64,000 nt of DNA from Arenicola marina (Eukaryota; Annelida; Polychaeta; Arenicolidae). Of this stretch, positions 1 to 64,000 are shown piece after piece (positions within the stretch are counted from its first letter, which is position 1; the number at the start of each line of letters is the position of its first letter). The notes below the pieces were generated by a model, which was not told the DNA's origin, ran no database searches, and was given only the letters and a program-made list of their open reading frames with translations. A program made the position numbers and the translations under genes. The stretch is taken from contig OZ025249.1 in the NCBI GenBank assembly GCA_964019135.1, forward strand, positions 1 through 64,000. Direction: 5' to 3'.

Positions 1-3000
1 CTAACCCTAACCCTAACCCTAACCCTAACCCTAACCCTAACCCTAACCCTAACCCTAACCCTAACCCTAACCCTAACCCTAACCCTAACCCTAACCCTAA
101 CCCTAACCCTAACCCTAACCCTAACCCTAACCCTAACCCTAACCCTAACCCTAACCCTAACCCTAACCCTAACCCTAACCCTAACCCTAACCCTAACCCT
201 AACCCTAACCCTAACCCTAACCCTAACCCTAACCCTAACCCTAACCCTAACCCTAACCCTAACCCTAACCCTAACCCTAACCCTAACCCTAACCCTAACC
301 CTAACCCTAACCCTAACCCTAACCCTAACCCTAACCCTAACCCTAACCCTAACCCTAACCCTAACCCTAACCCTAACCCTAACCCTAACCCTAACCCTAA
401 CCCTAACCCTAACCCTAACCCTAACCCTAACCCTAACCCTAACCCTAACCCTAACCCTAACCCTAACCCTAACCCTAACCCTAACCCTAACCCTAACCCT
501 AACCCTAACCCTAACCCTAACCCTAACCCTAACCCTAACCCTAACCCTAACCCTAACCCTAACCCTAACCCTAACCCTAACCCTAACCCTAACCCTAACC
601 CTAACCCTAACCCTAACCCTAACCCTAACCCTAACCCTAACCCTAACCCTAACCCTAACCCTAACCCTAACCCTAACCCTAACCCTAACCCTAACCCTAA
701 CCCTAACCCTAACCCTAACCCTAACCCTAACCCTAACCCTAACCCTAACCCTAACCCTAACCCTAACCCTAACCCTAACCCTAACCCTAACCCTAACCCT
801 AACCCTAACCCTAACCCTAACCCTAACCCTAACCCTAACCCTAACCCTAACCCTAACCCTAACCCTAACCCTAACCCTAACCCTAACCCTAACCCTAACC
901 CTAACCCTAACCCTAACCCTAACCCTAACCCTAACCCTAACCCTAACCCTAACCCTAACCCTAACCCTAACCCTAACCCTAACCCTAACCCTAACCCTAA
1001 CCCTAACCCTAACCCTAACCCTAACCCTAACCCTAACCCTAACCCTAACCCTAACCCTAACCCTAACCCTAACCCTAACCCTAACCCTAACCCTAACCCT
1101 AACCCTAACCCTAACCCTAACCCTAACCCTAACCCTAACCCTAACCCTAACCCTAACCCTAACCCTAACCCTAACCCTAACCCTAACCCTAACCCTAACC
1201 CTAACCCTAACCCTAACCCTAACCCTAACCCTAACCCTAACCCTAACCCTAACCCTAACCCTAACCCTAACCCTAACCCTAACCCTAACCCTAACCCTAA
1301 CCCTAACCCTAACCCTAACCCTAACCCTAACCCTAACCCTAACCCTAACCCTAACCCTAACCCTAACCCTAACCCTAACCCTAACCCTAACCCTAACCCT
1401 AACCCTAACCCTAACCCTAACCCTAACCCTAACCCTAACCCTAACCCTAACCCTAACCCTAACCCTAACCCTAACCCTAACCCTAACCCTAACCCTAACC
1501 CTAACCCTAACCCTAACCCTAACCCTAACCCTAACCCTAACCCTAACCCTAACCCTAACCCTAACCCTAACCCTAACCCTAACCCTAACCCTAACCCTAA
1601 CCCTAACCCTAACCCTAACCCTAACCCTAACCCTAACCCTAACCCTAACCCTAACCCTAACCCTAACCCTAACCCTAACCCTAACCCTAACCCTAACCCT
1701 AACCCTAACCCTAACCCTAACCCTAACCCTAACCCTAACCCTAACCCTAACCCTAACCCTAACCCTAACCCTAACCCTAACCCTAACCCTAACCCTAACC
1801 CTAACCCTAACCCTAACCCTAACCCTAACCCTAACCCTAACCCTAACCCTAACCCTAACCCTAACCCTAACCCTAACCCTAACCCTAACCCTAACCCTAA
1901 CCCTAACCCTAACCCTAACCCTAACCCTAACCCTAACCCTAACCCTAACCCTAACCCTAACCCTAACCCTAACCCTAACCCTAACCCTAACCCTAACCCT
2001 AACCCTAACCCTAACCCTAACCCTAACCCTAACCCTAACCCTAACCCTAACCCTAACCCTAACCCTAACCCTAACCCTAACCCTAACCCTAACCCTAACC
2101 CTAACCCTAACCCTAACCCTAACCCTAACCCTAACCCTAACCCTAACCCTAACCCTAACCCTAACCCTAACCCTAACCCTAACCCTAACCCTAACCCTAA
2201 CCCTAACCCTAACCCTAACCCTAACCCTAACCCTAACCCTAACCCTAACCCTAACCCTAACCCTAACCCTAACCCTAACCCTAACCCTAACCCTAACCCT
2301 AACCCTAACCCTAACCCTAACCCTAACCCTAACCCTAACCCTAACCCTAACCCTAACCCTAACCCTAACCCTAACCCTAACCCTAACCCTAACCCTAACC
2401 CTAACCCTAACCCTAACCCTAACCCTAACCCTAACCCTAACCCTAACCCTAACCCTAACCCTAACCCTAACCCTAACCCTAACCCTAACCCTAACCCTAA
2501 CCCTAACCCTAACCCTAACCCTAACCCTAACCCTAACCCTAACCCTAACCCTAACCCTAACCCTAACCCTAACCCTAACCCTAACCCTAACCCTAACCCT
2601 AACCCTAACCCTAACCCTAACCCTAACCCTAACCCTAACCCTAACCCTAACCCTAACCCTAACCCTAACCCTAACCCTAACCCTAACCCTAACCCTAACC
2701 CTAACCCTAACCCTAACCCTAACCCTAACCCTAACCCTAACCCTAACCCTAACCCTAACCCTAACCCTAACCCTAACCCTAACCCTAACCCTAACCCTAA
2801 CCCTAACCCTAACCCTAACCCTAACCCTAACCCTAACCCTAACCCTAACCCTAACCCTAACCCTAACCCTAACCCTAACCCTAACCCTAACCCTAACCCT
2901 AACCCTAACCCTAACCCTAACCCTAACCCTAACCCTAACCCTAACCCTAACCCTAACCCTAACCCTAACCCTAACCCTAACCCTAACCCTAACCCTAACC

Positions 3001-4512
3001 CTAACCCTAACCCTAACCCTAACCCTAACCCTAACCCTAACCCTAACCCTAACCCTAACCCTAACCCTAACCCTAACCCTAACCCTAACCCTAACCCTAA
3101 CCCTAACCCTAACCCTAACCCTAACCCTAACCCTAACCCTAACCCTAACCCTAACCCTAACCCTAACCCTAACCCTAACCCTAACCCTAACCCTAACCCT
3201 AACCCTAACCCTAACCCTAACCCTAACCCTAACCCTAACCCTAACCCTAACCCTAACCCTAACCCTAACCCTAACCCTAACCCTAACCCTAACCCTAACC
3301 CTAACCCTAACCCTAACCCTAACCCTAACCCTAACCCTAACCCTAACCCTAACCCTAACCCTAACCCTAACCCTAACCCTAACCCTAACCCTAACCCTAA
3401 CCCTAACCCTAACCCTAACCCTAACCCTAACCCTAACCCTAACCCTAACCCTAACCCTAACCCTAACCCTAACCCTAACCCTAACCCTAACCCTAACCCT
3501 AACCCTAACCCTAACCCTAACCCTAACCCTAACCCTAACCCTAACCCTAACCCTAACCCTAACCCTAACCCTAACCCTAACCCTAACCCTAACCCTAACC
3601 CTAACCCTAACCCTAACCCTAACCCTAACCCTAACCCTAACCCTAACCCTAACCCTAACCCTAACCCTAACCCTAACCCTAACCCTAACCCTAACCCTAA
3701 CCCTAACCCTAACCCTAACCCTAACCCTAACCCTAACCCTAACCCTAACCCTAACCCTAACCCTAACCCTAACCCCTAACCCTAACCCTAACCCTAACCC
3801 TAACCCTAACCCTAACCCTAACCCTAACCCTAACCCTAACCCTAACCCTAACCCTAACCCTAACCCTAACCCTAACCCTAACCCTAACCCTAACCCTAAC
3901 CCTAACCCTAACCCTAACCCTAACCCTAACCCTAACCCTAACCCTAACCCTAACCCTAACCCTAACCCTAACCCTAACCCTAACCCTAACCCTAACCCTA
4001 ACCCTAACCCTAACCCTAACCCTAACCCTAACCCTAACCCTAACCCTAACCCTAACCCTAACCCTAACCCTAACCCTAACCCTAACCCTAACCCTAACCC
4101 TAACCCTAACCCTAACCCTAACCCTAACCCTAACCCTAACCCTAACCCTAACCCTAACCCTAACCCTAACCCTAACCCTAACCCTAACCCTAACCCTAAC
4201 CCTAACCCTAACCCTAACCCTAACCCTAACCCTAACCCTAACCCTAACCCTAACCCTAACCCTAACCCTAACCCTAACCCTAACCCTAACCCTAACCCTA
4301 ACCCTAACCCTAACCCTAACCCTAACCCTAACCCTAACCCTAACCCTAACCCTAACCCTAACCCTAACCCTAACCCTAACCCTAACCCTAACCCTAACCC
4401 TAACCCTAACCCTAACCCTAACCCTAACCCTAACCCTAACCCCTAACCCTAACCCTAACCCTAACCCTAACCCTAACCCTAACCCTAACCCTAACCCTAA
4501 CCCTAACCCTAA
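1..4512. repeat. terminal telomere array, (CCCTAA)n
   Basis: About 750 head-to-tail copies of CCCTAA on the plus strand, which is the C-rich strand of a TTAGGG telomere whose end lies to the left. The array is almost perfect. Only two irregular units (CCCCTAA, one extra C) are seen, at about 3773-3778 and 4439-4444, both in the inner sixth of the array. It stops at 4512, where the sequence becomes unique. Confidence 0.99.
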
Positions 4513-4977
4513 TCATAAGCCTAATGGTCGTGAAATTAATTTACTGCGCGGCGTGTCATAACGTCTTCAGATGTTAGATATATAGAGAGTAATGGCTCCC
4601 ACGTGGTTCTACATGGCACGACATGGTCGGCAATGGTCGGCAATGGTTCTACGTGGCGGCGCCAGGCCAGGAATGAAATATGTGTATGGTGGAATTCGCT
4701 GCATAGTCTTAGCGCGTTATGACGCGGTGGTGCTAACCCTAATTCCGACGACGTATGCAGCGTGTAAGCACATTGCCCTAATTAGGCTACATATGCAGCG
4801 TATATGCCACCTCCCCACCCCTTATGACCCCCTAACCCATATGTGTATACATAGTCCTAATATAATACCCACCCCCCACCCCTGGTACCATATGATTAGG
4901 CGGCTACAATATCCATGAAATACTTAAGAACGAAGGATACAATGTTACATATTTATTTATTGTCATCAACAAATATT
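4513..4977. other. telomere-adjacent subtelomeric sequence, no gene
   Basis: Mostly unique sequence just inside the telomere. It holds short local duplications: ATGGTCGGCA is repeated around 4622-4645, and a block of about 40 bp containing CCTAATT followed by ATGCAGCGT occurs twice at about 4737-4808. Scattered CCCTAAT pieces look like degenerate telomere units. A 108-codon open frame crosses it but shows no protein-like composition or known motif, so I do not call a gene. Confidence 0.7.
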
Positions 4978-5667
4978 ATACATACGTACATACATACCTA
5001 CTTACAGACATACATACGTACTTACAGACATACATACGTACTTACAGACAGACATACATACATACATACTTACAGACAGACATACTTACAGACAGACATA
5101 CATACAGACATACATACATACAGACAGACATGACATACATGACATGCATACATGACATACATACATGCCATACATACATGACATACATACATGACATACA
5201 TACATGACATACAGACATGAAATACATGACATACATGACATGACATACATGACATGCATACATGACATACATACATGACATACATACATGACATACATAC
5301 ATGACATACAGACATGACAGACATGACATACAGACATGACAGACAAGACAGACAGACAGACATACAGACATGACAGACAGACAGACATACAGACATACAT
5401 ACATACATGGCATACATACATGACATACATACATACATGACATACATACATACATGACATACATACATGACATACATACATGACATACAGACATGACATA
5501 CACACATGACAGACAAGACAGACAGACAGACAGACATACAGACATGACAGACAAGACAGACAGACAGACATACAGACATACATACATACATGACATACAT
5601 ACATGACATACATACATACATGACAGACATACATGCATACATGACATACAGAGATACAGACATACAT

Positions 5668-5730
<63 letters not shown>

Positions 5731-5798
5731 TACATACATGACATACATGACATACATACATACATACATACATACATACATACATACATACATGACAT
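4978..5798. repeat. CATA/CAGA/CATGA microsatellite
   Basis: Compound tetranucleotide tract of CATA and CAGA units with interspersed CATGACATA motifs, purine-rich on the plus strand. Long minus-strand frames reading Met-Ser-Val-Cys-Leu-Tyr combinations are open in all three frames only because the repeat lacks stop codons; they are not genes. Confidence 0.95.
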
Positions 5799-5865
5799 AC
5801 ATAAGGCCTACGATAACTTTATAATGCAACGTATGACGAGCGATACATGAATTCCTAATTTTTAT

Positions 5866-7122
5866 GGGGCAAAATTATTCCATATCCAGAGAAATATACT
5901 GATATCGTACCACTAATCATTATATTTATAATTAATGAGGCCCTCGGTAAGTCTAATATTCCACGTATTGGCACTGCGACATGTTTGAACAATGCTTAAG
6001 GGCAAAATTATTCCATATCCAGAGAAACATACTGAAATCATACCACTAATCATTATATTTATGACTAATAAGGCCCGCGTTATTTCTAATATTCCACGTA
6101 TTGGCACCGAGACATAAATGAATAATGCTTAAAGGCAAAATTATTCCACATCCAGAGAAATATACTGAAATCGTACCACTAATCCTTATATTTATGACTA
6201 ATAAGGCCCGCGTTATTTCTAATATTCCACGTATTGGCACCGAGACATGAATGAATAATGCTTAAGGGCAAAATGATTCCATATCCAGAGAAACATACTG
6301 AAATCATACCACTAATCATTATATTTATGACTAATAAGGCCCGCGTTATTTCTAATATTCCACGTATTGGCACCGAGACATGAATGAATAATGCTTAAGG
6401 GCAAAATGATTCCTCATCCAGAGAAACATACTGAAATCATACCACTAATCATTATATTTATGACTAATAAGGCCCGCGTTATTTCTAATATTCCACGTAT
6501 TGGCACCGAGACATAAATGAATAATGCTTAAAGGCAAAATTATTCCACATCCAGAGAAATATACTGAAATCGTACCACTAATCCTTATATTTATGACTAA
6601 TAAGGCCCGCGTTATTTCTAATATTCAACGTATTGGCACTGCGACATGTTTGTACAATGCTTAAGGGCAAAATGATTTCATATCCAGAGAAATATATTGA
6701 AATCGTACCACTAATCATTATATTTATGACTAATAAGGCCCGTGTTATCTCTAATATTCCACGTATTGGCACCGAGACATAAATGAATAATGCTTAAGGG
6801 CAAAATTATTCCATATCCAGAGAAATATACTGAAATCGTACCACTAATCATTATATTTATAATTAATAAAGCCCTCGGTAAGTCTAATATTCCACGTATT
6901 GGTACTGCGACATGTTTGAACAATGCTTAAGGGCAAAATAATTCCATATCCAGAGAAATATACTGAAATCGTACCACTAATCATTATATTTATGACTAAT
7001 AAGGCCCGCGTTATTTCTAATAGTCCACGTATTGGCGCCGAGACATGTATGAATAATGCTTAAGGGCAAAATTATTCCATATCCAGAGATATATACTGAA
7101 ATCGTACCACTAATCATTATAT
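5866..7122. repeat. 133-bp tandem satellite, about 9.5 copies
   Basis: Unit of about 133 bp starting at GGGCAAAATTATTCCATATC, repeated near 5867, 6000, 6133, 6266, 6399, 6532, 6665, 6798, 6930 and 7063 (last copy partial). Two sequence classes are mixed: one with GCACTGCGACATGTTTG and one with GCACCGAGACATGAATG before AATGCTTAA. The repeated 64-codon minus-strand frames every 133 bp are a by-product of the array. Confidence 0.95.
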
Positions 7123-8560
7123 TTACCACCCCCAACAAGGCCTTGCCGTGACAACAACAACTCTATCATTCGACGTATCATGACCGTGGCAGTAATTAAT
7201 AATCATGGCATGAATGATATTAATTACCATCGATTCTCCATTTAATTCTGAACAGTACGTGGCGATAAACTTCTGTGTAGTGCTGTATGTAACTCTTCCA
7301 TGTATTGAAGTCTTCCCCCATCCTTGCAGAAAAGGCCGGGCCACTAGCAGACGACGTACCTTCATCCTGCAAATATTTGTCTTGGTTTGAGTCTATCTGT
7401 CATTCTGTCTGTCAGTCAGTCAGTCAGTACTAAGCTTAGCAGCTACTGACACCCACAAGTTGTTGTTGTTATTATTAAAATAACCACCGGTTGAAGGCCA
7501 ATATATTTGAAGAAAACACATCCAGGGAGGGAGGGAGAGACAGAAAGTTAATTTAATTTTTTGGCAAAACAATGTCAACGGTCGTCTGACATATGCTAAA
7601 ACACTCTGACAGTAGGGGGCGCGGGGGAGCTGGGCGGCTTATATCATCGCTCACTCCTTCAAGCGAAAGACAGCGAAGTTGCTAGTCATTCGAATACACG
7701 TCGTTCGAAGCAATTAGTATTAGATAGGACAGCCTTAGGTCACATACTACCAACAAATCGCACTGGTATCCAATAGACACTTACCTGCTTCAATTGTTAT
7801 CCAATTCAAATCCATCTATCCATCGATCGATCGGCATTGCGCCTCCTTCTCAGTTCAGTGCACACGCACGGACGGGCCGGATGCCTGGCTGCTGCAGGAG
7901 CAGCCATGCATCAAACATATCGGTTTTATTCACTTTTTTCATAATCCTCAACAATTCCTGTCACCTAAAAATTAACAGACGGCCTAAGGCCTCATTTACA
8001 AGCATTACGACCCGACAATTTGCAAGACTTTTTTTTTACTGCCCCAGTAATAAAAAAAAGTGTCACCACCGAAAACTACGAGCCGACGTAAGGCATGAAG
8101 CCCTACCATTTCGCCCGTCAACTCAAGTGTCATATATATATATATATATATACTAAGTCCAAATCAGGACGCAACCAGCATACGCAATTCCCTATCCATT
8201 AGGCCGCTAACCTCATTCCACAAACCCCTTTCTGACCCCGAAAAATTACTATATCTTTCAATCTAAAGTTCAAACCACGTCCCCGAGCATTTCTAATATT
8301 CCCTTTTCCCCTCGCTCGACCCCCTTCCATTACATTACATCTACTTCCCCCCCCCCCTTCCCTCCCTCCCTCTCTAGTTTCCCCCTGCCACGCTTTTCCT
8401 AACGGCCGTTATTTCAAATTTCATCATGCAGCCAGCCTATACCGGCCTGCCACCATGCATTCACACGGTAAGCCGAGGCGAGCTGAGTTCTTGGCTTAGT
8501 GCATGTGACCCCTTGCTGGCTGTATTGAAAATCGGGGGTGCCCTCTAAGACGTCCGCGCC
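7123..8560. other. gene-poor unique sequence
   Basis: No supportable gene. It contains a GTCA microsatellite near 7410-7427, a (TA)n tract at about 8133-8151 and a pyrimidine-rich stretch with a C run at about 8347-8385. Short open frames here have no recognisable motif. Confidence 0.6.
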
Positions 8561-8567
8561 TCTCACG

Positions 8568-8603
8568 TATAAAGATAGATAGCCAGCAGCAGACGACCTC
8601 AGT
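8568..8603 (+). promoter_or_regulatory. candidate TATA box plus initiator
   Basis: TATAAAG begins at 8568 and an initiator-like TCAGTT has its A at 8601, giving the 31-33 bp spacing typical of metazoan TATA-Inr core promoters. An ATG follows at 8631 and a good 5' splice site (AAAGA|GTGAGT) at about 8709. This is inference from spacing alone. Confidence 0.35.
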
Positions 8604-8630
8604 TGCGAGCTGGGCGCGAGCCGAGGCAAC

Positions 8631-8780
8631 ATGCCACGGCGCCTGCCACGGCGCCTGCCACGGATTTCGATCCCCTCAGCGGCTCGCCTTGAGGCATATA
8701 AAACAAAGAGTGAGTTGCTTAAGCAAGCAAGCATGCATGTATGTACGTATCTACGTATGGATGCATGTATGTATGTATAG
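8631..8780 (+). CDS. small ORF, possible first coding exon, unknown
   Basis: ATG 30 bp downstream of the candidate initiator opens 49 codons. The start is arginine/proline rich because of a 12-bp GCCACGGCGCCT repeat (8633-8662). The 3' part runs into an ATGT microsatellite, so it is unlikely to be coding as written. A GTGAGT donor at about 8709 suggests that, if real, the reading frame leaves this region by splicing there. No homology is recognised. Confidence 0.15.
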   Translation: MPRRLPRRLPRISIPSAARLEAYKTKSELLKQASMHVCTYLRMDACMYV

Positions 8781-9236
8781 GCTGGGTGGGGGGGGCCTTT
8801 GTGTATGACGTATTCAACATTTGTCTAAAACCTCAATTTTTTCAAACGTCCAATAAGCCACTTTTACGGCGTCATTCGACCGACATTTCACGCTTAGACC
8901 AAAGTTGGACCGCGTTACATTCCCACTAAAGTATTATAGTTAGACATTCCAAACCTTTTCTATTTGTTATTAACCCTTGATGCTTACGTACTCATTTTTT
9001 TCTTAGACCTCCAAGTCTATATTTTCAATGTCTAAATTTGTGTCTAAATTAGGCTAATTTCGGCCCTTGTGACCCCCAAAACTGTTTTAATTCTCGTCCA
9101 ATAAAGGAGCCATTGCAAAAAACAACGTACTTTAGGGTTAGCCATGACCTACTATATCCAAAACATATCTAGCCTAAATACTGTAGACATGGTCATGCGG
9201 AATTAGACACTTAGACAAAAAAAGGGACGGTCGCCA
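8781..9236. other. AT-rich sequence, no gene seen
   Basis: AT-rich with no tandem structure. Several scattered TTAGAC/GTCTAA words recur through 8820-9215, but no clear unit length emerges. Confidence 0.5.
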
Positions 9237-9400
9237 ATTAGGCAGCAAAGGTACAAATTTTGGCAGCACCTTGGCAGCAAAGGTCACCCTATACGCAGCA
9301 AAGGTGCATTTGGGTAGCAAAGGTACAAATTGTGGCAGCATGGTACAAATTTTGGCAGCAAAGGTCGCACGCTTGGCAGCAAAGGTGCATTGCCCTATAT
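9237..9400. repeat. degenerate GGCAGCAAAGGT repeat
   Basis: At least seven imperfect copies of GGCAGCAAAGGT with spacers such as ACAAATTTT and GCATTTG. The block abuts the interstitial telomere tract. Confidence 0.8.
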
Positions 9401-9464
9401 CCCTAACCCTAACCCTAACCCTAACCCTAACCCTAACCCTAACCCTAACCCTAACCCTAACCCT
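9401..9464. repeat. interstitial telomere tract
   Basis: About 10.5 perfect CCCTAA units in the same orientation as the terminal array, ending in CCCTAG. It lies 4.9 kb inside the telomere and follows the GGCAGCAAAGGT block directly. Confidence 0.97.
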
Positions 9465-10252
9465 AGTTTCCGTGGTTGTTGTTGTTAGTCAGTAGCATTA
9501 ATGGTAACTAATTCATCCAAAACATAGCAAAGAAAATATTCGCATTCAATCATTCATTAACTTTTGTTACCGTTTTCTTGTGTTCAAGTATGTTAACATA
9601 CAGCGAAACTATATAACGACTCTTTTCCCAAACATATTACTTAAATTAAATATATATATATTGTATTACGCACTCGGTTACTTTCTTAACAGTCTGCAAA
9701 CCCGATTTACTTCACTTGAAAAAGACAAGACCGACATTTGTTCTATCAAACGATCATGTCAATTGTGACACATGTGTAGTACGGATCACATCTATATTAT
9801 TTACAATTCATTTAATTTTCTCGTACACCGTTCGTTCAACGGAGGTGTATGTTTTTATATATCTAGCATGAACACGTTATTCATCGTTGTGTCATCTACA
9901 ATAAGTAAAATCGTATGCAAATGATTACTATCCACAGACATATGTTACAGTGAATACACACACAATACTTACAGCTTTTTACTTTTGCGGTTGACTATTG
10001 AGTACATAGATGTGACATGATATTTATTTCACACATGTTACATTAAGTATAAACTTGATGTTATGTTGAATACAAAAAGTGACATCTTTCTTCTTCGTTG
10101 TCGTTCAAATTACACGAATGTAACAAACTCGATGACGGCATGTAACTTACACAATTCTACCTTTTGGTTTCACATGTGTCCAGCCAACCAGTTAACATAT
10201 CATACGTGATGGCACTTGCGGATCAAACGTTTCATGTTCGCGATATACACAT

Positions 10253-10298
10253 GCGTAACACGCGTCAATCTGTTGATTCAATAACTTGTTAACTTTAT
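10253..10298. repeat. 46-bp conserved block, copy 1
   Basis: Identical over 46 bp to 11516-11561, starting GCGTAACACGCGTCAATC and ending TTGTTAACTTTAT. Flanks on both sides are similar but diverged (CGCGATA before; ACTAGT..GTAAGTGTAT after). Confidence 0.9.
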
Positions 10299-11515
10299 TA
10301 ATACTTCCAATGGAACTAGTCATAGGTGTAAGTGTATAACGGTTTACTGTGCGCCAGAGGAAAGAGGGTGGTAAGTAAAATGAGTTAAACTCAGTACAAA
10401 TGTTAATAGTTTAAAAATAAAAAATAAGCATTCGTTTCATGTAGATAAAACCTAAATGTTATAAATCAACTAAACATATTGTTACATTCTCGCAGGAGAC
10501 GAGTGGACCCTGAAATTTCTTTCAGGATAGCTTAAGGTAAGATTAATTAGATACTAGAAGTATCAATTCATGTAGGAAGTTAAGGGTTCTAAAAATTACA
10601 TTACCATACATTCCTACATAATCTGGTTGAGTAAGAGTAAGAAAACTGTTTTGGGATATGTGTAATAAAACCAAACTGAATACTGATTCATTGTCCTTGA
10701 CATCACAACTCATGAGAATTCTATTCTATCTGTTTAACTTCTTGATGTATAAAAAAAAAGAGGATACATACTCCCAGTTTTGACATACCTTCTACGCAGA
10801 GAGAAAACACGAGTTAGATACGTTATACATTGCACCAAGATATACCAAAAAAGACAGATAACTCATTCGTTATGTTTATGTTAGTGTTTGCTATGACAAC
10901 TACTTAATACGATCCTCTTTCTAAGTTTAGAATGTATGTTACGAGATAAAGTAAATGATATGTTTCATTCATCTCTTTGTATGGTTACAAACTGATGATT
11001 TATTCCGTTTACAACATGTTCTCTCAGAATACTCGCGTGAGTTTTATTGTAATCAAAAGTATTAGGTTTATATTATCCATATATTGTGTTATGTTCCAAA
11101 TGTTATTCATTTGATAAACTCTTGGCAGTCATGAGTCTATTCAATACTTCTCTACGCACCGTAGTTTAGAATGTATCTGATTATACCGGTGAATTCAATT
11201 CATTAAATTCGCACATACATCACGTTGGCTTCGCTATTTTTTATGTCTAATTACTTCTCTCTTACTTCATTGCAGATATGTTGGCACCACAAATATCGTT
11301 GTTTTTGGAATTGCAATGTTCACTAAATAAAATTTAAGAACTTGTCATGATTGTGTGGAATTAGTACTTGCCTGTTGCTAACGCTATTTCAATAGCGAAG
11401 TTCTTTTACCGCAAATGCTACTCACTAAAAATTACATGGCAGTGTTTATACTCACTTCCTAATTCGTTAACGTGATGACGACTTTTAATTCAGTTCACAT
11501 TCGCGATACACGCAC

Positions 11516-11561
11516 GCGTAACACGCGTCAATCTGTTGATTCAATAACTTGTTAACTTTAT
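11516..11561. repeat. 46-bp conserved block, copy 2
   Basis: Second exact copy, offset 1,263 bp from the first. The surrounding 100-150 bp is recognisably related but heavily diverged, so this is the best-preserved part of an old direct duplication. Confidence 0.9.
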
Positions 11562-12200
11562 GAAACATGACATTCTACAAGACTAGTTGCATAGTTGTAA
11601 GTGTATGTGTAAACCTAGACGTATTGCAATAAGGTAAATGGATGTTTCACAAATATATGATACATGCATAACTTATTGTGTTACTGTAACACTTGATAGT
11701 TTAAAAAATATATAAACACGTGACGAAAAACGAATACTTCATACATACAATACGTAAAATATCATTTTTAAAGTTGATGCATTCACTTTTATAATCACTT
11801 TTGCAAATGGTTTAAAGTCTTGTTGAAACCTACGAATGAGTTGTGACGTGGTGACATATGAAATTTGTGAGTTATTTAAATTACGCTAAAGTTAATTGTT
11901 GACTACGTTCCTTGACATGGATGGATACGGTTATTGTTGGTAAAATTTAGTTTAGTATGTGTTTTTACTTTAGCTGCTTTTAAAAGTGCAATAAAAACAA
12001 ATAAAGTTCAATACAATACATTTTTAACATATATGTTACTTAACACTGACTTAACGAGTAACAATGTTCAAACTTACAGAATAATTCCTTTAACGGTGTA
12101 TGAGTTATATGAATGCGACGTTGGTTGCAGATGTCACAAGCAAATACAACTGCTTCTTTTAATGAACTAGAAAAGCGGTCATGCACCATAATAGTTTTCA

Positions 12201-13867
12201 CTTGACGGAGTAACAGCAAAATAACCTAATAGGAATATTGTGAGTGTATGGTGTATGGAGGTCGAGGGAGCCAGTCGCTCTTTCCCCAAACTCGTTTAAA
12301 CGTGCCGTCGGATGTGGGGTGCTCGTAACATTGGTAACTCCAATGCAATAAAAAACCCACAGACACTCCCCAAGAACGTGTATAGCAATGACATAGGCGA
12401 TTGATGTTATATCCTTCACCCTCCCTACCTTCTTTTGGATGCATATGCAAGCAAACAGAACGCCGGCTACAGAGGTTAAGGGGTTGCCAACATAAAGAAA
12501 CAAACAATTAACTCATCTCTCCCGTTTTATATAGGTCCTGAACAAACAGATGACTAAATGTCAATGACGTCACCATTCACTCCATTATGATTTTAAAACT
12601 GCATCGTTGACGAAGAGGGCAGGTGTAGCATGGGAGTCACGTGTTCAGAATCGTCAGTGAATAGATGGGGGAGAGAAAGGGGGGCAGGGGGAAGGGTGGA
12701 CCTATAACACAAGCTTCTTATGTTTCCATCAGTACACAATGACGCCTCGTATCATATACAACAGTGAATTTTACTGCCACCACATAGTAACCAGCTGCCA
12801 CGCCTAGTTATCTAGGAGGGGAAGGTATAATGAAATACCCACGGGTGGTTGTTAAAGAGGTTAACCCATTGACCTTTCCGGCCGACGTACTAATGGCTTG
12901 CAGATAAATAATACCTGAGGTGAAGAGCATAAAGCCCGCTTATTACTATCGAAATAATAGACTGACTCATCAAACAACTGTCATAACTCTTCTCCCTCGC
13001 GACAAAAGGACGCCAACCGGGCGCTTGTCTCCACGACTTGTTTGTTCGAACGTTTATAGATGCATCCTTATTACATCGGCGACAGTTGAATAATGTTACA
13101 ACCGAAACTAAAATTAAGGTGATTATTCCTTCCGATATTTCACAATATATCACAGCGACACTCCCAAACTTGTGCGTACACAGACCGTCGGCCAATACCC
13201 CGCCAAAAACCACATGACGCTCCGCTGACTCTGGCTCGCTGGCTCGCCCGAACTTTTGAAAATCACTAGGTCGTGACGGCCAGCGGGTGCTGTGTTGAGG
13301 GGCTTGGAAAAAAAAAATCGATATTTGTCTCGGTCAAAGCCCCGCCCCCACCGTCCAGCGCGCTCGCGCGCCCGCGGGCTCGACTCACTGCCCTCCCACC
13401 GGTGAATTCAAACGCGCATTTAAAAAAATAACCGACCGAAAATAAATAATTGTCGCTGCAACTCTACACCTCAAGACAAAGACCACGAAACATCTGTCGC
13501 TCGCAGACAAGTCCTTAAAGTCACCGCTCTTTCACAAAGGTAGCATTTTGATGAGTTTTAAAACATCCACGGCCCTTTTCTGTGACCTTTAACATCAATC
13601 ACACAATTCACACACAGTAGTGCATGAACCAATTATTATAAAACGTAGTGAAGCGACTCAGTCTTATTATAACGCGGGCTTGAGTTGTTGGGATTAAAAA
13701 AGTGATTGATCGCTCATTTACAGCGATTACCCGTGCGTACAAAGCCCGTTGGCCACGCCCCTCTCTGTCTATCTTTAAACAGATGACAAAGCCACGCCGA
13801 TGTATGACGTCAGTCGTGATGCTATTTTTACACCTCGCCAAAGCATGTTCAGACACGTCCCAAGTGG
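12201..13867. other. mixed-composition region, no supported gene
   Basis: Minus-strand frames of about 100 codons at 12198-12507 and 12890-13213 show no motif I recognise. A short GC-rich patch at 13340-13400 (CGCGCTCGCGCGCCCGCGGG) might be promoter-like sequence for the plus-strand gene that follows, but there is no direct sign of a start site. Confidence 0.5.
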
Positions 13868-13924
13868 GTGGATGACGAGGAGGCGGAGTGGGGGGGGGGG
13901 GGGTGGTGGGGCGTTGCCAATATA

Positions 13925-14590
13925 ATGTACGAGCGGTCTCCATCTTTTCACCACAACGACATGACTTCCCACAAGACAACAGCGGGCTTCGCTCCCTCCA
14001 ATCGGCTACCACTCATCCCGCTGGCCAAGACAAGAAAATGGGAGAATACACAGTGTACTTCCGAGCAAACTCACGATATACGCTGTCAAGTGTGCATCGG
14101 AGAGGATGTCTATTTAACTGTTCAGTATTTCAAAGACGTTTTACGCTTTGATATTAGAAAGTGGGTATGTCAAGATAACGGCCGTGATTACCCTATAAAA
14201 GTGGGTGTCAATCTCATCGCAACCCGCTGGAAGATGTTGCAGACATTGACAAACACCATAGATCGAGAATTGCAAGAGACCACCAATCCACGGAAATATC
14301 ATCTCGGAGGTTTGGTGATGGCCGAGGTCCTGCCCCGTGGCCAGTTTCTAGATATTCGAAAATACTGGTTGCCGGATACACAAGATACGCCCGTGCCGAC
14401 CCGAAAAGGAATTACTCTCGATTTAAAGCAGTGGAATTTACTTAAGTTCCATCTCATCACCATCCATGATAAGTGTGTTCCGGAACTCACCGAGTTGGTT
14501 GATTGTATGTCATCTCACCAAAATCAGGAGGGGTACTTTGACTGTGTTGAATGTTACCCGAAAGGTTTGGATAAGATACATCTATCCTAA
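13925..14590 (+). CDS. protein with two PC4/Sub1-like domains
   Basis: Uninterrupted 221-codon frame, apparently without introns. Residues about 126-185 match the PC4 (p15/Sub1) single-stranded-DNA-binding fold: FLDIRKYW, then PTRKGITLDLKQWNLLKF, the characteristic IR-x-(Y/F) strand and KGI-x-L...W-x-x-L hairpin. Residues about 61-115 form a weaker second copy (YFKDVLRFDIRKW, then VGVNLIATRWKML). The N-terminal 60 residues and the Cys-containing C-terminus are not recognised. PC4 family members bind ssDNA and act in transcription; the role here is unknown. I start at the ATG at 13925 because the frame upstream consists of a poly-G tract; an ATG at 13961 is the alternative. A truncated Polinton-type protease lies 141 bp downstream on the same strand, so this may be cargo of a virus-like transposon rather than a host gene. 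Confidence 0.7.
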   Translation: MYERSPSFHHNDMTSHKTTAGFAPSNRLPLIPLAKTRKWENTQCTSEQTHDIRCQVCIGEDVYLTVQYFKDVLRFDIRKWVCQDNGRDYPIKVGVNLIATRWKMLQTLTNTIDRELQETTNPRKYHLGGLVMAEVLPRGQFLDIRKYWLPDTQDTPVPTRKGITLDLKQWNLLKFHLITIHDKCVPELTELVDCMSSHQNQEGYFDCVECYPKGLDKIHLS

Positions 14591-14731
14591 ATGTTTATGT
14601 ATCCTCTAAGTTACATTTGATGTATTTATAGATGACTAATCCTGAATTATGGTGAAAGTTACACTGGTGTAGATGAATATATATATATATAATTTGTGAT
14701 TAGTATACGTACGTGTGACATTTAAAGTTTA

Positions 14732-15070
14732 GTGTCATCGGGGAAAATTGAGATGTTTGACTCACTAGGAAAACCAATTCGTGCCTATGTGAACCTTAAA
14801 CACTTGGAATATTTTATTCAACAACCCATGAGAGCGGTGTGGCAGTCACTTGGCACAGATGTATGCGGAGAATACTGTCTATTTTACTTATATTTCAAAT
14901 GTCGAAATTACTCCATGTCACGAATCTATCGAGAGTATTGGTCTCCACACACCATGTGCAATGACAACTATATTCATAATTTCCAATCTGTTCACTTTCC
15001 GCGTATCACTCGCCGGCAGTCCCCGCGTTTTATGCAAACCGCGTGCAAGACCTCTTTACCCATTGTCTAA
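14732..15070 (+). pseudogene. truncated adenovirus-type cysteine protease (Polinton/adintovirus-like)
   Basis: The roughly 110 codons match the C-terminal half of the adenain-like protease carried by Polinton/Maverick elements and adintoviruses: MFDSLGKP, then Q-S-L-G-T-D-V-C-G-E-Y-C-L-F-Y-L with the presumed nucleophile Cys, followed by the C-R-N-Y-S-M segment. In this family the protease matures capsid proteins. The N-terminal half with the catalytic His is missing; the 140 bp upstream contain stop codons and a TA tract. No other Polinton gene (integrase, DNA polymerase B, packaging ATPase, capsid) is seen nearby. The frame opens without an ATG until 14753. I regard it as a 5'-truncated relic; an upstream exon is a less likely alternative. 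Confidence 0.65.
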
Positions 15071-15538
15071 ATTGTCATGTATAATAATATGATATGAAGG
15101 TGTATATTTTTGTGATCCTAAGTTTTTGACCACGATAGATGTTGTAGCGGGTAATAGTATTCATGTAGTGATATAGGAATAAAAACTTTTTAAAATGGAT
15201 GATTGTATTTGCGTTAATATGGTTTACTCGAAACATATCCTATGGTTTTTACAAACAAACAAACATATTAGACAGCATATAGGATCTCACATGGCCTGTT
15301 CAACGCAAACATTGATTATATACACGTGTCATGGACGATTAATCGTACTGTAACGCGAGAATATACAGTTTACATGGCGATATGTATAGCGATTAAATTA
15401 TTTACTTTTTCATCAAAGCAAAATGACTTGTTCATCTATTACCTATTCATAATAGTACTTGATCGCAGATTGAAGACTTCAAACAATGATTAATGACACC
15501 TTCATTGCTTCTTCCACCACCCATGTCTTCTTCATTCA
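15071..15538. other. AT-rich spacer, no gene
   Basis: AT-rich sequence with no open frame of note. The ATTAAT-containing words at its right end resemble those around the palindromes that follow. Confidence 0.5.
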
Positions 15539-15744
15539 CTCGTACTATAGCACGAGAACATAAGACACACAATGATTAATAACCTTGTTGAATATACCTA
15601 TTTACATACTAATTTATGCTAATTATACCCCGTGCTATAGCACGGAAACAAAGACTTTTGACAAAAATTAATTACCTCATTAACTCGTGAGCGGGCATTT
15701 TCAAACCGATATTTCGAAAATTTTCGGTCGCGCTATGGCACGAC
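15539..15744. repeat. three spaced palindromes around GTGCTATAGCAC
   Basis: Three related inverted repeats: CTCGTACTATAGCACGAG (15539-15556), CCGTGCTATAGCACGG (15630-15645, perfect) and GTCGCGCTATGGCACGAC (15727-15744). Centres are about 90 and 98 bp apart. The first two are followed by similar AAAGAC...ATTAAT sequence, so this is a degenerate tandem repeat whose palindrome is best preserved. Confidence 0.75.
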
Positions 15745-15750
15745 CACAGA

Positions 15751-15810
15751 GGGGGGGGAGAGGGGGGGGGAGGGGGGGAGGGGGGGGGAGGGGTGAGGGG
15801 GTCATGGGGG
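15751..15810 (+). repeat. G-rich tract with multiple G runs
   Basis: Sixty bases almost entirely G and A, with seven or more runs of four to ten G separated by single A or short spacers. This composition can form G-quadruplexes. It directly follows the third palindrome. Confidence 0.85.
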
Positions 15811-16599
15811 TAGCAAAAAGCTCACCTCTCACTACTTACGTGTATAAAATGGTGTCAAAAAAGTTTTTAGACAGACGCTTGGTCAGATAATACATAGTAT
15901 ATGTAAAAATGGGCGAAACCCCGTCGCACGAAAATGGAAAATGTGTTATAATGGAAACACTGAGCGAGCGTTTTCCAGTAAATATTCTCAAATATTTCCA
16001 GATGGTGGGTAAGGGCGGGAAATAACTTTTTTTCTTTTCGACGCATGGGTACCGGATCGAATTTGAGGAGACAGCTGCTGTGTTGTAACAATTGTTTTTA
16101 ATCTGCATAGCACTTGAATCTTCATAAAGTACCCGTGTCAATTATTGAAACCTATATCATTTTTAAAATGCGTTATGACTAGGTGTCACCCAGAGCCCCA
16201 ATTTTGCCCTGATGAGGTGACATCAAATCTGCTATTGTCTAATTCCTATGTTTAAGACCCCATTGAGAAGACAATTTGGCCTATATGATAAAATTAATTA
16301 TCTAGCTAATGGTTTATAATGACCGCCCTTCAAGATAATATTGGCGGTGTGGCGTGAGAGGAATGCCGAAATGTACGTATGACTTTGACCCCAACTAAAT
16401 GGTGGCAACTATAGAATTTATGTAGTTTGAACTGGGTACGTCTCGTGCATCGATTAACTTCAAAACACAGGGCATAGTTGGATGTATATGTACACATTAT
16501 TTATTAGCGTAACCATGTGCAGACTTAAAATATATACACGCCGGGCACATAAAAACAGACAGTTTAAACTACAAATACAAATAACAAATATACGTTATT
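15811..16599. other. unique sequence, no gene seen
   Basis: Frames at 15836-16141 on the minus strand have no recognisable motif. Confidence 0.5.
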
Positions 16600-17075
16600 C
16601 ACTTGCATATTGGGACAAAATATAGACAACCTCTTATATATTACCAGAGTTTATATATACAAATAAATTACTGGCATAAGTTATAAATAAATACATAAGT
16701 TACTAGACCAGAATAATATGTACAATCAGTTCAAGACTATAACACCAGGGTTCATATATACAAATAAGTTATTGGCATAAGTTATTAATAAATACATAAG
16801 TTACTAGACCCTGTTAATATGTACAACCAGTTTAAGAATATAAGACCAGGGGTTTATAAATACAAATAAGTTATTGGCCTAAGTTATAAATAAATACATA
16901 AGTTACTAGACAAGACTAATATGTACAACCAGTTCCATAATATAACACCAGGGTTTATATACACAAATAAGTTACTGGCATACCTTGTCCATAAATACAT
17001 AAATTACTCAACCATACTAATATTTACAACCAGTCAGTGTTGATATATACAAATAAGTTAATGGAATAAGCTACA
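16600..17075. repeat. about 102-bp tandem repeat, 4-5 copies
   Basis: The anchor AAATAAGTTA followed by TGGCATAAGTT recurs at 16661, 16762, 16864, 16975 and 17051, giving steps of 101, 102, 111 and 76 bp. The array touches the 3' end of the left recombinase gene: the open frame there runs into the last unit before its stop codon at 17024. Confidence 0.9.
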
Positions 17076-19379
17076 ACTGAATACATTATCACACCGGGCG
17101 ACCTCTCACACGCCAGAGTCTCTCTCAGCCTCTCGTCGTTGGCCACCGTCTCTCTTATTATACCGGTGTTCACCAATTTCATTTTTATATTGGCATTAAA
17201 TGCCCTGGCGAGTTCGTTCCGCAAGGCCACACTAAAGGTGCGGCGTCCGTGTGGCGTAAGCTGCTGGACGTCTATAGCATCAGGAAGGCCGAGCGGTGAG
17301 CATCCCGGTACGTCCACCTGCCACGGCACGTCCACCGGGCCCGGCTGCCTCGCCAGGTGCAGCGGGACCAGCTGCCCGATGACGTTTTCTCGCGGCAGGA
17401 GGGCCGAGCCGGACGTCCTCCTCCTCTGAGACGTCCACCGGACCAGGCTGGCTCGCCAGGTGGGAGGTTTCCAGCTGCCCGTTGACGTTCTCCTTTCCAG
17501 AACCACCGCGCAAAACACTGAGTGGGACGTCATCCTCGTCCACCAGGGATGAAGCCGTGTCGGATGTCGCCAGCGCCAGCGCCAACAACGAGTTGTTTAT
17601 TTCCTCGTTATTATAGCCCTTGAGGCGGCGTCCCGATATGAAATCAATGTTCGTTATTTCAACACGACTTATTTGTTCGCAAGCTAATATTTACATTTAT
17701 GTGACATTCATTGCACTGTTTTAGTGCCGTTTTTATTTGTTCTATCTTTATCTCATCACGCAATATGAGTTATTACCATTTCAGGCACATTAATTTTGCA
17801 TGCGATCATTCCGGGGAAGCAAATTCATTTCACATACCTAGATCGTAAATGACGAGCTCCGTCCAGCGAACGAGCTGGACAGGAGTCATCCCTGAGGGGG
17901 CCTGCTGCAAGAGGCGCTCCATTGCCTCCGTGACGTCTACGACGCCCTCCTCCTCCAGAACGGCCACGTAGTTGGTGATTTGGTCGCCGGCAAGTCCACC
18001 AATAACGGAGGGTGTGATTCGATACTGCTTGGCCTGCTCGGCCCACACATGCAGGAGGCCGGCGTCTTGCATTTTGGCCACTGCCATCTCAAGCGAATGA
18101 CCTTGAAAATATTAATTTTGTTATTGGACAAAGCACACTAAAAGAAATGATTTACAATACACCACTTACATAGATTGCTAAATGATTATAAATGTCATAA
18201 CATGCTTGTTATATGTAATCCCAACTTTATAATGTATATACCAATCCTGACGGAGTATAATATTTGTAGTGCCTTTTAACAACTATTATTTTATTGCTTC
18301 CTGTACCATCTTGCTATTTATTTATTTATTATGTAAGATGACTACGCTAATATGTGTTCTCAAGGCGTCATTTTTATTCTGTCTTATCCTTGAGACTAGG
18401 GCGCTGCAAAATGACTGGAGGCAGCAAGTCCTCCTGGTTGAAAGGCCCGGCCTTCCTTCTTCTTGCTGTGACCGTCCCCGGGCCCCAGGGAGCAATGACC
18501 GCGCGCTGACGACGTCATACCGTTGTACCTCTGAAAAATTGAAATTAAGCATTGCATTATGTAATAGTATAATACAACGTCAATTGTTTGGCATTTTTGC
18601 GGGTAGATATCTACCTTAGCGTACCGCAAACACTCAGCGAAGTTCGTTATTGGCATGTTGATAAAAGCCACATAGTGTATAAATAGTACTTACCAGCATT
18701 GGCCGCTGCCACATCTTCGTCAGTAATGACCTGACTTGTCATGACTTTTTCGGTCAGGCCCGACATGCGGGCAACCTTGCCGACACGCCGCGCATCATTG
18801 TAATAGAGTTGCTGTGTCCGCGGCGCATGACACATCAGGCCGCTCAGGTCGTCCATCGTTGACGGCTCACCATCGACTAGAGCGCCGATCTATGAAAAGA
18901 AGACACATGCACTTACATGTAATGCATCACAAACGGCTAACACGATAATACTGATTTTGATATTTGCACTGGCACTGTGTTAGTCCACTTGCCTCTCAAT
19001 AGTAATAATTAATTGTAGAATATTAATATTAATAATAGAAACATGGGCATTTCTTGCACTGCCTACAACTGTGTACACATTTACGTCTAGTTCACAATTG
19101 TACTGCCTGGTGACTTACGACTGAAACAACACCGTGACGAATGGTGTTGTGGGTGACTCTGAAGTCCAACCCGGCCCGGAATATTTCGGTGGCCACTATA
19201 TGGGCCACCCGGGTGTTGGAGAGTGGCTTCCCGTCACACGTGACAAAGACCGGGGTACTGCCACCCGACGGCAGGCCAAGCGCAGCCTTCACTACTATCA
19301 GCTGCTTTATATACGTGTGGAGTGTCGGGCCAGCGCTGATGAGCAGCTCACCGTGGGCGCTCGTCTTGTGGTGGTGAAT
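17024..19379 (-). pseudogene. tyrosine recombinase, left copy, 3' exons C-F
   Basis: Four exons on the minus strand with consistent GT-AG borders and phases. C 19119-19379 holds the catalytic Lys (IHHHKTSAHG) and the box II Arg (THNTIRHG). D 18694-18889 holds the C-terminal His and Tyr (LMCHAPRTQQLYYND). E is 17838-18101 and F is 17024-17683; both are helical C-terminal parts without a known motif. Tyrosine recombinases cut and join DNA through the Tyr; this animal family resembles Crypton-like recombinases. A His in the exact HxxR position is not evident. The exons with the first catalytic Arg are absent upstream and instead lie inverted at 19706-20297. Exon F has a one-base shift near 17400 between two related segments (ENVNGQL... 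and ENVIGQL..., each followed by QPGPVDV). The gene cannot make a whole protein as arranged. A GC-rich open stretch at 18400-18545 between D and E may be a further exon, but splicing works without it. Confidence 0.7.
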
Positions 19380-19443
19380 CTACAGTTTGAATAAGCGCTA
19401 TAACTCAATTGAAACAAGCGTAATAGTAAAAGTCCATCATTGG

Positions 19444-19634
19444 ATACAGCAGTGTTATTATTTGCAGGTATAAATATATAAGAAAGATTTAGCATAATTC
19501 TAGACTCTAAACGAATATTTCTTTTCTGAACGTTTTGTTGTATTTCTACGGAGTGTCCCTGGTTATTATTGAATCCTGTGTAATTAATTAAACTCAAGAC
19601 AATATAAGAAAAACATTGATATACATAATTGGAC
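19444..19634 (+). repeat. inverted repeat arm, left
   Basis: About 190 bp, reverse complement of 20376-20564 with only scattered mismatches over nearly the whole length. Landmarks are ATACAGCAGTGTTATTATTT at the outer end and TTGATATACATAATTGGA at the inner end. Confidence 0.93.
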
Positions 19635-19705
19635 AAAAGTTGCTTGTTACGTAAATTACCATAATGTACTTATGATTGAAGTTTATACTATTATGTTCTC
19701 TTTAG

Positions 19706-20297
19706 ATTCTTGGTGTTTGTTAACACGCGGACGGCCATTCCCGTCGAAAGGTTGCGGGATTGCGCCACCATGTGGAGTGGAAGCCTGAAGAGGAAGTCCA
19801 AAGAACAGGAGTCTCCCATGGCCCAGAAGAGGCGGGGTATGTTTACTATGTCGGTTCTGATCATTGTTTTTAATTTATTCTTTTGGTTGGAAAGCGTCTC
19901 TTGGATGGCAAAGGTGTTTCCCAAGTCAACCAAACTATTAGTGCACTACTTTAAACGAGTGTCAAATTTAAAGGGTGAAGTAAATTTCGCTTCAACGACA
20001 ACAATTTCCCATTAAGTGCCACTCTTATAACAATAATATGTTTCCTCTGTAGGGAAAACGTTAACGCCAAAGCACATAGCACTATTTGTGGAGTATGAGC
20101 GCTCCCTGGAAGCTGTAAAGTGTTACGAAAGGGCGGCCAAGGGAGAGGCCATGGATACCCAGGCCTATGGCATCATGAGGAACTATGCCATAATCCTCCT
20201 ATCACTGTGGAATGGCACCAGGGCCGGTGCCATGATCCACTTTACGGAGGATATGGTGGAGAAAGCTGAGACAACACGCGACCGATACGTGTACAAT
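19706..20297 (+). pseudogene. tyrosine recombinase exons A and B, inverted segment of the left copy
   Basis: Two exons on the plus strand between the inverted repeats. A 19706-19836 (acceptor TTCTCTTTAG, donor GTATGT) encodes part of the core-binding domain (RLRDCATMWSGSLKRK). B 20053-20297 (acceptor CTCTGTAG, donor GTAAGG) carries the first catalytic Arg (LWNGTRAGAMIHF). A joins B through a split Gly codon. B ends in phase 0 with Tyr-Val-Tyr-Asn, exactly what exon C on the opposite strand needs. In related recombinases this segment is directly followed by the HKT segment found in C. So A and B belong upstream of C but point the wrong way. Exons before A (zinc finger and first half of the core-binding domain) are not found. 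The call is certain for homology and strong for the inversion. Confidence 0.75.
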
Positions 20298-20375
20298 GTA
20301 AGGAGACACGACGGCATTTATTTTATTATCACTTAGAAGTGACACTTGTTATACATGGAAGATGCCCACTAATAT

Positions 20376-20564
20376 CCATTTATGTATATCAATGTTTTTC
20401 TTATATTGTCTGGAGTTTAATTAATTACACAGGATTCAATAATAACCAGGGACACTCCATAGAAACACAACACAACGTTCAGAAAAGAAATAATGGTTTA
20501 GAGTCTAGAATTATGTTAAATCTTTCTTATATATATATACCTGCAAATAATAACACTGCTGTAT
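20376..20564 (-). repeat. inverted repeat arm, right
   Basis: Partner of 19444-19634. The two arms enclose about 740 bp (19635-20375) that contains the inverted recombinase exons and little else. Confidence 0.93.
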
Positions 20565-20831
20565 GCGGGGTCTCTATGGATGACTAAATTAAACGAAAGT
20601 AACAATATTTTAGCCGCAATAAATGGTTATTCACTATTACATATGGTATACTAAATAAAGGCACATATACACAAGACTAAATGAATGCACTTTAACCTAT
20701 ACACAAGGGTGTATAAATAGGCTTAACCGGTCGTAAGTGGCGTGGATGCCACTACTCCCTCTCTAAGGTGGAGCGCACCAACAAATAATATAGTTTTCAC
20801 TTCAAAAATAGCTACATTTATATAATATTGT
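20565..20831. other. spacer between the two recombinase copies
   Basis: AT-rich sequence without coding signal. The words ATGGTTATTCACTATTACATA and AATGGTAATTCACCATTACATA recur here (about 20621) and at about 20981, indicating a small local duplication across the 3' exon of the right copy. Confidence 0.5.
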
Positions 20832-22502
20832 TCATGTCTTTACCGCCAAATGATACTCTTCCATGAGCCCTATCTCCTGCTCATCGACCTGTTCGTGGGT
20901 CGTCGCCGCTTCCCTCGTCGCGCTCGTGATGGTGGCAGATGCCTACATATAAAACAAGTAGTAACTATTGTAGTAACTATGAATGGTAATTCACCATTAC
21001 ATAGGGTAAACTAAATGACTGTAATTTAACATATAAACGACACCAAATGACTGCAATTTAAAATATAAAGGACACTAAATAATTGCATTTTAACATCAAT
21101 ATACACAATGGTGTATAAATACCTGTCTCCTGAGCCGGTGCACCGCCACTGCCTGGTCGTCTTTCAGCAGGGGGCCGTAGACGCTGTAGGCAGTGGCGGG
21201 GCGGTGGGTCATGACGTCCGCTAAACTATTCATCTGTGCATCAGAATAGCTCTTCATGCGGCCCTGGAAAAGCATAAAGAATGAAACGTGATCATTACAC
21301 AAATTGAGGACTTCTGTAATGAGTTATACATTTTTATATAATATGCCATTTCGTGACGTAATAAGTTTATATATATTAGCGCTAAAGCTGATAAGTACAA
21401 TTCCTTTGAAAGGTCATACACCATTAATGTTCTTTTTTTCTTTTTTGTATAACGTTTTTTTTCTATGTTTACAAGTTAAGTATGACAGGAATTAAATAAT
21501 TGAATTACCTCGACGACGCGACCTTTCCGAAGAAGGGTCGGGTTGACAATTGTCACTTTTCCCTGTCGTCCGGGCGGCATTTGCCACCCTTGCTCTGTGT
21601 ACGCTTTGTTGGCCGTCAGTGACGGCCAATTGGATGCCATTTGGTGGCCTTCCACCGAGCAAAACACATATTCCGTGCCTGTTGCAGGGGTGAGCAACTG
21701 CCGCACTCTTACATAGGCCTCCATGTAGCGTCTATATGGTTGGCCCAACAACAGAGTGGCAGAGCCATACTTCGAATATGTCTTATGCTGGGAAATGCCC
21801 CATGCTCTCGGCCGCGCTGGTACTCGCCAAGGAGAGAATTTATCACTGGTCCCGCTCGCTGGGCGTTCTCCATAATCACTGTGAGGGCGATGTAGTCTCG
21901 AAGCTTGCGAAAATCGTCCACCGCAAACGATTCCGGATTTGTCGCGGCCCTCTCCACCAGCGGCGCGCATTTGCGGTGGACTTTCCACGTTTGAAAATTG
22001 TCAAAGGAGGTCGCGACGACTTGGGCCGATTGGGCCGCGTACGGCACACGCTCCCCGCATGGCATGTGTCTACCTCTTGAGGCATTGTATCGCCACAAGG
22101 CAAAATTTGTGGCTCACCACCGTTCCACCCATGCACGACATAAATGGGAACAATTGTTGTACCCCCACCAACTGTGCGTTTACAGTCGATGGGGCGTACT
22201 GCTTTCGTAGCTCTTCTAACCAGCCACCCGGCAGACTTTTTGCCCCTTTTGCCCTATATGGGCCATTACGCGTGGAGTAACGACCCTCGCGTAATATTGG
22301 GCTGTCTTCCACCGAAGACAGCCCCCGTCTATGGACAGCATCCACTTCTCAAACATAAACGCCAAGTTGGCCGCTGTAGTGTGCGGCCGCACACTCTGCC
22401 CTTCGTAGGCGCCGGCAGAGGGGACGGGGCCACAGATGGGGGCGGGCGGTGGGCACTCGACTGCCCCCTGCTCAAGGCCGAGATCCACGTCAACGCCGGG
22501 CA

Positions 22503-23303
22503 CATGAGCGGGGCCGGGATCGGGGCGGGGCCAGCGGGGCCGGGAGCGGGGGCGAGAGCGGGGCCAGGGGGGCCAGGAGCGGGGCCAGCGGGGCCGGGAG
22601 CGGGGCCAGCGGGGCCAAGAGCGGGGCCGGCGGGGCCGAGAGCGGGGCCAGGGGGGCCAAGAGCGGGGCCAGCGGGGCCGGGAGCGGGGCCAGCGGGGCC
22701 GGGAGCGGGGCCGGGAGCGGGGGCGGGGCCAGCGGGGCCGGGAGCGGGGCCGGGAGCGGGGCCGGGAGTGGGGGCGGGAGCGGGGCCAGCGGGGCCGGGA
22801 GCGGGGCCAGCGGGGCCGGGAGCGGGACCAGCCGGGCCGGGATCGGGGCCAGGGGGGCCAAGAGCGGGGCCATCGGGGCCGGGAGCGGGGGCCGTGAGCG
22901 GGACCAGCGGAGCCGGGAGCGGGACCAGCGGGGCCGGGAGCGCGGCCAGCGGGGCCGGGAGCGGGGCCGGCGGGGCCGGGAGCGGGAGCGGGGCCGGGAG
23001 CGGGGCCAGCGGGGCTGGGAGCGGGACCAGCGGGGCCGGGAGCGGGACCAGCGGAACCGGGAGCGGGACCAGCGGTGCCGGGAGCGGGGCCAGGGGGGCC
23101 AAGAGCGGGGCCAGCGGGGCCGGGAGCGGGGCCAGGGGGGCCAAGAGCGGGGCCAGCGGGGCCGGGAGCGGGGCCAGGAGCGGGGCCGGGAGCGGAGCCA
23201 GCGAGGCCGGGAGCGCGGCCAGCGGGGCCAGGAGCGGGGCCGGGGCGGGGCCAGCGGGGCCGGGAGCGGGACCAGCGGGGCCGGGAGCGGGGCCAGCAAG
23301 GCC
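22503..23303 (-). repeat. 21-bp GC-rich coding minisatellite
   Basis: Around 38 units of about 21 bp (plus strand GGGCCGGGAGCGGGGCCAGC plus one G), with variants such as GGGGGGCCAAGAGC. Read in the gene frame on the minus strand it gives Ala-Gly-Pro-Ala-Pro-Gly-Pro heptads between the zinc fingers and the core-binding domain. All six frames are open, which explains the long Gly/Ala/Arg/Pro shadows. Confidence 0.95.
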
Positions 23304-23659
23304 TTGCCGCCTGCCCCACCTTCCCTCCAGGTGTCGCTTCAGTTGGGCCTTCACGCCCCGAGCGGCCTCGTCCAGAGTTAGACGATGCGCGTTGATAAAG
23401 TGTTTCTTATAGTAGAAGACAGTAGAAGTAGTAGTAGAAGGTGTCTTCTTACAAGTGGGGCATTCCACTTGTAGGCGGACGCGGCCCCTCGCTCTGGCGA
23501 CCCTGTTTTCAGACGCGTTGACAACTTTGGCCGCTTTAGAACGTGTGTACTTGTGAAAGACCCGCAAATGTCTCTTCAAGTCCTGGGCAACCCTTGGGCA
23601 ATTGTCCACGGGACAGGCCCGTTGGGGTCGCGCGGCTTTGGCGGCGTGACGCCGCCATA

Positions 23660-24010
23660 GCGGATCATCTGCCTGGCTGTGGGAGCCCTCGGGGGCTGTT
23701 GTGGAAGAACCAAGGGGGGACAGGGTGTCTTCCTCCGAAGACGAAGAGCTAGAGTGGTCTGTAATGAACTCGTCTACTTCCTCCGGCTCATCTGCCTGGC
23801 CTGTGAGAGCCCTCGGGGGCTGTTGTGCAACAGGCAATGGGGGGCAGGGTGTCTTCCTCCGAAGACGAGGAGCTAGAGTGGTCTGTCATGAACTCGTCTA
23901 CTTCCTCCGGCTCATCTGCCTGGCCTGTGGGAGCCCTCGGGGGCTGTTGTGCAACAGGCAAGGGGGGCAGGGTGTCTTCCTCCGAAGACGAGGAGCTAGA
24001 TTTGTCGGGA
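23660..24010 (-). repeat. three direct repeats of about 122 bp
   Basis: GTGTCTTCCTCCGAAGACG recurs near 23726, 23849 and 23970. Each unit encodes about 40 residues with DHSSSSSSEEDTLPPL and QADEPEEVDEF, an acidic Ser-rich segment at the N-terminus of the right recombinase copy. The units differ by a one-base indel, so only some are in frame. Confidence 0.9.
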
Positions 24011-24060
24011 ATGAACTAGTCTACTTCCTCGTCGCTCCATGAGTCGTTCTCTTGATATAC

Positions 24061-25038
24061 ATAACAATAACATTCTGAAATTTAAAGTCGTATGCATAGA
24101 CTAATAATATGATATGATACATACAGAAAGGTACCCCCCACACAAACAATGAGCGTACCACGAGGCTAAAGTCAACGCCGCCCCACCGCAAAGCAACACT
24201 TGTAACTTATAGCAGTTGATATGACAACATGTGGAGGGACTTTGTGGGGAGGGGGGGGGGGGCATAAAGACGCCTTATGAAGTTGAAAGTAACATACGTT
24301 GACTAATAATATATGATAAATGCGGAAAGGTAATCCCCCCCCCTCCGCAAGGAAGATACGTTGACTAATAATATGGTATGGTAATATACCAGGGTATCAA
24401 AGCTGTGCGGCTTCATTTCGAGGGTACAAAGAAGATGGGTGGGGTGTCTATGGGGTGGCATTCATAATGGCGGGGGTGTTAATACATGTTGGGGTATTTG
24501 GTCTCTTATGAAGGGTCTCGAACCTCTCATACCCTTCTATTCACTAAGCATGTATATATAGGTTCCATTCCTGCTGTGTCAGTCCCTCTCCCCACCCCCA
24601 CCGCTCCGCATTAGCAGTATTGGGCCAAATACTGCATGATGCGTCTGATTCCCCAAAACAGACTAGAAAATAGCGGGGCTCTGGGTGCCTAAAATGGGGC
24701 TTTGGGTGAAGCAGCCCTTACCCTACCCTAACCCTTAGTTTTCATGTAAAATTTTTTTGGATTTCACCAGTGACTGGACGGTCTGTTTGTAATCGGTTGA
24801 GTGTCAAACAAATTAGCTGGTCTACCCCAGTGTGAGCCCATATTCTCTCCTATTATCGTTCGTTTTCCTGTACGCGGATAACTTTTCAAATAGCTATAAA
24901 AGATGGAAGATACGATAATAGATTAAATATTTAATATTTGGCTTAGTGTGAGCGGTTTGAAAATCTAAAGCAGTGAAACGGTCGTGCACTCTTCCCACAT
25001 GACCGCATCCCTTGCTCTCTCAAAACACACTGAGCCGA
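24061..25038. other. intergenic region upstream of the right recombinase copy
   Basis: No gene seen. A word GACTAATAATATGATATG...GAAAGGTA followed by a C run is repeated near 24098, 24300 and 24360. There are G and C homopolymers near 24245-24261 and 24337-24347, and a few telomere-like bases (CCCTAACCC) near 24726. Confidence 0.5.
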
Positions 25039-25039
25039 A

Positions 25040-25170
25040 ACTTCCGGCGAACACTAGTATGGTTCATTTTTCGCGCATGCGCGGAGTCTTCCACCCCCCC
25101 CCCCCCACCCCTGCCAGTGAGCATTAGCCGGCGGTTTCCTCCGCAGCGGCGGATTCAAGGTCAATGGCGG
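25040..25170. promoter_or_regulatory. candidate promoter: ETS, NRF1 and YY1-like motifs
   Basis: ACTTCCGGCG (ETS/GABP type) at 25040-25049, the full NRF1 palindrome GCGCATGCGC at 25073-25082, and TCAATGGCGG (YY1-like) at 25161-25170, with a C run between. ETS, NRF1 and YY1 sites together are typical of TATA-less housekeeping promoters in animals. A 5' splice-like AAAAC|GTAAGT follows at about 25199 on the plus strand. No coding exon was found in either direction close by. The nearest minus-strand gene, the recombinase right copy, starts about 1 kb to the left. Confidence 0.4.
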
Positions 25171-25560
25171 TGAAATCTGTTATTAGAAAAACATAAAACG
25201 TAAGTCATGGCCTCTTCGTCCACGAAGAATATTTCTGGTGAAGTCTGTTAAAAAGATGGTAAATGTGGCAAGTGACAATGTGTTCGTAATTTGACGAAGA
25301 TCATGCAAGCATGTGAGGTGATATTTTTAACTTTGCTATTCGGGGATCGGGGATTACGCTAGGGGATGTTTAGCAGCCTGGGGATTTAGCCACTAAGGGA
25401 AGTTACGTAGCCTGGGGAATTAGCTACTGGGGGTAGAGTGGTCGGGGTACAGCTAGCCTGGTAATCTGCCAACGTACATACAAAATCAACACATGGTTAA
25501 GTTTAGATTTAATATATTTCGTACGATGAAAACTATGTGGATTAGTGATACAAGAACTTA
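25171..25560. other. no gene; degenerate GGGGATTTAGC repeat
   Basis: At 25340-25460 the words AGCCTGGGGA and TTAGC(T/C)ACT are repeated three or four times at 30-45 bp intervals. Nothing else is seen. Confidence 0.5.
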
Positions 25561-25570
25561 TGGTCTGCCC

Positions 25571-25725
25571 GAGGTCACTGAGCTGGTGATTGGCTGCTTA
25601 GGCCGCTAATCGGCCATCATGCGTGTCCGCCCCTGCGGGCGGACCTGGCCCCGCATGGCCTCGCTGAGCCGTGTAACACCAAGTGTAACAATATGTGATA
25701 AGTTTTTTTTTTTTTTTTTTAAATA
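25571..25725. other. hairpin-rich GC segment ending in a T tract
   Basis: Three nested or adjacent inverted repeats: GCCGCTAATCGGC, GTCCGCCCCTGCGGGCGGAC (about 25627-25646) and GGCCCCGCATGGCC, followed by about 40 bp and a run of about 20 T. This could be the end of a short retroelement or a structured RNA, but it matches no tRNA or SINE head I know. Confidence 0.35.
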
Positions 25726-25939
25726 ATTTTTTTATTTCCATAATCGCACAGCAAGTTGTGACATAAGACAGACAGAATACATGTTATATTGCCAAGAATC
25801 TACAACAGTGCAGGAGAGGGATCATGCTAGAAGAGGGATTAGTGATAAGTTTAAATTGTTCGGTTGTTAGAATTTTACCATAGACCTTGGGTTGCTCATT
25901 GCTAGGCACTCTTTTAAATGTCAAACGGTCTTCTGAACG

Positions 25940-27040
25940 GTTAAGACGTGATGACAGTACCTCCAGGGATGACAGGAGCACAAGCGATGACAGGACCTCC
26001 AGCAATGACATAACCTCCAGGGTTGACATGATTCCAGAGCTGATAGGACCTCCAAGGAGGACAGGACCTCCAGAGATGACAAGACCTCAAGGGATGACAA
26101 GTCCTCATGGGATAACAGGACCTTAAGTGATGACAGGACCTCCACGGAGGACAAGACCTCCAGAGATGACAGGACCTCCAGGGATGACAAGACCGCCCGG
26201 ATTACACGGGATGATATGCCCTCCAGTGATGACAAGACTTCCAAGGCCTCCAGAAATGACAGAACCTCCAAGGATGACGGGACCTCCAAGGATGACGGGA
26301 CTTCCACTAGGGATGACAGGACCTCCAGGGATGACAGGCCTCCAGGGATGACAGGACCGCCAGGATCACACGGGATGACAGGATCACACGGGATGATATG
26401 CCCTCCAGTGATGACAAGACTTCCAAGGCCTCAAGAAATGACAGAACCTCCAAGGATGACGGGACCTCCAAGGATGACGGGACTTCCACTAGGGATGACA
26501 GGACCTCCAGGGATGACAGGCCTCCAGGGATGACAGGCCTCCAGGGATGACAGGACCTCCAGGGATGACAGGCCTCCAGGGATGACAGGACCGCCAGGAT
26601 CACACGGGATGACAGGATCACACGGGATGATATGCCCTCCAGTGATGACAAGACTTCCAAGGCCTCAAGAAGTGACAGAACCTCAATGGATGACGGGACC
26701 TCCAAGGATGACGGGACTTCCACTAGGGATGACAGGACCTCCAGGGATGACAGGCCTCCAGGGATGACAGGCCTCCAGGATGACAGGACCGCCAGGGATG
26801 ACAGGACCTCCAGGGATGACAGGACCTCCAGGGATGACAGGCCTCCAGGGATGACAGGACCGCCAGGATCACACGGGATGACAGGATCACACGGGATGAT
26901 ATGCCCTCCAGTGATGACAAGACTTCCAAGGCCTCAAGAAATGACAGAACCTCCAAGGATGACGGGACCTCCATGGATGACGGGACTTCCACCAGGGATG
27001 ACAGGATGTCAAGGGATGATAGGACCCCCAAGAATGACAA
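25940..27040. repeat. 18-bp minisatellite (AGGGATGACAGGACCTCC) with larger repeat units
   Basis: Basic unit of about 18 bp (GATGACAGGACCTCCAGG), with variants ending GGCCTCC, GACCGCC, GACTTCC. A longer unit marked by GGGATGATATGCCCTCCAGT recurs at about 26209, 26391, 26625 and 26892 (steps 182, 234, 267), so blocks of 18-mers have themselves been duplicated. Open frames on both strands (up to 168 codons) follow from the period being a multiple of three. The array ends about 90 bp downstream of the RDM1 stop codon. Confidence 0.93.
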
Positions 27041-27128
27041 AAATGACGAACTTGATGCGGAAAACATTATTTCCTTGTGACGAAAGATCAAAACGTCCCA
27101 CTCACGACCGACTTTTCTCACCTAGTAT

Positions 27129-27248
27129 TCAGTCGTAACATAGGTTTTGGAGAATCTGTTCATTAGGTATATCCAGTTCCCGGTCCGTACCGGGAGAGAT
27201 CGGTTCTTGATCCGAATCCGCTTTAGGATCAGTTTCCAGGTGTGTCAC
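27129..27248 (-). CDS. RDM1: RDM1 last exon (acidic tail)
   Basis: Acceptor TTTTTTTTATCAG at 27249, then 39 codons and TGA. The segment is rich in Asp and Glu (LETDPKADSDQEPISPG, then DRELDIPNE), like the acidic C-terminus of vertebrate RDM1. Phase 0 matches the preceding exon. Confidence 0.7.
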   Translation of the reverse strand: MTHLETDPKADSDQEPISPGTDRELDIPNEQILQNLCYD

Positions 27249-30200
27249 CTGATAAAAAAAACCCAAAAGATGTATCTAAACATGCATAATGTGGTCCAAG
27301 TGCAAACTATCAGTCTAACATTATGGTAGTCGTCTGATCGTGGATAATACACGATTGGCTATGGTCATGAGTATGAGGCGATCACTACCTCCCATATTAC
27401 AGTGTTAAGTACTATACATATGAACACTGTTGCAATCATTAGTGCTGCTTTTGTAATCTAGCGTACAGAGATACTAACATATGAACACTACTACCATCTT
27501 TATTCTTGTTATTGTTATCTTTCATGTTTTTGACAATAATTGCAACCTTGAGGAGCGAGGCTGGCGCCACCTGCTGACGGCAGAGGCTGTCTCCCTCCAC
27601 AGTGGTGTTCACCTCCGGATACACCCGGCCATCCGCCAGCACCACCAAGACCAGGGAGCTGAAGGCATTCTGGATCGCATGTCTGTAGGCCTCTTTCTGG
27701 GCTCGGCACACCGCCACGGCCCGGGAGCTGGGGTCTGTGTGCAAACAACATTCACACAGTACAAGGAAACAGGAGGACAGCCTGCCAATATCAATCAGCC
27801 CGACAATGTCAGTGAGCCCACCACTGTCAGTCAGACGACCACTGTCAGTGAGCCCACCACTGTCAGTCAGACGACCACTGATTAGTCAGCCTACCACTGT
27901 CAGACGACCACTGTCAGTCAGGCCACCACTGTCAGTCACACGACCACTGTCAGTCAGATGACCACTGTCAGTCAGACGACCACTGTCAGTCAGACGACCA
28001 CTGTCAGTCAAACGACCACTGTCAGTCAGCCCACCACTGTCAATCAGACGACCACTGTCAGTCAGCCTACCACTGTCAGTCAGCCCAACACTGTCAGTGA
28101 GACGACCACTGTCAGTCAGCCCACCACTGTCAGTCAGACGACCACTGTCAGTCAGGCCACCACTGTCAGTCACACGACCACTGTCAGTCAGCCCACCACT
28201 GTCAGTCAGACGACCACTGTCAGTCAGCCCACCACTGTCAGTCAGACGACCACTGTCAGTCAGGCCACCACTGTCAGTCAGACGACCACTGTCAGTCAGC
28301 CCACCACTGTCAGTCAGACGACCACTGTCAGTCAGCCCACCACTGTCAATCAGACGACCACTGTCAGTCACACGACCACTGTCAGTCAGACGACCACTGT
28401 CAGTCAGCCCACCACTGTTAGTCAGCCTACCACTGTCAGTCAGCCTACCACTGTCAGTCAGCCTACAACTGTCAGTCAGCCTACCACTGTCAGTCAGACG
28501 ACCACTGTCAGTCAGACGACCCCTGTCAGTCTCGCGGCCCGGGTTCTGTGGGAAACAGCACTCAGACAGTGAGTCGGTTCCCCATATATATCATTAGACA
28601 CTTACCTGTGGCAGTGAAGGTGCGATGGTCGGTTCCCCATATATCATTGGAGACACTGACCTGTGACAGTGAACGTGCGATGGTCGGTTCCCCATATTGG
28701 AGACATTGACCTGTGACAGTGAAGGTGAGATGGTCGGCTCCCCAAATATATCATTGGAGACACTTACCTGTGGCAGTGAAGGTGCGGTGGTCGGTTCCCC
28801 AAATATATCATTGGAGACACTGACCTGTGACAGTGAAGGTGCGATGGTCGGTTCCCCATATATATCAGTGGAGGCACTTACCTGTGGCAGTGAAGGTGCG
28901 ATGGTCGGCTCCCCAAATATATAATTGGAGACACTTACCTGTGGCAGTGAAGGTGCGATGGTCGGTTCCCCATATGTATCATTGGAGACACTGACCTGTG
29001 ACAGTGAAGGTGGGCTGGTCGGTTCCCCATATTGGAGACATTGACCTGTGACAGTGAAGGTGCGATGGTGGGTTCCCCATATATATCATTAGAGACACTT
29101 ACCTGTGGCAGTGAAGGTGCGATGGTCGTTTCCCCATTTATATCATTGGAGACATTGACCTGTGACAGTGAAGGTGCGATGGTCGGTTCCCCATATATAT
29201 CATTGGAGACACTGACCTGTGACAGTGAAGGTGCAATGGTCGGTTCCCCATATATATCATTGGAGACACTTACCTGTGGCAGTGAAGGTGCGATGGTCGC
29301 TTCCCCATATATATCATTGGTGACCCTGACCTGTGACAGTGAAGGTGGGATGGTCGGTTCCCCATATATATAATTGGAGACACTGACCTGTGACAGTGAA
29401 GGTGTGATGGTCGGTTCCCCATATATATCATTGGAGACACTTATCTGTGGCAGTGAAGGTGCGATGGTCGGTTCCCCATATATATCAGTGGAGACACTGA
29501 TCTGTGACAGTGAACGTGCGATGGTCGGTTCCCCATATTGGAGACATTGACCTGTGACAGTGAAGGTGCGATCGTCGGCTCCCCAAATATATCATTGGAG
29601 ACACTTACCTGTGGCAGTGAAGGTGCGGTGGTCGGTTCCCCAAATATATCATTGGAGACACTGACCTGTGACAGTGAAGGTGCGATGGTCGGTTCCACAT
29701 ATATATCATTGGAGACACTTACCTGTGGCAGTCAAGGTGCGATGGTCGGTTCCCCATATATATCAGTGGAGGCACTTACCTGTGGCAGTGAAGGTGCGAT
29801 GGTCGGCTCCCCAAATATATAATTGGAGACACTGACCTGTGGCAGTGAAGGTGTGATGGTCGGTTCCCCAAATATATCATTGCAGACACTTACCTGTGGC
29901 AGTGAAGGTGCGATAGTCGGTTCCCCATATATATCATTGGAGACACTGACCTGTGGCAGTGAAGGTGCGATGGTCTGTTCCCTAAATATATCATTGGAGA
30001 CACTGAACTGGGGCAGTGAATATGCCAGGGTCGGTACCCCAAATATATCATTGGAGACACTGACCTGTGACAGTGAAGATGCGATGGTCGGTTCCACATA
30101 TATATCATTGGAGACACTGATCTGTGACAGTGAACGTGCGATGGTCGGTTCCCCATATTGGAGACATTGACCTGTGACAGTGAAGGTGCGATGGTCAGCT

Positions 30201-33200
30201 CCCCAAATATATCATTGGAGACACTGACCTGTGGCAGTGAAGGTGCGATGGTCGGTTCCCCACATACATCATTGGAGACATTGACTTGTGGCAGTGAAGG
30301 TGCGATGGTCGGTTACCCATATATACCATTGAAGACACTGACCTGTAGCAGTGAAGGTGCGATGGTCGGTTCCACATATTGGCGAAATTGACCTGTGACA
30401 GTGAAGGTGCGATGGTCGGTTCCCCATATATATCATTGGAGACCCTGACCTGTGGCAGTGAAGTTGCGATGGTCGGTTCCACATATATATCATTGGAGAC
30501 ACTGACCTGTGGCAGTGAAGGTGCGATGGTCGGCTCCCCAAATATATCCTTGGGGACACTTACCTGTGGCAGTGAAAGTGCGATGGTCGGTTCCCCATAT
30601 ATATCATTGGCGACATTGACCTGTGACAGTGAAGGTGCGATGGTCGGTTCCCCATATATATCATTGGAGACCCTGACCTGTGGCAGTGAAGTTGCGATGG
30701 TCGGTTCCACATATATATCATTGGAGACACTGACCTGTGGCAGTGAAGGTGCGATGGTCGGCTCCCCAAATATATCCTTGGGGACACTTACCTGTGGCAG
30801 TGAAAGTGCGATGGTCGGTTCCCCATATATATCATGGGAGACACTTACCTGTGGCAGTGAAGGTGCGATGGTCGGTTCCCCATATATATTATTGGAGACA
30901 CTGACCTGTGACAGTGAACGTGCGATGGTCGGTTCCCCATATTGCAGACATTGACCTGTGACAGTGAAGGTGCGATGGTCGGTTCCCCATATATATTATT
31001 GGAGACACTGACCTGCGGCAGTGAAGGTGCGATGGTCGGTTCCCCACATATATCATTGGAGACACTTACCTGTGACAGTGAAGGTGCGATGGTCGGTTAC
31101 CCATATATATCATTGGAAACATTGACCCGTGGCAGTAAAGGTGCGACGGTCGGCTCCCAAAATATATCATTGAAGACAATGACCTGTGGCAGTGAAGGTG
31201 CGATGGTCGGTTCCCCATTTGTAACATTGGGGATACTGACCTGTGACAGTGAAGGTGCGATGGTCGGTTCCCCATATATATCAGCGGAGACATTGACCTG
31301 TGACAGTGAAGGTGCAATGGTCGGCTCCCCAAATATATCATTGGAGACCCCGACCTGTGGCAGTGAATGTGCGATGGTCGGCTGCCCATATTGGAGACAT
31401 TGACCTGTGACAGTGAAGGTGCGATGGTCGGTTCCCCATATATATCATTGGAGACACTGACCTGTGGCAGTGAAGGTGCGATGGTCGGTTCCCCATATAC
31501 ATCATTGGGGACAGTGACCTGTGGCAGTAAAGGTGCGATGGTCGGCTCCCCAAATATATCATTGAAGACAATGACCTGTGGCAGTGAAGGTGCGATGGTC
31601 GGTTCCCCATATATATCATTGGAGACACTGACCTGTGGCAGTGAAGGTGCGATGGTCGGTTCCCCATATATATCATTGGAGACACTGACCTGTGGCAGTA
31701 AAGGTGCGATGGTCGGCTCCCCAAATATATCATTGAAGACACTGACTTGTGGCAGTGAAGGTGCGATGGTCGGTTCCCCATTTGTAACATTGGGGACACT
31801 GACCTGTGACAGTGAAGGTGCGATGGTCGGTTCCCCATATATATCATTGGAGACACTGACCTGTAGCAGTGAAGGTGCGATGGTCGATTCCCCATTTGTA
31901 ACATTGGGGACACTGACCTGTGACAGTGAAGGTGCGATGGTCGGTTCCCCATATATATCAGTGGAGACACTGACCTGTGACAGTGAAGGTGCGATGGTCG
32001 GTTCCCCATATACATCATTGGGGACAGTGACCTGTGGCAGTAAAGGTGCGATGGTCGGCTCCCCAAATATATCATTGAAGACACTGACTTGTGGCAGTGA
32101 AGGTGCGATGGTCGGTTCCCCATTTGTAACATTGGGGACACTGACCTGTGACAGTGAAGGTGCGATGGTCGGTTCCCCATATATATCATTGGAGACACTG
32201 ACCTGTAGCAGTGAAGGTGCGATGGTCGATTCCCCATTTGTAACATTGGGGACACTGACCTGTGACAGTGAACGTGCGATGGTCGGTTACCCATATATAT
32301 CAGTGGAGACACTGACCTGTGACAGTGAAGGTGCGATGGTCGGCTCCCAAAATATATCATTGGAGACCCTGACATGTGGCAGTGAACGTGCGATGGTCGG
32401 TTCCACATATATATCATTGGAGACATTAACCTGTGACAGTGAAGGTGCGATGGTCGGCTCCCCAAATATATCATTAGAGACACTGACCTGTGGCAGTGAA
32501 CGTGCGATGGTCGGTTCCCTAAATATATCATTGGAGACACTTACCTGTGGCAGTGAAGGTGCGATGGTCGGTTCCCCAAAGATATCATTGGAGACACTGA
32601 CCTGTGGCAGTGAAGATGCGATGGTCGGTTCCCTAAATATATCATTGGAGACACTTACCTGTGGCAGTGAAGGTGCGATGGTCGGTTCCCCAAAGATATC
32701 ATTGGAGACACTGACCTGTGGCAGTGAAGGTGCGACGGTCGGTTCCCCATTTGTAACATTGGGGACACTGACCTGTGACAGTGAAGGTGCGATGGTCGGC
32801 TCCCCATATATATCATTGGAGACACTGACCTGTGGCAGTGAAGGTGCGATGGTCGGTTCCCCATATATATCATTGGAGACATTGACATGTGGCAGTGAAG
32901 GTGCGATGGTCGGTTCCCCAAATATATCATTGGAGACACTGACCTGTGGCAGTGAAGGTGCGATGGTCGGTTCCCCATTTGTAACATTGGGGACACTGAC
33001 CTGTGACAGTGAAGGTGCGATGGTCGGTTCCCCATATATATCATTGGAGACACTGACCTGTGGCAGTGAAGGTGCGATGGTCGGTTCCCCATATACATCA
33101 TTGGGGACACTGACCTGTGGCAGTGAAGGTGCGATGGTCGGCTCCCCAAATATATCATTGAAGACAATGACTTGTGGCAGTGAAGGTGCGATGGTCGGTT

Positions 33201-36200
33201 CCCCATATATATCATTGGAGACATTGACATGTGGCAGTGAAGGTGCGATGGTCGGTTCCCCAAATATATCATTGGAGACACTGACCTGTGGCAGTGAAGG
33301 TGCGATGGTCGGTTCCCCATTTGTAACATTGGGGACACTGACCTGTGACAGTGAAGGTGCGATGGTCGGTTCCCCATATATATCATTGGAGACACTGACC
33401 TGTGGCAGTGAAGGTGCGATGGTCGGTTCCCCATATACATCATTGGGGACACTGACCTGTGGCAGTGAAGGTGCGATGGTCGGCTCCCCAAATATATCAT
33501 TGAAGACAATGACTTGTGGCAGTGAAGGTGCGATGGTCGGTTCCACATATATATCATTGGAGACACTGACCTGTAGCAGTGAAGGTGCGATGGTCGATTC
33601 CCCATTTGTAACATTGGGGACACTGACCTGTGACAGTGAACGTGCGATGGTCGGTTACCCATATATATCATTGGAGACATTGACCTGTGACAGTGAAGGT
33701 GCGATGGTCGGCTCCCCAAATATATCATTAGAGACACTGACCTGTGGCAGTGAAGGTGCGATGGTCGGTTCCCCAAATATATCATTGGAGACACTTACCT
33801 GTGGCAGTGAAGATGCGATGGTCGGTTCCCTAAATATATGATTGGAGACACTGACCTGTGGCAGTGAAAATGCCATGGTCGGTTCCCCAAAGATATCATT
33901 GGAGACCCTGACCTGTGGCAGTGAAGGTGCGATGGTCGGTTCCCCATATATATCATTGGAGACACTGACCTGTGGCAGTGAAGGTGCGATGGTCGGTTCC
34001 CCATATATATCATTGGAGACACTGACCTGTGACAGTGAAGGTGCGATGGTCAGTTTCCCAAATATATCATTTGAGACACTGATCTGTGGCAGTAAAGTTG
34101 CGATGGTCGGTTCCGCATATATATATCATTGGAGACACTGACCTGTGGCAGTGAAGGTGCGATGGTCGGTTCCCCAGCCCTCACACTTAAGGCCACGGAG
34201 CGGCAGCTTAAGTAAAACTCCAGCCACGTAATTCACTTGATTCTTGTCCTCCATAATTTCCTGGGAATTCTGAAGTGTTATAATTAGGACTCATACAGAC
34301 ATAATATATACACCTATAATCTGTTTTTCATAATGAAACAGAATGTATTTATACGATCCCGAGTACGTAAAACATTCTGCAGTACATTTGGTGATGCAGC
34401 GATTAAAATATACATTATATTGCTTTTAAATCATACATTAATTCCTCAACTTTTAACAAATAAATGTTCTGAAGGTCACATCGGGACGACAATGCATGTT
34501 GTGCGCAGCTCATTGTGTTTACAGGAAGGATATTTATTGATCTCGTCATTTAGTTATTTATTTGAACTATCGTACAGTAAAACTCGAGACACGATAATAA
34601 CAAACAGAAAAATAATTTGACACCTTATTTATAACAATGAAAAATAATTTGCATCTAGTGTTCTTTGGGTATTGCTGAGTGCTTTTCCTAAAATGTGTGA
34701 AGAAACAAGCTGTTGTTTACCGAGAAGATGTTTTTTAAGGGATCATCTGTTATCACCCATAGCACATTCACTAGTACGTTATCATTACCAAGAACATCCG
34801 CTGAGGACCATTCTGTTATTAATCAAACAATGTACGGGAGTTTATTGCAGAAAACGGCCACTGGCCAAGGTGCACACATGATACAATTTTTTTTGCGCGC
34901 TCATTGCGCGTAAGCAATAGGACACATATAATTAACAAAAAAACTCAGTTAGCCACCCTGAATTTAAACATATGATAAGCAAAAAAAAAGAAAAAAAAGA
35001 GGAGCCAATGTCGATATCATTTTGCTGTCAGTTTAACCTTATTTGACATCGCAGAGGAACATGATTTGATTCGGCAAAGTCAAGTATTTCAAAATCCACA
35101 AAAGCCTCGAATAAGGGCGTGGAACCTATCATGTAATCTACCACACTGCTACTATTATATGTACAACATGTAACTTATTTCTTGATCCTCTAGTGGATCC
35201 CTCGCTGCGCCGTATGTGCACAATCGTCCTGACATATCACCCAAGCACCCCTCCACGTCATTCCAAGAATAGACCGTGTTGTCGAGAGTCAGCTTGTCAT
35301 AACGGAGCCTACCGCTGTAGATGCGTTTCTTGGCGTCCGCTGCGATTTTACCGAGATTACGTCTTGCAGGTCGAACTCCGGCGCTGTAGTCCTCTTTAAA
35401 GTTAACCGTACTTCTCTTTTCAAGTTTTTCCCACTCCATTCTCATTACTTTTGCTTCGTCCTTGAATTGAGAATTTTACGACGACTGGTCTTCCATTTGT
35501 CGTCCCGTTTGCGTCCCAGGCAAAGTCTCTCTGTGCTGATCTTCGTATCCATTTCAGCGCGTAATTCCAGCTTCGAGCCAATGCAGACGTGCACCAGCTC
35601 TTCACTAGCCTGTCTGCTCTCTTGGCCTTCCTTCTCGGCAAGACCATAGACTAGGGGGGTGGCTTCTCCAGAACTTCCATACTGACCACTTGCTGTCTGA
35701 GCTTTCTTTTGTCTTCTTTGATGTTCTGTTTCACTTGTTTCACTGTCCCTACTTGATACTTCAGCTACAGAGTGTCTTCTTGATGTCACTGTCACCTTTA
35801 ATAATTCCCATCGATTGTTGATTGACGAGGATCATAACCTTGAGACAGCAAGACTAGATTACGTACTGCAGGCCTGTGATTGACCCTTCACAACAAAATA
35901 GGGATAAAGTAGAGCTACTTGTGCAAGAAAAGTGGGGGGAAATTCAGGGAAACGTAGGGACTCCAGGAAAGAAGTAAGACATTTTGATGAAACTGAGCCA
36001 CGCCTTTTCTGCATATTTACTGAGATGACTTTTACTACAGGATAAATCATATCACTTTGAGACTAGGCCATATAGCATGCATTCCATCTGAAAAAGTAGA
36101 AAAGTAGGGATCAATCACAGGTCTGTTACTCACTTTTTCTAGTCAGCTGTTATTACCTGAAGGATGTCTGTTGAGTATCCGTTGAAGCCGAGGTAGTAGT

Positions 36201-37985
36201 TGACAAGGTCGTGACACTTGGAGACGTACAGCGGCTTCCGTGCTGTTGAGTTTTGTCTCCGCTTCGCAAATTTAATCTAAAACCAGTGAAAGAAATATAG
36301 TATTGATAGTACAAATGAATCCGAGCTAGTCTGCACTGTCCGTCAGCTCACCACCGCAACCAGTCGACCCATCATCGGCCCACCATGGCCAACCCCTCAA
36401 CCCACCATCGCCAACCCGTCAATCCACCATCGCCAACCCGTCGGCCCACCATCGCCACCAGTCTGACCACCATCGCAACCCGTCGGCCCACCATCGCCAA
36501 CCCGTCGGACCACCATCGCCAACCCGTCGGACCACCATCGCCAACCCGTCGGACCACCATCGCCAACCCGTCGGACCACCATCGCCAACCCGTCGGACCA
36601 CCATCGCCAACCCGTCAATCCACCATCGCCAACCCGTCGGCCCACCATCGCCACCAGTCTGACCACCATCGCAACCCGTCGGCCCACCATCGCCAACCCG
36701 TCGGACCACCATCGCAACCCGTCGGCTCACCATCGCCAACCCGTCGGACCACCATCGCCAACCCGTCGGACCACCATCGCCAACCCGTCGGCCCACCATC
36801 GCCAACCCGTCGGACCATCATCGCCAACCCGTCGGACCACCATCGCCAACCCGTCGGACCACCATCGCCAACCCGTCGGACCACCATCGCCAACCCGTCG
36901 GACCACCATCGCCAACCCGTCGGCACACCATCGCCAAAACGCAAACCCGTCGGACTACCATCGCCAAAACGCAAATCCGTCGATCCACTATCGCTAAAAC
37001 GCTAACCCGTCGGACTACCATCGCCAACCCGTCGATCCACCATCGCCAAAACGCAAATCCGTCGATCCACTATCGCTAAAACGCCAACCCGTCGGATTAC
37101 CATTCCCAACACATCGGACTACGAGTCGGCCCACACACTTCCCATCGGCCAACCCGTCGGCCCACCCAATTCCCATCGGCCAACCCGTCGCACCACCCAC
37201 TACCCATCGGCCAACCCGTCGGCCCACCCACTTCCCATCGGCCACTCGTCGGCCCATCCTCTTCCCATCGGCCAACCCGTCGGCCCACCCACTTTCCATG
37301 TGCCAACCAGTCGGCCCACCCACTTCCCATCGGCCAACCTGTCGGCCCATCCACTTCCCATTGGCCCACCCGTCGGCCCACCTGTCGGCCCACCCACTTC
37401 CCATCGGCCAACCAGTCGGATCACCTACTTCCCATCGGTCAACCCGCCGGATCACCCACTTCCCATCGGCCAACCCGTCGGACCACCCACTTCCGATCGG
37501 CCAACCAGTCGGACCACCGACTTCCCATCGGCCACCCGTAGGCCAATATTCTGCACAACATCGCCCACCATCGGCACCTTGTCGGCCCACCATCGTCAAC
37601 CCGTTGGCCCAATATCCTAAGCCAAGTAATATTGCTATCACAACAAAATACTTTAGCACTAACAGTATCCAAACTGTAATAAATCACTTTATATCATTTC
37701 AATATTAGACAAAATCAGTTTAGCACGAATAAGTGGAAATCTGTTATATGGTAATCCAAAACTTACTTGATGGAAAAAAGGAATTATCATGACCACTTCT
37801 GTACATGGGCCACATTGGGTAACACAGGAAGGGTAAGAATGAAAATATTAAGTGACCTTTAGCAGCTGACCGTTAAACACTAATCGTCCTGTCACATCTC
37901 GGATAGCTTCAGCAGCAGCACGACAGGAATAAAACTTGACAAAGGCATAATGAGAACCCGGTCTCTCCGTCTCCCAATATTCTCT
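27129..37985 (-). CDS. RDM1: RDM1, RAD52 motif-containing protein 1, five exons, 5' end missing
   Basis: Exons, 5' to 3': 37857-37985, 36157-36276, 34143-34269, 27547-27734, 27129-27248. Together they give 684 nt, 227 codons and a TGA, with phases 0, 0, 1 and 0 all matching. In order the protein shows the second half of an RRM (HYAFVKFYSCRAAAEAIRD), the RAD52-like motif (VSKCHDLVNYYLGFNGYS), a hydrophobic strand segment (VAGVLLKLPLRGLKCEG), an amphipathic region (AVAVCRAQKEAYRHAIQ, then LVLVVLADG), and an acidic tail. This is the domain order and spacing of vertebrate RDM1 (about 285 residues), a nucleic-acid-binding protein linked to recombination and the response to DNA cross-links. The first 55-60 residues are missing and must lie to the right of 37985, inside or beyond the 44-bp satellite. 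Introns hold large minisatellites. Transcription runs toward the telomere. Weak points are two non-consensus donors (GTCACT at 37856, GTTGCA at 27546). Confidence 0.85.
27442..27546. other. short intron of RDM1 (27249-27546), read-through part
   Basis: The exon frame stays open through this part of the intron to a TAA at 27439-27441, encoding an Asn/Lys-rich stretch. Retention of the intron would therefore give a protein with a different, shorter tail rather than an immediate stop. Confidence 0.4.
27547..27734 (-). CDS. RDM1: RDM1 exon with the conserved C-terminal helix and strand
   Basis: Acceptor TGTTTGCACACAG precedes 188 nt. The first two bases complete an Asp codon with the G that ends exon 34143-34269. 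Conserved core: CRAQKEAYRHAIQNAFSSL followed by VLVVLADGRVYPE. The donor is AAG|GTTGCA; without splicing the frame would run on to a stop at 27439, giving a different tail. Confidence 0.8.
27805..28530. repeat. 18-bp minisatellite (GTCAGTCAGACGACCACT)
   Basis: About 40 units of 18 bp in the RDM1 intron, alternating GTCAGTCAGACGACCACT and GTCAGTCAGCCCACCACT. Frames read VSQTTT/VSQPTT on plus and LTDSGR/LTDSGG on minus and stay open because the period is divisible by three. The array ends about 40 bp before the acceptor of exon 27547-27734 and is bounded on its other side by a decayed second copy of that acceptor. Confidence 0.95.
28535..28574 (-). repeat. decayed duplicate of the RDM1 3' splice site
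   Basis: Read on the minus strand: ACTGTCTGAGTGCTGTTTCC, then CACAG|AACCCGGGCCGCG. The genuine site at 27712-27766 reads ACTGTGTGAATGTTGTTTGC, then ACACAG|AC..CCCGGGCCGTG. The order of polypyrimidine tract, CACAG and CCCGGGCCG is kept, with a deletion of about seven bases after the AG. A stop codon follows within six codons in the phase used by the real exon. Confidence 0.6.
28575..34163 (-). repeat. 57-bp array built from an RDM1 exon end plus 5' splice site
   Basis: About 98 units of 57 bp. On the minus strand each unit starts TGGGGAACCGACCATCGCAC, continues through TTCACTGCCACAG, then GTCAGT or GTAAGT and TGTCTCCAATGATATATA. The first 34 bases are identical to the last 34 of RDM1 exon 34143-34269; the other 23 are intron. 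Thus each unit carries CAG|GTCAGT or the consensus CAG|GTAAGT. Some units are shortened by about seven bases (CCCCATATTGGAGAC on the plus strand) and a subfamily has CCATTTGTAACATTGGGG. In the exon phase each unit meets TGA after 11 codons past the donor. The 824-codon plus frame is antisense to this and is not a gene. Confidence 0.95.
34143..34269 (-). CDS. RDM1: RDM1 exon adjoining the 57-bp array
   Basis: Acceptor CACTTCAG at 34270, 127 nt, donor CACAG|GTCAGT. It encodes NSQEIMEDKNQVNYVAG, then VLLKLPLRGLKCEGWG, then TDHRTFTAT and a split codon. The middle corresponds to the hydrophobic strand after the RAD52 motif in RDM1. The last 34 bases are the seed of the 57-bp array. Confidence 0.8.
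34270..35150. other. RDM1 intron, AT-rich, no gene seen
   Basis: Plus-strand frames at 34333-34620 and 34672-34913 have no motif I recognise. GCGCGCTCATTGCGCG at about 34895-34910 is a short inverted repeat. Confidence 0.5.
35163..35795 (-). pseudogene. LINE ORF1-like relic (L1 ORF1p/transposase_22 type)
   Basis: Frames on the minus strand together resemble the C-terminal half of L1-type ORF1 proteins: VYGLAEKEGQESRQASEEL, then KISTERLCLGRKRDD, then GRPVVVKFSIQGRSK, then STVNFKEDYSAGVRPARRNL and SGRLRYDKLTLDNTVYSW. This is the usual order of the RNA-recognition part and the C-terminal domain (hRlGrk, RPvvVKF, EDYs.. vR.aRR.L, LRYDKL). The pieces sit in different frames (breaks near 35540 and 35450), so it is dead. 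No reverse transcriptase is present. It lies in an RDM1 intron in the same orientation as the gene. Confidence 0.6.
35867..36128. mobile_element. candidate MITE with about 20-bp terminal inverted repeats
   Basis: CAGGCCTGTGATTGACCCTT at the left end and the reverse complement of CAGACCTGTGATTGATCCCT at the right end (17 of 20 match). Length is about 262 bp with no coding capacity. TACT occurs just outside each end and could be a target-site duplication. It lies in the same intron as the LINE relic, 29 bp from RDM1 exon 36157-36276. Confidence 0.45.
36157..36276 (-). CDS. RDM1: RDM1 exon with the RAD52-like motif
   Basis: Acceptor CTGGTTTTAG, 120 nt, donor CAG|GTAATA, phase 0 at both ends. 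It encodes IKFAKRRQNSTARKPLY followed by VSKCHDLVNYYLGFNGYS and TDILQ. The SKC-x-(E/D)-L-x-NYY-x-GFNG signature is the diagnostic motif of RDM1. Confidence 0.88.
36370..37115. repeat. 22-bp minisatellite in an RDM1 intron
   Basis: About 30 units of CACCATCGCCAACCCGTCGG plus two bases, with 19-bp variants lacking CCA and a right-hand part in which units read CGCCAAAACGCAAACCCGTC. Open frames on both strands have a 22-residue period because three units equal 66 bp. Confidence 0.93.
37116..37620. repeat. about 31-bp minisatellite related to the 22-bp array
   Basis: Units share GGCCAACCCGTCGGCCCACC with the neighbouring array but add CACTTCCCATC, giving about 31 bp and about 15 copies. The array ends in units of the first type near 37560-37615, so the two arrays appear to derive from one another. 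Confidence 0.88.
37857..37985 (-). CDS. RDM1: RDM1 exon with the second half of the RRM
   Basis: Acceptor TGCTCATTGCAG, 129 nt, phase 0. It encodes REYWETERPGSHYAFVKFYS, then CRAAAEAIRDVTGRLVFNGQ and LLK; HYAFVKFYS is the RNP1-like strand of the RDM1 RRM. The donor AAAG|GTCACT is weak. Residues before Arg-Glu-Tyr must come from exons to the right. Confidence 0.8.
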
Positions 37986-38163
37986 CTGCAATGAGCATAG
38001 TCAGACATCGTTGTTATCGTAAACGGTGGTGGGCAACTCAAAATCATATACATACCTTAACTACGTACTAATTAATGTCAAACGGCGAATGATCATAGCC
38101 CTAAGAAAACTCGGCAATGACTAAAATGCTGTTTGCCAAAAGAAACGTCATTATTAGCAAATA
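37986..38163. other. RDM1 intron between the first visible exon and the satellite
   Basis: No exon with the expected N-terminal RRM strand (a Leu-Leu-Val-x-x-Leu type sequence) is seen here on the minus strand. Confidence 0.5.
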
Positions 38164-41100
38164 CAATAGTAATCCATCCAGGATATGTCAGATAAAGATG
38201 TATTACACCATAGGCATCCCTCCAGGATAAGTCAGACAAAGATATATTACACCATAGGCATCCCTCCAGGAAAAGTCAGACAAAGACATATTACACCATA
38301 GTCATCCCTCCAGGATAAGTCAAATAAAGATATATTACACCATAGGCATCCCTCCAGGATAAGTCAGACAAAGATATATTACACCAGTCATCCCTCCAGG
38401 ATAAGTCAGATAAAGATGTATTACACCATAGGCATCCATCCAGCATCAGTCAGACAAAGATGTATTACACCATAGGCATCCCTCCAGGATAAGTCAGACA
38501 CAGATGTATTACACCATAGGCATCCATCCAGGATAAGCCAGACAAAGATGTATTACACCATAGGTATCCATCCAGGATAAGTCAGATAAAGATATATTAC
38601 ACCATGGACATCCCTCCAGGATAAGTCAGACAAAGATATATTACACCATAGGCATTCCTCCAGGATAAGTCAGATAAAGATGTATTACACCATAGGCATC
38701 CCTCCAGGATAAGTCAGACAAAGATATATTACACCATAGGCATCCCTCCAGGATATGTCAGATAAAGATATATTACACCATAGGCATCCCTCCAGGACAA
38801 GTCAGACAAAGATATATTACACCATAGCCATCCCTCCAGGATAAGTCAGATAAAGATGTATTACACCATAGGCATCCATCCAGGATAAGCCAGACAAAGA
38901 TGTATTACACCATAGGTATCCATCCAGGATAAGTCAGATAAAGATATATTACACAATAGACATCCCTCCAGGATAAGTCAGACAAAGATATATTAAACCA
39001 TAGGCATCCCTCCAGGATAAGTCAGACAAAGATATATTACACCATAGGCATCCCTCCAGGATAAGTCAGATAAAGATATATTAAACCATAGGCATCCCTC
39101 CAGGATAAGTCAGACAAAGATATATTACACCATAGGCATCCATTAAGGATAAGTCAGACAAAGATATATTACACCATAGTCATCCCTAGAGGATAAGTCA
39201 GACAAAGATATATTACACCATAAGCATCCCTCCAGGATAAGTCAGATAAAGATATATTACACCATAGGCATCCCTCCAGGATAAGTCAGACAAAGATATA
39301 TTACACCATAGGCATCCATTAAGGATAAGTCAGACAAAGATATATTACACCATAGTCATCCCTAGAGGATAAGTCAGACAAAGATATATTACATCATAGT
39401 CATCCCTCTAGGATAAATCAGATAAAGATGTATTACACCATAGGCATCCCTCCAGGATAAGTCAGACACAGATGTATTACACCATAGGCATCCATCCAGG
39501 ATAAGTCAGACAAAGATATATTACACAATAGGCATCCCCCCAGGATAAGTCAGACAAAGATATATTACACCATAGGCATCCCTCCAGGTTAAGTCAGACA
39601 AAGATATATTACACCATAGGCATCCCTCCAGGATAAGTCAGATAAAGATATATTACACCATAGGCATGCCTCCAGGATAAGTCAGACAAAGATATATTAC
39701 ACCATAGGCATCCATTAAGGATAAGTCAGACATAGATACATTACACCATAGTCATCCCTCCAGGATAAGTCAGACAAAGATATATTACACCATAAGCATC
39801 CCTCCAGGAAAAGTCAGACAAAGATATATTACACCATAGTCATCCCTCCAGGATAAGTCAGACAAAGATATATTACACCATAGGCATCCCTCCAGGATAA
39901 GTCAAATAAAGATATATTACACCATAGGCATCCCTCCAGGATAAGTCAGACAAAGATATATTACACCATAGGCATCCATCCAGGATAAGTCAGATAAAGA
40001 TATATTACACAATAGGCATCCCCCCAGGATGAGTCAGACAAAGATATATTACACCATAGGCATCCCTCCAGGATATGTCAGATAAAGATATATTACACCA
40101 TAGGCATCCCTCCAGGATAAGTCAGACAAAGATATATTACACCATAGCCATCCCTCCAGGATAAGTGAGATAAAGATGTATTACACCATAGGCATTCATT
40201 CAGGATCAGCCAGACAAAGATGTATTACACCATAGGTATCCATCCAGGATAAGTCAGATAAAGATATATTACACCATAGACATCCCTCCAGGATAAGTCA
40301 GACAAAGATATATTACACCATAGGCATCCCTCCAGGATAAGTCAGACAAAGATATATTACACCATAGGCATCCCTCCAGGATAAGTCAGATAAAGATATA
40401 TTACACCATAGGCATCCCTCCAGGATAAGTCAGACAAAGATATATTACACCATAGGCATCCATTAAGGATAAGTCAGACAAAGATATATTACATCATAGT
40501 CATCCCTCTAGGATAAGTCAGATAAAGATATATTACACAATAGACATCCCTCCAGGATAAGTCAGACAAAGATATATTACACCAGTCATCACTCCAGGAT
40601 AAGTCAGATAAAGATGTATTACACCATAGGCATCCATCCAGCATCAGTCAGACAAAGATGTATTACACCATAGGCATCCCTCCAGGATAAGTCAGACAAA
40701 GATATATAACACCATAGGCATTCCTCCAGGATAAGTCAGATAAAGATGTATTACACCATAGGCATCCCTCCAGGATAAGTCAGACAAAGATATATTACAC
40801 CATAGGCATCCCTCCAGGATATGTCAGATAAAGATATATTACACCATAGGCATCCCTCCAGGACAAGTCAGACAAAGATATATTACACCATAGCCATCCC
40901 TCCAGGATAAGTCAGATAAAGATGTATTACACCATAGGCATCCATCCAGGATAAGCCAGACAAAGATGTATTACACCATAGGTATCCATCCAGGATAAGT
41001 CAGATAAAGATATATTACACAATAGACATCCCTCCAGGATAAGTCAGACAAAGATATATTAAACCATAGGCATCCCTCCAGGATAAGTCAGACAAAGATA

Positions 41101-44100
41101 TATTACACCATAGGCATCCCTCCAGGATAAGTCAGATAAAGATATATTAAACCATAGGCATCCCTCCAGGATAAGTCAGACAAAGATATATTACACCATA
41201 GTCATCCCTAGAGGATAAGTCAGACAAAGATATATTACACCATAAGCATCCCTCCAGGATAAGTCAGATAAAGATATATTACACCATAGGCATCCCTCCA
41301 GGATAAGTCAGACAAAGATATATTACACCATAGGCATCCCTCCAGGATAAGTCAGACAAAGATATATTACATCATAGTCATCCCTCTAGGATAAGTCAGA
41401 TAAAGATGTATTACACCATAGGCATCCCTCCAGGATAAGTCAGACACAGATGTATTACACCATAGGCATCCATCCAGGATAAGTCAGACAAAGATATATT
41501 ACACAATAGGCATCCCCCCAGGATAAGTCAGACAAAGATATATTACACCATAGGCATCCCTCCAGGTTAAGTCAGACAAAGATATATTACACCATAGGCA
41601 TCCCTCCAGGATAAGTCAGATAAAGATATATTACACCATAGGCATGCCTCCAGGATAAGTCAGACAAAGATATATTACACCATAGGCATCCATTAAGGAT
41701 AAGTCAGACATAGATACATTACACCATAGTCATCCCTCCAGGATAAGTCAGACAAAGATATATTACACCATAAGCATCCCTCCAGGAAAAGTCAGACAAA
41801 GATATATTACACCATAGTCATCCCTCCAGGATAAGTCAGACAAAGATATATTACACCATAGGCATCCCTCCAGGATAAGTCAAATAAAGATATATTACAC
41901 CATAGGCATCCCTCCAGGATAAGTCAGACAAAGATATATTACACCATAGGCATCCATCCAGGATAAGTCAGATAAAGATATATTACACAATAGGCATCCC
42001 CCCAGGATGAGTCAGACAAAGATATATTACACCATAGGCATCCCTCCAGGATATGTCAGATAAAGATATATTACACCATAGGCATCCCTCGAGGATAAGT
42101 CAGACAAAGATATATTACACCATAGCCATCCCTCCAGGATAAGTGAGATAAAGATGTATTACACCATAGGCATTCATTCAGGATAAGCCAGACAAAGATG
42201 TATTACACCATAGGTATCCATCCAGGATAAGTCAGATAAAGATATATTACACCATAGACATCCCTCCAGGATAAGTCAGACAAAGATATATTACACCATA
42301 GGCATCCCTCCAGGATAAGTCAGACAAAGATATATTACACCATAGGCATCCCTCCAGGATAAGTCAGATAAAGATATATTACACCATAGGCATCCCTCCA
42401 GGATAAGTCAGACAAAGATATATTACACCATAGGCATCCATTAAGGATAAGTCAGACAAAGATATATTACATCATAGTCATCCCTCTAGGATAAGTCAGA
42501 TAAAGATATATTACACAATAGACATCCCTCCAGGATAAGTCAGACAAAGATATATTACACCATAGGCATCCCTCCAGGATAAGTCAGACAAAGATATATT
42601 ACACCATAGGCATCCCTCCAGGATAAGTCAGATGAAGATATATTACACCATAGGCATCCCTCCAGGATAAGTCAGACAAAGATATATTACACCATAGGCA
42701 TCCAATAAGGATAAGACAGAAAAAGATATATTACACCATAGTCATCCCTCCAGGATAAGTCAGACAAAGATATATTACACCATAAGCATCCCTCCAGGAT
42801 AAGTCAGATGAAGATATATTACACCATAGGCATCCCTCCAGGATAAGTCAGACAAAGATATATTACACCTTAGGCATCCCTCCAGGATAAGTCAGACAAA
42901 GATATATTACATCATAGTCATCCCTCTAGGATAAGTCAGATAAAGATGTATTACACCATAGGCATCCCTCCAGGATAAGTCAGACACAGATGTATTACAC
43001 CATAGGCATCCATCCAGGATAAGGCAGACAAAGATATATTACACCATAGGTATCCATCCAGGATAAGTCAGACAAAGATATATTACACCATAGGCATCCA
43101 TCCAGGATAAGCCAGACAAAGATGTATTACACCACAGGTATCCATCCAGGATAAGTCAGATAAAGATATATTACACAATAGGCATCCCCCCAGGATAAGT
43201 CAGACAAAGATATATTACACCATAGGCATCCCTCCAGGTTAAGTCAGACAAAGATATATTACACCATAGGCATCCCTCCAGGATAAGTCAGATAAAGATA
43301 TATTACACCATAGGCATGCCTCCAGGATAAGTCAGACAAAGATATATTACACCATAGGCATCCCTCCAGGATAAGTCAGATAAAGATATATTACACCATA
43401 GTCATCCCTCCAGGATAAGTCAGACAAAGATATATTACACCATAAGCATCCCTCCAGGAAAAGTCAGACAAAGATATATTACACCATAGTCATCCCTCCA
43501 GGATAAGTCAGACAAAGATATATTACACCATAGGCATCCCTCCAGGATAAGTCAGATAAAGATATATTACACCATAGGCATCCCTCCAGGATAAGTCAGA
43601 CAAAGATATATTACACCATAGGCATCCATCCAGGATAAGTCAGATAAAGATATATTACACAATAGGCATCCCGCCAGGATGAGTCAGACAAAGATATATT
43701 ACACCATAGGCATCCCTCCAGGATATGTCAGATAAAGATATATTACACCATAGGCATCCCTCCAGGATAAGTCAGACAAAGATATATTACACCATAGCCA
43801 TCCCTCCAGGATAAGTGAGATAAAGATGTATTACACCATAGGCATTCATTCAGGATAAGCCAGACAAAGATGTATTACACCATAGGTATCCATCCAGGAT
43901 AAGTCAGATAAAGATATATTACACCATAGACATCCCTCCAGGATAAGTCAGACAAAGATATATTACACCATAGGCATCCCTCCAGGATAAGTCAGACAAA
44001 GATATATTACACCATAGGCATCCCTCCAGGATAAGTCAGATAAAGATATATGACACCATAGGCATCCCTCCAGGATAAGTCAGACAAAGATATATTACAC

Positions 44101-47100
44101 CATAGGCATCCATTAAGGATAAGTCAGACAAAGATATATTACACCATAGTCATCCCTCCAGGATAAGTCAGACAAAGATATATTACACCATAAGCATCCA
44201 TTAAGGATAGGTCAGATAAAGATATATTACACCATATGCATCCCTCCGGGATAAGTCAGACAAAGATATATTACACCATAGTCATCCCTCCAGGATAAGT
44301 CAGATAAAGATGTATTACACCATAGGCATCCATCCAGGATAAGTCAGATCAAGATGTATTACACCATAGGCATCCCTCCAGGATAAGTCAGATAAAGATA
44401 TATGACACCATAGGCATCCCTCCAGGATAAGTCAGACAAAGATATATTACACCATAGGCATCCATTAAGGATAAGTCAGATAAAGATATAGTACACCATA
44501 GTCATCCTTCCAGGATAAGTCAGATAAAGATGTATTACACCATAGGCATCCATCCAGGATAAGTCAGATAAAGTTATATTAAACCATAGGCATCCCTCCA
44601 GGATAAGTCAGATAAAGATTATTACACCATAGGCATCCCTCCAGGATAAGTCAGACAAAGATATATTACACCATAGGCATCCCTCCAGGAAAAGTCAGAC
44701 AAAGATATATTACACCATAGGCATCCATTAAGGATAAGTCAGACAAAGATATATTACACCATAGTCATCCCTCCAGGATAAGTCAGACCAAGATATATTA
44801 CACCATAAGCATCCCTCCTGGAAAAGTCAGACAAAGATATATTACACCATAGTCATCCCTCCAGGATAAGTCAGACAAAGATATATTACACCATAGGCAT
44901 CCCTCCAGGATAAGTCAGATAAAGATATATTACACCATAGGCATCCCTCCAGGATAAGTCAGACAAAGATATATTACACCATAGGCATCCCTCCAGGATA
45001 AGTCAGACAAAGATATATTACATCATAGTCATCCCTCTAGGATAAGTCAGATAAAGATGTATTACACCATAGGCATCCCTCCAGGATAAGTCAGATAAAG
45101 ATATATTACACCATAGGCATTCCTCCAGGACAAGTCAGACAAAGATATATTACACCATAGGCATCCATTAAGGATAAGTCAGACAAAGATATATTACACC
45201 ATAGTCGTCCCTCCAGGATAAGTCAGACAAAGGTATATTACACCATAGGCATCCATTAAGGATAGGTCAGATAAAGATATATTACACCATAGGCATCCCT
45301 CCGGGATAAGTCAGACAAAGATATATTACACCATAGTCATCCCTAAAGGATAAGTCAGATAAAGATATATTACACCATAGGCATCCCTCCAGGATAAGTC
45401 AGACAAAGATATATTACACCATAGGCATCCCTCCAGGATAAGTCAGACAAAGATATATTACACCATAGGCATCCATTAAGGATAAGTCAGACAAAGATAT
45501 ATTACACCATAGTCATCCCTCCAGCATAAGTCAGACAAAGATATATTACACCATAAGCATCCCTCCAGGAAAAGTCAGACAAAGATATATTACACCATAG
45601 TCATCCCTCCAGGATAAGTCAGACAAAGATATATTACACCATAGGCATCCCTCCAGGATAAGTCAGATAAAGATATATTACACCATAGGCATCCCACCAG
45701 GATAAGTCAGACAAAGATATATTTCACCATAGGCATCCCTCCAGCATAAGTCAGACAAAGATGTATTACACCATAGGCATCCCTCCAGGATAAGTCAGAC
45801 ACAGATGTATTACACCATAGGCATCCATCCAGGATAAGCCAGACAAAGATGTATTACACCATAGGTATCCATCCAGGATAAGTGAGATAAAGATATATTA
45901 CACCATAGACATCCCTCCAGGATAAGTCAGACAAAGATATATTACACCATAGGCATTCCTCCAGGATAAGTCAGATAAAGATATATTACACCATAGCCAT
46001 CCCTCCAGGATAAGTCAGATAAAGATGTATTACACCATAGGCATCCCTCCAGGATAAGTCAGACAAAGATATATTACACCATAGGCATCCCTCCAGGATA
46101 TGTCAGATAAAGATATATTACACCATAGGCATCCCTCCAGGATAAGTCAGACAAAGATATATTACACCATAGCCATCCCTCCAGGATAAGTCAGATAAAG
46201 ATGTATTACACCATAGGCATCCATCCAGGATAAGCCAGACAAAGATGTATTACACCATAGGTATCCATCCAGGATAAGTCAGATAAAGATATATTACACA
46301 ATAGACATCCCTCCAGGATAAGTCAGACAAAGATATATTACACCATAGGCATCCCTCCAGGATAAGTCAGACAAAGATATATTACACCATAGGCATCCCT
46401 CCAGGATAAGTCAGATAAAGATATATTACACCATAGGCATCCCTCCAGGATAAGTCAGACAAAGATATATTACACCATAGGCATCCATTAAGGATAAGTC
46501 AGACAAAGATATATTACACCATAGTCATCCCTCCAGGATAAGTCAGATAAAGATATATTACACCATAGGCATCCCTCCAGGATAAGTCAGACAAAGATAT
46601 ATTACACCTTAGGCATCCCTCCAGGATAAGTCAGACAAAGATATATTACATCATAGTCATCCCTCTAGGATAAGTCAGATAAAGATGTATTACACCATAG
46701 GCATCCCTCCAGGGTAAGTCAGACACAGATGTATTACACCATAGGCATCCATCCAGGATAAGCCAAACAAAGATATATTACACCATAGGTATCCATCCAG
46801 GATAAGTCAGACAAAGATATATTACACCATAGCCATCCCTCCAGGATAAGTCAGATAAAGATGTATTACACCATAGGCATCCATCCAGGATAAGCCAGAC
46901 AAAGATGTATTACACCACAGGTATCCATCCAGGATAAGTCAGATAAAGATATATTACACAATAGGCACCCCCCCAGGATAAGTCAGACAAAGATATATTA
47001 CACCATAGGCATCCCTCCAGCATAAGTCAGACAAAGATATATTACACCATAGGCATCCCTCCAGGATAAGTCAGATAAAGATATATTACACCATAGGCAT

Positions 47101-50100
47101 GCCTCCAGGATAAGTCAGACAAAGATATATTACACCATAGGCATCCATTAAGGATAAGTCAGACAAAGATACATTACACCATAGTCATCCCTCCAGGATA
47201 AGCCAGACAAAGATATATTACACCATAAGCATCCCTCCAGGAAAAGTCAGACAAAGATATATTACACCATAGCCATCCCTCCAGGATAAGTCAGACAAAG
47301 ATATATTACACCATAGGCATCCCTCCAGGATAAGTCAGATAAAGATATATTACACCATAGGCATCCCTCCAGGATAAGTCAGACAAAGATATATTACAAC
47401 ATAGGCATCCATCCAGGATAAGTCAGATAAAGATATATTACACAATAGGCATCCCCCCAGGATGAGTCAGACAAAGATATATTACACCATAGGCATCCCT
47501 CCAGGATATGTCAGATAAAGATATATTACACCATAGGCATCCCTCCAGGATAAGTCAGACAAAGATATATTACACCATAGCCATCCCTCCAGGATAAGTC
47601 AGATAAAGATGTATTACACCATAGGCATTCATTCAGGATAAGCCAGACAAAGATGTATTACACCATAGGTATCCATCCAGGATAAGTCAGATAAAGAAAT
47701 ATTACACCATAGACATCCCTCCAGGATAAGTCAGACAAAGATATATTACACCATAGGCATCCCTCCAGGATAAGTCAGATAAAGATATATTACACCATAG
47801 GCATCCCTCCAGGATAAGTCAGACAAAGATATATTACACCATAGGCATCCATTAAGGATAAGTCAGACAAAGATATATTACACCATAGTCATCCCTCCAG
47901 GATAAGTCAGACAAAGATATATTACACCATAAGCATCCATTAAGGATAGGTCAGATAAAGATATATTACACCATATGCATCCCTCCGGGATAAGTCAGAC
48001 AAAGATATATTACACCATAGTCATCCCTCCAGGATAAGTCAGATAAAGATGTATTACACCATAGGCATCCATCCAGGATAAGTCAGATAAAGATGTATTA
48101 CACCATAGGCATCCCTCCAGGATAAGTCAGATAAAGATATATGACACCATAGGCATCCTTCAAGGATAAGTCAGACAAAGATATATTACACCATAGGCAT
48201 CCATTAAGGATAAGTCAGATAAAGATATATTACACCATAGTCATCCTTCCAGGATAAGTCAGATAAAGATGTATTACACCATAGGCATCCATCCAGGATA
48301 AGTCAGATAAAGTTATATTAAACCATAGGCATCCCTCCAGGATAAGTCAGATAAAGATTATTACACCATAGGCATCCCTCCAGGATAAGTCAGACAAAGA
48401 TATATTACACCATAGGCATCCCTCCAGGAAAAGTCAGACAAAGATATATTACACCATAGGCATCCATTAAGGATAAGTCAGAGAAAGATATATTACACCA
48501 TAGTCATCCCTCCAGGATAAGTCAGACAAAGATATATTACACCATAAGCATCCCTCCAGGAAAAGTCAGACAAAGATATATTACACCATAGTCATCCCTC
48601 CAGGATAAGTCAGACAAAGATATATTACACCATAGGCATCCCTCCAGGATAAGTCAGATAAAGATATATTACACCATAGGCATCCCTCCAGGATAAGTCA
48701 GACAAAGATATATTACACCATAGGCATCCCTCCAGGATAAGTCAGACAAAGATATATTACATCATAGTCATCCCTCTAGGATAAGTCAGATAAAGATGTA
48801 TTACACCATAGGCATCCCTCCAGGATAAGTCAGATAAAGATATATTACACCATAGGCATTCCTCCAGGACAAGTCAGACAAAGATATATTACACCATAGG
48901 CATCCATTAAGGATAAGTCAGACAAAGATATATTACACCATAGTCGTCCCTCCAGGATAAGTCAGACAAAGGTATATTACACCATAGGCATCCATTAAGG
49001 ATAGGTCAGATAAAGATATATTACACCATAGGCATCCCTCCGGGATAAGTCAGACAAAGATATATTACACCATAGTCATCCCTAAAGGATAAGTCAGATA
49101 AAGATGTATTACACCATAGGCATCCCTCCAGGATAAGTCAGATAAAGATATATTACACCATAGGCATCCCTCCAGGATAAGTCAGACAAAGATATATTAC
49201 ACCATAGGCATCCATCCAGGATAAGTCAGATAAAGATATATTACACAATAGGCATCCCCCCAGGATGAGTCGGACAAAGATATATTACACCATAGGCATC
49301 CCTCCAGGATATGTCAGATAAAGATATATTACACCATAGGCATCCCTCCAGGATAAGTCAGACAAAGATATATTACACCATAGCCATCCCTCCAGGATAA
49401 GTCAGATAAAGATGTATTACACCATAGGCATTCATTCAGGATAAGCCAGACAAAGATGTATTACACCATAGGTATCCATCCAGGATAAGTCAGATCAAGA
49501 AATATTACACCATAGACATCCCTCCAGGATAAGTCAGACAAAAATATATTACACCATAGGCATCCCTCCAGGATAAGTCAGATAAAGATATATTACACCA
49601 TAGGCATCCCTCCAGGATAAGTCAGACAAAGATATATTACACCATAGGCATCCATTAAGGATAAGTCAGACAAAGATATATTACACCATAGTCATCCCTC
49701 CAGGATAAGTCAGACAAAGATATATTACACCATAAGCATCCATTAAGGATAGGTCAGATAAAGATATATTACACCATATGCATCCCTCCGGGATAAGTCA
49801 GACAAAGATATATTACACCATAGTCATCCCTCCAGGATAAGTCAGATAAAGATGTATTACACCATAGGCATCCATCCAGGATAAGTCAGATAAAGATGTA
49901 TTACACCATAGGCATCCCTCCAGGATAAGTCAGATAAAGATATATGACACCATAGGCATCCTTCCAGGATAAGTCAGACAAAGATATATTACACCATAGG
50001 CATCCATTAAGGATAAGTCAGATAAAGATATATTACACCATAGTCATCCTTCCAGGATAAGTCAGATCAAGATGTATTACACCATAGGCATCCATCCAGG

Positions 50101-53100
50101 ATAAGTCAGATAAAGTTATATTAAACCATAGGCATCCCTCCAGGATCAGTCAGATAAAGATTATTACACCATAGGCATCCCTCCAGGATAAGTCAGACAA
50201 AGATATATTACACCATAGGCATCCATTAAGGATAAGTCAGACAAAGATATATTACACCATAGTCATCCCTCCAGGATAAGTCAGACAAAGATATATTACA
50301 CCATAAGCATCCCTCCAGGAAAAGTCAGACAAAGATATATTACACCATAGTCATCCCTCCAGGATAAGTCAGACAAAGATATATTACACCATAGGCATCC
50401 CTCCAGGATAAGTCAGACAAAGATATATTACACCATAGGCATCCCTCCAGGATAAGTCAGACAAAGATATATTACACCATAGGCATCCCTCCAGGATAAG
50501 TCAGACAAAGATATATTACATCATAGTCATCCCTCTAGGATAAGTCAGATAAAGATGTATTACACCATAGGCATCCCTCCAGGATAAGTCAGATAAAGAT
50601 ATATTACACCATAGGCATTCCTCCAGGACAAGTCAGACAAAGATATATTACACCATAGGCATCCATTATAGATAAGTCAGACAAAGATATATTACACCAT
50701 AGTCGTCCCTCCAGGATAAGTCAGACAAAGGTATATTACACCATAGGCATCCATTAAGGATAGGTCAGATAAAGATATATTACACCATAGGCATCCCTCC
50801 GGGATAAGTCAGACAAAGATATATTACACCATAGGCATCCCTCCAGGATAAGTCAGACAAAGATATATTACACCATAGGCATCCCTCCAGGATAAGTCAG
50901 ATAAAGATATATTACACCATAGGCATCCCTCCAGGATAAGTCAGACAAAGATATATTACACCATAGGCATCCATTAAGGATAAGTCAGACAAAGATATAT
51001 TACACCATAGTCATCCCTCCAGGATAAGTCAGACAAAGATATATTACACCATAAGCATCCATTAAGGATAGGTCAGATAAAGATATATTACACCATATGC
51101 ATCCCTCCGGGATAAGTCAGACAAAGATATATTACACCATAGTCATCCCTCCAGGATAAGTCAGATAAAGATGTATTACACCATAGGCATCCATCCAGGA
51201 TAAGTCAGATAAAGATGTATTACACCATAGGCATCCCTCCAGGATAAGTCAGACAAAGATATATTACACCATAGGCATCCCTCCAGGATAAGTCAGATCA
51301 AGATATATTACACCATAGTCATCCCTCCAGGATAAGTCAGACAAAGATATATTACACCTTAGGCATCCCTCTAGGATAAGTCAGACAAAGATATATTACA
51401 TCATAGTCATCCCTCGAGGATAAGTCAGATAAAGATGTATTACACCATAGGCATCCCTCCAGGATAAGTCAGACACAGATGTATTACACCATAGGCATCC
51501 ATCCAGGATAAGCCAGACAAAGATATATTACACCATAGGTATCCATCCAGGATAAGTCAGACAAAGATATATTACACCATAGCCATCCCTCCTGGATAAG
51601 TCAGATAAAGATGTATTACACCATAGGCATCCATCCAGGATAAGCCAGACAAAGATGTATTACACCACAGGTATCCATCTAGGATAAGTCAGATAAAGAT
51701 ATATTACACAATAGGCATCCCCCCAGGATAAGTCAGACAAAGATATATTACACCATAGGCATCCCTCCAGGATAAGTCAGACAAAGATATATTACACCAT
51801 AGGCATCCCTCTAGGATAAGTCAGATAAAGATATATTACACCATAGGCATGCCTCCAGGATAAGTCAGACAAAGATATATTACACCATAGGCATCCATTA
51901 AGGATAAGTCAGACAAAGATACATTACACCATAGTCATCCCTCCAGGATAAGTCAGACAAAGATATATTACACCATAAGCATCCCTCCAGGAAAAGTCAG
52001 TCAAAGATATATTACACCATAGTCATCCCTCCAGGATAAGTCAGACAAAGATATATTACACCATAGGCATCCCTCCAGGATAAGTCAGATAAAGATATAT
52101 TACACCATAAGCATCCCTCCAGGATAAGTCAGACAAAGATATATTACACCATAGGCATCCATCCAGGATAAGTCAGATAAAGATATATTACACAATAGGC
52201 ATCCCCCCAGGATGAGTCAGACAAAGATATATTACACCATAGGCATCCCTCCAGGATATGTCAGATAAAGATATATTACACCATAGGCATCCCTCCAGGA
52301 TAAGTCAGACAAAGATATATTACACCATAGCCATCCCTCCAGGATAAGTCAGATAAAGATGTATTACACCATAGGCATTCATTCAGGATAAGCCAGACAA
52401 AGATATATTACACCATAGGTATTCATCCAGGATAAGTCAGATAAAGATATATTACACCATAGACATCCCTCCAGGATAAGTCAGACAAAGATATATTACA
52501 CCATAGGCATCCCTCCAGGAAAAGTCAGACAAAGATATATTACACCATAGGCATCCCTCCAGGATAAGTCAGATAAAGATATATTACACCATAGGCATCC
52601 CTCCAGGATAAGTCAGACAAAGATATATTACACCATAGGCATCCATTAAGGATAAGTCAGACAAAGATATATTACACCATAGTCATCCCTCCAGGATAAG
52701 TCAGACAAAGATATATTACACCATAAGCATCCATTAAGGATAGGTCAGATAAAGATATATTACACCATATGCATCCCTCCGGGATAAGTCAGACAAAGAT
52801 ATATTACACCATAGTCATCCCTCCAGGATAAGTCAGATAAAGATGTATTACACCATAGGCATCCATCCAGGATAAGTCAGATAAAGATGTATTACACCAT
52901 AGGCATCCCTCCAGGATAAGTCAGATAAAGATATATGACACCATAGGCATCCCTCCAGGATAAGTCAGACAAAGATATATTACACCATAGGCATCCATTA
53001 AGGATAAGTCAGATAAAGATATATTACACCATAGTCATCCTTCCAGGATAAGTCAGATAAAGATGTATTACACCATAGGCATCCATCCAGGATAAGTCAG

Positions 53101-56100
53101 ATAAAGTTATATTAAACCATAGGCATCCCTCCAGGATAAGTCAGATAAAGATTATTACACCATAGGCATCCCTCCAGGATAAGTCAGACAAAGATATATT
53201 ACACCATAGGCATCCCTCCAGGAAAAGTCAGACAAAGATATATTACACCATAGGCATCCCTCCAGGATAAGTCAGACAAAGATATATTACACCATATTCA
53301 TCCCTCCAGGATAAGTCAGACAAAGATATATTACACCATAAGCATCCCTCCAGGAAAAGTCAGACAAAGATATATTACACCATAGTCATCCCTCCAGGAT
53401 AAGTCAGACAAAGATATATTACACCATAGGCATCCCTCCAGGATAAGTCAGATAAAGATATATTACACCATAGGCATCCCTCCAGGATAAGTCAGACAAA
53501 GATATATTACACCATAGGCATCCCTCCAGGATAAGTCAGACAAAGATATATTACATCATAGTCATCCCTCTAGGATAAGTCAGATAAAGATGTATTACAC
53601 CATAGGCATCCCTCCAGGATAAGTCAGATAAAGATATATTACACCATAGGCATTCCTCCAGGACAAGTCAGACAAAGATATATTACACCATAGGCATCCA
53701 TTAAGGATAAGTCAGACAAAGATATATTACACCATAGTCGTCCCTCCAGGATAAGTCAGACAAAGGTATATTACACCATAGGCATCCATTAAGGATAGGT
53801 CAGATAAAGATATATTACACCATAGGCATCCCTCCGGGATAAGTCAGACAAAGATATATTACACCATAGTCATCCCTAAAGGATAAGTCAGATAAAGATG
53901 TATTACACCATAGGCATCCCTCCAGGATAAGTCAGATAAAGATATATTACACCATAGGCATCCCTCCAGGATAAGTCAGACAAAGATATATTACACCATA
54001 GGCATCCATTAAGGATAAGTCAGATAAAGATATATTGCACCATAGTCATCCTTCCAGGATAAGTCAGATAAAGATGTATTACACCATAGGCATCCATCCA
54101 GGATAAGTCAGATAAAGTTATATTAAACCATAGGCATCCCTCCAGGATAAGTCAGATTAAGATTATTACACCATAGGCATCCCTCTAAGATAAGTCAGAC
54201 AAAGATATATTACACCATAGTCATCCCTCCAGGATAAGTCAGACAAAGATATATTACACCATAGGCATCCCTCCAGGATAAGTCAGATAAAGATATATTA
54301 CACCATAGGCATCCCTCCAGGATAAGTCAGACAAAGATATATTACACCATAGGCATCCATTAAGGATAAGTCAGACAAAGATATATTACACCATAGTCGT
54401 CCCTCCAGGATAAGTCAGACAAAGATATATTACACCATAGGCATCCATTAAGGATAAGTCAGACAAAGATACATTACACCATAGTCATCCCTCCAGGATA
54501 AGTCAGACAAAGATATATTACACCATAAGCATCCCTCCAGGAAAAGTCAGTCAAAGATATATTACACCATAGTCATCCCTCCAGGATAAGTCAGACAAAG
54601 ATATATTACACCATAGGCATCCCTCCAGGATAAGTCAGATAAAGATATATTACACCATAAGCATCCCTCCAGGATAAGTCAGACAAAGATATATTACACC
54701 ATAGGCATCCATCCAGGATAAGTCAGATAAAGATATATTACACAATAGGCATCCCCCCAGGATGAGTCAGACAAAGATATATTACACCATAGGCATCCCT
54801 CCAGGATATGTCAGATAAAGATATATTACACCATAGGCATCCCTCCAGGATAAGTCAGACAAAGATATATTACACCATAGCCATCCCTCCAGGATAAGTC
54901 AGATAAAGATGTATTACACCATAGGCATTCATTCAGGATAAGCCAGACAAAGATATATTACACCATAGGTATTCATCCAGGATAAGTCAGATAAAGATAT
55001 ATTACACCATAGACATCCCTCCAGGATAAGTCAGACAAAGATATATTACACCATAGGCATCCCTCCAGGATAAGTCAGACAAAGATATATTACACCATAG
55101 GCATCCCTCCAGGATAAGTCAGATAAAGATATATTACACCATAGGCATCCCTCCAGGATAAGTCAGACAAAGATATATTACACCATAGGCATCCATTAAG
55201 GATAAGTCAGACAAAGATATATTACACCATAGTCATCCCTCCAGGATAAGTCAGACAAAGATATATTACACCATAAGCATCCATTAAGGATAGGTCAGAT
55301 AAAGATATATTACACCATATGCATCCCTCCGGGATAAGTCAGACAAAGATATATTACACCATAGTCATCCCTCCAGGATAAGTCAGATAAAGATGTATTA
55401 CACCATAGGCATCCATCCAGGATAAGTCAGATAAAGATGTATTACACCATAGGCATCCCTCCAGGATAAGTCAGATAAAGATATATGACACCATAGGCAT
55501 CCCTCCAGGATAAGTCAGACAAAGATATATTACACCATAGGCATCCATTAAGGATAAGTCAGATAAAGATATATTACACCATAGTCATCCTTCCAGGATA
55601 AGTCAGATAAAGATGTATTACACCATAGGCATCCATCCAGGATAAGTCAGATAAAGTTATATTAAACCATAGGCATCCCTCCAGGATAAGTCAGATAAAG
55701 ATTATTACACCATAGGCATCCCTCCAGGATAAGTCAGACAAAGATATATTACACCATAGGCATCCCTCCAGGAAAAGTCAGACAAAGATATATTACACCA
55801 TAGGCATCCCTCCAGGATCAGTCAGACAAAGATATATTACACCATATTCATCCCTCCAGGACAAGTCAGACAAAGATATATTACACCATAAGCATCCCTC
55901 CAGGAAAAGTCAGACAAAGATATATTACACCATAGTCATCCCTCCAGGATAAGTCAGACAAAGATATATTACACCATAGGCATCCCTCCAGGATAAGTCA
56001 GATAAAGATATATTACACCATAGGCATCCCTCCAGGATAAGTCAGACAAAGATATATTACACCATAGGCATCCCTCCAGGATAAGTCAGACAAAGATATA

Positions 56101-59100
56101 TTACATCATAGTCATCCCTCTAGGATAAGTCAGATAAAGATGTATTACACCATAGGCATCCCTCCAGGATAAGTCAGATAAAGATATATTACACCATAGG
56201 CATTCCTCCAGGACAAGTCAGACAAAGATATATTACACCATAGGCATCCATTAAGGATAAGTCAGACAAAGATATATTACACCATAGTCGTCCCTCCAGG
56301 ATAAGTCAGACAAAGGTATATTACACCATAGGCATCCATTAAGGATAGGTCAGATAAAGATATATTACACCATAGGCATCCCTCCGGGATAAGTCAGACA
56401 AAGATATATTACACCATAGTCATCCCTAAAGGATAAGTCAGATAAAGATGTATTACACCATAGGCATCCCTCCAGGATAAGTCAGATAAAGATATATTAC
56501 ACCATAGGCATCCCTCCAGGATAAGTCAGACAAAGATATATTACACCATAGGCATCCATTAAGGATAAGTCAGATAAAGATATATTGCACCATAGTCATC
56601 CTTCCAGGATAAGTCAGATAAAGATGTATTACACCATAGGCATCCATCCAGGATAAGTCAGATAAAGTTATATTAAACCATAGGCATCCCTCCAGGATAA
56701 GTCAGATTAAGATTATTACACCATAGGCATCCCTCTAAGATAAGTCAGACAAAGATATATTACACCATAGTCATCCCTCCAGGATAAGTCAGACAAAGAT
56801 ATATTACACCATAGGCATCCCTCCAGGATAAGTCAGATAAAGATATATTACACCATAGGCATCCCTCCAGGATAAGTCAGACAAAGATATATTACACCAT
56901 AGGCATCCATTAAGGATAAGTCAGACAAAGATATATTACACCATAGTCGTCCCTCCAGGATAAGTCAGACAAAGGTATATTACACCATAGGCATCCATTA
57001 AGGATAGGTCAGATAAAGATATATTACACCATAGGCATCCCTCCGGGATAAGTCAGACAAAGATACATTACACCATAGTCATCCCTCCAGGATAAGTCAG
57101 ATAAAGATGTATTACACCATAGGCATCCATCCAGGATCAGTCAGATAAAGATGTATTACACCATAGGCATCCCTCCAGGATAAGTCAGATAAAGATATAT
57201 TACACCATAGGCATCCCTCCAGGATAAGTCAGACAAAGATATATTACACCATAGGCATCCATTAAGGATAAGTCAGATAAAGATATATTACACCATAGTC
57301 ATCCTTCCAGGATAAGTCAGATAAAGATGTATTACACCATAGGCATCCATCCAGGATAAGTCAGATAAAGTTATATTAAACCATAGGCATCCCTCCAGGA
57401 TAAGTCAGATAAAGATGTATTACACCATAGGCATGCATCAAGGATAAGTCAGATAAAGATGTATTACACCATAGGCATCCCTCCAGGATAAGTCGGACAA
57501 AGATATATTACACCATAGGCATCCCTCCAGGAAAAGTCAGACAAAGATATATTACACCATAGGCATCCATTAAGGATAAGTCAGACAAAGATATATTACA
57601 CCATAGTCATCCCTCCAGGATAAGTCAGACAAAGATATATTACACCATAAGGATCCCTCCAGGAAAAGTCAGACAAAGATATATTACCCCATAGTCATCC
57701 CTCCAGGATAAGTCAGACAAAGATATATTATTCCATAGGCATCCATTAAGGATAAATCAGACAAAGATATATTACACCATAGTCATCCCTCCAGGATAAG
57801 TCAGACAAAGATATATTACATCATAGGCATCCCTCCAGGATAAGTCAGATAAAGATATATTACACCATAGACATCCCTCCAGGATAAGTCAGACAAAGAT
57901 ATATTACACCATAGGCATCCATTAAGGATAAGTCAGACAAAGATATATTACACCATAGTCGTCCCTCCAGAATAAGTCAGACAAAGGTAAATTACACCAT
58001 AGGCATCCATTAAGGATAGGTCAGATGAAGATATATTACACCATAGGCATCCCTCCGGGATAAGACAGACAAAGATATATTACACCATAGTCATCCCTCC
58101 AGGATAAGTCAGATAAAGATGTATTACACCATAGGCATCCATCCAGGATAAGTCAGATAAAGATGTATTACACCATAGGCATCCATCCAGGATAAGTCAG
58201 ATAAAGATATATTACACCATAGGCATCCCTCCAGGATAAGTCAGACAAAGATATATTACACCATAGGCATCCATTAAGGATAAGTCAGATAAAGATATAT
58301 TACACCATAGTCATCCTTCCAGGATAAGTCAGATAAAGATGTATTACACAATAGGCATCCATCCAGGATAAGTCAGATAAAGATATATTAAACCATAGGC
58401 ATCCCTCCAGGATAAGTCAGATAAAGATTATTACACCATAGGCATCCCTCCAGGATAAGTCAGACAAAGATATATTACACCATAGGCATCCCTCCAGGAA
58501 AAGTCAGACAAAGATATATTACACCATAGGCATCCATTAAGGATAAGTCAGACAAAGATATATTACACCATAGTCATCCCTCCAGGATAAGTCAGACAAA
58601 GATATATTACACCATAGGCATCCCTCCAGGAAAAGTCAGACAAAGATATATTACACCATAGTCATCCCTCCAGGATAAGTCAGACAAAGATATATTACAC
58701 CATAGGCATCCCTCCAGGATAAGTCAGATAAAGATATAATACACCATAGGCATCCATCCAGGATAAGTCAGACAAAGATATATTACACCACAGGCATCCC
58801 TCCAGGATAAGTCAGACAAAGATATATTACACCATAGGCATCCCTCCAGGATAAGTCAGATAAAGATATATTACACCATAGGCATCCCTCCAGGATAAGT
58901 CAGACAAAGATATATTACACCATAGGCATCCCTCCAGGATAAGTCAGACACAGATGTATTACACCATAGGCATCCATCCAGGATAAGCCAGATAAAGATA
59001 TATTACACCATAGGCATCCCTCCAGGATAAGTCAGACAAAGATATATTTCACCATAGGCATCCCTCCAGGAAAAGTCAGACAAAGATATATTACACCATA

Positions 59101-62100
59101 GGCATCCCTCCAGGATAAGTCAGACAAAGATATATTACACCATAGGCATCCCTCCAGGATAAGTCAGACAAAGATATATTACACCATAGGCATCCATTAA
59201 GGATAGGTCAGATAAAGATATACTACACCATAGGCATCCCTCCGGGATAAGTCAGACAAAGATATATTACACCATAGTCATCCCTCCAGTATAAGTCAGA
59301 TAAAGATATATTACACCATAGTCATCCCTCCAGGATAAGTCAGATAAAGATGTATTACACCATAGACATCCATCCAGGATAAGTCAGATAAAAATGTATT
59401 ACACCATAGGCATCCCTCCAGGATAAGTCAATTAAAGATATATTACACCATAGGCATCCCTCCAGGATAAGTCAGACAAACATATATTACACCATAGGCA
59501 TCCATTAAGGATAAGTCAGATAAAGATATATTACATCATAGGCATCCCCCCCGGATAAGTCGGATAAAGATTATTACACCATAGGCATCCATCCAGAATA
59601 AGTCAGACAAAGATATATTACATCATAGGCATCCCTCCAGGAAAAGTCAGACAAAGATATATTACACCATAGTCATCCCTCCAGGATAAGTCAGACAAAG
59701 ATATATGACACCATAGGCATCCCTCCAGGATAAGTCAGATACAGATATATTACACCATAGGCATCCCTCCAGGATAAGTCAGACAAAGATATATGACACC
59801 ATAGGCATCCCTCCAGGATAAGTCAGATACAGATATATTACACCATAGTCATCCCTCCAGGATAAGTCAGACAAAGATATATGACACCATAGGCATCCCT
59901 CCAGGATAAGTCAGATACAGATATATTACACCATAGGCATCCCTCCAGGATAAGTCAGACAAAGATATATTACACCATAGGCATCCATTAAGGATAAGTC
60001 AGACAAAGATATATTACACCATAGGCATCCCTCCAGGATAAGTCAGATAAAGATATATTACACCATAGGCATCCATCCAGGATAAGTCAGATAAAGATGT
60101 ATTACACCATAGTCATCCCTCCAGGATAAGTCAGACAAAGATATATTACACCATAGGCATCCCTCCAGGAAAAGTCAGACAAAGATATATTACACCATAG
60201 TCATCCCTCCAGTATAATTCGGATAAAGATATATTACACCATAGTCATCCCTCCAGGATAAGTCAGATAAAGATGTATTACACCATAGGCATCCATCCAG
60301 GATAAGTCAGATACAGATGTATTACACCATAGGCATCCCTCCAGGATAAGTCAGATAAAGATATATTACACCATAGGCATCCCTCCAGGATAAGTCAGAC
60401 AAAGATATATTACACCATAGGCATCCATTAAGGATAAGTCAGATAAAGATATATTACACCATAGTCATCGTTCCAGGATAAGTCAGATAAAGATGTATTA
60501 CACCATAGGCATCCATCCAGGATAAGTCAGATAAAGATATATTAAACCATAGGCATCCCTCCAGGATAAGTCAGATAAAGATTATTACACCATAGGCATC
60601 CCTCCAGGATAAGTCGGAAAAAGATATATTACACCATAGGCATCCCTCCAGGAAAAGTCAGACAAAGATATATTACACCATAGTCATCCCTCCAGAATAA
60701 GTCAGACAAAGATATATGACACCATAGGCATCCCTCCAGGATAAGTCAGACAAAGATATATTACACCATAGGCATCCCTCCAGGATAAGTCAGACAAAGA
60801 TATATTACACCATAGGCATCCCTCCAGGATAAGTCAGACAAAGATATATTACACCATAGGCATCCATTAAGGATAAGTCAGATAAAGATGTATTACACCA
60901 TAGTCATCCCTCCAGGATAAGTCAGACAAAGATATATTACACCATAGGCATCCCTCCAGGATAAGTCAGATAAAGCTATATTACACCATAGGCATCCCTC
61001 CAGGATAAGTCAGATAAAGATGTATTACACCATAGGCATTAATCAAGGATAAGTCAGATAAAGATGTATTACACCATAGGCATCCCTCCAGGATAAGTCA
61101 GACAAAGATATATTACACCATAGGCATCCCTCCAGGATAAGTCAAATAAAGATATATTACACCATAAGCATCCATCCAGGATAAGTCAGATAAAGATATA
61201 TTACACCATAGGCATCCCTCCAGGATAAATCAGACAAAGATATATTACACCATAGGCATCCATTAAGGATAAGTCAGATAAAGATATATTACACCATAGG
61301 CATCCCTACAGAATAAGTCAGATAAAGATATATTACACCATAGGCATCCATCCAGGATCAGTCAGATAAAGATGTATTACACCAAAGGCATCCATCCAGG
61401 ATAAGTCAGATAAAGATTTATTATACCATAGGCATCCATTAAGGATAAGTCAGATAAAGATATATTACACCATTGGCATCCCTCCAGGATAAGTCAGATA
61501 AAGATATATTACACCATAGGCATCCCTCCAGGATAAGTCAGATAAAGATATATTACACCATTAGCATCCCTCCAGGATAAGTCAGATAAAGATATATTAC
61601 ACCATAGGCATCCCTCCAGGATAAGTCAGATAAAGATATATTACACCATAGGCATCCCTCCAGGATAAGTCAGACAAAGATATATTACACCATAGGCATC
61701 CCTCCAGGATAAGTCAGACACAGATGTATTACACCATAGGCATCCATCCAGGATAAGTCAGATAAAGATATATTACACCATAGGCATCCCTCCAGGATAA
61801 GTCAGACAAAGATATATTACACCATAGGCATCCCTCCAGGAAAAGTCAGACAAAGATATATTACACCATAGTCATCCCTCCAGCATAAGTCAGACAAAGA
61901 TATATTACACCATAGGCATCCATTAAGGATAGGTCAGATAAAGATATACTACACCATAGGCATCCCTCCGGGATAAGTCAGACAAAGATATATTACACCA
62001 TAGGCATCCATTAAGGATAAGTCAGATAAAGATGTATTACACCATAGTCATCCCTCCAGGATAAGTCAGACAAAGATATATTACACCATAGGCATCCCTC

Positions 62101-64000
62101 CAGGAAAAGTCAGACAAAGATATATTACACCATAGTCATCCCTCCAGTATAAGTCGGATAAAGATATATTACACCATAGTCATCCCTCCAGGATAAGTCA
62201 GATAAAGATGTATTACACCATAGGCATCCATCCAGGATAAGTCAGATACAGATGTATTACACCATAGGCATCCCTCCAGGATAAGTCAGATAAAGATATA
62301 TTACACCATAGGCATCCCTCCAGGATAAGTCAGACAAAGATATATTACACCATAGGCATCCATTAAGGATAAGTCAGATTACGATATATTACACCATAGT
62401 CATCCTTCCAGGATAAGTCAGATAAAGATGTATTACACCATAGGCATCCATCCAGGATAAGTCAGATAAAGATATATTAAACCATAGGCATCCCTCCAGG
62501 ATAAGTCAGATAAAGATTATTACACCATAGGCATCCCTCCAGGATAAGTCGGACAAAGATATATTACACCATAGGCATCCCTCCAGGAAAAGTCAGACAA
62601 AGATATATTACACCATAGTCATCCCTCCAGAATAAGTCAGACAAAGGTATATGACACCATAGGCATCCCTCCAGGATAAGTCAGACAAAGATATATTACA
62701 CCATAGGCATCCCTCCAGGATAAGTCAGACAAAGATATATTACACCATAGGCATCCATCCAGGATAAGTCAGACAAAGATATATTACACCATAGGCATCC
62801 ATTAAGGATAAGTCAGATAAAGATGTATTACACCATAGTCATCCCTCCAGGATAAGTCAGACAAAGATATATTACACCATAGGCATCCCTCCAGGATAAG
62901 TCAGATAAAGCTATATTACACCATAGGCATCCCTCCAGGATAAGTCAGATAAAGATGTATTACACCATAGGCATCCCTCCAGGATAAGTCAGATAAAGAT
63001 ATATTACACCATAGGCATCCATTAACGATAAGTCAGATAAAGATATATTACACCATAGGCATTCATCCAGGATAAGTCAGATAAAGATTTATTATACCAT
63101 AGGCATCCATTAAGGATAAGTCAGATAAAGATATATTACACCATTGGCATCCCTCCAGGATAAGTCAGATAAAGATATATTACACCATAGGCATCCCTCC
63201 AGGATAAGTCAGATAAAGATATATTACACCATTGGCATCCCTCCAGGATAAGTCAGATAAAGATATATTACACCATAGGCATCCCTCCAGGATAAGTCAG
63301 ATAAAGATATATTACACCATAGGCATCCCTCCAGGATAAGTCAGACAAAGATATATTACACCATAGGCATCCCTCCAGGATAAGTCAGACACAGATGTAT
63401 TACACCATAGGCATCCATCCAGGATAAGTCAGATAAAGATATATTACACCATAGGCATCCCTCCAGGATAAGTCAGACAAAGATATATTACACCATAGGC
63501 ATCCCTCCAGGAAAAGTCAGACAAAGATATATTACACCATAGTCATCCCTCCAGCATAAGTCAGACAAAGATATATTACACCATAGGCATCCATTAAGGA
63601 TAGGTCAGATAAAGATATACTACACCATAGGCATCCCTCCGGGATAAGTCAGACAAAGATATATTACACCATAGTCATCCCTCCAGTATAAGTCAGATAA
63701 AGATATATTACACCATAGTCATCCCTCCAGGATAAGTCAGATAAAGATGTATTACACCATAGGCATCCATCCAGGATAAGTCAGATAAAGATGTATTACA
63801 CCATAGGCATCCCTCCAGGATAAGTCAGATAAAGATATATTACACCATAGGCATCCCTCCAGGATAAGTCAGACAAAGATATATTACACCATAGGCATCC
63901 ATTAAGGATAAGTCAGATAAAGATATATTACACCATAGGCATCCCCCCAGGATAAGTGAGATAAAGATTATTACACCATAGGCATCCATCCAGAATAAGT
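38164..64000. repeat. 44-bp satellite, about 585 copies, running off the window
   Basis: Unit of 44 bp beginning ATAGGCATCCCTCCAGGATA and continuing AGTCAGACAAAGATATATTA then CACC. Common variants are GATAAAG for GACAAAG, CATTAAGG for CCTCCAGG, GATGTATTAC for GATATATTAC, CATAGTCATC for CATAGGCATC, and rare 43-bp units with AGATTATTAC. Rare variants recur at fixed distances, showing higher-order repeats (see findings). There are stop codons in every frame and the period is not a multiple of three, so no long open frame exists. It likely lies within an RDM1 intron, because the N-terminal exon has not appeared before it starts. Confidence 0.97.

Follow-up and report, generated by a model that had tools for sequence, protein, structure and literature searches.

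Intron 5 of the RDM1 gene of the annelid Arenicola marina contains a 57-bp minisatellite that was probably seeded on the exon 5/intron 5 junction itself. The host gene is intact and subtelomeric; its first donor is likely the one in use, and the additional donors within the array would be tolerated passengers. The array lies on the minus strand at 28573-34176 of the window (the analyzed stretch of 64,000 nucleotides at the start of contig OZ025249.1) and comprises 99.2 copies with 88% matches according to TRF. Wrap-around alignment to the unit resolves 99 full junction-bearing units, i.e., the authentic one, which comes first and starts at 34175, and 98 copies. An array of about 98 splice-junction copies with a period of 57, as proposed in an earlier note on this DNA, is thus real. 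Most units (89 of 99) are 57 bp long, the others measuring 50 bp (seven units), 55 bp (two units), and 59 bp (one unit). The repeat unit corresponds to the final 33-34 nt of exon 5 followed by the initial 23-24 nt of intron 5; the division into exactly 34 and 23 nt given earlier holds when the T at 34176 is included, and otherwise the wider ranges apply.

RDM1, a gene of the DNA-repair type, is encoded on the minus strand between C2:69819 and 27129 and consists of seven exons, with a coding sequence of 873 nt (290 codons) that contains no internal stop; all six introns have GT-AG boundaries. Exon 1 (C2:69715-69819) and exon 2 (C2:66719-66811) are located outside the window and are followed on the same strand by exon 3 (37857-37985), exon 4 (36157-36276), exon 5 (34143-34260), exon 6 (27547-27734, 188 nt, acceptor 27735/27734), and exon 7, which carries the stop codon (27129-27248). 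Exon 5 is 118 nt long, ends in phase 1, and begins at the acceptor tcccag|GAAATT, which makes it nine bases shorter than the exon previously placed at 34143-34269. The predicted protein matches PF25517 (RDM1 DSRM) over residues 127-216 with a Pfam score of 46.1 bits (cut-off 26.5), and the codon at the exon 5/6 junction, residue 189, falls within this match. A protein search with exons 3-7 gave four hits, all from gastropods (35-41% identity), three of which are named RAD52 motif-containing protein 1-like. As the junction is ungapped in the alignments to all four gastropod proteins, the end of exon 5 is native and consists of old coding sequence that gave rise to the array. Together, the intact gene model, the Pfam domain, and the ungapped orthologue alignment bear out the proposal that a genuine RDM1 exon/intron junction underlies the array. 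A decaying locus, in which RDM1 would be dispensable in this organism and the array would be a sign of relaxed constraint, could account for the subtelomeric position, the large arrays in three RDM1 introns, and a gene span of 42.7 kb for 873 nt of coding sequence, but the frame is complete, the splice sites are canonical throughout, and the Pfam score exceeds its cut-off; this reading is very improbable.

The subtelomeric position follows from a terminal telomere repeat, (CTAACC)n, which occupies the first 4.5 kb of the window (1-4524); a short interstitial (CCCTAA)n is present at 9401-9465. Several other minisatellites are found in and around the gene. An 18-bp based minisatellite, which also shows longer periods of higher order, is located directly downstream of the stop codon (25950-27039), 22-bp and 31-bp minisatellites are present in intron 3 (36375-37611), and a 44-bp minisatellite of about 27.8 kb constitutes most of intron 2 (38172-64000 in the window and 1-1940 in stretch L009).

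Intron 5 is 6408 nt long, and most of what remains of it outside the 57-bp array is taken up by an 18-bp minisatellite of about 40 copies (TRF, 27807-28531, minus strand), which can be read through in one minus-strand frame (as GRLTDS repeats) and, judging from the phase of exon 5, is apparently not coding. On the distal side of the 57-bp array, immediately past it, lies a single partial, gapped copy of the exon 6 acceptor region (about 28535-28570, minus strand), with a local score of 32, compared with 25 for the best of 500 shuffles and 21 for the next best among 883 gene-region tiles. Neither AATAAA nor ATTAAA occurs within intron 5. Among the 12 RDM1 junctions, the exon 5 donor is the only one with ungapped copies (at least 70% of 40 nt) within C2:26500-71000, where it has 98. 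Coding readings of the two intron 5 arrays were considered and rejected. The open frame of the 57-bp unit differs from the frame of exon 5, and it is shifted by seven of the 99 units, which lack 7 bp; the 18-bp array does have an open frame, but a splice from exon 5 into the acceptor-like copy near 28545 would run into a TGA after six codons, as judged by eye.

The copies show a mean identity of 0.93 to the authentic unit and of 0.88 among themselves. Distinct sequences account for 73 of the 98 copies, and runs of three to five units recur exactly, the longest comprising five units and recurring 342 bp apart; the combination of exact repeated runs with so many distinct sequences is the pattern of a minisatellite that is turning over. 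A 27-base core of the array, searched with at most one mismatch across the genome (867 Mb), was found in at least 79 places, all of them on the minus strand inside the RDM1 array, such counts being lower bounds for repeats, while the reversed core, used as a control, was found in none. The seed of the array was probably a short tandem duplication over the exon 5 donor (33-34 nt of exon and 23-24 nt of intron), which slippage or unequal exchange would have expanded to 98 extra copies, accompanied by local block duplications. Exon 5 would still be joined from its own first donor (34143/34142) to the exon 6 acceptor (27735/27734), the whole array leaving as intron. The extra donors would owe their presence to the donor in the seed, and they would be tolerated as passengers and not kept by selection.

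The reading frame sets a limit on donor choice. If any donor past the authentic one is used, an in-frame TGA is met soon past exon 5 (34128-34126, minus strand), as the earlier note had expected; therefore, only the first donor of the array yields the full protein, provided that the remaining intron is spliced out in a single step. A human minisatellite reportedly described in 1995 in the gene 6-16 (IFI6) is said to give multiple splice donors, with a 12-bp unit and several donors used in frame. The RDM1 minisatellite likewise sits on a splice donor and its repeats carry donors, whereas extension into it meets the stop, in contrast to the open frame reported for 6-16.

Conservation of the donor sequence is less complete than had been claimed. 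The authentic 9-mer CAGGTCAGT is present in 46 of the 98 copies and CAGGTAAGT in a further 17, so that one of the two donors (CAG|GTCAGT or CAG|GTAAGT) is kept in 63 copies and not in every unit; GT is kept in 93 copies and CAGGT in 84. The duplex energy with the 5' end of U1 is -10.4 kcal/mol for the authentic donor and -14.5 kcal/mol for the strongest copy. U1 pairing equals or exceeds that of the authentic donor in 62 of the 98 copies and exceeds it in 17, so that passive tolerance needs a reason for the first donor winning. The stronger pairing of these 17 copies and the stop behind any later donor would also suit a regulatory poison device, in which later donors divert part of the transcripts to the TGA at 34128-34126 and the length of the array sets RDM1 output. 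Such a device is unlikely in view of the donors themselves: their strength is not conserved, the +5 G is missing from 22 of the 99 units, and the copy adjoining exon 5 has lost its GT (CAG|ATCAGT), although other columns of this unit have diverged as well.

Mean divergence of the copies is 0.070 in the donor 9-mer, 0.072 in the other intronic part, and 0.046 in the exonic part, and the block of nine donor columns ranks 41st among the 57 circular blocks of this size (1 being the most conserved). Conservation of the donor thus does not exceed that of the remaining unit, which gives the copies the appearance of passengers, and the lack of extra donor conservation appears to speak against a selected role of the units as micro-exons or recursive sites, both of which had been suggested for them. 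Within the exonic part, third codon positions are no more variable than the other positions, so the exon frame in the copies is not under constraint. Predicted RNA hairpins over the donor gave nothing notable, with z values of -1.13 and -0.49 for single units and +0.63 for the authentic junction.

Recursive splicing would preserve the mRNA by another route: exon 5 would be joined to a unit, the donor would be restored, and the intron would be removed stepwise. The unit ends bear a pyrimidine-leaning stretch followed by CAG|GT, with a mean pyrimidine share of 0.69 (range 0.65-0.75) in the 20 nt upstream of CAG and with the GT and CAGGT counts given above (93 and 84 of 98), and paired donor and acceptor sites are described, in the available text, as arising from tandem duplication of segments that bear AGGT (PMC3443670). 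On the other side, the junction shows no extra conservation in the copies and the intron measures just 6408 nt, and this route appears improbable. The most likely mechanism is the passive one, in which the first donor would be used and the remainder removed with the intron; the somewhat lower divergence of exonic columns relative to intronic ones counts against it.

Arrays of this kind have relatives. Minisatellite-like tandem duplications of exon-intron boundaries, called 'mirages', are known from amphioxus Adh3 and globin genes (PMC3087553, PMC3902484), and TnC and PGBD5 have been added as boundary-repeat genes (PMC3902484). According to the available parts of these reports, unit lengths are 10-72 bp in Adh3 and 150-160 bp in the globins, copy numbers are six and three units in the BflGb6 haplotypes and three in PGBD5, and normal splicing and length instability were observed for some mirages (PMC3087553, PMC3902484). 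The RDM1 array has the features of an exon-boundary minisatellite: its unit spans an authentic exon-intron boundary, units of minisatellite size are arranged head to tail, and the 873-nt frame of the host stays open once the array leaves with the intron. As in the amphioxus cases, so far as the available accounts describe them, tandem units hold the authentic boundary in a working gene and many keep splice signals, and the 57-bp unit is within or between the published sizes. The differences concern the host, which is an annelid and not a lancelet, the number of copies (98 extra, against six and three units in the BflGb6 haplotypes), and the 17 copies whose pairing with U1 is stronger than that of the authentic donor.

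Human genes in segmental duplications also carry internal tandem repeats at exon boundaries, which can change splicing or form introns and, in the accessible text, consist on average of four 30-bp units (PMC2812944). The RDM1 array is likewise a minisatellite at an exon-intron boundary, but its unit is 57 bp long, it has 98 extra copies, and its host is not known to be duplicated. Among annelids, earthworm metallothionein genes contain minisatellites in their first intron with monomers averaging 178-181 bp (PMC12783039); both cases represent a large intronic minisatellite in an annelid gene, whereas the RDM1 unit contains a splice junction and none is mentioned for the earthworm monomers in the available part of that report. 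No annelid donor array appeared among the literature matches listed. The earlier suggestion that no such case had been described on this scale therefore fails as to kind, given amphioxus Adh3, globin, TnC, and PGBD5 and the human minisatellite, but may hold as to scale, since 98 copies are far above the three to six of BflGb6 and PGBD5, the numbers compared from the accessible text.

The genome in which the array resides is extremely rich in minisatellites: arrays with a period of at least 10 cover 30.3% of the 200 kb sampled (L015-L034, 20 stretches of 10 kb each, placed at round coordinates of five contigs). The COX1 gene on contig C762, whose frame is open under the invertebrate mitochondrial code, shows 91% identity to Pilargis wolfi and 88-90% to a Phyllodocida cluster and several nereidids, other annelids following closely, among the best 120 of 7999 matches; by this marker the DNA is that of an annelid, probably a phyllodocidan, and an amphioxus origin was rejected. 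A triple CAGGTNAGT pattern with gaps of 20-50 has 10,465 + 12,766 = 23,231 matches in the whole genome, i.e., 4.2-fold more than the 2,694 + 2,844 = 5,538 of the reversed pattern; these figures are matches and not arrays, and a few large arrays could dominate them. The matches listed (C1 up to 2.12 Mb) comprise about 100 triple-donor places grouped in five or six arrays, the larger of which, among the same matches, have spacings of 34, 39, and 53 bp. CAGG-like motifs may be favored in minisatellites. Among 84 non-redundant arrays drawn from the 20 samples, stretch L036, and C2:1-124000, at least three CAGGTNAGT are present in one, the RDM1 array itself, and at least three reversed motifs in two. 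Evidence on the genome-wide frequency of junction arrays is consequently mixed, with an excess of matches on the one hand and none in the 84 arrays on the other. An array of 39-bp units is present at C1:606015-612276, where most of the matched units contain a perfect CAGGTAAGT. In one chaperonin gene stretch (L036), a 379-bp repeat of 2.6 copies (3669-4637) lies between two exon matches and touches neither.

A broader reading, that minisatellites repeatedly grew on splice donors throughout this genome and that the spliceosome routinely passes over tens of copies that match or surpass the true site beside them, RDM1 being one example, can be advanced only tentatively and is rather doubtful. As part of that reading, a rough extrapolation from the triple-pattern matches would put the number of donor arrays in the genome at perhaps a thousand or more.

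What is new here is the annelid host, the 98 copies, and the minisatellite-rich genome, the kind of array being already known from lancelets. With the RDM1 array, the range of exon-boundary minisatellites, which includes lancelets and certain human genes, comes to cover an annelid, and the reading frame of the host gene permits no donor of the array other than the first. With near-identical competitors in a 57-nt tandem unit, 17 of them with better U1 pairing, the RDM1 array constitutes a natural test of splice-site choice and prompts one to ask how the cell manages to select the correct site. If the genome-wide excess of triple-donor matches is junction-seeded, the species would offer many natural tests of this kind, along with possible raw material from which introns could be gained through tandem duplication.
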